Shown here: positions 1-46,675 of the stretch, one piece after another
Position numbering within the stretch: position 1 is the first letter of the stretch
Layout of the letters: every line of letters starts with the position of its first letter
DNA from: Rhodanobacter sp.
Lineage (GTDB): Bacteria > Pseudomonadota > Gammaproteobacteria > Xanthomonadales > Rhodanobacteraceae
DNA: 46,675 nt
Assembly: GCA_027307195.1 (NCBI GenBank)
Contig: DAHUXL010000177.1
Location: 1-46,675, forward strand
Direction of reading: 5' to 3'
Made by a program: the position numbers and the translations under genes
Notes under the pieces: generated by a model
What the model saw: the letters and a program-made list of their open reading frames with translations, nothing else
Databases searched by the model: none
Told to the model about the DNA's origin: nothing

Positions 1-1
1 C

Positions 2-175
2 GCGCACGGCATCACCTTGCCGATCCTGCATCTCGGCCTTCCAGACGTCTATCTGGAACATGGCAGCCGCGAGGAAGTGTTGACGATGGCCGGCCTCGAC
101 CTGCCCGGCATCCGCAACGCCATCCATGCACGCTTTCCACAACTGAGTGCCACGAGCATGGCCAGCGCTGGCTGA
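2..175 (+). CDS. dxs: 1-deoxy-D-xylulose-5-phosphate synthase, C-terminal end (partial)
   Basis: Only the last 57 codons are in the window; the gene runs in from the left edge. The residues (GITLPILHLGLPDVYLEHG, then REEVLTMAGLD and a short tail) match the end of the C-terminal transketolase-like domain of Dxs. Dxs is the thiamine-diphosphate enzyme that condenses pyruvate with glyceraldehyde 3-phosphate in the first step of the MEP isoprenoid pathway. The stop is TGA, and a strong plus-strand terminator follows 25 bases later. The identification rests on a short segment but fits the family well. Confidence 0.8.
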   Translation, partial: AHGITLPILHLGLPDVYLEHGSREEVLTMAGLDLPGIRNAIHARFPQLSATSMASAG

Positions 176-200
176 AAGCCGACACCCGGTTCCGGACATG

Positions 201-234
201 AACGCCCCGCCTCGTGCGGGGCGTTTTGTTTGTG
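201..234 (+). terminator. Intrinsic terminator after dxs
   Basis: A 10-bp perfect stem (AACGCCCCGC / GCGGGGCGTT) around a 5-base loop is followed by TTGTTTGT on the plus strand. It separates dxs from the convergent prmC and could also slow minus-strand transcripts, although the minus side lacks a T tract. Confidence 0.85.
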
Positions 235-237
235 CGA

Positions 238-1059
238 TCAGCGACGGCCGCCACTGATGCGATCGCGCTGCTCCAGGTCCCGGGCCGTGAATACCTCGAC
301 ATAGCCTGCCTCGCGCAACAACGCACGAGCCGCATCGCCCTGGTTCCAGCCATGTTCGAACAGCAGCCAGCCCCTGGGATGCAGGTGGGCGGGTGCGTCG
401 CGCACGATGCGGCGGATGTCGTCCAAGCCATCAAGGCCTGAAGCCAGCGCGCTGGTCGGCTCGAAACGCAGATCGCCCTGCCCGAGGTGCGGATCGGCGG
501 TCTCGATGTACGGCGGGTTGGAGACGATCAGGTCGAACTGCTGACCGGCCAGCGGCGCCAGCCAGTCGCCATGTACGAAAGTGACGTTGCCGATGGCATG
601 ACGCTGCGCATTGCGCTGCGCGACGGCGAGCGCCTCGGCGCTGGCGTCGGTGGCCATTACCTGTGCATGGGGTCGTTCGCGTGCAATCGCCAGCGCGATC
701 GCACCGCTGCCGGTGCCGAGATCGGCCACGCTGCAAGCGGCATCATCCGGCAGGCGCTGCAATGCCAGCTCGACCAGCAGCTCGGTTTCCGGGCGCGGGA
801 TCAGCGTGGCCGGGGTCACTTCCAGATCCAGCGACCAGAAGCCGCGCTGGCCGGTGATATAAGCCACCGGTTCGCCGGCTGCACGGCGCTCGATCAGATT
901 CGCGTAAGCCGTCTGGACGTCCCAATCCAGCACGTCATCGGCATGCGTGAACAGCCAGCTGCGCGGTTTCTGCACGACGTGCAACAGCAGCAACTCGGCA
1001 TCGAGACGCTCACCGAGCTGCTGCGTGGCCGCGGCCAGCATGTGGCGGACATCAGGCAT
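238..1059 (-). CDS. prmC: Peptide chain release factor N5-glutamine methyltransferase
   Basis: PrmC (HemK) uses S-adenosylmethionine to methylate the glutamine of the GGQ motif in RF1 and RF2, which is needed for efficient translation termination. The 273-residue product has the SAM-binding glycine loop [12 protein letters not shown] and the N5-glutamine methyltransferase signature NPPY (in VSNPPYIE). Its length is normal for the family. I chose the ATG at 1059 ([15 protein letters not shown]) because it gives the expected N-terminal helical domain; an upstream in-frame extension would be aberrant. The start overlaps the stop of the large membrane protein upstream by 8 bases, so the two are probably translated together. 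Confidence 0.93.
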
Positions 1060-4000
1060 GCTGCGGCGGCTCGGGCGTGGATGGCGGCAGCTGCGGTGGT
1101 GTCGGGCCGGGCTTCGGTTCGTGCTTGCGCCAGTAACCACCGCGCGTCCACGCCTCGAATGCCCAGCGCAGCCAACCGATCAGCGCATTGGCCAGCCACA
1201 GCGCCCACGCCAGCATGGCCAGCTTGTAGACCCACAGCGAAACGCTGAACACGCCACCGCTCGGCAACGCATTGGTGCTCTGATCAGCGAACCAGCGCAG
1301 GCTCCAGGCACTGGAATCGTTGCCGGCCACATGCATGTCGGGCAAGCCGAGCAAGCCCTTTGGTACCGCGCTGATCAACACGGTCAGCGCCAGCAGCGTG
1401 AGTGCGGCGAGGCCGAATTGCAGCAGGTTGAATTTCGTCGCAGTCAGGCGCTCCGCAGGCGCTCCACGTGCGCGCAGACCGAGCAGGATCAGCCACAGCA
1501 CCACCAGCGCATAGGCACTCCAGGCGAACGCGGAGAAGCCCAGTCCAAGCAGAAGCCAGTGATGGAAGCGCAACGGCGTCGGCGCATAACGCGCCAGCAG
1601 CCACGCCGCCAGCAGCAGCACGACCAGCTGCGACCAGTACAGCACCGCCGGCCCCACCGTCGGCCCCCACGTCCACAACACCCAGCGATCCTGCGGCAGC
1701 TGCAAGGCGAGGTTGATGTTCGCCACCGGCGCATGCAGGGCGAACGTCGGCGTACGCAAGCGCGTGGCCACGCCGTGTGGCTCGCGCAGACGCAGCGTGT
1801 AATCGTGCTCGCCCGGCAGCAACGGCAGGCTGAGCTTGCCGTCACGCACGGCGAGGTTGATCGGCTGGTTGTCGCGCTGCGCCTCCAGCAGCTCGGCGCC
1901 TGCCGGCAGGTCGATCGCATGCTCGCCACCACGCGTGCTGCGCGCATGCAGGCTCAATGTGGTCTCGCCGGCACGCTCACCGACCGTGCTGGTCAGCTGC
2001 GCGCCATCGAAGGCCAGACTGTCGCCCGCCACCGCCACCGGCTGACTGAAGGCAAGCTGCAGGCTCTCGCCCGGCAGCGGCTGGTATAGCAGGCCATCCT
2101 CACTGGCGCTGGTCGGCACATCCTTGGCATCGACGTGCCACATCGGCGCGGCATGGATTTCCCAGACCTCGGCACGCTCGCCCAGCGCCGGCGCTTCGAG
2201 CGCCAGCTTCGTCGCGTGATCGAGCCGACTGGTCCAACGCACCGCTCCGCTGTTCGCGTTGAAGGTGATGCTGATGCGACCGTCTTTCACCAGCACGTCG
2301 TCACCCAGCGGATGCTCACCGGGCAGCAACGGCAAGGTGACACTGAAGCCGCCCTCCTCCGGGGCGATGCGCTCGACCGTGTTCTCGACGGTCCAGTCGA
2401 GGCCCAGATCCAGCCTGCGGGTCAGCCGGACGTACGGCGGGAAGTTCTGAACGGGCGGCAAGTCCTTGCCGTCGCTGGCCGTGCGCACGCGCTGCAAGGC
2501 GATGCTGTCGCCCAATGGACGGCCGTTGTCGACGCCAGCCAGCGACCAACCGTTGCCGTTGAACGCGATGCGCTGGGGGCGCAGCGTGAAGCGCAGATTG
2601 GCGTTGTCGGTCGCGCCGATGCGATAGCGCAGGCTGATCCGGTGCACGCCACGATCCAGACGCAACAACAGCTGATCGCCGCGACGGCTGAGCGGTGCAT
2701 TCGCATGGCCGTCCATGCCGACATCGAGCAGTTGCAGAGCTTCGTCAGCCTGCGGCAACGGCAGTGCGACTGCAGCACCGATATGCGCTTCCAGCTCCAC
2801 GTCGAGCGTGTCGCCGCTGGCCTGCAGTTGCGCCTGTGCCACGGCGGCACAGGATGGCGCGCACTTGGGCGCCTCGATCAGCCGGTCGCGCAGCTGATTC
2901 AGCAGGTCCTGGCCGGGCAGGTTCTGCGCACGTGCGCCAGCGGGTAGCAATGCGATGGTCAGCAAGGCCGCGCTCACCACGCCACCACCACGCCAGTCGC
3001 GCCAGCGACCACGCAGAGGTGCCAGCAGCAGCGGCCCCAGCTTTGCCAGCAGCAGCGCCAACAACCCCACCATGGTCACCCGCAACAATCGCACCAACCA
3101 GGCCGGCGCGATCACCAGCCGCGTGCTCTGTTCCGCCGTCACCGGACCGGACCAGCCGAGTCGGTAGTCGTTGCCTTGATTCCAGTGCGGCGTGCCTGCG
3201 CCGGCCTGGGTCACGTGGCGGCTGTCGACTTCATTGCGGACACCAGCGGACCCACTACCCAGATACTGGACATTCATAGCTGAAACGGTGATGGCAGACA
3301 GCGCCGCGCTCGATCCACCGCGCACCACCACACCTGGAGCCTGCAGCGCAGTCGAACTCACCTCGTCAGCTGCTGGTGCGGGCGGCGCAGGGGGTGGCGC
3401 CATTTGCGCGATGATCTTCGGCGACGCCACCCGCTGCTTCATCTTTCCTTGCGCATCCGCATAGGCCTCTTCCTGTGCAGCCTGCTGGGCGTAATCCGCC
3501 GAGACGATCCGACTCTGGCTACCGCCCTCCAGTTGCGGATGCAGCGCGTACTGCAACTGCGCCGCGACGAACGGCAGTGTCCACAGCACCGCCAGCACGA
3601 AGACGGCAACGGCACCGATGCGCGCGGCAGAGCGCAGGCGACCTTCCGGCAGCGCGCGCAGCAGCAACGCCAGCGCCAGCGTGACGGCGAGTGTCCACAG
3701 CGGCGCGGCATTCTCGTGCTGGGCCAGCGCGAGATAGCCGGCCGCCGGCAGCGCCCACGGCCAGCCGAGCAGACGGCCGACCAGCAGCGCGATCAGCGCC
3801 ACCACGAACAGGTCGAGCAGGCTCCATTGTCCGATCCATGAATCGGGCGAACGATCCGCGCCGACTGCTCCCAGCAAACGGTAGCCCGCAGGCAGGTGCA
3901 AGGTGGCCTGGATGCCTTCCAGCGGCAGCTGCCAGCCCGCGCTCGGGATCGCGCCGCCATAACTGGCGAGGCGCAAGCCGGCATTGAGATTGAGTTGCTG

Positions 4001-5239
4001 CTCGCGCAATTCGACGCCACTGCGATCGTTGGCGCCCTTGGTGATCAGCAGCGGTTCGCCGGCCTGTGCTGCACGCTGCAGCTGCCACGGCGCCGCCACG
4101 TCCAGCCGCTGATGATGACGAAGGTCGCCGGTGAGATGGTCGGCAACGCTGAGGCCCGTGCCGTCGAAATCCAGCCACAACTCTCGCTGCAGGTGCAGCT
4201 GATCGCCCTTGCCGCCTTCGTCGCCTCGCGTGCCCTGCTCTATCGCCAGACCAGCGTCGTCGTCCAGCGCATACGCCGGCAGATCGCTCCAGTCGGATGG
4301 CACGCCCGCCTGTGCCGCATCGGTGGCGCGACCTTCGACGCGCGTGCTGCGCAGATCGGTATCGTCGGCATAGCTCCAGATTTCCTGCCGCGGCCACGGT
4401 GCGGCCGGCAGCTTCAGTGCGACCTTGCCCAGCGGCGCGACACTGCGGGCGGCGAGCGTGATTGTCCATTGTCCGGGGCGCAGCTGCATGCGCAGCTGGC
4501 CATCGTTCTCCAGCCGTGCCGGCAGATCGCCAGTCAGCGCAGTCGCCACAAAACCCGCCGGCAACATCGGACCCAGCAACTGCTCGCGCGCGCTGCCGGT
4601 GACATTGAGCTGCAACCGTGTCTGCAGCGTGGCCGGCAGGCCATCCTCGAGGCAGCGATAGACGCGCAGCGACAACGCATCGGCCGCGCGCTGTGCGGCG
4701 GCGGCTTCGCCGAGGGTGAGCTGATCGCCATTGCGCTCGATGCGCGCGACCGCCTCACCGTCGACGCTCAGCGTGACCAGCCCGATCATGGCCGGCACGC
4801 GCAAGCGTGCGGGGCGCGAAGTCCACGGCAACGTGCCGCTCAACTGATAGTCGCCCGGCGTCAGCCACAGCATCGGCACGCCGCCACGCTGGAGCACCGT
4901 GGCCGTATGCTTGTTGGCGCTGACCTGTTGCGGCCAGTTCCTTTCGTCGCCCGGCAAAGCCACCCAGCTTGGCGCGTCCACGTGCACATCCATGCTGAAA
5001 CGGCCGCCGTCCTTGCCGGCATCGAGAGTCAGACGGCCGGGCCACGCGCATTGATAGCTGCCGTCGCCCGGCATCTGGTTGGCCAGGAACGGGCAGTCGT
5101 GCTGCGGCACATCGTGCAGCACCCATCCCTGCCAGTCGTGCAACGGCAGCGGCACATCCTGCGCCGGCAACGGCGTGGCGTACAGCAGCCACAGACTCAG
5201 CAACCCAAGACCGAACAACCCTGGCGATCGACGATGCAT
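1052..5239 (-). CDS. Very large (1395 aa) inner-membrane protein of unknown function, apparent two-module fusion
   Basis: I do not recognise this family. The start at 5239 has GGGAG seven bases upstream and gives a classic signal peptide (residues 1-27). A long beta-rich, presumably periplasmic region follows, then a cluster of hydrophobic segments at about 473-560, a Pro/Ala-rich insert (about 596-690), another membrane segment at 710-742, and a second signal-like segment at 754-772 ending ARAQ. A second beta-rich region and membrane cluster (about 1195-1295 and 1330-1358) end in a Pro-rich tail. The halves resemble each other: EIW at 286 matches EVW at 1024; [15 protein letters not shown] at 442 matches [15 protein letters not shown] at 1174; GND...AEQST at 689 matches GND...ADQST at 1306. 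Each half starts with a Cys pair (49/64 and 793/797). The gene overlaps prmC by 8 bases. No function is assigned. Confidence 0.8.
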
Positions 5240-5429
5240 GCATTTCTCCCTGTGTGCCCGTGGGGCCGGCACAGTGTAGGTGGAACACGGCAGGCATACA
5301 GCGGTGCCTGCATCCTGCGGCGGCGACGGCACGTATCTACCTGCGACGACAGCCCGAACCTTTCATGCAACGCAGCCAGCGCTGCGATGGGGTTAAAGGC
5401 TGCGCATCGATCTCCACCCAGGAACAGGC

Positions 5430-6362
5430 ATGTCAACGAAAACCACTCGCCCAACCCGCCATCCATCGCGACGCACCCTGCTCGCCAGCATCCTGCTGCT
5501 GCTCGGCAGCGGCTTGCTCACGGGCTGCCAGGCCGTACTGTTTCGCAGTCTCAACGGCACCACCGGCAAGACCGACGTGGTGGTGCAGCGCGACGTGGTG
5601 TACGACTCCACGCATCAATTGGCGCTGGACATCTATCGGCCGCGCGATGCGCGGCATGCGCCGGTAGTGGTGTTCTTCTACGGTGGCAGCTGGAAGTCGG
5701 GCAAGCGGTCGTGGTACCGCTGGGCCGGCGAGGCGCTGGCGCAACGCGGATTGGTCGTCGTGATTCCCGACTACCGGCTGTGGCCGAAGGTAAAGCTGGA
5801 CGGTTTCATGCAGGACGCCGCGCGCGCCGTCGCGTGGACGCACGCGCATGCCGGCGAATACGGCGGCGATGCGGATTCGCTATTCGTGATGGGCCACTCG
5901 GCCGGCGCGCATATCGGCGCATTGCTGACCACCGACGCACACTGGCTCGCTGCCGTCGGCATGCAGCCGCGCCAGCTGCGCGGCTTCATCGGACTGGCTG
6001 GCCCGTACGATTTCCTGCCACTGAAGGACGCCGATTTCATCGACATGTTCGGCAGTACGCACGACGCACAATTGCGCTCGCAACCGGTGCACTACGTCGG
6101 TGGCGACGAGCCACCGATGCTGCTGATGCAGGGCACGACCGACAAGGTGGTATGGCCGCGCAATGCACAATCGCTGGCCGCAGCGTTGCGGCGCGAAGGC
6201 GATCCGGTCGAACTGAAGATGTATCCGGACGTCGGCCACAGCGCGATCCTGCTGGCGATGTCGCGGCCATTCCGCGACAAGGCGCCGGTGCTGGACGACA
6301 CCGCGAACTTCATCCGGGCGCAGCTGGCACAGCACCGTCATGCCACCGCCGTCACGCCATAA
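5430..6362 (+). CDS. Alpha/beta-hydrolase lipoprotein esterase
   Basis: A 310-residue carboxylesterase/lipase-like hydrolase. The N-terminus carries a basic stretch, a hydrophobic helix and the lipobox LLTGC (Cys33), so it should be a lipoprotein. The oxyanion-hole motif of the esterase family is FFYGGSW (about 82-88), the nucleophile elbow is GHSAGAH (Ser157), and the acid and base are probably Asp238 (in GTTDK) and His270 (in DVGHSA). The substrate is unknown. It is transcribed away from the large membrane protein and faces the aminopeptidase gene across a terminator. The 190-base region upstream holds only its control sequences; I could not pick out a convincing promoter there. Confidence 0.85.
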   Translation: MSTKTTRPTRHPSRRTLLASILLLLGSGLLTGCQAVLFRSLNGTTGKTDVVVQRDVVYDSTHQLALDIYRPRDARHAPVVVFFYGGSWKSGKRSWYRWAGEALAQRGLVVVIPDYRLWPKVKLDGFMQDAARAVAWTHAHAGEYGGDADSLFVMGHSAGAHIGALLTTDAHWLAAVGMQPRQLRGFIGLAGPYDFLPLKDADFIDMFGSTHDAQLRSQPVHYVGGDEPPMLLMQGTTDKVVWPRNAQSLAAALRREGDPVELKMYPDVGHSAILLAMSRPFRDKAPVLDDTANFIRAQLAQHRHATAVTP

Positions 6363-6391
6363 AAAACGCCGGGCGTTGCCGCCCGGCGTTC
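6361..6391 (-). terminator. Intrinsic terminator of the M1 aminopeptidase gene
   Basis: A GC-rich stem (ACGCCGGGCG / CGCCCGGCGT, loop TTGC) reads on the minus strand into a run of six T. It lies between the converging esterase and aminopeptidase genes and overlaps the esterase stop codon. The plus-strand side has no T run. Confidence 0.85.
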
Positions 6392-6418
6392 GGTACCACA
6401 TGCAGCCTTGCGTCAGTG

Positions 6419-9118
6419 TCAGTGGATCGCGGCCGGATCCTGCTTGGCCTTGAGCGCACTGCATAGCTGGATCGATTCGCTGGTCTGCGCCAGACCGCGA
6501 TCGATGCCGGCGGCGTCCTTCAGACGCGGCTTGAAGAACGCCTGCAAGCGATCACCCTCGGCGGTGGTGCAGCTGCCGCCAGCGGCCAGCGACGGCAGAC
6601 GGCCGCCGGAGAAGCTGCCGGTGCGATCGAGGATCTGCTGGTAGTGCGCGGTGAACCACGTCCACATCGCATCACGCTGGGCTTCAGTCTCGCGACCGGC
6701 GCGCAGCAACATCGCCATCTCGCCGACCTTGACCGGTTTGGTCAGCGCGAAGTTGCGCACCTGCTCGGTCAGCGCCGGATCTTCCACGCTGGCCAGGCCA
6801 CCGAGGATGCCGTTGCGCAGGGCCGGGTCGCTGGTCTTCGGCAGCTCGGCGATCAATGCATCGACCGCGCTCTTGCCATGTTCCTGCACTGCCATGCCCA
6901 GCGCATCGCCGAGCAGGTCCGGATCGGCCGCCCCCAGATCCAGACGACCGTCCGCCTTGGGCTTGAGCGCCGCCTCACCCTGCTTGAGCAGGGCCGCACG
7001 CACTTCGGGAAGTTTGAAACCGAAGGCAAGCGCACCGGCCAGCTCGCTCCGCATCAGCGCGTTGTCCTCGGACTCGCCCGCCTTGCGCTGGTAGCCGAGC
7101 TGCTGCAGACGCGGCAGATAGGCATCCTTCGCCCATGCGGCCAGACGGGCACGCTGGGCATCGGTGACGGCTTCGTTGCGATAGATCCAGCCGACCTGAC
7201 CCAGCGGCGCGGTGGCCACCTCGCGGATCTTCGAGGCGGTCAGCGGCTGCAGCGCGGTCAGCACGTCGCCGGCATCCAGGTCACCGTGGCGGAAGCTCGC
7301 GTCGACCGCGTCGGCGTAGGCCAGCTGCTCTGCATCGCTGAGCTTGCCGACCTGCTTGACCAGACCGGTCACGCCGTCCTTGCCGAGGCTGAAACGGTAA
7401 TAGCCGCTGGCGTTCGCGTTCGGCATCACCCAGGTCGGGTTGCTGGCACCGGTCAGCTCCATCGAGCCGGTGGCCTTGTCGAGCATTTCGCAGGCGACCT
7501 TGCTGGACTGTGCTTTATCTTTGCCGTTGACGGCGGTGCCGTAGCGCACGCATACCGGCACGCCCCAGATGCGCTGCGCGTCGCCGGTGCTGCCGATCGG
7601 CAGGTAGCGGTTCTGGCTCAGCTGCAACACGGTCTTGCCGTCTTTCTGTTCCAGTTTGGTCGCAATGTACGGCACGCCGGACTGGTCGAGGAAGCTCTTG
7701 AAGGCATGCTTGAACGCGTCGCCCTTGTCGGCGGCGGTGGCGATCGAGGAGACCAGATCATCGGCGGTGGCGTTGCCGAATTTCTGCTTCTGGATATATG
7801 CGCGCATGCCCTTCTGGTAGGTCTTCTCCCCCACATAGTTCTCGAACATGGCAATGACGCTGGCACCTTTCTGATAGGTGATGCCGTCGAACGCGGTCAT
7901 GATGTCGCCATTGCCGGTGATCGGCTGGCGGATGCTGCGCGCGCTGATCAGGCTGTCGTTGCTCATCGCGCCCTGCGCACCACGCACGCGGTCGAGATCG
8001 GCGCGGTATTCCGGATGCACCTGCATCGTCACCTTCTGCTGCATCCAGGTGGCGAACGCTTCGTTGAGCCAGATGTCGTTCCACCACTCGGTGGTCACCG
8101 TGTCGCCAGTCCACTGGTGCGCCAGCTCATGCGCGTTGACGTTGAACGAGCCCTGCACGTTGCGCGCCGGCGAATCCTTGTCGATCAGCAGCAGCCAATC
8201 GCGGAACGTCACCAGGCCGGCGTTCTCCATCGCACCGGCTTCGAAATCCGGCGCGGCGAGCAGGTCGAGCTTGTCCCACGGATAACCGAAGCCGTAGTAG
8301 TTCTCCAGCGCATGGATGATGCTCGGCGTTTCGCCCAGCACATGCTGCATGCGATGCCCTTCGCCGGCGGCGGCGATGCCGCGCAGTGGCAGCGGCTTGG
8401 CACGGTACGTGTCGGGCGAGATGTCCGGTGCCTTGACGACATCCCACGGACCGACGCCGAATGCGACCAGATACGTCGGCAGCGGCAGTGTCTGCGCGAA
8501 GGTCAGCGTCTTCCAGCCCTTGCCCGCGGCGACTTCCTTCACTTGCTGGGTATTCGCCACGCCGACCTGGTCGCTGGGGATGGTCAGGCTGATGTCGAAC
8601 GGGGTCTTGAAGCCCGGCTCATCGAAGCTCGGAAACGCGAAGCGCGCGCTGATCGGCTCCATCTGCGTCATCGCGTACGGCTTGCCCTTGGCGGTGACCT
8701 TGTACAGGCCCTGCAGCTGCGCATTGAGCGGCGCGGTGTATTCAAACTTCAGGGTCAGATCCTGCGGCTTCAGCGTGCTGCCGAAATCCACCCTTACTAC
8801 GCCGGCCTTCGGGTCGGCCTCGACATATTTGCCGACATGCAGCTTGCCCGCGGCGTCGGTGATGTCCACCTTCGACACCTTGAGCGCGGAGCCATCCAGC
8901 CACAGGTGATCGGAGGCCTGGGTCAGCTTGACCTTGATCGTGGTGGTACCGGAAAAATCCTGCTGCGCCGGATCGACCTTGAACGCGATCTGATACGACT
9001 GCGGTATCGCCCAACCCGGCAAGCGACCTGTGGGCGCCTGATCGGCAGTGGCGGCAAACGCCGCGCCACAACAGGCAGCGAGTGCAGTGAGCATGAAAGG
9101 ACGGGCAAGACGGTGCAT
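6419..9118 (-). CDS. Exported M1-family metallo-aminopeptidase
   Basis: This 899-residue zinc aminopeptidase removes N-terminal amino acids from peptides, probably in the periplasm. A signal peptide (residues 1-22, ending AFA) is followed by the M1 N-terminal beta domain, the substrate-recognition motif GAMEN (295-299) and the zinc site HELAH (330-334) with the third ligand Glu353 (in LNEAFATW). A C-terminal ERAP1_C-like helical domain fills the second half. I chose the start at 9118 because it yields the signal peptide and has AGGGA upstream; the reading frame remains open far upstream into oxyR on the other strand, but that part is not protein-like. It is the ERAP/tricorn-like type rather than cytosolic E. 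coli PepN. Confidence 0.92.
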   Translation of the reverse strand: MHRLARPFMLTALAACCGAAFAATADQAPTGRLPGWAIPQSYQIAFKVDPAQQDFSGTTTIKVKLTQASDHLWLDGSALKVSKVDITDAAGKLHVGKYVEADPKAGVVRVDFGSTLKPQDLTLKFEYTAPLNAQLQGLYKVTAKGKPYAMTQMEPISARFAFPSFDEPGFKTPFDISLTIPSDQVGVANTQQVKEVAAGKGWKTLTFAQTLPLPTYLVAFGVGPWDVVKAPDISPDTYRAKPLPLRGIAAAGEGHRMQHVLGETPSIIHALENYYGFGYPWDKLDLLAAPDFEAGAMENAGLVTFRDWLLLIDKDSPARNVQGSFNVNAHELAHQWTGDTVTTEWWNDIWLNEAFATWMQQKVTMQVHPEYRADLDRVRGAQGAMSNDSLISARSIRQPITGNGDIMTAFDGITYQKGASVIAMFENYVGEKTYQKGMRAYIQKQKFGNATADDLVSSIATAADKGDAFKHAFKSFLDQSGVPYIATKLEQKDGKTVLQLSQNRYLPIGSTGDAQRIWGVPVCVRYGTAVNGKDKAQSSKVACEMLDKATGSMELTGASNPTWVMPNANASGYYRFSLGKDGVTGLVKQVGKLSDAEQLAYADAVDASFRHGDLDAGDVLTALQPLTASKIREVATAPLGQVGWIYRNEAVTDAQRARLAAWAKDAYLPRLQQLGYQRKAGESEDNALMRSELAGALAFGFKLPEVRAALLKQGEAALKPKADGRLDLGAADPDLLGDALGMAVQEHGKSAVDALIAELPKTSDPALRNGILGGLASVEDPALTEQVRNFALTKPVKVGEMAMLLRAGRETEAQRDAMWTWFTAHYQQILDRTGSFSGGRLPSLAAGGSCTTAEGDRLQAFFKPRLKDAAGIDRGLAQTSESIQLCSALKAKQDPAAIH

Positions 9119-9255
9119 GGAGATTTCCCTGGGACGATGGAGAATCCCCACGCTAGAACCGCCATGACCATCGACCCAGTGCCAGAAGGCACAGGCGCCA
9201 CGCCCAAGGACACACTTCGACCCGGTGCAATGGCCGCTTGCAATGGTCAGGGCAC

Positions 9256-9290
9256 AAAAAAACCGGCGACGAAGTTGACTTCGCCACCGG
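9256..9290 (-). terminator. Intrinsic terminator of the candidate small RNA
   Basis: On the minus strand a 12-bp stem (CCGGTGGCGAAG / CTTCGTCGCCGG, two G-U wobbles, loop TCAA) is followed by seven T. The wobbles pair only in the minus-strand RNA, which supports minus-strand function. No protein gene ends just upstream of it on that strand. Confidence 0.8.
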
Positions 9291-9361
9291 CCGGGGAAGC
9301 CCGCGCGCCTGCGGGGGAGAGGGAGGGGACTCCGACGCGCGGGGTGTTGCGAGCAGTACGT
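9256..9361 (-). ncRNA. Candidate OxyR-controlled small RNA (OxyS-like arrangement)
   Basis: A short minus-strand transcription unit diverges from oxyR. A promoter (TTGGAG, 18 bases, TATCAT) at 9397-9368 predicts a start at A 9361. The unit ends at an intrinsic terminator with seven T at 9262-9256, giving about 106 nt. The predicted RNA has a first stem (9336-9343 with 9300-9307, 8 perfect base pairs) holding a 28-nt loop very rich in C and U, then the terminator hairpin. The C-rich loop could pair with purine-rich Shine-Dalgarno sequences, as is known for the C-rich loops of Xanthomonas sX13. Position, size and the OxyR site match E. coli oxyS (about 109 nt), but I see no clear sequence similarity to OxyS. 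Expression is inferred, not shown. Confidence 0.55.
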
Positions 9362-9367
9362 ATGCAC

Positions 9368-9397
9368 ATGATAGGACCCGCACTTGTATTGCTCCAA
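9368..9397 (-). promoter_or_regulatory. Predicted sigma-70 promoter for the candidate small RNA
   Basis: On the minus strand, TTGGAG (9397-9392) and TATCAT (9373-9368) are separated by 18 bases. The weak -35 is typical of activator-dependent promoters. The OxyR-type site ends where the -35 begins, so OxyR would sit at about -36 to -72. Confidence 0.5.
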
Positions 9398-9433
9398 TTG
9401 ATTGTTACCATCCCAGCCATAGCGCGAGCCTAT
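9397..9433. promoter_or_regulatory. OxyR-type operator between oxyR and the small RNA
   Basis: Two 15-bp units are spaced by exactly 7 bp, as in the known OxyR motif (ATAG-N7-CTAT, 7 bp, ATAG-N7-CTAT). The oxyR-proximal unit (9419-9433) has perfect ATAG and CTAT ends. The distal unit (9397-9411) reads ATTG...CCAT with one mismatch in each end. I count 15 of 20 consensus positions over the pair. The site lies 22 bases before the oxyR start codon, where binding would repress oxyR and activate the divergent promoter. Confidence 0.65.
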
Positions 9434-9454
9434 TGTGCGTAACCGGGACGATCC

Positions 9455-10426
9455 ATGAATCTCCGTGATCTCCAGTATCTGGTTGCCCTTGCCGAACATC
9501 GGCACTTCGGGCGCGCCGCCGAAGCCTGCTTCGTCAGCCAGCCGACCCTGTCCACCCAGATCAAGAAGCTGGAGGACGAACTTGGCGTGCCCTTGGTTGA
9601 GCGCACGCCGCGCAAGGTGCTGCTGACCGAAGTCGGCCGCGACATCGCGATCCGCGCACGCGACGTGCTCAACCAGATCGATCAGATCCGTGGCGTGGCC
9701 AGGCGCACGCTCGACCCGGAATCGGGCACGGTGCGGCTGGGCATCTTCCCCACGTTGGGGCCATACCTGTTGCCGCATGCGCTGCCACTGGTGCGTGCCG
9801 CGTTCCCCAGACTGGAACTGCTGCTGGTCGAGGAAAAAACCGAGGCAGTGCTGCGCCTGTTGCGCGAGGGCAAACTGGATGCCGGCATCCTCGCGCTGCC
9901 GCTGCATGAGGACAGCCTGCACAGCGAGTTCCTGTTCGAGGAACCCTTTCTACTGGCGGTTTCGGACGAGCACGCACTGGCGCACAAGCAGGGTCAACTG
10001 AAACTGGCCGACCTGACCAACCAGAATCTGCTGTTGCTGGAAGACGGCCATTGCCTGCGCGATCAGGCACTCGAGGTATGCCACATGGCGGGTGCCGGCG
10101 AACACAGCGGCTTCCGCGCCACCAGCCTGGAGACGCTGCGACAGATGGTGGCGGCGAACGTCGGCATCACCCTGCTGCCGGTGACGGCAGTGAAGCCGCC
10201 GGTAGCGCAGGTCGAGGGACTGCACCTGATCGAGTTCAAGGGCCATCCACCGAGCCGGCGCATCGCCATGGTCTGGCGCAAGAGTTCGGCGATGACCGGG
10301 TTTCTCAAACAACTCGCCGACGTCTTCCGGCAACTGCCCGCCGACCTGTTGGATGCCCACACGGCGGCCACACCAACGCTGGCGAAAACGGCAACGCCAG
10401 CGCTGCGCAAGACCACCCGCCGATAG
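9455..10426 (+). CDS. oxyR: Hydrogen-peroxide-sensing LysR-type regulator OxyR
   Basis: OxyR senses peroxide by forming an intramolecular disulfide and then activates antioxidant genes. The 323-residue protein has the LysR-type helix-turn-helix at residues 1-60 (MNLRDLQYLVALAEHRHFGR onward) and the substrate-binding-like effector domain. The redox pair is Cys200 (in DGHCLRDQAL) and Cys209, with the same 9-residue spacing as Cys199/Cys208 of E. coli OxyR. The threonine/arginine-rich tail after residue 300 is longer than usual. The stop codon lies inside a second OxyR-type site that fronts the rubrerythrin gene. Unlike Xanthomonas, where oxyR sits with ahpCF, no ahp genes are next to it here. 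Confidence 0.93.
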   Translation: MNLRDLQYLVALAEHRHFGRAAEACFVSQPTLSTQIKKLEDELGVPLVERTPRKVLLTEVGRDIAIRARDVLNQIDQIRGVARRTLDPESGTVRLGIFPTLGPYLLPHALPLVRAAFPRLELLLVEEKTEAVLRLLREGKLDAGILALPLHEDSLHSEFLFEEPFLLAVSDEHALAHKQGQLKLADLTNQNLLLLEDGHCLRDQALEVCHMAGAGEHSGFRATSLETLRQMVAANVGITLLPVTAVKPPVAQVEGLHLIEFKGHPPSRRIAMVWRKSSAMTGFLKQLADVFRQLPADLLDAHTAATPTLAKTATPALRKTTRR

Positions 10427-10459
10427 CTGCAAGCTATGCACCCCATCTAGACAATCAAT
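10423..10459. promoter_or_regulatory. OxyR-type operator in front of the rubrerythrin gene
   Basis: The first unit (10423-10437, ATAGCTGCAAGCTAT) matches every defined base of the consensus ATAGnTnnnAnCTAT. A degenerate second unit (10445-10459, ending CAAT) follows after a 7-bp spacer. It overlaps the oxyR stop codon. A weak promoter, TTTCAT (10459-10464), 17 bases, TTACGC (10482-10487), begins where the operator ends, the same geometry as at the small-RNA promoter. Confidence 0.6.
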
Positions 10460-10466
10460 TTCATCG

Positions 10467-10499
10467 TTGACCCGCCGGGCGTTACGCTCGGCGGGTCAA
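10467..10499. repeat. Long GC-rich hairpin upstream of rubrerythrin
   Basis: TTGACCCGCCG and its inverted copy CGGCGGGTCAA bracket a short loop. There is no T run on either side, so it is not a standard intrinsic terminator. It could cap the 3' end of the oxyR mRNA or lie in the rubrerythrin promoter region. Confidence 0.55.
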
Positions 10500-10553
10500 G
10501 ACCGCAAGGCCGACTCGCATTTTCCTCCCAGCCACACGCCACGAGGTGATGTC

Positions 10554-10973
10554 ATGAGCAACCTGAAAGGCTCCCGGACCGAGCAGAACCTGAAAGACGC
10601 CTTTGCCGGCGAATCGATGGCCAACCGCCGCTACCTCTACTTCGCCGCCAAGGCCGACGTCGAGGGTTACAACGATGTCTCCGCGGTATTCCGCTCCACC
10701 GCCGAAGGCGAGACCGGACACGCGCACGGCCATCTGGAATATCTGGAAGCCGTCGGTGATCCCGCCACCGGCCTGCCGTTCGGCGAAACCCACCTGAACC
10801 TGAAAAGCGCCATCGCCGGCGAAACCCACGAATACACCGACATGTATCCGGGCATGCACAAGGCCGCGCGCGAAGAAGGCTTCGACGAAATCGCCGACTG
10901 GTTCGAGACCCTGGCCAAGGCCGAGCGCTCGCACGCCAACCGTTTCACCAAGGCGCTGGGCGATATGGGCTGA
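10554..10973 (+). CDS. Short rubrerythrin-family diiron protein
   Basis: A 139-residue ferritin-like four-helix protein. It carries two diiron half-sites: Glu20 with Glu53-x-x-His56, and Glu90 or Glu93 with Glu124-x-x-His127. It lacks the C-terminal rubredoxin domain of classical rubrerythrins, so electrons would have to come from another protein. Rubrerythrins reduce peroxide. The start at 10554 has GAGGTG upstream. The gene lies just after oxyR with an OxyR-type operator between them, and before an iron-sulfur protein and DUF3501 gene. This three-gene grouping recurs in proteobacteria and suggests a shared redox role. Confidence 0.9.
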
Positions 10974-11026
10974 GCAAAACTACGGTCAGCGCATTTTTCG
11001 TCTGCCGATCAGCACTGTACCTCTGC

Positions 11027-11113
11027 AACCGTTCGCCCTGAGCGTAGCGCAGCGAAGTCGAAGGGCAACCCATCGACGTCGGCCCTGCGGAGCTACGCTC
11101 AGGGCGAATGGTT
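11027..11113. repeat. Inverted repeat with TTCGCCCTGAGCGTAG arms (REP-like)
   Basis: The left arm (11027-11048, AACCGTTCGCCCTGAGCGTAGC) is repeated inverted at 11092-11113 with a single mismatch near the end. The core CGCCCTGAGCGTAGC and the adjoining AGCGAAGTCGAAGGGC resemble a family of short palindromic repeats common in intergenic DNA of GC-rich proteobacteria. It sits between rubrerythrin and the iron-sulfur gene and could end or stabilise the rubrerythrin mRNA. The 222-base gap holds nothing else I can name. Confidence 0.65.
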
Positions 11114-11195
11114 ACAACGATGCGCCGCCAACCAGATTTCATTTTGAAGGAAGGGTATTCCGACCCTTCCCTGCCTGACCTCTGGGGAGATGACG

Positions 11196-12539
11196 ATGAC
11201 CGATCCCATCCATGAAAAGCGCGAAGGCAATCTCGACGCCCCCACCCGGCACCCACTGGACTGGCTCAATCCCGAATTCATGAACCAGCAGGCGCTCGAC
11301 GCCGAGCTGGAGCGCGTGTTCAACATCTGCCACGGCTGCCGCCGCTGCGTCAGCCTGTGCCACGCCTTCCCCACCCTGTTCGGCCTGATCGACGAATCGA
11401 AGACGATGGAGATCGACGGCGTCGACAAGGCCGACTATCCCAAGGTCACCGAGCAGTGCTACCTGTGCGACCTTTGCTACCAGACCAAGTGTCCGTACAC
11501 GCCGCCGCATCCGTGGAACGTGGATTTCCCGCACCTGATGCTGCGCGCCAAGGCTACCCACTTTCACGAACATGGGGCGCCGCTGTCAGCGATGATCCTG
11601 TCCAGCACCCGCGCCGTCGGCAAGCTGGCCTCGATCCCGGTGGTGGTGCAGGTGATCAACGCCGCCAACCGCAATCCAAACGCGCGAAAACTGCTGGAAA
11701 AAACCATGGGCGTCGATGCCGACGCACGTGTGCCCGAATACCACACGCTTACCGCACGCAAACGCCTGCGCGATCTCGACGGCAGCGGCATGGCGACACC
11801 GGCCGGCCGCACACGCGGCAAGCTCGCCATCTTCGCCACCTGCTACTGCGACCACTCCGATCCGGTGGTGGTCGAGGATATCGCCGCGGTGCTGAGGCAC
11901 AATGCGATTCCGACGAAACTGGTCGAACAGGAAAGCTGCTGCGGCATGCCCAAGCTGGAACTGGGCGACCTGCAGACAGTGAAGAAATACAAGGAACGCA
12001 ACATCCCGGTGCTGGCGAAGATGGCGCGCGAAGGCTGGGACTTCACCGCGGCGATCCCGTCCTGCGTGCTGATGTTCAAGCAGGAACTGCCGCTGATGTT
12101 CCCCGACGATCCGGACGTGGCGCTGGTACGCGAGCGCTTCTTCGACCCGTTCGAATACCTCGCCGAACGCCACAAGGCCGGCCTGCTGCAGACCGACTTC
12201 AAGCAGTCGCTGGGCAAGGTCGCCTGGCAGGTGCCGTGCCACCAGCGCGTGCAGAAGATCGGACCGAAGACCCGCGACATCCTGCAACTGGTGCCGGACA
12301 CTGAAGTCATCACGATCGAACGCTGCTCCGGCCACGACGGTACCTATGGCGTGAAGCATGCGACCTATGCGCTCTCGCGCAAGCTGGCCAAACCGGTGGA
12401 GAATCGCGTCGAGCAAGCCCAACCCGACCACTTCACCAGCGACTGCCCGATGGCCGGCGGCCATATCGCCCACGGTCTCGACGACAAACCGGCGGCGGAA
12501 CATCCGCTGAGTCTGCTGCGCAAGGCGTACGGAATCTGA
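11196..12539 (+). CDS. GlpC/HdrD-like protein with two [4Fe-4S] motifs and two CCG-type domains
   Basis: A 447-residue iron-sulfur electron carrier related to heterodisulfide reductase subunit D and GlpC. Two ferredoxin-type motifs lie at Cys45/48/51/55 and Cys88/91/94/99. Two cysteine-rich domains follow, the first with ESCCGMP and the second with PCHQR and RCSGHDGTYG. I prefer the second ATG (11196), six bases after GGGGAG, to the first (11190), which abuts the ribosome site. The gene overlaps the DUF3501 gene by one base. Context suggests it passes electrons to or from the rubrerythrin, but its partner and substrate are not known. Confidence 0.85.
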   Translation: MTDPIHEKREGNLDAPTRHPLDWLNPEFMNQQALDAELERVFNICHGCRRCVSLCHAFPTLFGLIDESKTMEIDGVDKADYPKVTEQCYLCDLCYQTKCPYTPPHPWNVDFPHLMLRAKATHFHEHGAPLSAMILSSTRAVGKLASIPVVVQVINAANRNPNARKLLEKTMGVDADARVPEYHTLTARKRLRDLDGSGMATPAGRTRGKLAIFATCYCDHSDPVVVEDIAAVLRHNAIPTKLVEQESCCGMPKLELGDLQTVKKYKERNIPVLAKMAREGWDFTAAIPSCVLMFKQELPLMFPDDPDVALVRERFFDPFEYLAERHKAGLLQTDFKQSLGKVAWQVPCHQRVQKIGPKTRDILQLVPDTEVITIERCSGHDGTYGVKHATYALSRKLAKPVENRVEQAQPDHFTSDCPMAGGHIAHGLDDKPAAEHPLSLLRKAYGI

Positions 12540-13123
12540 TGATGGACAAACTGACCCGCGCCGACCTGCTCACGCTCGAAGCCTATGCGCAGCAACGCGG
12601 CGAGTTCCGCTCCCGTGTGATTGCGCACAAGAGGAAGCGCGGTGTGCATCTCGGCGAACACCTCACGCTGATCTTCGAGGATCGCCTGAGCGTGCAGTAC
12701 CAGGTGCAGGAGATGCTGCGTATCGAACGCATCTTCGAGAGCGCCGGCATCCAGGATGAACTCGACGCCTACAATCCACTGATTCCGGATGGCAAGAACC
12801 TCAAGGCGACTCTGCTGATCCAATACCCCGACGTCGAGCAGCGCAAGCGCGAACTGATACGCCTGCGCAACATCGAGCACGCCATCACGCTGACCGTGCG
12901 CGGGCACGCTGCGGTCACCGCGATCGCTGACGAGGACGTGGAACGCAGCAACGATGAAAAGACCGCTGCCGTGCACTTCCTGCGCTTTGAACTCGACGTG
13001 GCGATGATCGCAGACTGGAATGAGGGCGCGCCGGTCACGCTGGCCTCGACCCTGCCGGCGATGCCGGTCGAAGTGACCCTGACACCCGAACAGCGCTGCA
13101 TGCTGGCGGCGGATTTCGCCTGA
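12539..13123 (+). CDS. DUF3501 family protein
   Basis: A 194-residue soluble protein that I place in DUF3501 from its sequence (LTRADLLTLEAYAQQR at the start, then KRGVHLGEHLTLIFEDRLSV) and its neighbours. The family has no established biochemical function. Its start overlaps the stop of the iron-sulfur protein (TGATG), so the two are translationally coupled. Only one Cys (in EQRCMLAAD near the C-terminus) is present, so it probably binds no cluster itself. A role as partner or assembly factor of the Hdr-like protein is inference from gene order alone. Confidence 0.8.
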   Translation: MMDKLTRADLLTLEAYAQQRGEFRSRVIAHKRKRGVHLGEHLTLIFEDRLSVQYQVQEMLRIERIFESAGIQDELDAYNPLIPDGKNLKATLLIQYPDVEQRKRELIRLRNIEHAITLTVRGHAAVTAIADEDVERSNDEKTAAVHFLRFELDVAMIADWNEGAPVTLASTLPAMPVEVTLTPEQRCMLAADFA

Positions 13124-13125
13124 GC

Positions 13126-13725
13126 ATGCGCAAACTTCTGCTTGGCGCCGCCCTGCTGCTGGTGTTGCTGGGTGCGATGTCGCACTGGCGCCACCGTCCA
13201 TTGAATCCACTGCCAGGCGTACTCGCCGCTGATGTACCCGAGCAGGTAGACCTCGATCATGGCGCGCAACTGCAACGCGGCGACGTCACGCTGACCACCC
13301 GCGCGCACTTCGACATCACCGCACGCGTGCTGTCCCGCAAGGATTATTCCTTGGGTGCCGACGCCGAGCTGATCCCCGAAGACCTCGCCCTCGGCTGGGG
13401 CCGCATGTCCGACAGCGACGTACTGGCAAAGATCGACATCACGCAATCCGATCGCTTCTACTACTGGCATGTGAAGGAATTCCCGATCCCGCGCCGCGAA
13501 ATCGAAACCTCCAGCGCCAACATGCACATGATCCCCGCCGACGCCGGCGTGAAGCACGAGCTCGAACTGGTGCGTGAGGGTCAGATCATCCATATCGAAG
13601 GCTTCCTGGTCGATGCCAGCCGCGCCGATGGCTGGCATTGGAATACTTCGATGACCCGCGACGACACTGGCGCAGGTGCGTGCGAACTGGTCTATGTGGA
13701 GAGTCTCGGTATCGTCACGCCGTAA
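13126..13725 (+). CDS. Membrane-anchored protein of unknown function, 199 aa
   Basis: An N-terminal hydrophobic helix (residues 4-18) precedes a soluble, probably periplasmic domain of about 175 residues. There is no lipobox. The domain is beta-rich in appearance and contains VLAKIDITQSDRFYYWHV and EGFLVDAS motifs that I cannot link to an enzyme. The central W-G-R-M-S-D motif and the late single Cys do not suggest a cofactor. The gene begins three bases after the DUF3501 stop, so it is probably the last gene of that operon. Function unknown. Confidence 0.75.
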   Translation: MRKLLLGAALLLVLLGAMSHWRHRPLNPLPGVLAADVPEQVDLDHGAQLQRGDVTLTTRAHFDITARVLSRKDYSLGADAELIPEDLALGWGRMSDSDVLAKIDITQSDRFYYWHVKEFPIPRREIETSSANMHMIPADAGVKHELELVREGQIIHIEGFLVDASRADGWHWNTSMTRDDTGAGACELVYVESLGIVTP

Positions 13726-13780
13726 ACGCTGTTACACCTCGATTTCGTCGGCGCACCTCATAACAGCAGCAAAAATGCTG

Positions 13781-13874
13781 AATAACAATAGAGTCTAGCT
13801 ACGATAATTCCTGCGGTTTAGTGAACACATGAACTAACCCTTCAGGGATCGTCACGATGTCCAAACCTCAATAA
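13781..13874 (+). other. AT-rich segment with RBS and 5-codon ORF (possible gene remnant)
   Basis: This part of the 142-base gap is clearly more AT-rich than its surroundings. It contains a -10-like GATAAT (13803-13808), an AGGGA ribosome site and ATG (13857) opening a five-codon frame (MSKPQ) that stops inside the 3' end of apt. It may be the start of a gene lost by deletion or simply chance. I could not find a -35 element. Confidence 0.25.
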
Positions 13875-14386
13875 CGCAACAAGCTGTGCAGCCGCTTGTC
13901 TCCTGGCCAACGATCCCGTCCGCGCAACGCGATCAGCTCGATGACTACACTGGCACCGATCAGCTCGCCAGCGAGCTGTTCGACCAAGACACGTGCCGCC
14001 GCCAGCGTGCCGCCGGTAGCCAATACGTCGTCAACGAGCAGCACGCGCTCGCCAGGCTTCAACGCATCGCGTTGTGTCTCCAGCCGGTCGCTGCCGTATT
14101 CCAGCTGATAGTCCACCGTCACCACCGGCGGCGGCAGCTTGCCGGGTTTGCGCAGCGGCACGAAACCGGCGCGCAGTTTCTGCGCCAGCGCGGCGCCGAA
14201 GATGAAGCCGCGCGCCTCGATGCCGCACACGGCCTGCACATCGCTGCCCTGCCACGGTTCGGCCAGCGCATCGATGCAGCGGGCGAAGGCGCCGGCATCC
14301 GCGAGCAGCGGGGTGACGTCGCGGAACATCACGCCGGGCGTGGGGAAATCGGGCACGGCACGGATCAGCGCGGCGAGGTCTTGCAT
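13868..14386 (-). CDS. apt: Adenine phosphoribosyltransferase
   Basis: Apt salvages adenine by joining it to phosphoribosyl pyrophosphate to make AMP in the cytoplasm. The 172-residue length is standard. The PRPP-binding motif VLLVDDVLATGGT lies near residues 115-127, and the N-terminal FPTPGVMFRDVTPLL and GIEARGFIFGAALA are family signatures. The start MQDLAALIRAVPDFP matches homologues. A small DUF2007 gene lies 51 bases upstream on the same strand. Confidence 0.95.
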   Translation of the reverse strand: MQDLAALIRAVPDFPTPGVMFRDVTPLLADAGAFARCIDALAEPWQGSDVQAVCGIEARGFIFGAALAQKLRAGFVPLRKPGKLPPPVVTVDYQLEYGSDRLETQRDALKPGERVLLVDDVLATGGTLAAARVLVEQLAGELIGASVVIELIALRGRDRWPGDKRLHSLLRY

Positions 14387-14437
14387 GGAGCTTCCTTGGG
14401 GGTGGTGCGATCACGGAGCCGCAGTGACTGACCCTGT

Positions 14438-14716
14438 TCAGCAGGGCATGAGCTGCGGACCGTCGGGCAGATCACCGATCTCGTCAATGGCGAGCCGCGC
14501 ATCGCTCAACTGTGCCTCGACCTTGCTCACGATGCCGCTGGCGAGCGACAGGCTCGATTCGGGCACCATCACCGCGATGTAATCCATCGCGGGCAGCTGG
14601 CCCACCGCACCGGTGAGGTATTCGCCGGCAATGAATGCCGGAATGCCCTCGGCTTCCAGCGCATCCTTGACCAGATGGGCATCGAACAGGTTTTCGGCGC
14701 GATAGATGGTGTGCAT
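14438..14716 (-). CDS. DUF2007 family small protein (putative signal-transducing protein)
   Basis: A 92-residue protein starting MHTIYRAENLFDAHLVKDALE. The pattern of a beta strand followed by an amphipathic helix and EGIPAFIAGEYLTGAVG is typical of DUF2007, which has a ferredoxin-like fold similar to the GlnB/regulatory-domain group. No catalytic residues are evident. An alternative ATG three codons upstream (14725) is in frame; I prefer 14716 because homologues begin with this motif. It probably shares an operon with apt. Confidence 0.75.
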   Translation of the reverse strand: MHTIYRAENLFDAHLVKDALEAEGIPAFIAGEYLTGAVGQLPAMDYIAVMVPESSLSLASGIVSKVEAQLSDARLAIDEIGDLPDGPQLMPC

Positions 14717-14832
14717 GGCCTGCACGCTACGCCCTCGCGGCCCCGCGGGGCAAGGCGGCCCGGTGACCTGCGCCCGATGGCGGCGACAGGGTAAACTTGG
14801 GCGTTTCCGCTACCGCTTGCGAGTCCTGCCTG

Positions 14833-16596
14833 ATGTCGACTGAAAATCCCGCCGCCGCTCCCGCCACACCGACTGCGGCTGTCACACATCAGGATTTCAT
14901 CCGGCAGATCGTGCGCGACGACCTGGCCTCGGGCAAGCACCGTGCAGTTCACACGCGCTTTCCGCCGGAACCGAACGGTTACCTGCACATCGGTCACGCC
15001 AAGGCGATCTGCCTGAGTTTTGGCATCGCCAGCGAGTTCAATGGCTGGTGCAATTTGCGCCTGGATGACACCAACCCCGGCAAGGAAGACCCGGAGTTCG
15101 TCGAAGGCATCAAGGACGACGTGCGCTGGCTCGGCTTCGAATGGCATTCGCTGCGCCATGCTTCGGATTATTTCGAGGTGTTCTACCGCTCCGCGTTGAA
15201 ATTGATCGAGGACGGCGTGGCGTATGTCGACGACCTCAACGCCGAGGAGATGCGCGAGTACCGCGGCACGCTGACCGCTGGCGGGCGCCATTCGCCCTAC
15301 CGCGAGCGCAGCGTGGAAGAGAACCTCGACCTGTTTCGCCGCATGCGCGCGGGCGAGTTCGCCGACGGCGCGAAGACGCTGCGCGCGAAGATCGACATGA
15401 GCGCCGGCAACATCAACCTGCGCGATCCGGCGATCTACCGCATCCGCAAGATCGCCCACCAGAACACCGGTGACGCGTGGCCGATCTACCCGATGTACGA
15501 CTACGCGCACTGCCTCTCCGATGCGATGGAAGGCATCACCCATTCGCTGTGCACGCTGGAGTTCGAGGATCACCGCCCGCTGTACGACTGGTTCGTCGAC
15601 AGGGTCGACCTGCCGAACCATCCCGAACTGTGGCAGTCGGTGGTCGCTGCGGGCCTGGAGGCGAAGCCGGCCAAGCCGCGCCAGATCGAGTTCTCGCGAC
15701 TCAACCTCAGCTATTGCATCACCAGCAAGCGCAAGCTGGCGCAGCTGGTGAGCGAGAATTTCGTGGACGGCTGGGACGATCCGCGCATGAACACGCTGCG
15801 CGGCCTGCGCCGACGCGGGTTCACGCCGGCCGGGCTGCGCCTGCTGATCGAGCGCGTGGGCGTGAGCAAGCAGAACAGCGTGATCGATTACGCGATCCTG
15901 GAAGGCTGCATCCGCGAGGATCTGGATGCCACCGCGGCGCGCCGCATGGCTGTGCTCGATCCGCTGAAGCTGGTGCTGACGAATTTGCCTGAAGGCCACG
16001 AGGAAACGCTGAGCTTCGCGAATCATCCGAAGAACGACAGCTTCGGCACCCGCGAAGTGCCGTTTGCACGCGAGCTGTGGATCGAGCAGGACGATTTCGC
16101 CGAAGTGCCACCGAAGGGTTTCCATCGGCTGAAGCCGGATGGCGAAGTGCGCCTGCGCGGCGTCGGCATCATCAAGTGCGAACAGGTGGTCAAGGACGCC
16201 GACGGCAAGGTGACCGAGCTGCGTTGCACGCTCGATCCGGAAACCCGCCACGGCATGCCGGGCGCGGACCGCAAGGTGAAGGGCACGATCCACTGGGTCA
16301 GCGCGAAGCATGCGGTCGCCACCGAGGTGCGCCTCTACGACCGCCTGTTCAGCGTGGCCGCGCCGGACAGTGAAGAGGACGGCAGGAGCTGGCTCGACCA
16401 CGTCAATCCGCAAGCCAAGCGCGTGGTGCAGGCGTGGCTGGAACCCGCCGCGGCGAATGTCGATCCGGAGCAGCGCTTCCAGTTCGAGCGGCTGGGCTAT
16501 TTCGTGGCCGATCGTGTCGATCATCGCGCCACGGCGCCGGTGTTCAACCGTACCGTCACCTTGCGCGATACTTGGGCGGCGCAGGCCGGAGCATAA
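14833..16596 (+). CDS. glnS: Glutamine-tRNA ligase
   Basis: GlnRS attaches glutamine to tRNA-Gln. The 587-residue class I synthetase has the HIGH signature in [15 protein letters not shown] (52-55) and the KMSKS equivalent ITSKR (296-300), then the C-terminal anticodon-binding beta barrels. The first 20 residues are Ala/Pro-rich and vary in the family. I took the ATG at 14833 because the 12 codons upstream are not protein-like. It is followed after nine bases by the nucleoside deaminase gene. Confidence 0.96.
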
Positions 16597-16605
16597 GGAA
16601 GCCGC

Positions 16606-17163
16606 ATGTTGCCACTGCAGATCCACCTCACCTTGCCGCCATGGATCGGTGAAGTCGCCGACGAAAGCCGCGCTTACCTCACCGACGAGGAACGGGTCGG
16701 TCTGGCGATCGAGCTGTCCAAGCACAACGTCGAGCGCAGCCAGGGCGGCCCGTTCGGCGCCGCGGTGTTCAACGCGGCGGGGCGGTTGATCTCGGTCGGG
16801 GTGAATCGCGTGGTGCCGCAGACCTGCTCTGTCGCGCACGCGGAAATGATGGCCTACATGACGGCGCAACAGCGCCTGGCCACCTTCCGGCTGAACGAGC
16901 AGGGCGGCCACTACATCCTGGCTACCAGCGCGCAACCGTGCTGCCAGTGTTTCGGTGCCACGATCTGGGCCGGTATCGATGAACTGCTGATCGGCGCACG
17001 CGCCGAAGACGTCGAGGAGCTGACCGAGTTCGACGAAGGCCCGCTGCCGGCCGACTGGATCGGCGAGCTGCAACGCCGCAACATTGCCGTACGCCGCGAC
17101 ATCCTGCGCGATCAGGCACGTGCCGTACTGGCCAGCTACGGCGCCACCGGCACACCATATTGA
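16606..17163 (+). CDS. Cytidine/deoxycytidylate deaminase-family (nucleoside) deaminase
   Basis: A 185-residue zinc-dependent deaminase. The catalytic zinc motif is HAE (78-80) with the PCxxC element at 111-115 (PCCQC). It resembles the guanine/cytosine deaminase-like nucleoside deaminases more than tRNA adenosine deaminase TadA, but the substrate cannot be read from the sequence. GGPFGAAVF (47-55) is the family substrate-pocket segment. It lies between glnS and a membrane protein whose TTG start overlaps its stop codon. Confidence 0.85.
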   Translation: MLPLQIHLTLPPWIGEVADESRAYLTDEERVGLAIELSKHNVERSQGGPFGAAVFNAAGRLISVGVNRVVPQTCSVAHAEMMAYMTAQQRLATFRLNEQGGHYILATSAQPCCQCFGATIWAGIDELLIGARAEDVEELTEFDEGPLPADWIGELQRRNIAVRRDILRDQARAVLASYGATGTPY

Positions 17164-17876
17164 GCCGCTGGCGCGCCGCGCTGCCGCTGATCCTGCTGGT
17201 GCTGGCCGGCATCGTACTCTTCGCTTCCGGCTCGCTCGACCAGTTGGGTCCGCGGCAACTGGTGGCGCATCAGGTCGAGTGGCAGGCGCAGATCGTCGAA
17301 CACCCGTGGCTTACCCGGCTGGCCTATATCGGGCTGCTGACGTTGACTGTGGCCACCGGCATTCCCGGCACCATCGTGGTGATCCTGGCCGGCGGCTTCG
17401 CGTTCGGCGTGGTGGATGCCACGCTGTGCTCGTCAGCAGGGCTGCTGCTGGGCTCGCTGATCCTGTACCTGGCCAGCCGCTATGCATTCGGCCCGGGCAG
17501 CCGACAACCGCCCGCGATCGTGGCGCGGCTGCACCACGGTTTCGAGCGGCATCCGGCGAGCTACACCCTGTTTCTGCGTTTCGTGCCGGTGGTGCCGTTC
17601 GGCGCGGTGACCATTGCGCTGGCATGGCTGCGTTGCCCGCTATGGCTGTTCCTCGGCGCGACCTGGCTCGGCGGTACGGTCGCCTTGATCTTCGAAACCT
17701 CGATCGGGGCCGGCCTCGGCGACGCCATGAGTCAAAGCGACAGTTTCGGCATCGCCCTGTTCATGCACCGCGGCGTGCTGCTGCCCCTGGGCGCGCTCGC
17801 CCTGCTCGCTTTGCTGCCGCTGCTGATCGAGCGACTCACCCGAAAGCGCCGGCAAGCTGGCCGGCACCCAGATTGA
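17160..17876 (+). CDS. TVP38/TMEM64 (SNARE-associated, VTT domain) membrane protein
   Basis: A 238-residue polytopic inner-membrane protein with about six hydrophobic segments. The VTT-domain signature appears as GIPGTIVVILAGGFAFG followed by LGSLILYLASRYAFG, and later LRFVPVVPFG. Members of the wider DedA/VTT group are linked to lipid scrambling and membrane homeostasis; the role here is unknown. The start is TTG overlapping the deaminase stop (TTGA), so it is probably translationally coupled. No alternative ATG gives the full first helix. Confidence 0.8.
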   Translation: MSRWRAALPLILLVLAGIVLFASGSLDQLGPRQLVAHQVEWQAQIVEHPWLTRLAYIGLLTLTVATGIPGTIVVILAGGFAFGVVDATLCSSAGLLLGSLILYLASRYAFGPGSRQPPAIVARLHHGFERHPASYTLFLRFVPVVPFGAVTIALAWLRCPLWLFLGATWLGGTVALIFETSIGAGLGDAMSQSDSFGIALFMHRGVLLPLGALALLALLPLLIERLTRKRRQAGRHPD

Positions 17877-18031
17877 AACATGCGCCGGCGAGCATCTCCG
17901 GCAGCTGTCAATTCACCCGTTTCGCGCTAGTGTTGTCCCACTTCCACGATGCCCGGATGCGGCATCGGTGGACGACTGAACCGCCCCCGGCGTGTCGACG
18001 CGCGGGGTGATACAGGGGAGGTACCGGGCAA

Positions 18032-19936
18032 ATGGACATCGCGACCAACTCCTGGCCTGTACGGCTATGGCAGCGTACGTCGCTGATGCAACGGCTGGCC
18101 TTTGTCGCGCTGGTGCCCACCCTGATCACGGCTGCGTTGCTGGTGACCTTGCTGACCCAGCGCCAGTTGGCCAACTTGCGGCAGATGGCACAGAGCAATG
18201 CCGATGCCATCGCCACGCAGACCGCCTCGGTCTGCGTGCAGCCATTGCGCAACATGCAACTGCGCGAACTGCTGGGCATTGCCGATTCGATCGGCAACCT
18301 GCCGCATGTGACGCGCGTGCAGATCCGTACGGCCGCGGGCCAGATCCTCGCCGATCATCGCGAATCCGGTGATCACCACAAACCCCAGGAAATCATGACC
18401 GTCGTGCACGACGTGGTCGACGGCGACCAGGCTGGACACCCCCTGCTCGGTTCGGTACTGGTGGATGTAAGCCTGCACGATGCGATCACGGCACAACGCG
18501 CTAGCCTGCGTCATGCACTGATTGCGCTGATGCTGAGTCTTCTTGTCGCCGGCGTGATCGGCTGGCAGGCCGCGCGCTGGATCAGCGCACCCTTGCGCCA
18601 CCTCGCCAGCGCGGTGCACCAGCTGGGTCAGGGTGACCGTCGAGTCGCCGTAGCCGTGACTGATCGCACCGAGATCGGCGAGCTGCAGCAGGGCTTCAAC
18701 CATGCCGCGGCGGCGCTGTTCGACGTGCAACGCGGCATGGAGCAGCAGATCGAGCAGGCCACTCTGGAGCTGGCACGGAAAAATGCCGCACTGGAAGCGG
18801 CCAGCGTGGCCAGGTCGCGCTTCCTGGCGGCTGCCTCGCACGACCTGCGGCAGCCGCTGTACGCGCTGACGTTGTTCTCCTCGGCGCTGGCGGTGGATGA
18901 ATACGACCCGCAACGACTGGATCGCATCGCGCATATCCAGGAGTGCGTGCAGTCGCTCGATCACCTGTTCAGCGAGTTGCTCGACCTTTCGCGACTGGAA
19001 ACCGGCGCGGTCCAGGTCGAGATCAGCGAGTTCCCGCTCGATCAGGTATTCACCGAGGTCCGCCGCAATTTCGACATGGTGGCCGAGCAGCGTGGACTGC
19101 GGCTGACTGTCCGCCCTACGCGGCTGTGGGTGCGCAGCGATCGCACCATGCTGACCCGCATGCTCAACAACCTGGTCAGCAACGCCTTGCGCTTCACCCA
19201 ACTCGGCGGCGCGCTGGTTGGTGCGCGGCGTGACGTTGATGGCTGCGTGCGCATCGAGGTGTGGGATACCGGCAGTGGTATCGCGCTGGAGCATCTGCCC
19301 AGCGTATTCGACGAGTTCTACCGCATCGATGACCGTGCCGATGCCGGACTCGACGACGGCTCGCATTCGGGCCTTGGCCTGGGTCTGGCCACGGTGCAGC
19401 GCCTGGCCGAACTGCTGGATACCGAGGTTCAGGTGAAATCGCGGCCAGGCCGCGGCAGCGTGTTCCATTTCCGGCTGCCGATCGCCGATGCACGCTCGGA
19501 GCTGGCCGCGCCGGATGACGACACGTCGACGGATCTGGTCGGCAAACGCGTGCTGGTGCTGGACAACGATCCGGCGATTCTTTCCGGTATCCGCTTCCTG
19601 CTGCGCAGCTGGGGTTGCGAAGTAGCGGTGGCCGAGGATCGGCTGCAGGCGCTGGAAGCGATCGAGAACTGGTCCGGGCCGGCCGATATCGTGATCTCCG
19701 ATCTGAACCTGCGCGCGGGCGAACGCGGACTCGAGGTGTTTGCTGCCCTGGACCAGTATTACCAGCGCGACGGCGCGACGCCATTTGCGCGACTGCTGAT
19801 CACGGGCGAAACCCGCATCGACCACCTGCGCGAGATCATCGCGGCAAAGATTCCATTGCTGTACAAACCGGTCTCGCCACAGCAATTGCGCAGCACGATG
19901 ATGTCGGTGTGGACTGTCGTCAACGGCGACAGTTGA
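18032..19936 (+). CDS. Orphan hybrid sensor histidine kinase with C-terminal receiver
   Basis: A 634-residue membrane kinase. Helices at about 20-42 and 160-178 flank a short periplasmic sensor of about 115 residues, followed by a HAMP linker (about 180-235) and a coiled coil. The HisKA domain has the phospho-acceptor His270 in ASHDLRQPL. The ATPase domain has the N box (NNLVSNALRF, 379-388), G1 DTGSG (412-416) and G2 GLGLGLA. A receiver (506-630) has acid pair Asp511/Asp513, phospho-acceptor Asp557, Thr591 and Lys612. No response-regulator gene with an output domain is adjacent, so its partner is encoded elsewhere. The signal is unknown. Confidence 0.9.
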   Translation: MDIATNSWPVRLWQRTSLMQRLAFVALVPTLITAALLVTLLTQRQLANLRQMAQSNADAIATQTASVCVQPLRNMQLRELLGIADSIGNLPHVTRVQIRTAAGQILADHRESGDHHKPQEIMTVVHDVVDGDQAGHPLLGSVLVDVSLHDAITAQRASLRHALIALMLSLLVAGVIGWQAARWISAPLRHLASAVHQLGQGDRRVAVAVTDRTEIGELQQGFNHAAAALFDVQRGMEQQIEQATLELARKNAALEAASVARSRFLAAASHDLRQPLYALTLFSSALAVDEYDPQRLDRIAHIQECVQSLDHLFSELLDLSRLETGAVQVEISEFPLDQVFTEVRRNFDMVAEQRGLRLTVRPTRLWVRSDRTMLTRMLNNLVSNALRFTQLGGALVGARRDVDGCVRIEVWDTGSGIALEHLPSVFDEFYRIDDRADAGLDDGSHSGLGLGLATVQRLAELLDTEVQVKSRPGRGSVFHFRLPIADARSELAAPDDDTSTDLVGKRVLVLDNDPAILSGIRFLLRSWGCEVAVAEDRLQALEAIENWSGPADIVISDLNLRAGERGLEVFAALDQYYQRDGATPFARLLITGETRIDHLREIIAAKIPLLYKPVSPQQLRSTMMSVWTVVNGDS

Positions 19937-19964
19937 TCCCGTTCGGTCTATCCCGGCCACAGGC

Positions 19965-19990
19965 AAAAAAAGAGCGCCCGACGGGCGCTC
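19965..19990 (-). terminator. Intrinsic terminator of tRNA-Lys
   Basis: A 9-bp stem (GAGCGCCCG / CGGGCGCTC with minimal loop) runs into seven T on the minus strand, eight bases after the CCA end of the tRNA. It also lies downstream of the converging histidine kinase gene. Confidence 0.88.
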
Positions 19991-19997
19991 TGAAAAG

Positions 19998-20073
19998 TGG
20001 TGGGTCGTCCGGGATTCGAACCCGGGACCAATAGATTAAAAGTCTACTGCTCTACCAACTGAGCTAACGACCC
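19998..20073 (-). tRNA. tRNA-Lys (anticodon UUU)
   Basis: The 76-base cloverleaf folds cleanly. The acceptor stem is GGGTCGT with ACGACCC, the discriminator base is A and the CCA end is encoded. The D loop contains AGTTGGTAGA, the anticodon loop CTTTTAA gives UUU (lysine), and the T arm is GGTTCGAATC. It has its own promoter 24 bases upstream and lies downstream of queC on the same strand. Confidence 0.98.
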
Positions 20074-20097
20074 ATCATTGCAAAACTCAAGCGGACA

Positions 20098-20126
20098 ATT
20101 TTACGGGCTGGGCGGCAGCGGCACAA
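20098..20126 (-). promoter_or_regulatory. Sigma-70 promoter of tRNA-Lys
   Basis: On the minus strand, TTGTGC (20126-20121) and TAAAAT (20103-20098) are 17 bases apart, close to consensus. The predicted start leaves a leader of about 17 bases before the mature tRNA 5' end. Confidence 0.7.
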
Positions 20127-20138
20127 GCAATCTTGTGC

Positions 20139-20834
20139 TCAGACATACCGCGTGGGATCGACCAGACGCGCTTCGCGGAAGCCTTGCGCACGCAATCGGC
20201 ACGCATCGCAATGACCGCAGGCACGACCTTCATCGTCCGCCTTGTAGCAGCTGACCGTAGCCGAGAAATCCACGCCAAGACGCTCACCTTCGCGTGCGAT
20301 GTCGGCCTTGCTCATGCGCATCAGCGGGGCGTGGATGCGGATGCCGGCGCCTTCGACGCCAGCCTTGGTGGCTACGTTCGCCAATGTCTCGAACGCCTCG
20401 ACGAAGGCGGGACGGCAATCCGGATAGCCCGAGTAATCGACTGCGTTGACGCCGCACCAGATGTCGCTGGAACCCAGCACCTCCGCCCAACCTAGCGCAA
20501 TCGACAGCATGATGGTGTTGCGCGCCGGCACATAGGTCACCGGGATGTGGCCGTCGCCGTCGTGTGCACTGTCGTCCAGCGGCACATCGATATCGGCGGT
20601 CAGTGCTGAGCCGCCAATGCTGCGCAGATCGATGCCGACCGTCTTGTGCTCGATCGCACCGAGCATCTTCGACACACGATCAGATGCAGCCAGCTCGGAG
20701 TTGTGACGCTGGCCATAGGCCACGCTCAACGCATGTACCTGATAGCCCTGTTCGCGCGCCAGCGCGATGGTGACTGCCGAGTCCATGCCGCCGGAAACCA
20801 GCACGACGGCTTTGCGCAATGTGTCTTGAGACAT
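20139..20834 (-). CDS. queC: 7-cyano-7-deazaguanine synthase
   Basis: QueC converts 7-carboxy-7-deazaguanine to preQ0 using ATP and ammonia, in the queuosine tRNA-modification pathway. The 231-residue protein has the PP-loop ATP motif [11 protein letters not shown] near the N-terminus, the GYPDCRPAF segment typical of QueC, and a C-terminal zinc site formed by [17 protein letters not shown]. The start is the ATG at 20834 ([16 protein letters not shown]); the open frame upstream is spurious. It follows queE by 97 bases, the enzyme that makes its substrate. Confidence 0.95.
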
Positions 20835-20931
20835 GATGTATTCCACTTCAGGGTGACCGGTCACCGGCCGCAAACGCCACCGGCAACACAGGCCGGCGCG
20901 GGTTTCTTGTCGCTGGCAGCAACATGGCGAC

Positions 20932-21630
20932 TCAATGCCCGGCCGCGTCATTCCACAGCAGCTTGTGCAGCTGCATCTGAAAGCGCACCGACAGCTTGTC
21001 GGCGATGATCCATTCGGCCAGCTCACGCGGCTGCACCGCGCCGTGCACCGGCGAAAACAGCACCATGCAGCGATCCGTCAGCGTGTGTTCGGCCAGCATC
21101 GCGCGCGCCCATTCGTAGTCGGCCCGACTGGCGATCACGATCTTGATCTGGTCGTGCGGCAGCAAATGGTCGAGGTTCGACCACAGGTTGCGCTTGCTCT
21201 CGCCCGAATCCGGTGCCTTCAGGTCCATCACCTTGTGCACGCGCGGATCGACGGCGGAAACGTCCAGCGCACCGGAGGTTTCCAGCGACACCTCGTAACC
21301 CGCGTCGCACAGCTTCTGCAGCAGGATCAGGCAGCGCTTCTGTGCCAGCGGCTCGCCGCCGGTCACGCAGACGTGCTTCGCGCCGTGCGAGGCCACCTCG
21401 GCCAGGATGTCGTCGATCGCATACCAGTCGCCACCGTAGAACGAGTATTCGGTGTCGCACCAGACGCAACGCAATGGGCAGCCGGTGAGCCGCACGAACA
21501 CGGTGCGCCAGCCAATCGCATCGGCCTCGCCCTGGATGGAGTGGAAGATCTCGGTGATGCGCAAACGCTCGGGCACAACCGCTGCCGGCGCGATGGACGA
21601 CGCCACATGTGCATCATTGCCGCTCATCAC
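20932..21630 (-). CDS. queE: 7-carboxy-7-deazaguanine synthase (radical SAM)
   Basis: QueE is the radical-SAM enzyme that rearranges 6-carboxytetrahydropterin to 7-carboxy-7-deazaguanine. The 232-residue protein has the cluster motif [14 protein letters not shown] (CxxxCxxC) and the SAM-binding GGEP (VTGGEPLAQ). [20 protein letters not shown] is the family N-terminal segment. Two adjacent ATG codons (21630 and 21627) are possible starts. It begins six bases after cpoB ends, so it appears to be read from the Tol-Pal operon, and it precedes queC. Confidence 0.93.
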
Positions 21631-21636
21631 TACGTG

Positions 21637-22479
21637 CTACTGCTGCAGGCGCTGCAGGCGTTCCTGGGCCAGGCTGGCTGCCTTGGAACCCGGATACTTG
21701 GTGGTGACTTTCTTCAGCGTGGCCTTGGCCGCATCGACCTGCTTGAGTTCAAGCTGGCTGTAGCCCACCTTGAGCAATGCATCGGACGCCTTGTCGCTCT
21801 GCGGAAACTGGCTGAGCAGCCGCTGAAACGATTCCTGTGCGACCTGGTAATTCGTGGTGGCGTAATACGATTCACCCAGCCAGTACCACGCATTCGGCGC
21901 GAGCGCATGGTTCGGATACTGCTGGAGGAAACTGCGGAATTCGCGCGATGCCTCCACGTAATTGCCCGCGCGAATTGCCTTGAAAGCCACGTCGTAGGCA
22001 GCCTGGGCGCCGGCCGGATCGGCGGTGCCAGCGGCAGCAGCGCTGGCATTGCCGGCTGCGGGAGTGGGGGCTGTCGCAGCGTTTACCGCGGCAGCCGGGT
22101 TCCTGGGCTGAGCCGGCGGGGGATTGTTGCCTGTTGCGGCCGCGCCCGTCCCAGCAGCACCGCCCTCAAGACGTCCCAGGCGGGAATCGAGGTCGCCGTA
22201 CTGGGCTTTGTTCTTGTCCTCGATCGTCTGCTGCTGATGCTGCAACTCCTCGAGCTGACCCTGCAACTGCTGCACCTGTGCCTGCAATTGCTGCATCTGG
22301 TTGACCATGCCGATACCGGACTGATCCTTGTTCTGTGCCTGCTGTTCCAGCCGCGAGACGCGGTCGGCGAGACTCAGCCGCGAGTCCTGCGCGAATGCCG
22401 GAAACGCGAACAGCATGGCTGACGCCAAGGCGCCCGCCATGCTGATCCTGGCTGCAAAGCTGTTAGCCAGTCGCTTCAT
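21637..22479 (-). CDS. cpoB: Cell division coordinator CpoB (Tol-Pal system protein YbgF)
   Basis: CpoB is a periplasmic protein that binds TolA and the peptidoglycan synthase PBP1B and coordinates outer-membrane constriction with septal wall growth. The 280-residue precursor has a signal peptide ending AFA-QD (about residue 30). A trimerising coiled coil with Gln-rich heptads (about 35-95) is followed by an Ala/Pro-rich linker (about 105-155) and three TPR repeats (about 157-280, AYDVAFKAIRAGNYVEASRE onward). It lies three bases after pal, its usual place at the end of the tol-pal cluster. Confidence 0.93.
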   Translation of the reverse strand: MKRLANSFAARISMAGALASAMLFAFPAFAQDSRLSLADRVSRLEQQAQNKDQSGIGMVNQMQQLQAQVQQLQGQLEELQHQQQTIEDKNKAQYGDLDSRLGRLEGGAAGTGAAATGNNPPPAQPRNPAAAVNAATAPTPAAGNASAAAAGTADPAGAQAAYDVAFKAIRAGNYVEASREFRSFLQQYPNHALAPNAWYWLGESYYATTNYQVAQESFQRLLSQFPQSDKASDALLKVGYSQLELKQVDAAKATLKKVTTKYPGSKAASLAQERLQRLQQ

Positions 22480-22482
22480 CTC

Positions 22483-22989
22483 TTACTGCGCCGTGTAGAC
22501 GATCTCGACGCGACGGTTCTTGCCCCAGCAATCCTCGTTGTGCTCACGGCACACCGGCTTCTCTTTGCCGTAGCTGATCACTTCGAGCTGGCTGGCCGAA
22601 CCACCGGCTGCCTGCAGCGCGCTGGTGACGGCATTGCCGCGACGCTCGCCGAGACCCAGGTTGTACTCACGCGTACCGCGCTCGTCGGTGTTGCCTTCGA
22701 GACGGATGTGCGACGTCGGGCGATCCTGCAGGTACTTGGCGTGGCACGCCATGATCTGCTGGAACTCCGGCTTGATTTCGGTCTTGTCGAAATCGAAGTA
22801 CACGACGCGCTGACGCAGGCAGGCATCGGTATCGAGATCGGCGGGGGTGTACTTGCCATCCGACGCCTGAGTCTGGGTCTGGGTGGTCTGATCCATGGCA
22901 GGCTGCGGTTTGACTTCCTGCTTCTTGGAGCAAGCGGCCGCGCCTACGCAGAGCAGGGCAACCAGGGCGACGCGAACGGTCTTATTCAT
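22483..22989 (-). CDS. pal: Peptidoglycan-associated lipoprotein Pal
   Basis: Pal anchors the outer membrane to peptidoglycan and is moved to division sites by the TolQRA motor and TolB. The 168-residue precursor has the lipobox GAAAC (Cys20), a Gln/Thr-rich linker, and the OmpA-like peptidoglycan-binding domain with VYFDFDKTEIKPEF and NTDERGTREYNLGLGERRGN. The family usually has few extra cysteines; this one has four more in the mature protein (in DACLRQ, MACHAK, PVCREH and EDCWGK), which may form disulfides. The ribosome site AAGGAA is clear. A 247-base gap separates it from tolB. Confidence 0.95.
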   Translation of the reverse strand: MNKTVRVALVALLCVGAAACSKKQEVKPQPAMDQTTQTQTQASDGKYTPADLDTDACLRQRVVYFDFDKTEIKPEFQQIMACHAKYLQDRPTSHIRLEGNTDERGTREYNLGLGERRGNAVTSALQAAGGSASQLEVISYGKEKPVCREHNEDCWGKNRRVEIVYTAQ

Positions 22990-23052
22990 GGTGACGTTCC
23001 TTACGAGTTGAGTTCCGACAAACGATGACGATCGAGGTTACGGGACAACGAC

Positions 23053-23066
23053 GCCGGTTAACCGGC
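23053..23066. repeat. 14-bp perfect palindrome upstream of pal
   Basis: GCCGGTTAACCGGC is a perfect palindrome 64 bases before the pal start codon. It could be a dimeric regulator site. I know of no regulator with this exact motif. Confidence 0.4.
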
Positions 23067-23086
23067 TGTTATTTTGACATGTGAAA

Positions 23087-23118
23087 GATCGGTTGTGCAT
23101 AACAATGCACAACCGATC
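23087..23118 (-). repeat. Perfect 14-bp stem-loop between tolB and pal
   Basis: GATCGGTTGTGCAT and its exact inverted copy are separated by only four bases. On the minus strand, the direction of tolB and pal, TTTCACATG follows, so it may act as a partial terminator or mRNA-stabilising hairpin between the two genes. Confidence 0.6.
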
Positions 23119-23236
23119 CGACTGGATATGGCGCGGCAAAGCGTCACAACCGAAAACCGAATGACGCCAGAGGCGTTGCTCGGGCCCAATCCTTGGGCAT
23201 CATGATGCCACACATGGTGCGTAGCAGCATGGAAAA

Positions 23237-24562
23237 TCAGCGTTGACGATATGGCCCCCAGGCAGGCTCCTGCACATTGCCAGCGGCAAGTGCGAGCCGT
23301 TGCCGGACCATCCCGTCATTGGATACCGAATACAGAACTCCGCGACTACCCTCGGTGGCGGCGTACAGCAGCATGCTTGCGTTGGGCGCAAAGCTGACGG
23401 CGTCGTCGATCGGACCCGGTGAGACGTAACGCACCTGCCCGCCCAGGCTACGATCCAGAATGGCAATACGATACACGTTCCCGTTGCCCTGCACCATCGC
23501 GATCTGTTTGCCGTCGTAACTCACCGAGGCCTTGAGGTTGTTCTGGCCCTGGAAGGTGACCCGCTCGGCCGCCCCGCCACCGGCAGGGACCTGGTAGATC
23601 TGCGGGCGACCAGAACGGTCGGAAGTGAAGTAGATACTCTGGCCATCCGGCGCCCATGTCGGCTCGGTATCGATCGCCAAGCTGTTGGTCAACCGGGTTT
23701 CCTGACGGCTGCCGAGATCCAGCACGAAGATCTCGGGGTTGCCGACATAAGACAGCGCGAGCGCCAGCTTGCGGCCGTCCGGCGACCAGGCCGGGGCGCC
23801 GTTGATGCCCTTGTGCGACGAGACCAGCTGGCGCGAGCCGGTGGTGATGTCCTGGATATAGATGTTCGAGTTGCCGCTCTCGAACGACACGTAGGCAATC
23901 TTGCGACCGTCAGGTGACCACGCCGGCGACAGCAGCGACTCCTTGGAGCGCGCGACAACCTGCGGGTTGAAGCCGTCCGAATCGGCCACGATCAGCGAAT
24001 AGGACGTGTTGTTGCCCAGGCCCACGGCAGTAATGTACGCAATCCGGGTCCAGAACGCGCCACGCACGCCGGTGATCTTTTCATAGATCTGGTCCGCAAT
24101 CTGGTGCGCCACGCCGCGCAGATCGCCGGCCGGCACGGTGAATGCCTGCGCCAGCAGGCTCTGCTGCTTGTTGACGTCCCACAGCTCGTACTCGACCCGC
24201 GACATGCCACCACCGGCATCGCTCACGCGGCCGACAGTGATGTAGTCCTGCTTGAGCAGGCGCCAGGTCGCGAACTTGATGTCCGCGCCCTTGGCCGGGG
24301 ATTCCACAATGTCGCTCTTGGCCAGCGAGCGGAACTTCCCGGAGCGGTTGAAATCGTTGCGCATCACATCGGCGATGTCGGTCGACAGCGGCACACCGCC
24401 CTGCTGGGCGAACGGCACCACCACGATCGGCGTGGCGGTCTTGACGCCACCGACGATGTCGACATTCAACGACTGGGCAGCGGCGGGGCCGGCGAACAAC
24501 GCCGCCACCGCCAGCAGGACGAGGGCGAAGCTTGAGCTGAGTTTGCGCATGGGCTTGATCAT
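23237..24562 (-). CDS. tolB: Tol-Pal system translocation protein TolB
   Basis: TolB is a periplasmic beta-propeller that binds Pal and the C-terminal domain of TolA and is needed for outer-membrane constriction. The 441-residue precursor has a signal peptide (to about residue 29, PAAAQS), the N-terminal alpha/beta domain and the C-terminal six-bladed propeller with repeated SPDG motifs (LLSPAWSPDGRKIAYVSFES, GAPAWSPDGRKLAL, EPTWAPDGQSIYFTSDRSG). The ATG overlaps the tolA stop (ATGA), showing translational coupling. A second ATG four codons in (24550) is possible. Confidence 0.96.
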   Translation of the reverse strand: MIKPMRKLSSSFALVLLAVAALFAGPAAAQSLNVDIVGGVKTATPIVVVPFAQQGGVPLSTDIADVMRNDFNRSGKFRSLAKSDIVESPAKGADIKFATWRLLKQDYITVGRVSDAGGGMSRVEYELWDVNKQQSLLAQAFTVPAGDLRGVAHQIADQIYEKITGVRGAFWTRIAYITAVGLGNNTSYSLIVADSDGFNPQVVARSKESLLSPAWSPDGRKIAYVSFESGNSNIYIQDITTGSRQLVSSHKGINGAPAWSPDGRKLALALSYVGNPEIFVLDLGSRQETRLTNSLAIDTEPTWAPDGQSIYFTSDRSGRPQIYQVPAGGGAAERVTFQGQNNLKASVSYDGKQIAMVQGNGNVYRIAILDRSLGGQVRYVSPGPIDDAVSFAPNASMLLYAATEGSRGVLYSVSNDGMVRQRLALAAGNVQEPAWGPYRQR

Positions 24563-25489
24563 TGCGGCCTGAAGGTGAAGGTGAGGTTGCGCTGGAACAC
24601 GCTTTCAAAACCCTTGTACGGCAAGGTCTTGGTTCGCAGCACCGCGTTTTCGACCGAGCGCCGGCCGGCATCGTCGTAGGGACAGCTGGAATCGACGGTG
24701 GCACTCATCACGTCACCGCCGGGTGATTGCACGATATGAACCTGGCATGGAACCGCAGGTATGTTATCCGGCCGCAGCCAGTTCGGCGTGACCGCATTCT
24801 GAATGGCCGCGGCGTATTCGTCGGCCAGACTGCTGTTCTGGCTGTTGTTGCCGGTCTGACGCTGTGCGGCGGCGGGTAGATCGGGCTGACCGTCGTCCTG
24901 TGCGTTTTTCAGGTCTTCCATCTGCTGCTTGGCCTGTTTGGCCTTGTTGTCCAGCTGCTTGGTCTGGGCCGAGGCCGCGTCCATCTTGGCAAACAGCGCG
25001 TCGATCTTTTTCTTCTCTTCCTCTTTCTTCTTGGCTGCCTGCGCGTCGAGCTCGGACTGGCGCTGAAGCTCCTTTTCTTCCTGCAGCTTCTTGGCGTCTT
25101 CGGCCTTCAGTGCGGCATCCTCGACCACGCGCTCCTGCTCCACCACATCGACCTGCTTGGGCGGAGGCGGCAACGCCTTGACCACCGGCGTGTCGGGCTG
25201 TGGCGGCGTGGGCGGCGGCACCGACGGCGGTGGCGGTACGGTGTCGGGAATCGGCTTGGCCTTCACGGCTTTCGGCGGCGGGCTGCCGGTAGGACCGATC
25301 AGGGTCGCCTCGATGATCTGGCCCTGCAACTCCAGCGGCTTCGAGCAGGTGATCGGGTTCATCCACGCCGGCAGATGCAGCGCCTCGAAGACGCTTTCGT
25401 AGCTCGAACACGGCAGGATCGCGAGGAACAGAAACCCCACGATGCCGATGTGCAGGATGGCGGAAAGTACGACCGCCTTCGGCGTCGCC

Positions 25490-25503
<14 letters not shown>
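24559..25503 (-). CDS. tolA: Energy-transducing protein TolA
   Basis: TolA spans the periplasm and links the TolQR proton motor to TolB and Pal. The 314-residue protein has one membrane helix (about 10-30), a Pro-rich stretch (75-115), a charged Lys/Glu/Ala/Gln-rich helical stalk (about 120-205), and the globular domain III (about 225-314) with NWLRPDNIPAVPCQVHIV, the Cys253-Cys274 pair, and a terminal beta strand. The stalk is shorter than in E. coli TolA (421 aa). It overlaps tolR by 14 bases and tolB by four. Confidence 0.92.
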
Positions 25504-25942
<439 letters not shown>

Positions 25943-25956
25943 GACTGCTGCTCCGC

Positions 25957-26643
25957 TCAGGCTACGTCGTCGGTCTGGATCTGCCGTTGCAGCACGGAGG
26001 AGAATTCTTCCTGGAATACGTCATAGCGCGAGGCGATCCGCTCGACCTTGGTGGCGTAGCGGTTGTATGCCCATTGCGCCGGGATCGCCGCGAACAGGCC
26101 CATCGCCGTGGCGATCAACGCCTCGGAGATGTGCGGCGCGACCACCGCGATGGTCACGTCCTTCATCTCGCCCAGGCCCTGGAACGCACCCATGATGCCC
26201 CACACAGTACCGAACAGGCCCACGTATGGACTGATCGAACCGACGTTGGCGAGAAACTCCAGATTGCGCTCGAGCGCGCCGATCTCGCGCGTGCCGGCGA
26301 CCTGCATGGCGCGCTCGGAACCCTCGATCACGCTGCGCGTGTCGTTCGTCTTGCGTTGCCGCTGACGGGCAAATTCGCGGAAGCCGGACTCGAAGATGTT
26401 CTCGATGCCGCCGTTGCTGCCGCCGCGATTACTGACCTCGCGGAACAACTGGGCCAGATCGCCGCCGGACCAGAAGCGCTCCTCGAATGCCTCGGCATCT
26501 TCCATCGCCGCCTTGGTCTGCGTGTATTTGCGGATGATGATCACCCATGACAGGAACGAGAACACCAGCAGCACCAGCAGCACCAGCTGCACCGGCACGC
26601 TCGAATCCGCGATCAGCGTGAAAATGTTCAGTCCACCGTTCAT
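25957..26643 (-). CDS. tolQ: Proton-channel subunit TolQ
   Basis: TolQ is the MotA/ExbB-type subunit that with TolR converts proton flow into movement of TolA. The 228-residue protein has a first membrane helix at about 13-37 and two more in the second half, with the family segment GLFGTVWGIMGAFQGLGEM and the following AVVAPHISEALIATAMGLFAAIPA. The length is normal. It follows ybgC by 34 bases in what is evidently one operon. Confidence 0.95.
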   Translation of the reverse strand: MNGGLNIFTLIADSSVPVQLVLLVLLVFSFLSWVIIIRKYTQTKAAMEDAEAFEERFWSGGDLAQLFREVSNRGGSNGGIENIFESGFREFARQRQRKTNDTRSVIEGSERAMQVAGTREIGALERNLEFLANVGSISPYVGLFGTVWGIMGAFQGLGEMKDVTIAVVAPHISEALIATAMGLFAAIPAQWAYNRYATKVERIASRYDVFQEEFSSVLQRQIQTDDVA

Positions 26644-26677
26644 TGCTTGAAGGCTCTCCGCCAGTTGGCTTGGTTGT

Positions 26678-27077
26678 CTAGGGTGCAGGTTCGGGAATCA
26701 GATCGGCAGGAATCAGCGCCGGGCGCATGCGCTGAAGATCCACGCAGGCCACCCGCACTTGCGCGCGAATCAGGCAGCTGCCGCCGGTCTTCGTGATCGT
26801 CTGGGTGAACAGGATACTGGCTGCGCGTCGTTCTTTGACTTCGACTGTTACCGACAGTTCATCATCCAGCAGGGCTGGCTTGAGGAAATCGATCTGCATG
26901 TCGCGCACCATGAAGGCCAGTCCGGTGGCCTGCTTGAACGCCATCTGGTCGACCCCGAGCGAGCGCATCCACTCGCTGCGGGCGCGCTCCATGAAACGCA
27001 GATAGCCGGCGTGATAGACCACGCCGCCGGCATCGGTGTCTTCCCAGTACACCCGTACCGGCCAGCTGAAAGGGGAC

Positions 27078-27085
<8 letters not shown>
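26678..27085 (-). CDS. ybgC: Tol-Pal-associated acyl-CoA thioesterase YbgC
   Basis: YbgC is a hotdog-fold thioesterase that hydrolyses short acyl-CoA and is conserved at the head of the tol-pal operon; its physiological role is unclear. The 135-residue protein begins [21 protein letters not shown], containing the catalytic Asp of the 4-hydroxybenzoyl-CoA thioesterase group ([20 protein letters not shown]). I chose 27085 because the motif starts there. Its start overlaps the ruvB stop by 8 bases, which couples it to the ruv genes. Confidence 0.93.
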
Positions 27086-28127
<1,042 letters not shown>

Positions 28128-28150
28128 GCGGGCATTATGGCAGGCCTGCC

Positions 28151-28192
28151 ATGCACATGTAGGAGCCCGCCGGCGGGCTCCTACATGTGCAT
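28151..28192. repeat. 42-bp perfect palindrome between ruvB and kup
   Basis: Each 21-base arm is a perfect inverted match with no loop; the core is TGTAGGAGCCCGC with its complement. It resembles the TGTAGGAGC-type intergenic repeats of Pseudomonas and Xanthomonadales. There is no T run. It begins 23 bases upstream of the ruvB start and may act as a transcription attenuator or mRNA-stabilising hairpin between kup and ruvB. Confidence 0.8.
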
Positions 28193-28195
28193 CCC

Positions 28196-30097
28196 TCAGA
28201 TCTCGACCTGCGCGCCCAGCTCGATCAACCGGTTGCCGGGAATCTGGAAAAACGCGGTGGCCGGCATCGCATTGCGCGACAGGAACGCGAACAGCTTGTC
28301 GCGCCACAGCGCCATGCCGGGACGCCGGGCATCCGCCACGATGTTCTCGCGCGACAGGAAGAACGTGGTGTCCATCATGTCGAAGCCGAGCCCTTCGCGC
28401 GTGCACATCGACAGCGCCTGCGGAATGTTCGGATCCTCGGCAAAGCCGAAGCGCAGTTCCAGCCCGAAGAAGTTGCCCTGCAGCGGCGTGATCTGGATGC
28501 GCTCCTCCGCTTCAGCCACCGGCGTTTCCAGCATCTCCACCGTCAGCAGCACGTTGCGCTCGTGCAGCACCTTGTTGTGCTTGAGGTTGTGCAACAGCGC
28601 GTGCGGCACCGCGTGCTGGTTGGCGGTTAGGAATACTGCCGTGCCCGGAACGCGCAGTGGCGGGTGCTCGGCGATGTTCTCGATGAACGGCTGCAGGGCG
28701 AGCCCGGACTGCTTGATCTCGCGCACCACCAGTTCACGGCCACGGCGCCAGGTCGTCATCACGGTGAAGATCACCACGCCCAGTACCAGCGGGAACCAGC
28801 CGCCGCGTGCGATCTTCAGCAGGTTCGCGCCGAAGAACGCCAAGTCGATGATCAGGAACAGCACGCCGACCAGGATCACGGCGGGCATGCTCCAGTTCCA
28901 GCGTTTGCGTGCCACCACCAGCGCAAGCAGCGTGGTGACCGTCATCGTGCCGGTCACCGCGATGCCATAAGCCGCACCCAGGTTGTCGGAACTGCGGAAG
29001 CCGAGCACCGCCAGGATCACCAGCACCATCAGCAGCCGGTTCACCCACGGCACGAAGATCTGTCCGGACATCTCGCGCGAGGTGTGCACCACCGCCATGC
29101 GCGGCGAGTAACCCAGCGACATCGCCTCACGGGTCATCGAGAACGCACCGGAAATCACTGCCTGCGATGCGATCACTGCGGCGGCGGCGGACAACACGAT
29201 CATCGGGTACAGCAACGACTCGGGCACCATCAGATAGAACGGGCTTTCGATCGCCCGGGGGTTGCTCAGCAGCAACGCGCCCTGCCCGAAATAGTTGAGC
29301 AGCAGCGACGGCAGCACAAACAAGAACCAGGCCATGCGAATAGGCTTTTTGCCGAAATGACCCATGTCCGCGTACAGCGCCTCGGCGCCGGTCAACGCCA
29401 GCACCACACCACCCAAGGCGATGAACGAGGTATCGCCGTGGTTGATAAAGAAGCGCACCGCGTGCCACGGATTGACCGCGTACAGCACCTGCGGATTGGC
29501 GATGATCTGGCGCACGCCGAGTATCGCCAGCACCACGAACCACACTGTCATCACCGGCGCAAACGCCTTGCCGACCTTGTGCGTGCCATGCCGCTGCACC
29601 GCAAACATGCCGAGCAGGATCACCAGCGCGATCCACACCACGTATCTGTCCAGGGCGGGTGCCGCGACGCCCAGACCTTCCACCGCGCCAAGCACCGAAA
29701 TGGCCGGCGTGATCACGCCGTCGCCGTAGAACAGCGCCGCGCCGAAGATGCCGAACGCCGCCAGCACCCAGCGTGCGCGCGCCGAGCCGCTCATCGAGCG
29801 CTGCGCCAGCGCCATCAGCGCCATGATGCCGCCCTCGCCCTTGTTGTCCGCGCGCATCACGAAGGTGACGTATTTCAGCGACACCACCATGATCAGCGAC
29901 CAGAACACCAGCGACAGCACGCCCAGTACCGCCGACGGCGTTGGCGTCATGCCGTGCGTGCCGAGGGTTTCCTTCATGGTGTATAGCGGGCTGGTGCCGA
30001 TGTCGCCAAACACCACGCCGATCGCACCCATGGCCAGCGCCGTCAGTCGGCGCCGGGTTTCCGATGACGGTTCGCCCTGCATGTTTCCCTGATTCAC
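28196..30097 (-). CDS. kup: KUP-family potassium uptake transporter
   Basis: Kup imports K+ with protons across the inner membrane. The 633-residue protein begins with the family signature [20 protein letters not shown], has about 12 membrane segments over the first 450 residues, and a cytoplasmic C-terminal domain ending in [18 protein letters not shown]. The start is GTG at 30097, supported by GGAGG six bases upstream; an internal ATG five codons in is less well placed. It starts two bases after the ruvA stop and so is embedded in the ruv operon. Confidence 0.95.
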
Positions 30098-30099
30098 GA

Positions 30100-30696
30100 T
30101 CAGCCTCCGAGCGCCGCGCGCAGCGCCTTGCGGATGATGGCTTCGGCGCTGTCGCCCTCGGCGGCGACCTTCTGCACCAGCCGGGTGACCTCGGCCGGCT
30201 TGTAGCCCAACTGTTGCAGCGCCACGCTGGCCTCACCGGCGGCATCCAGTGGCGCACCCGGCGCATGCATCGATGCACCGGGAAGACCGGACATGCCATC
30301 GAGACGATCGCGCAGTTCCACCACGATGCGCTCGGCGGTCTTCTTGCCGATGCCGGGGATCTTGGTCAGCGCGACCACATCGCCGGCATGCACCAGTCGC
30401 GCGAAGTGGTCGGTGGCGACGCCGGACAGCACCGCCAGCGCGATCTTCGCGCCGATCCCGCTGACTTTGAGCAGGTTGCGAAACAGCGCGCGCTCGGCCT
30501 CGTGCAGGAAGCCGTACAGCGTCACGCTGTCTTCCTTCACCGCATGGTGGATGAGAAGGACCACTTCCTTGCCGATGCCCGGCAGGTCGTAGATCGTCGA
30601 CATCGGCGCCTCGACTTCGTAACCGACGCCAGCGACCTCGACCAGCAGCGAGGGCGGCTGCTTGCTTATCAATGTGCCGCGCAGACGGCCGATCAT
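30100..30696 (-). CDS. ruvA: Holliday junction DNA-binding protein RuvA
   Basis: RuvA forms tetramers that hold Holliday junctions open and recruit RuvB. The 198-residue protein begins [15 protein letters not shown] and has the OB-fold domain, two helix-hairpin-helix motifs ([16 protein letters not shown] and [19 protein letters not shown]) and the C-terminal RuvB-binding domain ([15 protein letters not shown]). It lies 37 bases after ruvC and two bases before kup. Confidence 0.96.
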
Positions 30697-30733
30697 CGGC
30701 GTCGTCTCCAATTCATATTCGTCCGCGACACCT

Positions 30734-31255
30734 TCATCGGCGTCGCCTCCAGGCCGTGCGCGGAATCCCGACGCGGGCCAGGCTGGTGCGGGTGTGCGCA
30801 TGGGTGACCGCAATCGCCAGCGCATCAGCCGCGTCAGCCTGCAACGGGCCCTTGAGGCCGAGCAATACGCCGATCATGTGCTGTACCTGGGTCTTGTCGC
30901 TGCGGCCACTGCCGACCACGGACTGCTTCACTTCGGTTGCTGCGTATTCGTGCACCACGATCCCCTGACTGACCACCGCACAAATCGCGGCGCCACGTGC
31001 CTGCCCCAGTTTCAGCGCCGAATCCGGATTGCGCGCCATGAACACGCGCTCGATCCCGCACTCGGCCGGCTGATGCGCGGCGATGATGTCACACAGTTCG
31101 TCAAAGATGCGTTTCAGGCGCAGCGGAAACGTGGCCTCGCCGGCCACCACCAGGGCACCGTGAAAGACATGCGTGAGCTTGCCCGCATCGTCGATGTCGA
31201 TGATGCCCACGCCGGTACGCTGACTGCCGGGGTCGATGCCGATAATGCGGGTCAT
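30734..31255 (-). CDS. ruvC: Holliday junction resolvase RuvC
   Basis: RuvC is the endonuclease that cuts Holliday junctions symmetrically. The 173-residue protein begins [17 protein letters not shown], with catalytic Asp8; further acidic residues are in ECGIERVF, and in the [18 protein letters not shown] segment near the C-terminus. I used the ATG at 31255; the longer open frame upstream runs into yebC. The order yebC-ruvC-ruvA is conserved in gammaproteobacteria. Confidence 0.96.
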
Positions 31256-31289
31256 CGTCGGTGCGATGCGAAGGCGCGCGGCCTCCGAC

Positions 31290-32024
31290 TTATTCGGCGA
31301 CCTCGGCGGGCAACAGCGCGTTGTGCGACACGTCGCTGACATCGTCCAGCGCATCGAGCTTTTCGAGCAGGTCGAGCAGCGATTCCAGCGCGTCGTCGGG
31401 AACCGCGACGCGATTGTTCGGACGCATCACCACGCCACCATGCTGCGCACTCAGGCCGGCATCGACCAGCGCCTGCTGCACGGCTTCGAAATTCTCCACC
31501 GCGCACAGCACGACACTCTCGCCATTCTCGTTGACCACGTCGTCGGCACCGGCTTCCAGGGCTGCTTCCAGCACTTTTTCCTCCGCCGCCGCATCGCCAT
31601 GGGTGATGAATACCAACTCGCCACAACGGGTGAACTGGAACGCCACCGAGCCGCTGGTGCCGAGGTTGCCACCGTGTTTGGCCAGCACGTGACGCACTTC
31701 GGCAACCGTGCGCACCGGGTTGTCGGTGAAGCTTTCGATGATCAATGCAATGCCGGCCGGACCGTAGCCCTCATAACGAAGCTCCTGCATGTCGGCACCG
31801 CCGTCGGCACCGGAACCACGCTTGATCGCGCGATCGATGGTGTCGCGGGTCATGTTCGCCGACAGCGCCTTGTCCACCGCCGAACGCAGCCGCGAATTGG
31901 CCGCCGGATCGGCGACGCCGGCGCGCGTGGCGACGGTGATTTCGCGAATCAGCTTGGTGAACACCTTGGCGCGCTTGGCGTCTTCGGCACTCTTGCGACC
32001 TTCGATGGACGGGCCTCTACCCAT
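31290..32024 (-). CDS. yebC: YebC/PmpR family protein
   Basis: A 244-residue member of the YebC/TACO1 family, some of which act as transcription regulators and others of which help ribosomes pass polyproline stretches. The start [20 protein letters not shown] is the Xanthomonadales version of the usual MAGHSKWANI. The central [14 protein letters not shown] motif is typical. It is 34 bases upstream of ruvC. The 104 bases between this gene and the upstream hydrolase contain no clear signals. Confidence 0.92.
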
Positions 32025-32128
32025 GACAATGCCTGCACTCGGATCAGATGAACGAACCCGGAATTTTACCTGATTTCGGATCGCGTGCCGGAATTCCGGA
32101 TGAGGCAGAAGATCGCAGCTCGTGCCGC

Positions 32129-32758
32129 TCAATCGGCCTCGAAACGGCCCTTATGCAGGAAACGGGCGACGCGCTGGGCCACCTCGGCAGAAAACAGCAG
32201 GCCGGTATGGTTCGCCTCGACCACGCAGTGGGCGGTCAAACCATCCAGCCGGGTCTCCTCCACTGCCACCGTGCCATCGTGCTCGCCGGCAAAATGGCCG
32301 AGCATGGCGCCGAGACCGAGTGGCATGCGACCGGCGATCATGCCGACTTCGCGCGGCCCGTCCCAGCGCTCGAAACCCCGCTGCAGCAATTCGCGGTTGT
32401 GTCCCAGCAGCACTTCACCGCCGCGACCCCATGCAGCAAAACCGCGCGCGGCCGCGCTGCCCTTCAGCGGAGAACCGAGGCAGACGATGCGCCCCGGCGG
32501 CAGGTCGCCTTCGAGACAGGCGCGCAAAGCCAGCAGCCCACCGAGGCTGTGGCCAACCAGATGCACCGCATCGGCCTCCGTCGCCAGCCCGATCATGCGT
32601 GCCTGCAGACGATCCAGGATGCGCTGCTGGGTTGCCGCCACGCTCAGGTAATCGAAGCGGTGCACGCGAAAGCCCGCCTCTATCAGCCGACGATGCAGCA
32701 TGGACAGCGCGAAGCCGCGCATCCACAGGCCGTGCAGCAGGATCACGTGCTCGCTCAT
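32129..32758 (-). CDS. Alpha/beta-hydrolase, small lipase/esterase-like
   Basis: A 209-residue cytoplasmic alpha/beta-hydrolase of the PGAP1/lipase type. It starts with the oxyanion segment VILLHGLWM, has the nucleophile elbow GHSLGG (Ser71), and a likely catalytic His in ANHTGLLFS near residue 183. There is no signal peptide. The substrate is unknown. It follows aspS by 37 bases on the same strand and probably shares its transcript. Confidence 0.82.
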   Translation of the reverse strand: MSEHVILLHGLWMRGFALSMLHRRLIEAGFRVHRFDYLSVAATQQRILDRLQARMIGLATEADAVHLVGHSLGGLLALRACLEGDLPPGRIVCLGSPLKGSAAARGFAAWGRGGEVLLGHNRELLQRGFERWDGPREVGMIAGRMPLGLGAMLGHFAGEHDGTVAVEETRLDGLTAHCVVEANHTGLLFSAEVAQRVARFLHKGRFEAD

Positions 32759-32795
32759 GGCGTGTCGCCGGAAGTCCGCACGGGCAGCCGCCGGA

Positions 32796-34568
32796 TCAGC
32801 CGGCGACCTCCTTGCTTGCGGCCACGCGCACGTGCAATTCCTTCAACTGCGCGTCACTCACCATCGACGGCGCGTCGGTCATCAGATCCTGGGCGCTGGT
32901 GGTCTTGGGGAACGCGATCACGTCGCGGATCGACTCGGTGCCAGCCATCAGCGCCGCGATGCGGTCGATGCCGAACGCCAGTCCGCCGTGCGGTGGTGCG
33001 CCGAATTTCAATGCCTTCAGCAGGAAACCGAACTTAATCTCGGCCTCCTCGGCACCGATGCCGAGCAACTCGAACACCGTGCTCTGCATGTCCGGCCGAT
33101 GGATACGGATCGAACCGCCACCGATCTCGTTGCCGTTCAACACCATGTCGTAACCACGGCTCACTGCGTTGGCGGCATTCGCACGCAGGTCGGCGACATC
33201 ATCGATCTTCGGCGCGGTGAAGGGATGATGCAGCGCGACGAAGCGCTGCTCTTCGGCGTCGTATTCGAACATCGGAAAGTCGGTGACCCACAGCGGCTTC
33301 CAGCTGTCCTCGACCAGGCCGCGATCCTTGCCGACCTTCAGTCGCAGCGCGCCCATGAAGTCGGTGACGACCTTCCAGCTGCCAGCGCCGAAGAACACGA
33401 TGTCGCCGGTCTGTGCGCCGGTGGCCTTGAGCACGCCAGCCAGCGCCGCGTCGTCGAGGAACTTCGCTACCGGCGAATTGATCCCGTCGCGACCCTTGGC
33501 CAGATCCTCAACCTTGAGCCAGGCCAGACCCTTGGCGCCATAGCGCGACACATATTCGGTGAGGCCGTCGATGTCCTTGCGCGACAACGTGCTGCCGCCC
33601 GGAACACGCAGCGCGGCGACACGCCCACCCGCGTCATTGGCTGGCTCGGCGAACACCTTGAACTCGACGTGCTTCACCGCATCCGCGATGTCGAGCAGCT
33701 CCAGCGCGATGCGCAGGTCCGGCTTGTCCGAACCGAAGCGACGCATCGCCTCGGCCCAGGTCATGCGCGGGAAGGACGCATCGAGTTCGACGCCCTGCAC
33801 TTCACGGAACACGTGGCGGATCAATTCCTCCACGAAATCCTGCACGTCCTTTTCCTCGACGAAGGCGAACTCCAGGTCGAGCTGGGTGAATTCCGGCTGG
33901 CGGTCGGCGCGCAGGTCCTCGTCACGGAAGCAGCGTGCGATTTGGTAGTAGCGGTCGAAGCCGGCCACCATCAGGATCTGCTTGAACAACTGCGGCGACT
34001 GCGGCAGCGCGTAGAACTGGCCCGGATGCACGCGGCTCGGCACCAGGTAGTCGCGTGCGCCCTCGGGGGTGGCCTTGGTCAGGATCGGTGTTTCCACGTC
34101 CTGGAAACCGCGCTCGTCGAGATAGCGGCGCAAGGTCTGCACCAGCCGGATCCGCTTGCGCATCATCGCCTGCATCTCGGGGCGGCGCAGGTCGAGGTAG
34201 CGGTAGGTCATCCGCATGTCTTCGTTCGGGTTCTCGTGCAGCGCGAACGGCAGATCCTTCGCGGCGTTGAGAATCTCCACGGTATCGGCGACGAGTTCGA
34301 CTGTGCCGGTCTTCAGCTTGTCGTTGACCGATATCCGCCGACGGATCGTGCCGGTGACGCGCAGACAGTATTCGTTGCCGATCTCGTTCGCCACGGCAAA
34401 GGCGGCGGCGTTGTCGCGATCGATCACCACCTGGGCCAAGCCCTCATGATCGCGCAGATCGACGAAGGCGACATGGCTCTGCAGGCGCAGGGTATTGACC
34501 CAGCCGCACAGGGTGACAGTCTGGCCGATCAGCGACTCATCGATGAGGCCGCAGTAATGCGTGCGCAT
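32796..34568 (-). CDS. aspS: Aspartate-tRNA ligase
   Basis: AspRS charges tRNA-Asp. The 590-residue class II enzyme has the N-terminal OB-fold anticodon-binding domain ([20 protein letters not shown]), the long bacterial GAD insertion, and class II motifs including [20 protein letters not shown] (motif 2) and [15 protein letters not shown] (motif 3). The start [16 protein letters not shown] is the standard one. Upstream on the same strand are the DUF3011 gene and fmdB, an order seen in relatives. Confidence 0.96.
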
Positions 34569-34684
34569 GCGTTGGAACTCCGGCGTCGCCGCGGCGACTT
34601 CAGGCGTGGGAAAAGGCTGCGAAGTTTACCACCGCGACGCGGCGGGTCGGCCGGACGCCGCCACGGACCGTCCCGGATCCGGGC

Positions 34685-35272
34685 CTACCAGCGTCGATCG
34701 ACGAGAAACTCGCCGCGACAGCCGTGCGCCACCCACACCCCGGCGCGGTTCCAGCCCCAGCTGTAGCCCTCGGTGCAACGGGCATCGGAGAGCTGCCGCC
34801 CCAGCCGCACGCTGCCGTTGCGGCCCACGTCGACCTGACACATCTGGTACTTCTTCTTGTTGCTGTCGCACTGCAGGCTGATCCTACGATTCCAGTCGGG
34901 ACCCGGCTGCCAGCCGCCTTCATCGCCGTAACCACGGTCGCGGCCATGGCGATCGTCGTCGTGGCGGTTGTCATTGCGATCGCCATAACCGCCGCGGTCG
35001 GCCGGACCGAACAAGCCGCGACAACCGCGATCGACCCACAGGGTACCGTCATCCATGCCCCAGCTCTGGCCGCGGATGCAGTCGGCCTTCGACTCCTGCT
35101 TGTACAGCTCGACGTGTCGCCACGGCACGGCACAGCGCGCGTAGTGACCATCGTTGCTCACGCAGCGCACCGGTGCATCCGACTGCGCCCGGACCGGCGG
35201 CGCCACCCCAAGCAGGCCACCCACGAGCCCGGCCACGATGATCCCGCCTGCCCATCTGTCCATTGCACGCAT
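34685..35272 (-). CDS. Secreted DUF3011 protein with two copies of the domain
   Basis: A 195-residue exported protein. A signal peptide (residues 1-30, ending VRAQ) is followed by two related Cys-rich units (about 37-90 and 130-190), each with C-x-S-N/D...C, then C-x-x-G-x-S-W-G and V-x-x-G-C-R-G. Between them is a low-complexity Gly/Asp/Arg/His-rich linker. This pattern fits DUF3011, which has no known function. The start is ATG 35272, preceded by GAGGAGG; a GTG one codon upstream is also open. It lies 116 bases upstream of aspS. Confidence 0.8.
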   Translation of the reverse strand: MRAMDRWAGGIIVAGLVGGLLGVAPPVRAQSDAPVRCVSNDGHYARCAVPWRHVELYKQESKADCIRGQSWGMDDGTLWVDRGCRGLFGPADRGGYGDRNDNRHDDDRHGRDRGYGDEGGWQPGPDWNRRISLQCDSNKKKYQMCQVDVGRNGSVRLGRQLSDARCTEGYSWGWNRAGVWVAHGCRGEFLVDRRW

Positions 35273-35380
35273 CACCCTGCCTCCTCACTCATACCGAACC
35301 GGACCGGCACCGTCGCCGGCATCTTCGGCATCAGCATATCTTGCGTCGGAATGCGGGAACCGGCCATGCGTTCTGCCGGT

Positions 35381-35683
35381 TCAGCTGGCGCTTTCTCCGG
35401 AACCGCCGGTTGCAGGCGTGGCGACCGGCGCAGGTGCCGGCGACGACGTGGTGCCGCCGGACTGGCTACCATCGCCCGCCAGGTTGCGCTTCTTGTCGCC
35501 GTCCTTCTTGAAATCCGTTTCGTACCAGCCGCTGCCAGCCAGCCGGAACGATGGCGCGCTGACCATCCGCCGCAGGTGCGGCGCATCGCAGGCCGGGCAG
35601 ATCGATGGATCAGTATCGGACAACCTCTGCAGGCGATCGAAACGATGGCCGCAATGGCTGCATTCAAATTCGTAGATGGGCAT
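35381..35683 (-). CDS. FmdB-family zinc-ribbon protein
   Basis: A 100-residue protein starting MPIYEFECSHCGHRFD. Two CxxC pairs (Cys8/Cys11 and Cys29/Cys32) form the predicted zinc ribbon of the FmdB regulatory-protein family; the C-terminal half is a Gly/Ser/Pro/Ala-rich tail. The family name comes from a formamidase operon, and its general function is not settled. An upstream ATG (35707) exists, but the MPIYEF start is universal. It is the first gene of the fmdB-DUF3011-aspS group. Confidence 0.88.
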   Translation of the reverse strand: MPIYEFECSHCGHRFDRLQRLSDTDPSICPACDAPHLRRMVSAPSFRLAGSGWYETDFKKDGDKKRNLAGDGSQSGGTTSSPAPAPVATPATGGSGESAS

Positions 35684-35861
35684 GAAAACTCCGGACAGTC
35701 CAGCCAACGCAGGGTTGGCAGCAAGCCATTATCGGCGCGTTCGCGCGGAATTCAATGTCCCAACCGGCGCGTGGCATCGGTTTTACCGCGGGAGTAGCCT
35801 GCGATCGGGAGGCAAATGCACCCCAGACGACCCGTTGATCGCGGTATCAATTCAATGAATT

Positions 35862-35885
35862 GGACGTATAGACGTCTATACGTCT
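35862..35885. promoter_or_regulatory. Three tandem met-box-like 8-mers upstream of the TonB receptor
   Basis: Three contiguous 8-base units, GGACGTAT, AGACGTCT and ATACGTCT, match the MetJ box AGACGTCT at 6, 8 and 7 of 8 positions. Inside them lies the perfect palindrome GTATAGACGTCTATAC (35866-35881). The array ends one base before the -35 element. MetJ is best known from enteric bacteria; in Xanthomonadales another methionine/SAM regulator may use a similar site. Confidence 0.5.
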
Positions 35886-35886
35886 A

Positions 35887-35915
35887 TTGACGGAGACATG
35901 AAGCACCACTAATCT
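35887..35915 (+). promoter_or_regulatory. Strong sigma-70 promoter of the TonB-dependent receptor gene
   Basis: TTGACG (35887-35892) and TAATCT (35910-35915) are separated by 17 bases. The predicted start near 35922 leaves a leader of about 36 bases, too short for a riboswitch. The met-box-like array abuts the -35. Confidence 0.7.
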
Positions 35916-35957
35916 GCGGTTGCTGCGACGCAACAACCCATGCAACGGAGAGTTCCC

Positions 35958-38462
<2,505 letters not shown>

Positions 38463-38485
38463 GACTCATCTGATCCATGAACAAG

Positions 38486-38514
38486 AAAATCCCGGCTTGC
38501 ACCGGGATTTTTTT
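38486..38514. terminator. Bidirectional intrinsic terminator between the TonB receptor and clpB
   Basis: A stem of AAAATCCCGG and CCGGGATTTT around a 6-base loop. It is followed by seven T on the plus strand and TTTTC on the minus strand, so it can end both converging genes. Confidence 0.88.
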
Positions 38515-38517
38515 GCA

Positions 38518-41115
<2,598 letters not shown>

Positions 41116-41173
41116 ATCGAGATCCCCGGCAAGAGATGAAAGGATTTGGCGGACTCGCCGCCACTGCCTGCAA

Positions 41174-41201
41174 AGATGCGGACGGCAGCGGACGATTCAA
41201 G
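41174..41201 (-). promoter_or_regulatory. Sigma-32 (heat-shock) promoter of clpB
   Basis: On the minus strand, CTTGAAT (41201-41195) is followed after 13 bases by CCGCATCT (41181-41174), one mismatch from the sigma-32 -10 consensus CCCCATnT. It fits the known heat-shock control of clpB. Confidence 0.75.
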
Positions 41202-41242
41202 CAAAGGGCATGACGACGCCGCGTCAAGATCCCGGCGGGCAG

Positions 41243-41992
41243 TCAGCAGTCGGCTAGCCAGATCAGGCTGGCGAGGCGGCCGCTGCGCGCGCCGTCGCGG
41301 CGGTAGGAATAGAACCGGGCATCGCTGAACGTATCGAAGCCACCGCCGTGGATCCGCGTCACTCCCGCCGCGACCAGCCGCCGCCGTGCCAGCGCAGCCA
41401 GATCGCACAGCCAGTGACCCGGCCGGGTCGGTACGAAGCAGGCCGTCATCGCCGCATCCGCCGCCACGAAAGCGTCACGGACTTCCTCACCCACTTCATA
41501 CGAGGCCGCTCCTATGCACGGCCCCAGCCACGCCAGCAGCCGTTCGCGCGGCGAATGCAGCTGGGTCAGCGTCGCTTCCAGCACGCCGGCGGCGAGGCCT
41601 CGCCAGCCGGCATGCGCAGCGCCGATCTCACTGCCATCGTCGGCGCAGAACAACACCGGCAGGCAATCGGCAGTGAGGATGGCCAGTACGGTGCCGGGGA
41701 TGTGCGATACCGCCGCATCCGCCTGCGGTTCGTGCGGACTGGGCAACGGCCCCAGCTCGGCCACGTTGATGCCGTGCACCTGGTGCAGCCAGCGCGGCGC
41801 GGCCGGCAACCCCAGCGATTGCTGCAGCGCGCCGCGATTGGTCGCCACCGCGTCGGCCATGTCGCCGCTGCGCAGGCCGAGGTTGAAACGCTCGAACGGC
41901 GGCGCCGAGATGCCCGGCCCCTGACGGGTGGTGATCGCCGCATGTACCTGCGGCGGTGCCGGCCAATCGGGGAATATCCAGGTATCAGTCAT
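41243..41992 (-). CDS. pgeF: Peptidoglycan editing factor / YfiH-family multicopper-oxidase-like protein
   Basis: A 249-residue YfiH/DUF152 protein. In E. coli PgeF removes wrongly incorporated serine from peptidoglycan precursors; related proteins show laccase or adenosine deaminase activity in vitro. The metal-binding residues of the family are present in [16 protein letters not shown] and [16 protein letters not shown]. There is no signal peptide. It lies between rluD and clpB, and the order rluD-pgeF-clpB is conserved in gammaproteobacteria. Confidence 0.9.
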
Positions 41993-42071
41993 GGGTTCCG
42001 GGCATCGGGGAGCGGAAGTCCCGCAGCTTAAACGAAGCCCGTCGAAAGACGGGCACTCGCCGCCTTCAAAC

Positions 42072-43046
42072 TCAGTAGTGGTCCGAGCCGTGCTCGAGCA
42101 GATCCGCGCGCAGCGCTTCGATCAGCGCCAGCTGGTCAGCCGGCCGCTCGACGCTGAACGACAGCGCCTCGCTCGTGATCGGATGGATGAACGACAGCTT
42201 CTCTGCATGCAGCGCCTGTCGCCGGAAGCCGCGCAGCATCGCGATCAGCTCTGCACTGGCACCCTTGGGCAATTTCAGGCCGCCGCCGTACAGCGGATCG
42301 CCGACCAGCGGATGGTTGATATGCGCCAGGTGCACGCGGATCTGATGGGTGCGACCGGTTTCCAGCTGACACTGAAGCAGACTGTGCGCACGAAAGCGTT
42401 CGCGCAGTCGGTAATGGGTCACCGCGCGCTTGCCGTCTTCCTCGTCGCGCACCGCCTGACGCAGGCGGTCGCCCATGCTGCGGCCGATCGGCTCGTCGAC
42501 CGTGCCGCCGGCCACCATCGTGCCCAGCACCACCGCCTCGTACTGGCGCTCCACCTCGTGCCGCGACAGCAGGTCGACCAGCGCGGTATACGTCGGCAGT
42601 GTCCTCGCTACCACCATCAGGCCGGAGGTGTCCTTGTCCAGCCGGTGCACGATGCCGGCACGCGGCAACTCGGCCAGCTTCGGATCGTGATGCAGCAAGG
42701 CGTTGAGCAGGGTACCGGCTGGATTGCCGGCACCCGGATGCACCACCAGCCCGGCCGGCTTGTTCAGCACCAGCAGGTGTTCGTCCTCATGCACGATGTC
42801 CAGCGCGATGTCCTCCGGCGCACTGGTCACCTCGTTTTCCAGCTCGACCTGCAGCCGTACCTGCTCGCCGCCGCGCAGCAGCTGCCGCGGCGGCGCCACC
42901 GCGCCATCCAGGGTCACCGCACCGGACTTGATCCAGCCGCTGAGCCGCGAACGCGAATAATCCGGGAACATCTCGGCCAAAGCCTGGTCGAACCTGCGTC
43001 CTGCCGCGGCCAGCGGCACTTCCGCCTCGTGCCGGATCGTGGTCAT
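42072..43046 (-). CDS. rluD: 23S rRNA pseudouridine synthase RluD
   Basis: RluD makes pseudouridines 1911, 1915 and 1917 in helix 69 of 23S rRNA. The 324-residue protein has an N-terminal S4 RNA-binding domain ([20 protein letters not shown]) and the catalytic domain with [17 protein letters not shown], where Asp137 is the nucleophile. The length is typical. It is divergent from bamD, the standard arrangement, and is 79 bases from pgeF. Confidence 0.95.
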
Positions 43047-43117
43047 GCTGCGCTCCGCGGGCTGTGGCCGGTTTCGGCTATCATGCCTTTTCGTTCAAAC
43101 ATGCTGAATTCATTCCT

Positions 43118-43984
43118 ATGCGCCTACCAATGGGCTTGTCCAAGCTGCCGATGTTCAAATTGCCTGCCCTGAAAGTGCTCGTGGTGCTCGCGCTTGTAGT
43201 CTCGATGAGTGCCTGCTCGATGTTCAGATCGAAGCGCGACACCATCGACAACATGCCGGTGGACGCGCTGTACAACAATGCGCATGCCTCGCTGCAGAAT
43301 GCCGACTACTCCGCTGCCAGCAAGGCCTACCAGCGCCTGATCGCGCGCTTCCCGTCGGGCGAGTACAACGAACAGGCCCAGCTCGATCTGGCCTACTCGC
43401 AGTACAAGGACAACCAGCCGGATGATGCGTTGTCCACCGTGAACCGCTTCATCAAGACCTATCCGACCCACAAACATGTTGATTATGCCTACTACCTGCG
43501 CGGTCTGATCAATTTTGATCGCACCAGTGGCGTGATCGAACGCTATATCAACCGGGAAGGGTCACAGGCGCGTCGTGACCAGGGCTATAACCTGCAGGCG
43601 TTCGACGACTTTTCCGAACTGTCGCGCCGCTTTCCGGACAGCGCCTACACCGCCGATGCGCGCCAGCGCATGATCTACCTGCGCAACGTGCTGGCGCAGT
43701 ACGAAATCAACGTGGCCGAGTTCTACCTGCGCAACAAGGCGTACATCGCCGCGGCCGATCGCTCGCAATACGTGATCGAGCACTACCAGGAAGCGCCGCA
43801 GGCCGGTGACGCGCTGGCCATCCTCAGCCGCAGCTACTTGGCGCTGGACCAGAAGACCCTGGCCGACCAGACCCGCCAGGTGCTGGCACTGAACTATCCG
43901 AACCACCCATACCTGACCGACGCCAAGTGGCCGCATGCGCCGTCCACCCTGCGCAAGATGGTGCCGTTCTCGGGCCATCACTGA
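43118..43984 (+). CDS. bamD: Outer-membrane assembly lipoprotein BamD
   Basis: BamD is the essential lipoprotein of the BAM complex, which inserts beta-barrel proteins into the outer membrane. The 288-residue precursor has a hydrophobic signal and lipobox MSAC (Cys33), then five TPR-like repeats starting DALYNNAHASLQNADYSAAS. I chose ATG 43118 (MRLPMGLSKL), although ribosome-site support is weak and ATG 43130 is an alternative; either gives the lipoprotein signal. Confidence 0.94.
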   Translation: MRLPMGLSKLPMFKLPALKVLVVLALVVSMSACSMFRSKRDTIDNMPVDALYNNAHASLQNADYSAASKAYQRLIARFPSGEYNEQAQLDLAYSQYKDNQPDDALSTVNRFIKTYPTHKHVDYAYYLRGLINFDRTSGVIERYINREGSQARRDQGYNLQAFDDFSELSRRFPDSAYTADARQRMIYLRNVLAQYEINVAEFYLRNKAYIAAADRSQYVIEHYQEAPQAGDALAILSRSYLALDQKTLADQTRQVLALNYPNHPYLTDAKWPHAPSTLRKMVPFSGHH

Positions 43985-44011
43985 GCGGTCGTCGATCCGC
44001 CTGAACACAAG

Positions 44012-44037
44012 AAGCCGGCGCCCTCGCCGGCTTTTTT
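44012..44037 (+). terminator. Intrinsic terminator of bamD
   Basis: A 9-bp stem (AAGCCGGCG / CGCCGGCTT, loop CCCT) followed by a T run on the plus strand. It lies between the converging bamD and nadE genes. Confidence 0.88.
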
Positions 44038-44055
44038 GTGCGTGTGCTCTGCGAC

Positions 44056-45687
44056 TCAACGCCATCCGGAAGTGATCGGATACCGCCGTTCGCGACCGAA
44101 CGCGCGGGTGGTCACGCGCGGACCCGGCGCCGATTGCCGGCGCTTGAACTCGTTCAGCAGCACCAGCCGCACCACCCGGCGCACGGTGTCGGCGTGGAAG
44201 CCCTGCGCCACGATCTCCGCCTGCGACTGCTCGCGCTCGATGAAGCGTTCGAGGATCGCGTCCAGCTCGTCGTACGGCGGCAGCGAATCCTGATCGGTCT
44301 GGTTGTCGCGCAGCTCGGCCGAGGGCGGACGCTCGATCACCGCGACCGGAATCCTGTCGCCCTCGCCAGCCTTCGCGGCCTGCGCATTGCGCCAGTGCGA
44401 CAGCCGGTACACCACGGTCTTGTAGACGTCCTTCAATGGCGCGTAGGCGCCGCACATGTCGCCGTACAAGGTGGCGTAACCAACCGCCATCTCGCTCTTG
44501 TTGCCGGTCGCCAGCAGCAGCCGGCCGTGCTTGTTGCTTAGCGCCATCAGCATCACGCCGCGGGTACGCGACTGCAGGTTCTCCTCGGTGGTATCGGTGC
44601 TCTTGCCGGCGAATGCAGGTGTCAGCGCAGAGACGAATGACAGATAAGTCGCCTCGATGTCGATCACGTGGTAATCCACGCCGAGCTTCTCCGCCTGCGC
44701 GCGCGCGCCATCCAGTGACAGTTGCGAGGTGTAGCGGGTAGGCATCATCACTGCGGTGACCCGCTGCGCACCCAGCGCATCGACCGCCAGTGCCAGCGTC
44801 AGCGCCGAATCGATGCCTCCCGAAAGGCCGAGCAGCACGCCGCCGAAACCGTTCTTGTCGATGTAGTCGCGGGTGCCACGCACCAGCGCGGCATACAGCG
44901 TCGCCTCGATCGAGTCATCGGCAGCAACCGGCCAGCTCTCCGCCGACCACGTGCGCGTGGCCGGATCGAACTCGGCCCACAGCAACGCATCGACGAACGC
45001 CGGTGCCCGTGCCGCGATCGAGCCGTCACCGTTCACCAGCAGCGAGGCACCGTCGTAGACCACCTCATCCTGACCGCCGACCAGATTGAGATAGACGATG
45101 GCGCAGCCGGTTTCGCGCGCGCGCGCTGCCAGCACCGCCTCACGCTCGCTCCGCTTGGCGTTGTCCCACGGCGAGGCGTTGATCACCACCAGCAATTCCG
45201 CGCCGGCTGCCGCGGCCTGCGCGGCGGGCTCCGGCTGCCAGATGTCCTCGCAGATCAACAGGCCCACACGCACACCATTGATCGTTGCCGTGGCCGTCTC
45301 GTGGCCGGGACGAAAATAGCGTTTGTCATCGAACACGCCGTAATTCGGCAAGGCCTGCTTGTGCGCGGTCACTTCGATGCGCCCTTCGCGGAGCAGGCTT
45401 GCCGCGTTGAACACTTCACCTTCGCTGTGAGGATGGCCGACCAGCGCGGCAATGCCATGGGTCATGGCAGTCAGTGCGTCGAGTTCGCTGGCGCAGGCGG
45501 CGAGGAAGCTCGGCCGCAGCAACAGATCTTCCGGCGGATATCCGCTCAGGGTCAGCTCGGGAAACACCGCCAGGTCGGCGCCACCGGTACGGGCCTGTGC
45601 GATCAGGTCACCCACCTTCGCGGCATTCGCCGCCACCGCACCCACCGCGAAATCGAACTGGGCCAGTGCCAGACGCAGCCTTGCCAT
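44056..45687 (-). CDS. nadE: Glutamine-dependent NAD+ synthetase
   Basis: NadE converts nicotinic acid adenine dinucleotide to NAD+ using ammonia from glutamine. The 543-residue two-domain form has an N-terminal nitrilase-like amidase with the Glu44-Lys110-Cys146 triad (VFPELTLSGY, KQALPNYGVF, LLICEDIW), and a C-terminal synthetase with the PP-loop LSGGIDSALT (288-297). No glnB gene is adjacent. The start MARLRLALAQFDFAVG is standard. Confidence 0.95.
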   Translation of the reverse strand: MARLRLALAQFDFAVGAVAANAAKVGDLIAQARTGGADLAVFPELTLSGYPPEDLLLRPSFLAACASELDALTAMTHGIAALVGHPHSEGEVFNAASLLREGRIEVTAHKQALPNYGVFDDKRYFRPGHETATATINGVRVGLLICEDIWQPEPAAQAAAAGAELLVVINASPWDNAKRSEREAVLAARARETGCAIVYLNLVGGQDEVVYDGASLLVNGDGSIAARAPAFVDALLWAEFDPATRTWSAESWPVAADDSIEATLYAALVRGTRDYIDKNGFGGVLLGLSGGIDSALTLALAVDALGAQRVTAVMMPTRYTSQLSLDGARAQAEKLGVDYHVIDIEATYLSFVSALTPAFAGKSTDTTEENLQSRTRGVMLMALSNKHGRLLLATGNKSEMAVGYATLYGDMCGAYAPLKDVYKTVVYRLSHWRNAQAAKAGEGDRIPVAVIERPPSAELRDNQTDQDSLPPYDELDAILERFIEREQSQAEIVAQGFHADTVRRVVRLVLLNEFKRRQSAPGPRVTTRAFGRERRYPITSGWR

Positions 45688-45707
45688 GCACGTACTCCTG
45701 AAATGAC

Positions 45708-45740
45708 GAAGGCCGCGACGAATCGCGGCCTTCGCATTTT
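45708..45740. terminator. Terminator-like hairpin after sucD
   Basis: A perfect 11-bp stem (GAAGGCCGCGA / TCGCGGCCTTC, loop CGAA). The plus side continues GCATTTT; the minus side (sucCD direction) continues GTCATTTC, a weak T tract. It most likely ends the sucCD transcript before nadE. Confidence 0.65.
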
Positions 45741-45758
45741 AGAGCAGTCAGTGCCGAC

Positions 45759-46634
45759 TTACTTCTTCATCAGTCCTGCGAGGGTCTTGCCGAGATCGGC
45801 CGGCGACTTCACCGTGGTGACGCCCGCCTTCTCCAGCGCGGCGAACTTCGCCGCTGCGGTGCCCTTGCCGCCGGAGATGATCGCGCCGGCATGGCCCATG
45901 CGTTTGCCGGCCGGGGCCGAGGCGCCGGCGATGAACGAGACCACCGGCTTGGTGACGTATTCGCCGATGAACTCGGCGGCGTCTTCTTCGGCGCTGCCGC
46001 CGATCTCGCCGACCATGATGATGCCTTCGGTCTGCGGGTCGTCCTGGAACAGCTTCAGGCAGTCGATGAAGCTGAGGCCATTGATCGGATCGCCACCGAT
46101 GCCGATGCAGGTGGACTGGCCCAGGCCTTCGTTGGTGGTCTGGAACACGGCTTCATAGGTCAGCGTGCCGGAACGCGACACGATGCCGACCTTGCCCGGC
46201 ATGTGGATGTGGCCCGGCATGATGCCGATCTTGCATTCGCCGGGGGTGATGATGCCGGGGCAGTTCGGCCCGATCAGCACGATTTCCGGATGCTGCTGCA
46301 GCACGTTCTTCACGCGCAGCATGTCCAGCACCGGGATGCCTTCGGTGATCGCCACGATGACCTTGATGCCGGCATCGATCGCTTCGAGGATCGAGTCGGC
46401 CGCGAACGGCGGCGGCACGAAGATCACCGACGCATCGGCGCCGGTTTCGAGCACGGCTTCATCGACCGAATTGAAGACGGGCAGGCCGATGTGCTCGGAG
46501 CCGCCCTTGCCCGGGGTCACGCCGCCGACGACCTTGGTGCCGTAGTCGAGGCACTGCTGTGCATGGAAGGTGCCCTGCTGGCCGGTGAAGCCCTGCACGA
46601 TCACCTTGGTGTTCTTGTTGACCAAAACGCTCAT
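45759..46634 (-). CDS. sucD: Succinyl-CoA synthetase, alpha subunit
   Basis: SucD, with SucC, makes ATP or GTP from succinyl-CoA in the citric acid cycle. The 291-residue protein has the N-terminal CoA-binding Rossmann domain ([17 protein letters not shown]), [20 protein letters not shown], and the phosphohistidine loop with His248 ([14 protein letters not shown]). It starts 11 bases after the sucC stop with GGAG in between. Confidence 0.97.
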
Positions 46635-46645
46635 TCGTTTGCTCC

Positions 46646-46675
46646 TCAGCCCTTGGCCGCAGCCACGGCTTTCTG
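46646..46675 (-). CDS. sucC: Succinyl-CoA synthetase, beta subunit, C-terminal end (partial)
   Basis: Nine codons plus a TGA stop (QKAVAAAKG) run off the right edge directly upstream of sucD. The residues fit the lysine/alanine-rich end of SucC, and the position just before sucD is the invariant sucCD order. The identification rests mainly on context. Confidence 0.75.

Follow-up and report, generated by a model that had tools for sequence, protein, structure and literature searches.

The oxyR region of the window

The DNA stretch analyzed here, referred to as the window, comprises 46,675 nucleotides of a Rhodanobacter draft genome. On its plus strand, positions 9455 to 10426 encode the divergent regulator of the locus, oxyR, the best NCBIfam match of which was NF008361 (OxyR) with 323.8 bits and thereby just under the cut-off of 329. 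The gene product contains two cysteines within GHCLRDQALEVC, which we take to be the redox pair known from E. coli OxyR. In front of oxyR lies an OxyR-type operator (9397 to 9433, minus strand) consisting of two 15-bp units separated by a 7-bp spacer, which reads ATAGGCTCGCGCTAT-GGCTGGG-ATGGTAACAATCAAT on the minus strand from 9433 to 9397. It is followed on the same strand by a predicted small RNA of about 106 nt (9256 to 9361) and by an aminopeptidase N-like gene (6419 to 9118; TIGR02412, 279.3 bits, under the cut-off of 591.2).

The operator is supported by its genome-wide rank, by shuffles and by its conservation. Using a strict OxyR core, presumably ATAG-N7-CTAT-N7-ATAG-N7-CTAT, and allowing up to three mismatches, positions 9397 to 9433 were the best place in the 3.46-Mb draft genome (two mismatches), followed by two places with three mismatches each (10423 to 10459 and, on contig C34, 46397 to 46433), while the reversed control pattern yielded one match per strand. 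Within the window the strict pattern matched twice, compared to 0.00 matches in 100 shuffles. A second pattern, which was loosened (R, W) to fit positions 9397 to 9433, gave zero mismatches there, a result that is not independent as the pattern was fitted to this very site. As the reversed control of the loosened pattern had two matches, the weaker OxyR-type sites are near chance and their support is one of position. In relatives bearing the RNA or ahpC the operator is kept. The site at 10423 to 10459 (plus strand) is situated where oxyR ends and precedes a rubrerythrin-like gene (10554 to 10973; NF045767, 130.6 bits, under the cut-off of 200) by about 95 bp.

The first-pass annotation had described an OxyR-type site next to a minus-strand promoter (TTGGAG-N18-TATCAT) with a start at 9361 and a terminator ending at 9256, giving a transcript of about 106 nt. 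This architecture could be confirmed from the sequence, with the operator overlapping the -35 hexamer by one base: the first T of TTGGAG (9392 to 9397) is the last base of the operator, and the -10 hexamer TATCAT (9368 to 9373) follows at a spacing of 18, which leads to a predicted +1 at 9361. TTGGAG shares three of six positions with TTGACA, and a stricter generic promoter scan of positions 8200 to 10800 listed no promoter; the minus-strand promoter draws its support from conservation. At the -35 place relatives carry TTGGAG, TTGGAA, TTGAAC and a few others.

Predicted structure and covariation of the RNA

The predicted RNA is supported by its fold, by a covariance model and by covariation. 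The 106-nt strand folded with -47.2 kcal/mol (z-score -3.29), a value which none of 200 shuffles reached, and over seven single folds of six loci the z-scores ranged from -3.29 to -6.38. Two elements make up the fold. Hairpin 1 (9300 to 9343, minus strand) has a 10-bp stem with the arms 9343 to 9334 and 9309 to 9300 and encloses the C-rich, anti-Shine-Dalgarno-like loop GGAGTCCCCTCCCTCTCCCCCGCA (9310 to 9333), the proposed target-pairing site. The second element is an intrinsic terminator (9256 to 9292, minus strand), formed by a hairpin from 9292 to 9261 with a stem of 14 pairs and a T run to 9256. Hairpin 1 and the location of the element behind ahpC in relatives, described below, go beyond the first-pass annotation. 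Over the sequences compared the loop of hairpin 1 varies in length from 12 to 37 nt and contains a pyrimidine run, and CUCCC or CCUCC was found in 50 of 51 distinct RNA sequences. The covariance model scored 87.3 bits at positions 9256 to 9355, the window being one of its 31 training rows.

Of the alignments used, A1 does not include L037, L039, L046, L054 and L093, and L100 is also absent from it. A3 comprises 35 of the 37 RNA-bearing loci described below (without L054 and L100) and 20 loci from other genomes, several of them from the same strains, which amounts to 55 rows, 51 of them distinct. In the model-fitted alignment with 51 distinct rows 94.5% of the cells were paired, and changes on both sides were found in 15 of 22 pairs (101 cells), compared to 9.1 pairs and 19.3 cells in shuffles and to at most 7 pairs and 14 cells in slid structures. 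These changes affect six of ten pairs of hairpin 1 and nine of twelve pairs of the terminator. For a plain MAFFT alignment with 31 rows RNAalifold predicted 13 pairs, of which eight exhibited changes on both sides, seven of these in the terminator. As only four pairs of hairpin 1 are predicted from the plain alignment, this hairpin leans on the model-fitted alignment and on the single folds.

No family of Rfam 15 matched the RNA, the window yielding only a tRNA at the gathering score. Between 9230 and 9470 (E ≤ 10) weak matches to HOTTIP_1, Scr3202, anti-hemB and SAM-SAH appeared, which were dismissed as they were far below the gathering scores. Neither search gave a match to OxyS, which agrees with the earlier remark that the candidate lacks similarity to the OxyS sequence.

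Relatives with and without ahpC

For a comparison, 81 oxyR loci were used, namely the window and the best 80 of 432 confirmed relatives. In 37 of the 81 the RNA was present on the expected strand (covariance model E ≤ 2.9e-5); 31 of these loci had trained the model and six had not. Weak matches on the expected strand in L087, L051 and L107 (E 0.0014 to 0.086) were scored as absent. An AhpC-type peroxiredoxin gene is divergent at the operator in 32 of the 81 loci, 20 times with the RNA behind it and 12 times without; its best NCBIfam match was TIGR03137 (AhpC) with 155.2 bits, under the cut-off of 272. The 37 RNA-bearing loci therefore comprise 20 in which the RNA follows ahpC and 17, including the window, which lack ahpC (RNA-only loci). 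The first base of the RNA stem is located 2 to 53 nt past the ahpC stop codon in 19 loci and 125 nt past it in L100. In these 20 of the 81 loci, all of them from relatives, the element thus follows a coding gene with which it has the terminator in common, whereas ahpC is absent from the locus of the window. The window RNA and the element behind ahpC are, as judged by this comparison, of common descent.

The remaining 32 of the 81 loci contain neither ahpC nor the RNA (neither-loci). One of them, L096, can be placed in this group only provisionally, as its contig ends some 206 nt away from the start codon of oxyR. In another one, L068, a catalase-peroxidase gene occupies the place of ahpC beside oxyR (divergent strand, 2 to 1369; NF011635, 780 bits; truncated where the stretch ends). 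Two Rhodanobacter loci, L047 and L051, have kept ahpC with a different spacer behind it and without the C-rich RNA, which represents the opposite loss.

The sequences of the hairpin 1 loop also bear on the idea that the RNA binds a protein rather than mRNAs, for example an RsmA/CsrA-type regulator via a GGA in the loop. In many sequences from Rhodanobacter the loop has a GGAG on its 5' side, and an mRNA-derived RNA sequestering RsmA has been reported in Xanthomonas (PMC7694677); ahpC and oxyR, searched for as words, do not appear in that article. However, loops without GGA occur in two Luteibacter loci (L074, L078) and in the ahpC-bearing Dyella-clade loci L055, L056, L059, L061 and L065, while almost all sequences have the C-rich run. 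Protein binding as the task of this RNA appears very improbable to us.

Retention of the promoter

Operator and promoter were compared between RNA-only loci and neither-loci. The core of the first half-site was complete (8/8) in all 17 RNA-only loci and averaged 6.4/8 in the 32 neither-loci. Compared to the letters of the window, the second half-site had a median of 15/15 in RNA-only loci and a mean of 8.0/15 in neither-loci; as the window's own sequence was the reference here, which favors near relatives, the test was repeated with the bare OxyR core. The means were then 13.8/16 for RNA-only loci and 10.4/16 for neither-loci (Mann-Whitney p 8e-9, a value that is too optimistic because the loci are related). 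All 17 RNA-only loci had a -10-like hexamer at a spacing of 16 to 18, compared to 4 of 32 neither-loci of the same set (window and best 80 of 432). With a rule independent of the window, such a hexamer occurred in 17 of 17 RNA-only loci, 19 of 20 loci with ahpC and RNA, 11 of 12 loci with ahpC only and 3 of 32 neither-loci, or in 1 of 30 of the latter once L096 and L068 were removed. These numbers suggest that the divergent promoter tends to persist where something remains to be transcribed.

Operator, promoter, RNA and terminator are conserved together, which supports the earlier proposal of an OxyS-like control logic, i.e., an OxyR site common to oxyR and a divergent short RNA. Conservation of promoter and terminator wherever oxyR is kept holds for the RNA-bearing loci, but not beyond them, as many Dyella and other relatives retain oxyR without the RNA and without the promoter. 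The RNA is therefore not universal.

It could be argued that since the loss of ahpC and ahpD the RNA itself is idle, the operator being kept only for the autoregulation of oxyR and the terminator for stopping divergent transcription. Indeed, the operator may also serve oxyR, a strong promoter without a gene requires a terminator, and the target searches described below found no target. Against such a relic speaks that the -10-like hexamer, ubiquitous in RNA-only loci, is rare in neither-loci by either rule, though oxyR is kept there. Furthermore, a C-rich loop is needed for neither of the two tasks, yet all 23 distinct RNA-only sequences contain CUCCC or CCUCC, and the stem of hairpin 1 covaries over the whole set. 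We consider an idle RNA unlikely.

Gene order and gene content

In all seven ahpC-bearing loci for which longer stretches were compared, the order on the side divergent from oxyR is ahpC, RNA and ahpD. An aminopeptidase gene follows ahpD in four of them (L172, L174, L176 and L177); the other three had no aminopeptidase match behind. In the window, as well as in L179 and L180 (genomes G015 and G021), the RNA is directly followed by the aminopeptidase gene. Compared to L172, L174, L176 and L177, the arrangement of the window thus reads as one that has lost the flanking gene on either side but still has the RNA.

This order also speaks on whether the predicted RNA might be a regulated leader (attenuator) of the aminopeptidase gene instead of a free RNA. 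On the minus strand the aminopeptidase gene comes directly after the RNA, but a strong intrinsic terminator lies between the two, ahpD intervenes in the four relatives, and a 29-base element at 9163 to 9191, which is unique in the genome, may be the aminopeptidase gene's own promoter region. We regard a leader as extremely improbable. The element in question, TGCCTTCTGGCACTGGGTCGATGGTCATG (minus strand), is located before the aminopeptidase gene, found nowhere else in the genome at up to three mismatches and possibly a promoter or operator; its first 15 bases, in a relaxed form, recurred upstream of the gene in all but one of the 17 RNA-only loci and in 14 of 32 neither-loci.

On the level of whole genomes, a drawn sample of 197 genomes of the family was searched for the RNA with a threshold of at least 44 bits, which was reached in 46 genomes. 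While 25 of these 46 contained an orthologous ahpC (73 to 100% identity), the other 21, including the window's own genome, exhibited only an AhpC paralog with 36 to 41% identity, and at 1e-30 none of these 21 had a match for ahpD. Within the window's genus, 16 of the 17 genomes of this draw contained the RNA and three contained ahpC, the same three also having ahpD. The single genome of the genus without the RNA in this draw, G189, also has no ortholog of the relatives' ahpC. The absence of a gene from the window's assembly alone would be weak evidence, as this assembly is 90% complete, but the other 20 genomes with RNA and without orthologous ahpC are listed as 99 to 100% complete. The counts over 81 loci and over 197 genomes are not independent of each other as many genomes are from the same strains. 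A draw of 200 genomes across the order gave matches at 1e-4 in 23 genomes, of which 18 belong to the family; the five matches outside of it scored 29 to 39 bits.

The window's genome has kept an E. coli-type AhpC (TIGR03137, 348.5 bits, over the cut-off of 272), which may have rendered the AhpC/AhpD pair dispensable. Its gene is located on contig C102 (L111:1042-1605). On the same contig, a weak OxyR-type site (C102:9652-9688), seen only with the loosened pattern, lies 65 bp before the AhpC start codon.

Number and direction of changes

A tree of the 81 oxyR sequences, the root of which was not inferred, requires at least nine changes of the RNA-only state, seven of them forced by well-supported branches. 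Such a tree counts changes and cannot tell a gain from a loss, and the count could be too high if the locus has undergone recombination. Several events would agree with the different types of promoters and leaders: the main Rhodanobacter set has a TTGGAR-N18 promoter with 15 to 24 nt from the -10 hexamer to the stem, while L039 and L072 combine TTGAAC-N17 with a distance of 51 to 57 nt, which increases to 77 nt in L054 and to 103 nt in L110. Remnants of ahpC were sought in the long leaders of L039, L054, L072 and L110, with no clear match.

As the tree gives changes without a direction and as RNA-only loci are interspersed among ahpC-bearing ones in Rhodanobacter, the RNA-only arrangement could in principle be ancestral, with peroxidase genes having entered around the RNA later, once or several times. 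However, ahpC is found at the same place outside of Rhodanobacter and Dyella, i.e., in Rudaea, Tahibacter, Pseudolysobacter, Dokdonella (L100), Pinirhizobacter and Luteibacter. Moreover, each such event would require an insertion of genes on either side of the RNA, unless the RNA moved together with them. An ancestral RNA-only state therefore seems quite improbable. Two observations lead us to infer loss as the direction, namely that more distant relatives have the ahpC arrangement and that the RNA sits between the two genes which are missing. The lineage of the window, and apparently several further ones, would have lost ahpC and ahpD while keeping the RNA. The RNA may in turn be younger than the ahpC arrangement, as seven of the twelve loci with ahpC but without RNA fall in one single clade of 14 rows away from Rhodanobacter and Dyella.

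Comparison with known systems

The nearest known system in wiring, albeit not by sequence, is OxyS of E. coli and its relatives, presumably represented by Rfam family RF00035. OxyS is transcribed divergently from oxyR, its operator touches the -35 element, and it is about 110 nt long and ends at an intrinsic terminator. As far as the sequence tells, the RNA of the window is likewise divergent from oxyR behind a common OxyR-type site; here too the operator touches the -35 hexamer, and the predicted RNA has a similar length and an intrinsic terminator. Unlike OxyS, it occurs in a different bacterial family, its parent gene is an AhpC-type peroxiredoxin gene followed by ahpD, its conserved part is a C-rich hairpin, and ahpC-bearing and RNA-only forms coexist within one genus. 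OxyS is reportedly also the subject of Krieger et al. 2022 (Mol Biol Evol 39:msac020), and if that study does concern OxyS, the window would represent a second run of the same route, with another peroxidase gene, in another family, apparently repeated and with both forms still alive. PMC11975290 cites Krieger et al. 2022 as a reference for OxyS. Among the literature matches listed, none named an sRNA from an ahpC 3' UTR or a Rhodanobacter sRNA beside oxyR.

With respect to the loop, a comparison can be made with sX13, the host of which belongs to the same order as the window's organism. This RNA of Xanthomonas is highly structured, has exposed C-rich loops and is reported to act without Hfq as a repressor of mRNAs in which G-rich motifs lie close to the start codon (PMC3771888). 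The window RNA also has a predicted exposed C-rich loop on a stable stem, but sX13 exhibits three C-rich loops compared to one C-rich hairpin and a terminator hairpin here, and the word 'oxidative' is absent from the text on sX13 (PMC3771888).

A third group for comparison are sRNAs from the 3' ends of mRNAs, for example SorX and s-SodF, as covered in a review (PMC9438474). In relatives of the window the element likewise closes a stress-gene cistron at its 3' end and brings its own terminator, whereas in the window no coding gene is left and the promoter serves the RNA alone. At the MalH/MicX locus, according to the review, a processed form exists alongside a promoter-driven one, and the passages considered here describe no comparable loss of a gene (PMC9438474).

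A further C-rich hairpin came up in four genomes of genus g24 (L181 to L184). Its loop is almost identical to that of the window RNA (GGAGAUCCCCCUCCCUCC in L181 and L184), and together with a terminator it is located behind a similar coding sequence, e.g., at L184:1355-1437. The gene preceding it in L184 encodes a phasin (PF09361). That these matches of the model represent the same locus was ruled out, as they follow a phasin-like gene and thus lie at a different locus; possibly they are another C-rich 3' UTR RNA.

Proposed function and implications

Taken together, the RNA of the window is, with a probability of roughly 0.7, an OxyR-activated sRNA which derives from a 3' UTR element of ahpC, has outlived ahpC and ahpD and pairs with mRNAs via its C-rich loop. 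That the RNA and its apparently peroxide-controlled promoter were kept after the peroxidase genes had vanished hints at a separate function of the RNA. In the ancestral form the same operator and promoter would have driven ahpC, with the RNA element located between ahpC and ahpD as it is in relatives. In the present form oxidized OxyR would bind to positions 9397 to 9433 and recruit RNA polymerase to the adjoining minus-strand promoter. The resulting transcript of about 106 nt would end at the intrinsic terminator, and free RNA would accumulate, as the conserved signals lead us to expect. By analogy with sX13 of Xanthomonas, the C-rich loop would most likely pair with G-rich Shine-Dalgarno regions and thereby lower the translation of its targets under peroxide.

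A genome-wide search for complements of the loop core (up to three mismatches) yielded 18 places, one of them being the RNA gene itself, compared to 20 for the reversed control, and no target was found. Of the 17 non-self complements, four had an open frame of at least 60 codons starting within 22 nt and were judged spurious by eye. Duplex energies were also calculated for six local 5' regions, of which that of the aminopeptidase gene looked strong with -24.7, a value that one of 50 mechanical ORF starts reached as well. The aminopeptidase gene was rejected as a target: where its start was found, the median energies were -16.8 in RNA-only loci (16 of 17) and -15.0 in neither-loci (17 of 32; p 0.71).

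Beyond this locus, it appears reasonably probable to us that peroxide-responsive sRNAs arise repeatedly, in that the 3' UTR RNA of an oxyR-divergent peroxidase gene inherits the OxyR promoter after the gene is lost. In Rhodanobacteraceae this would have happened several times from an ahpC mRNA, independently of the enteric OxyS, and the ancestral form would still exist beside the derived one. The family would then gain an OxyR-controlled sRNA without any match in Rfam 15, and in several lineages the RNA, and not the peroxidase, would be the lasting product of the operon. As close relatives hold ahpC-bearing and RNA-only forms side by side, the birth of stand-alone sRNA genes, i.e., their origin, the change in promoter distance and the acquisition of targets, would thereby become testable in culturable soil bacteria.
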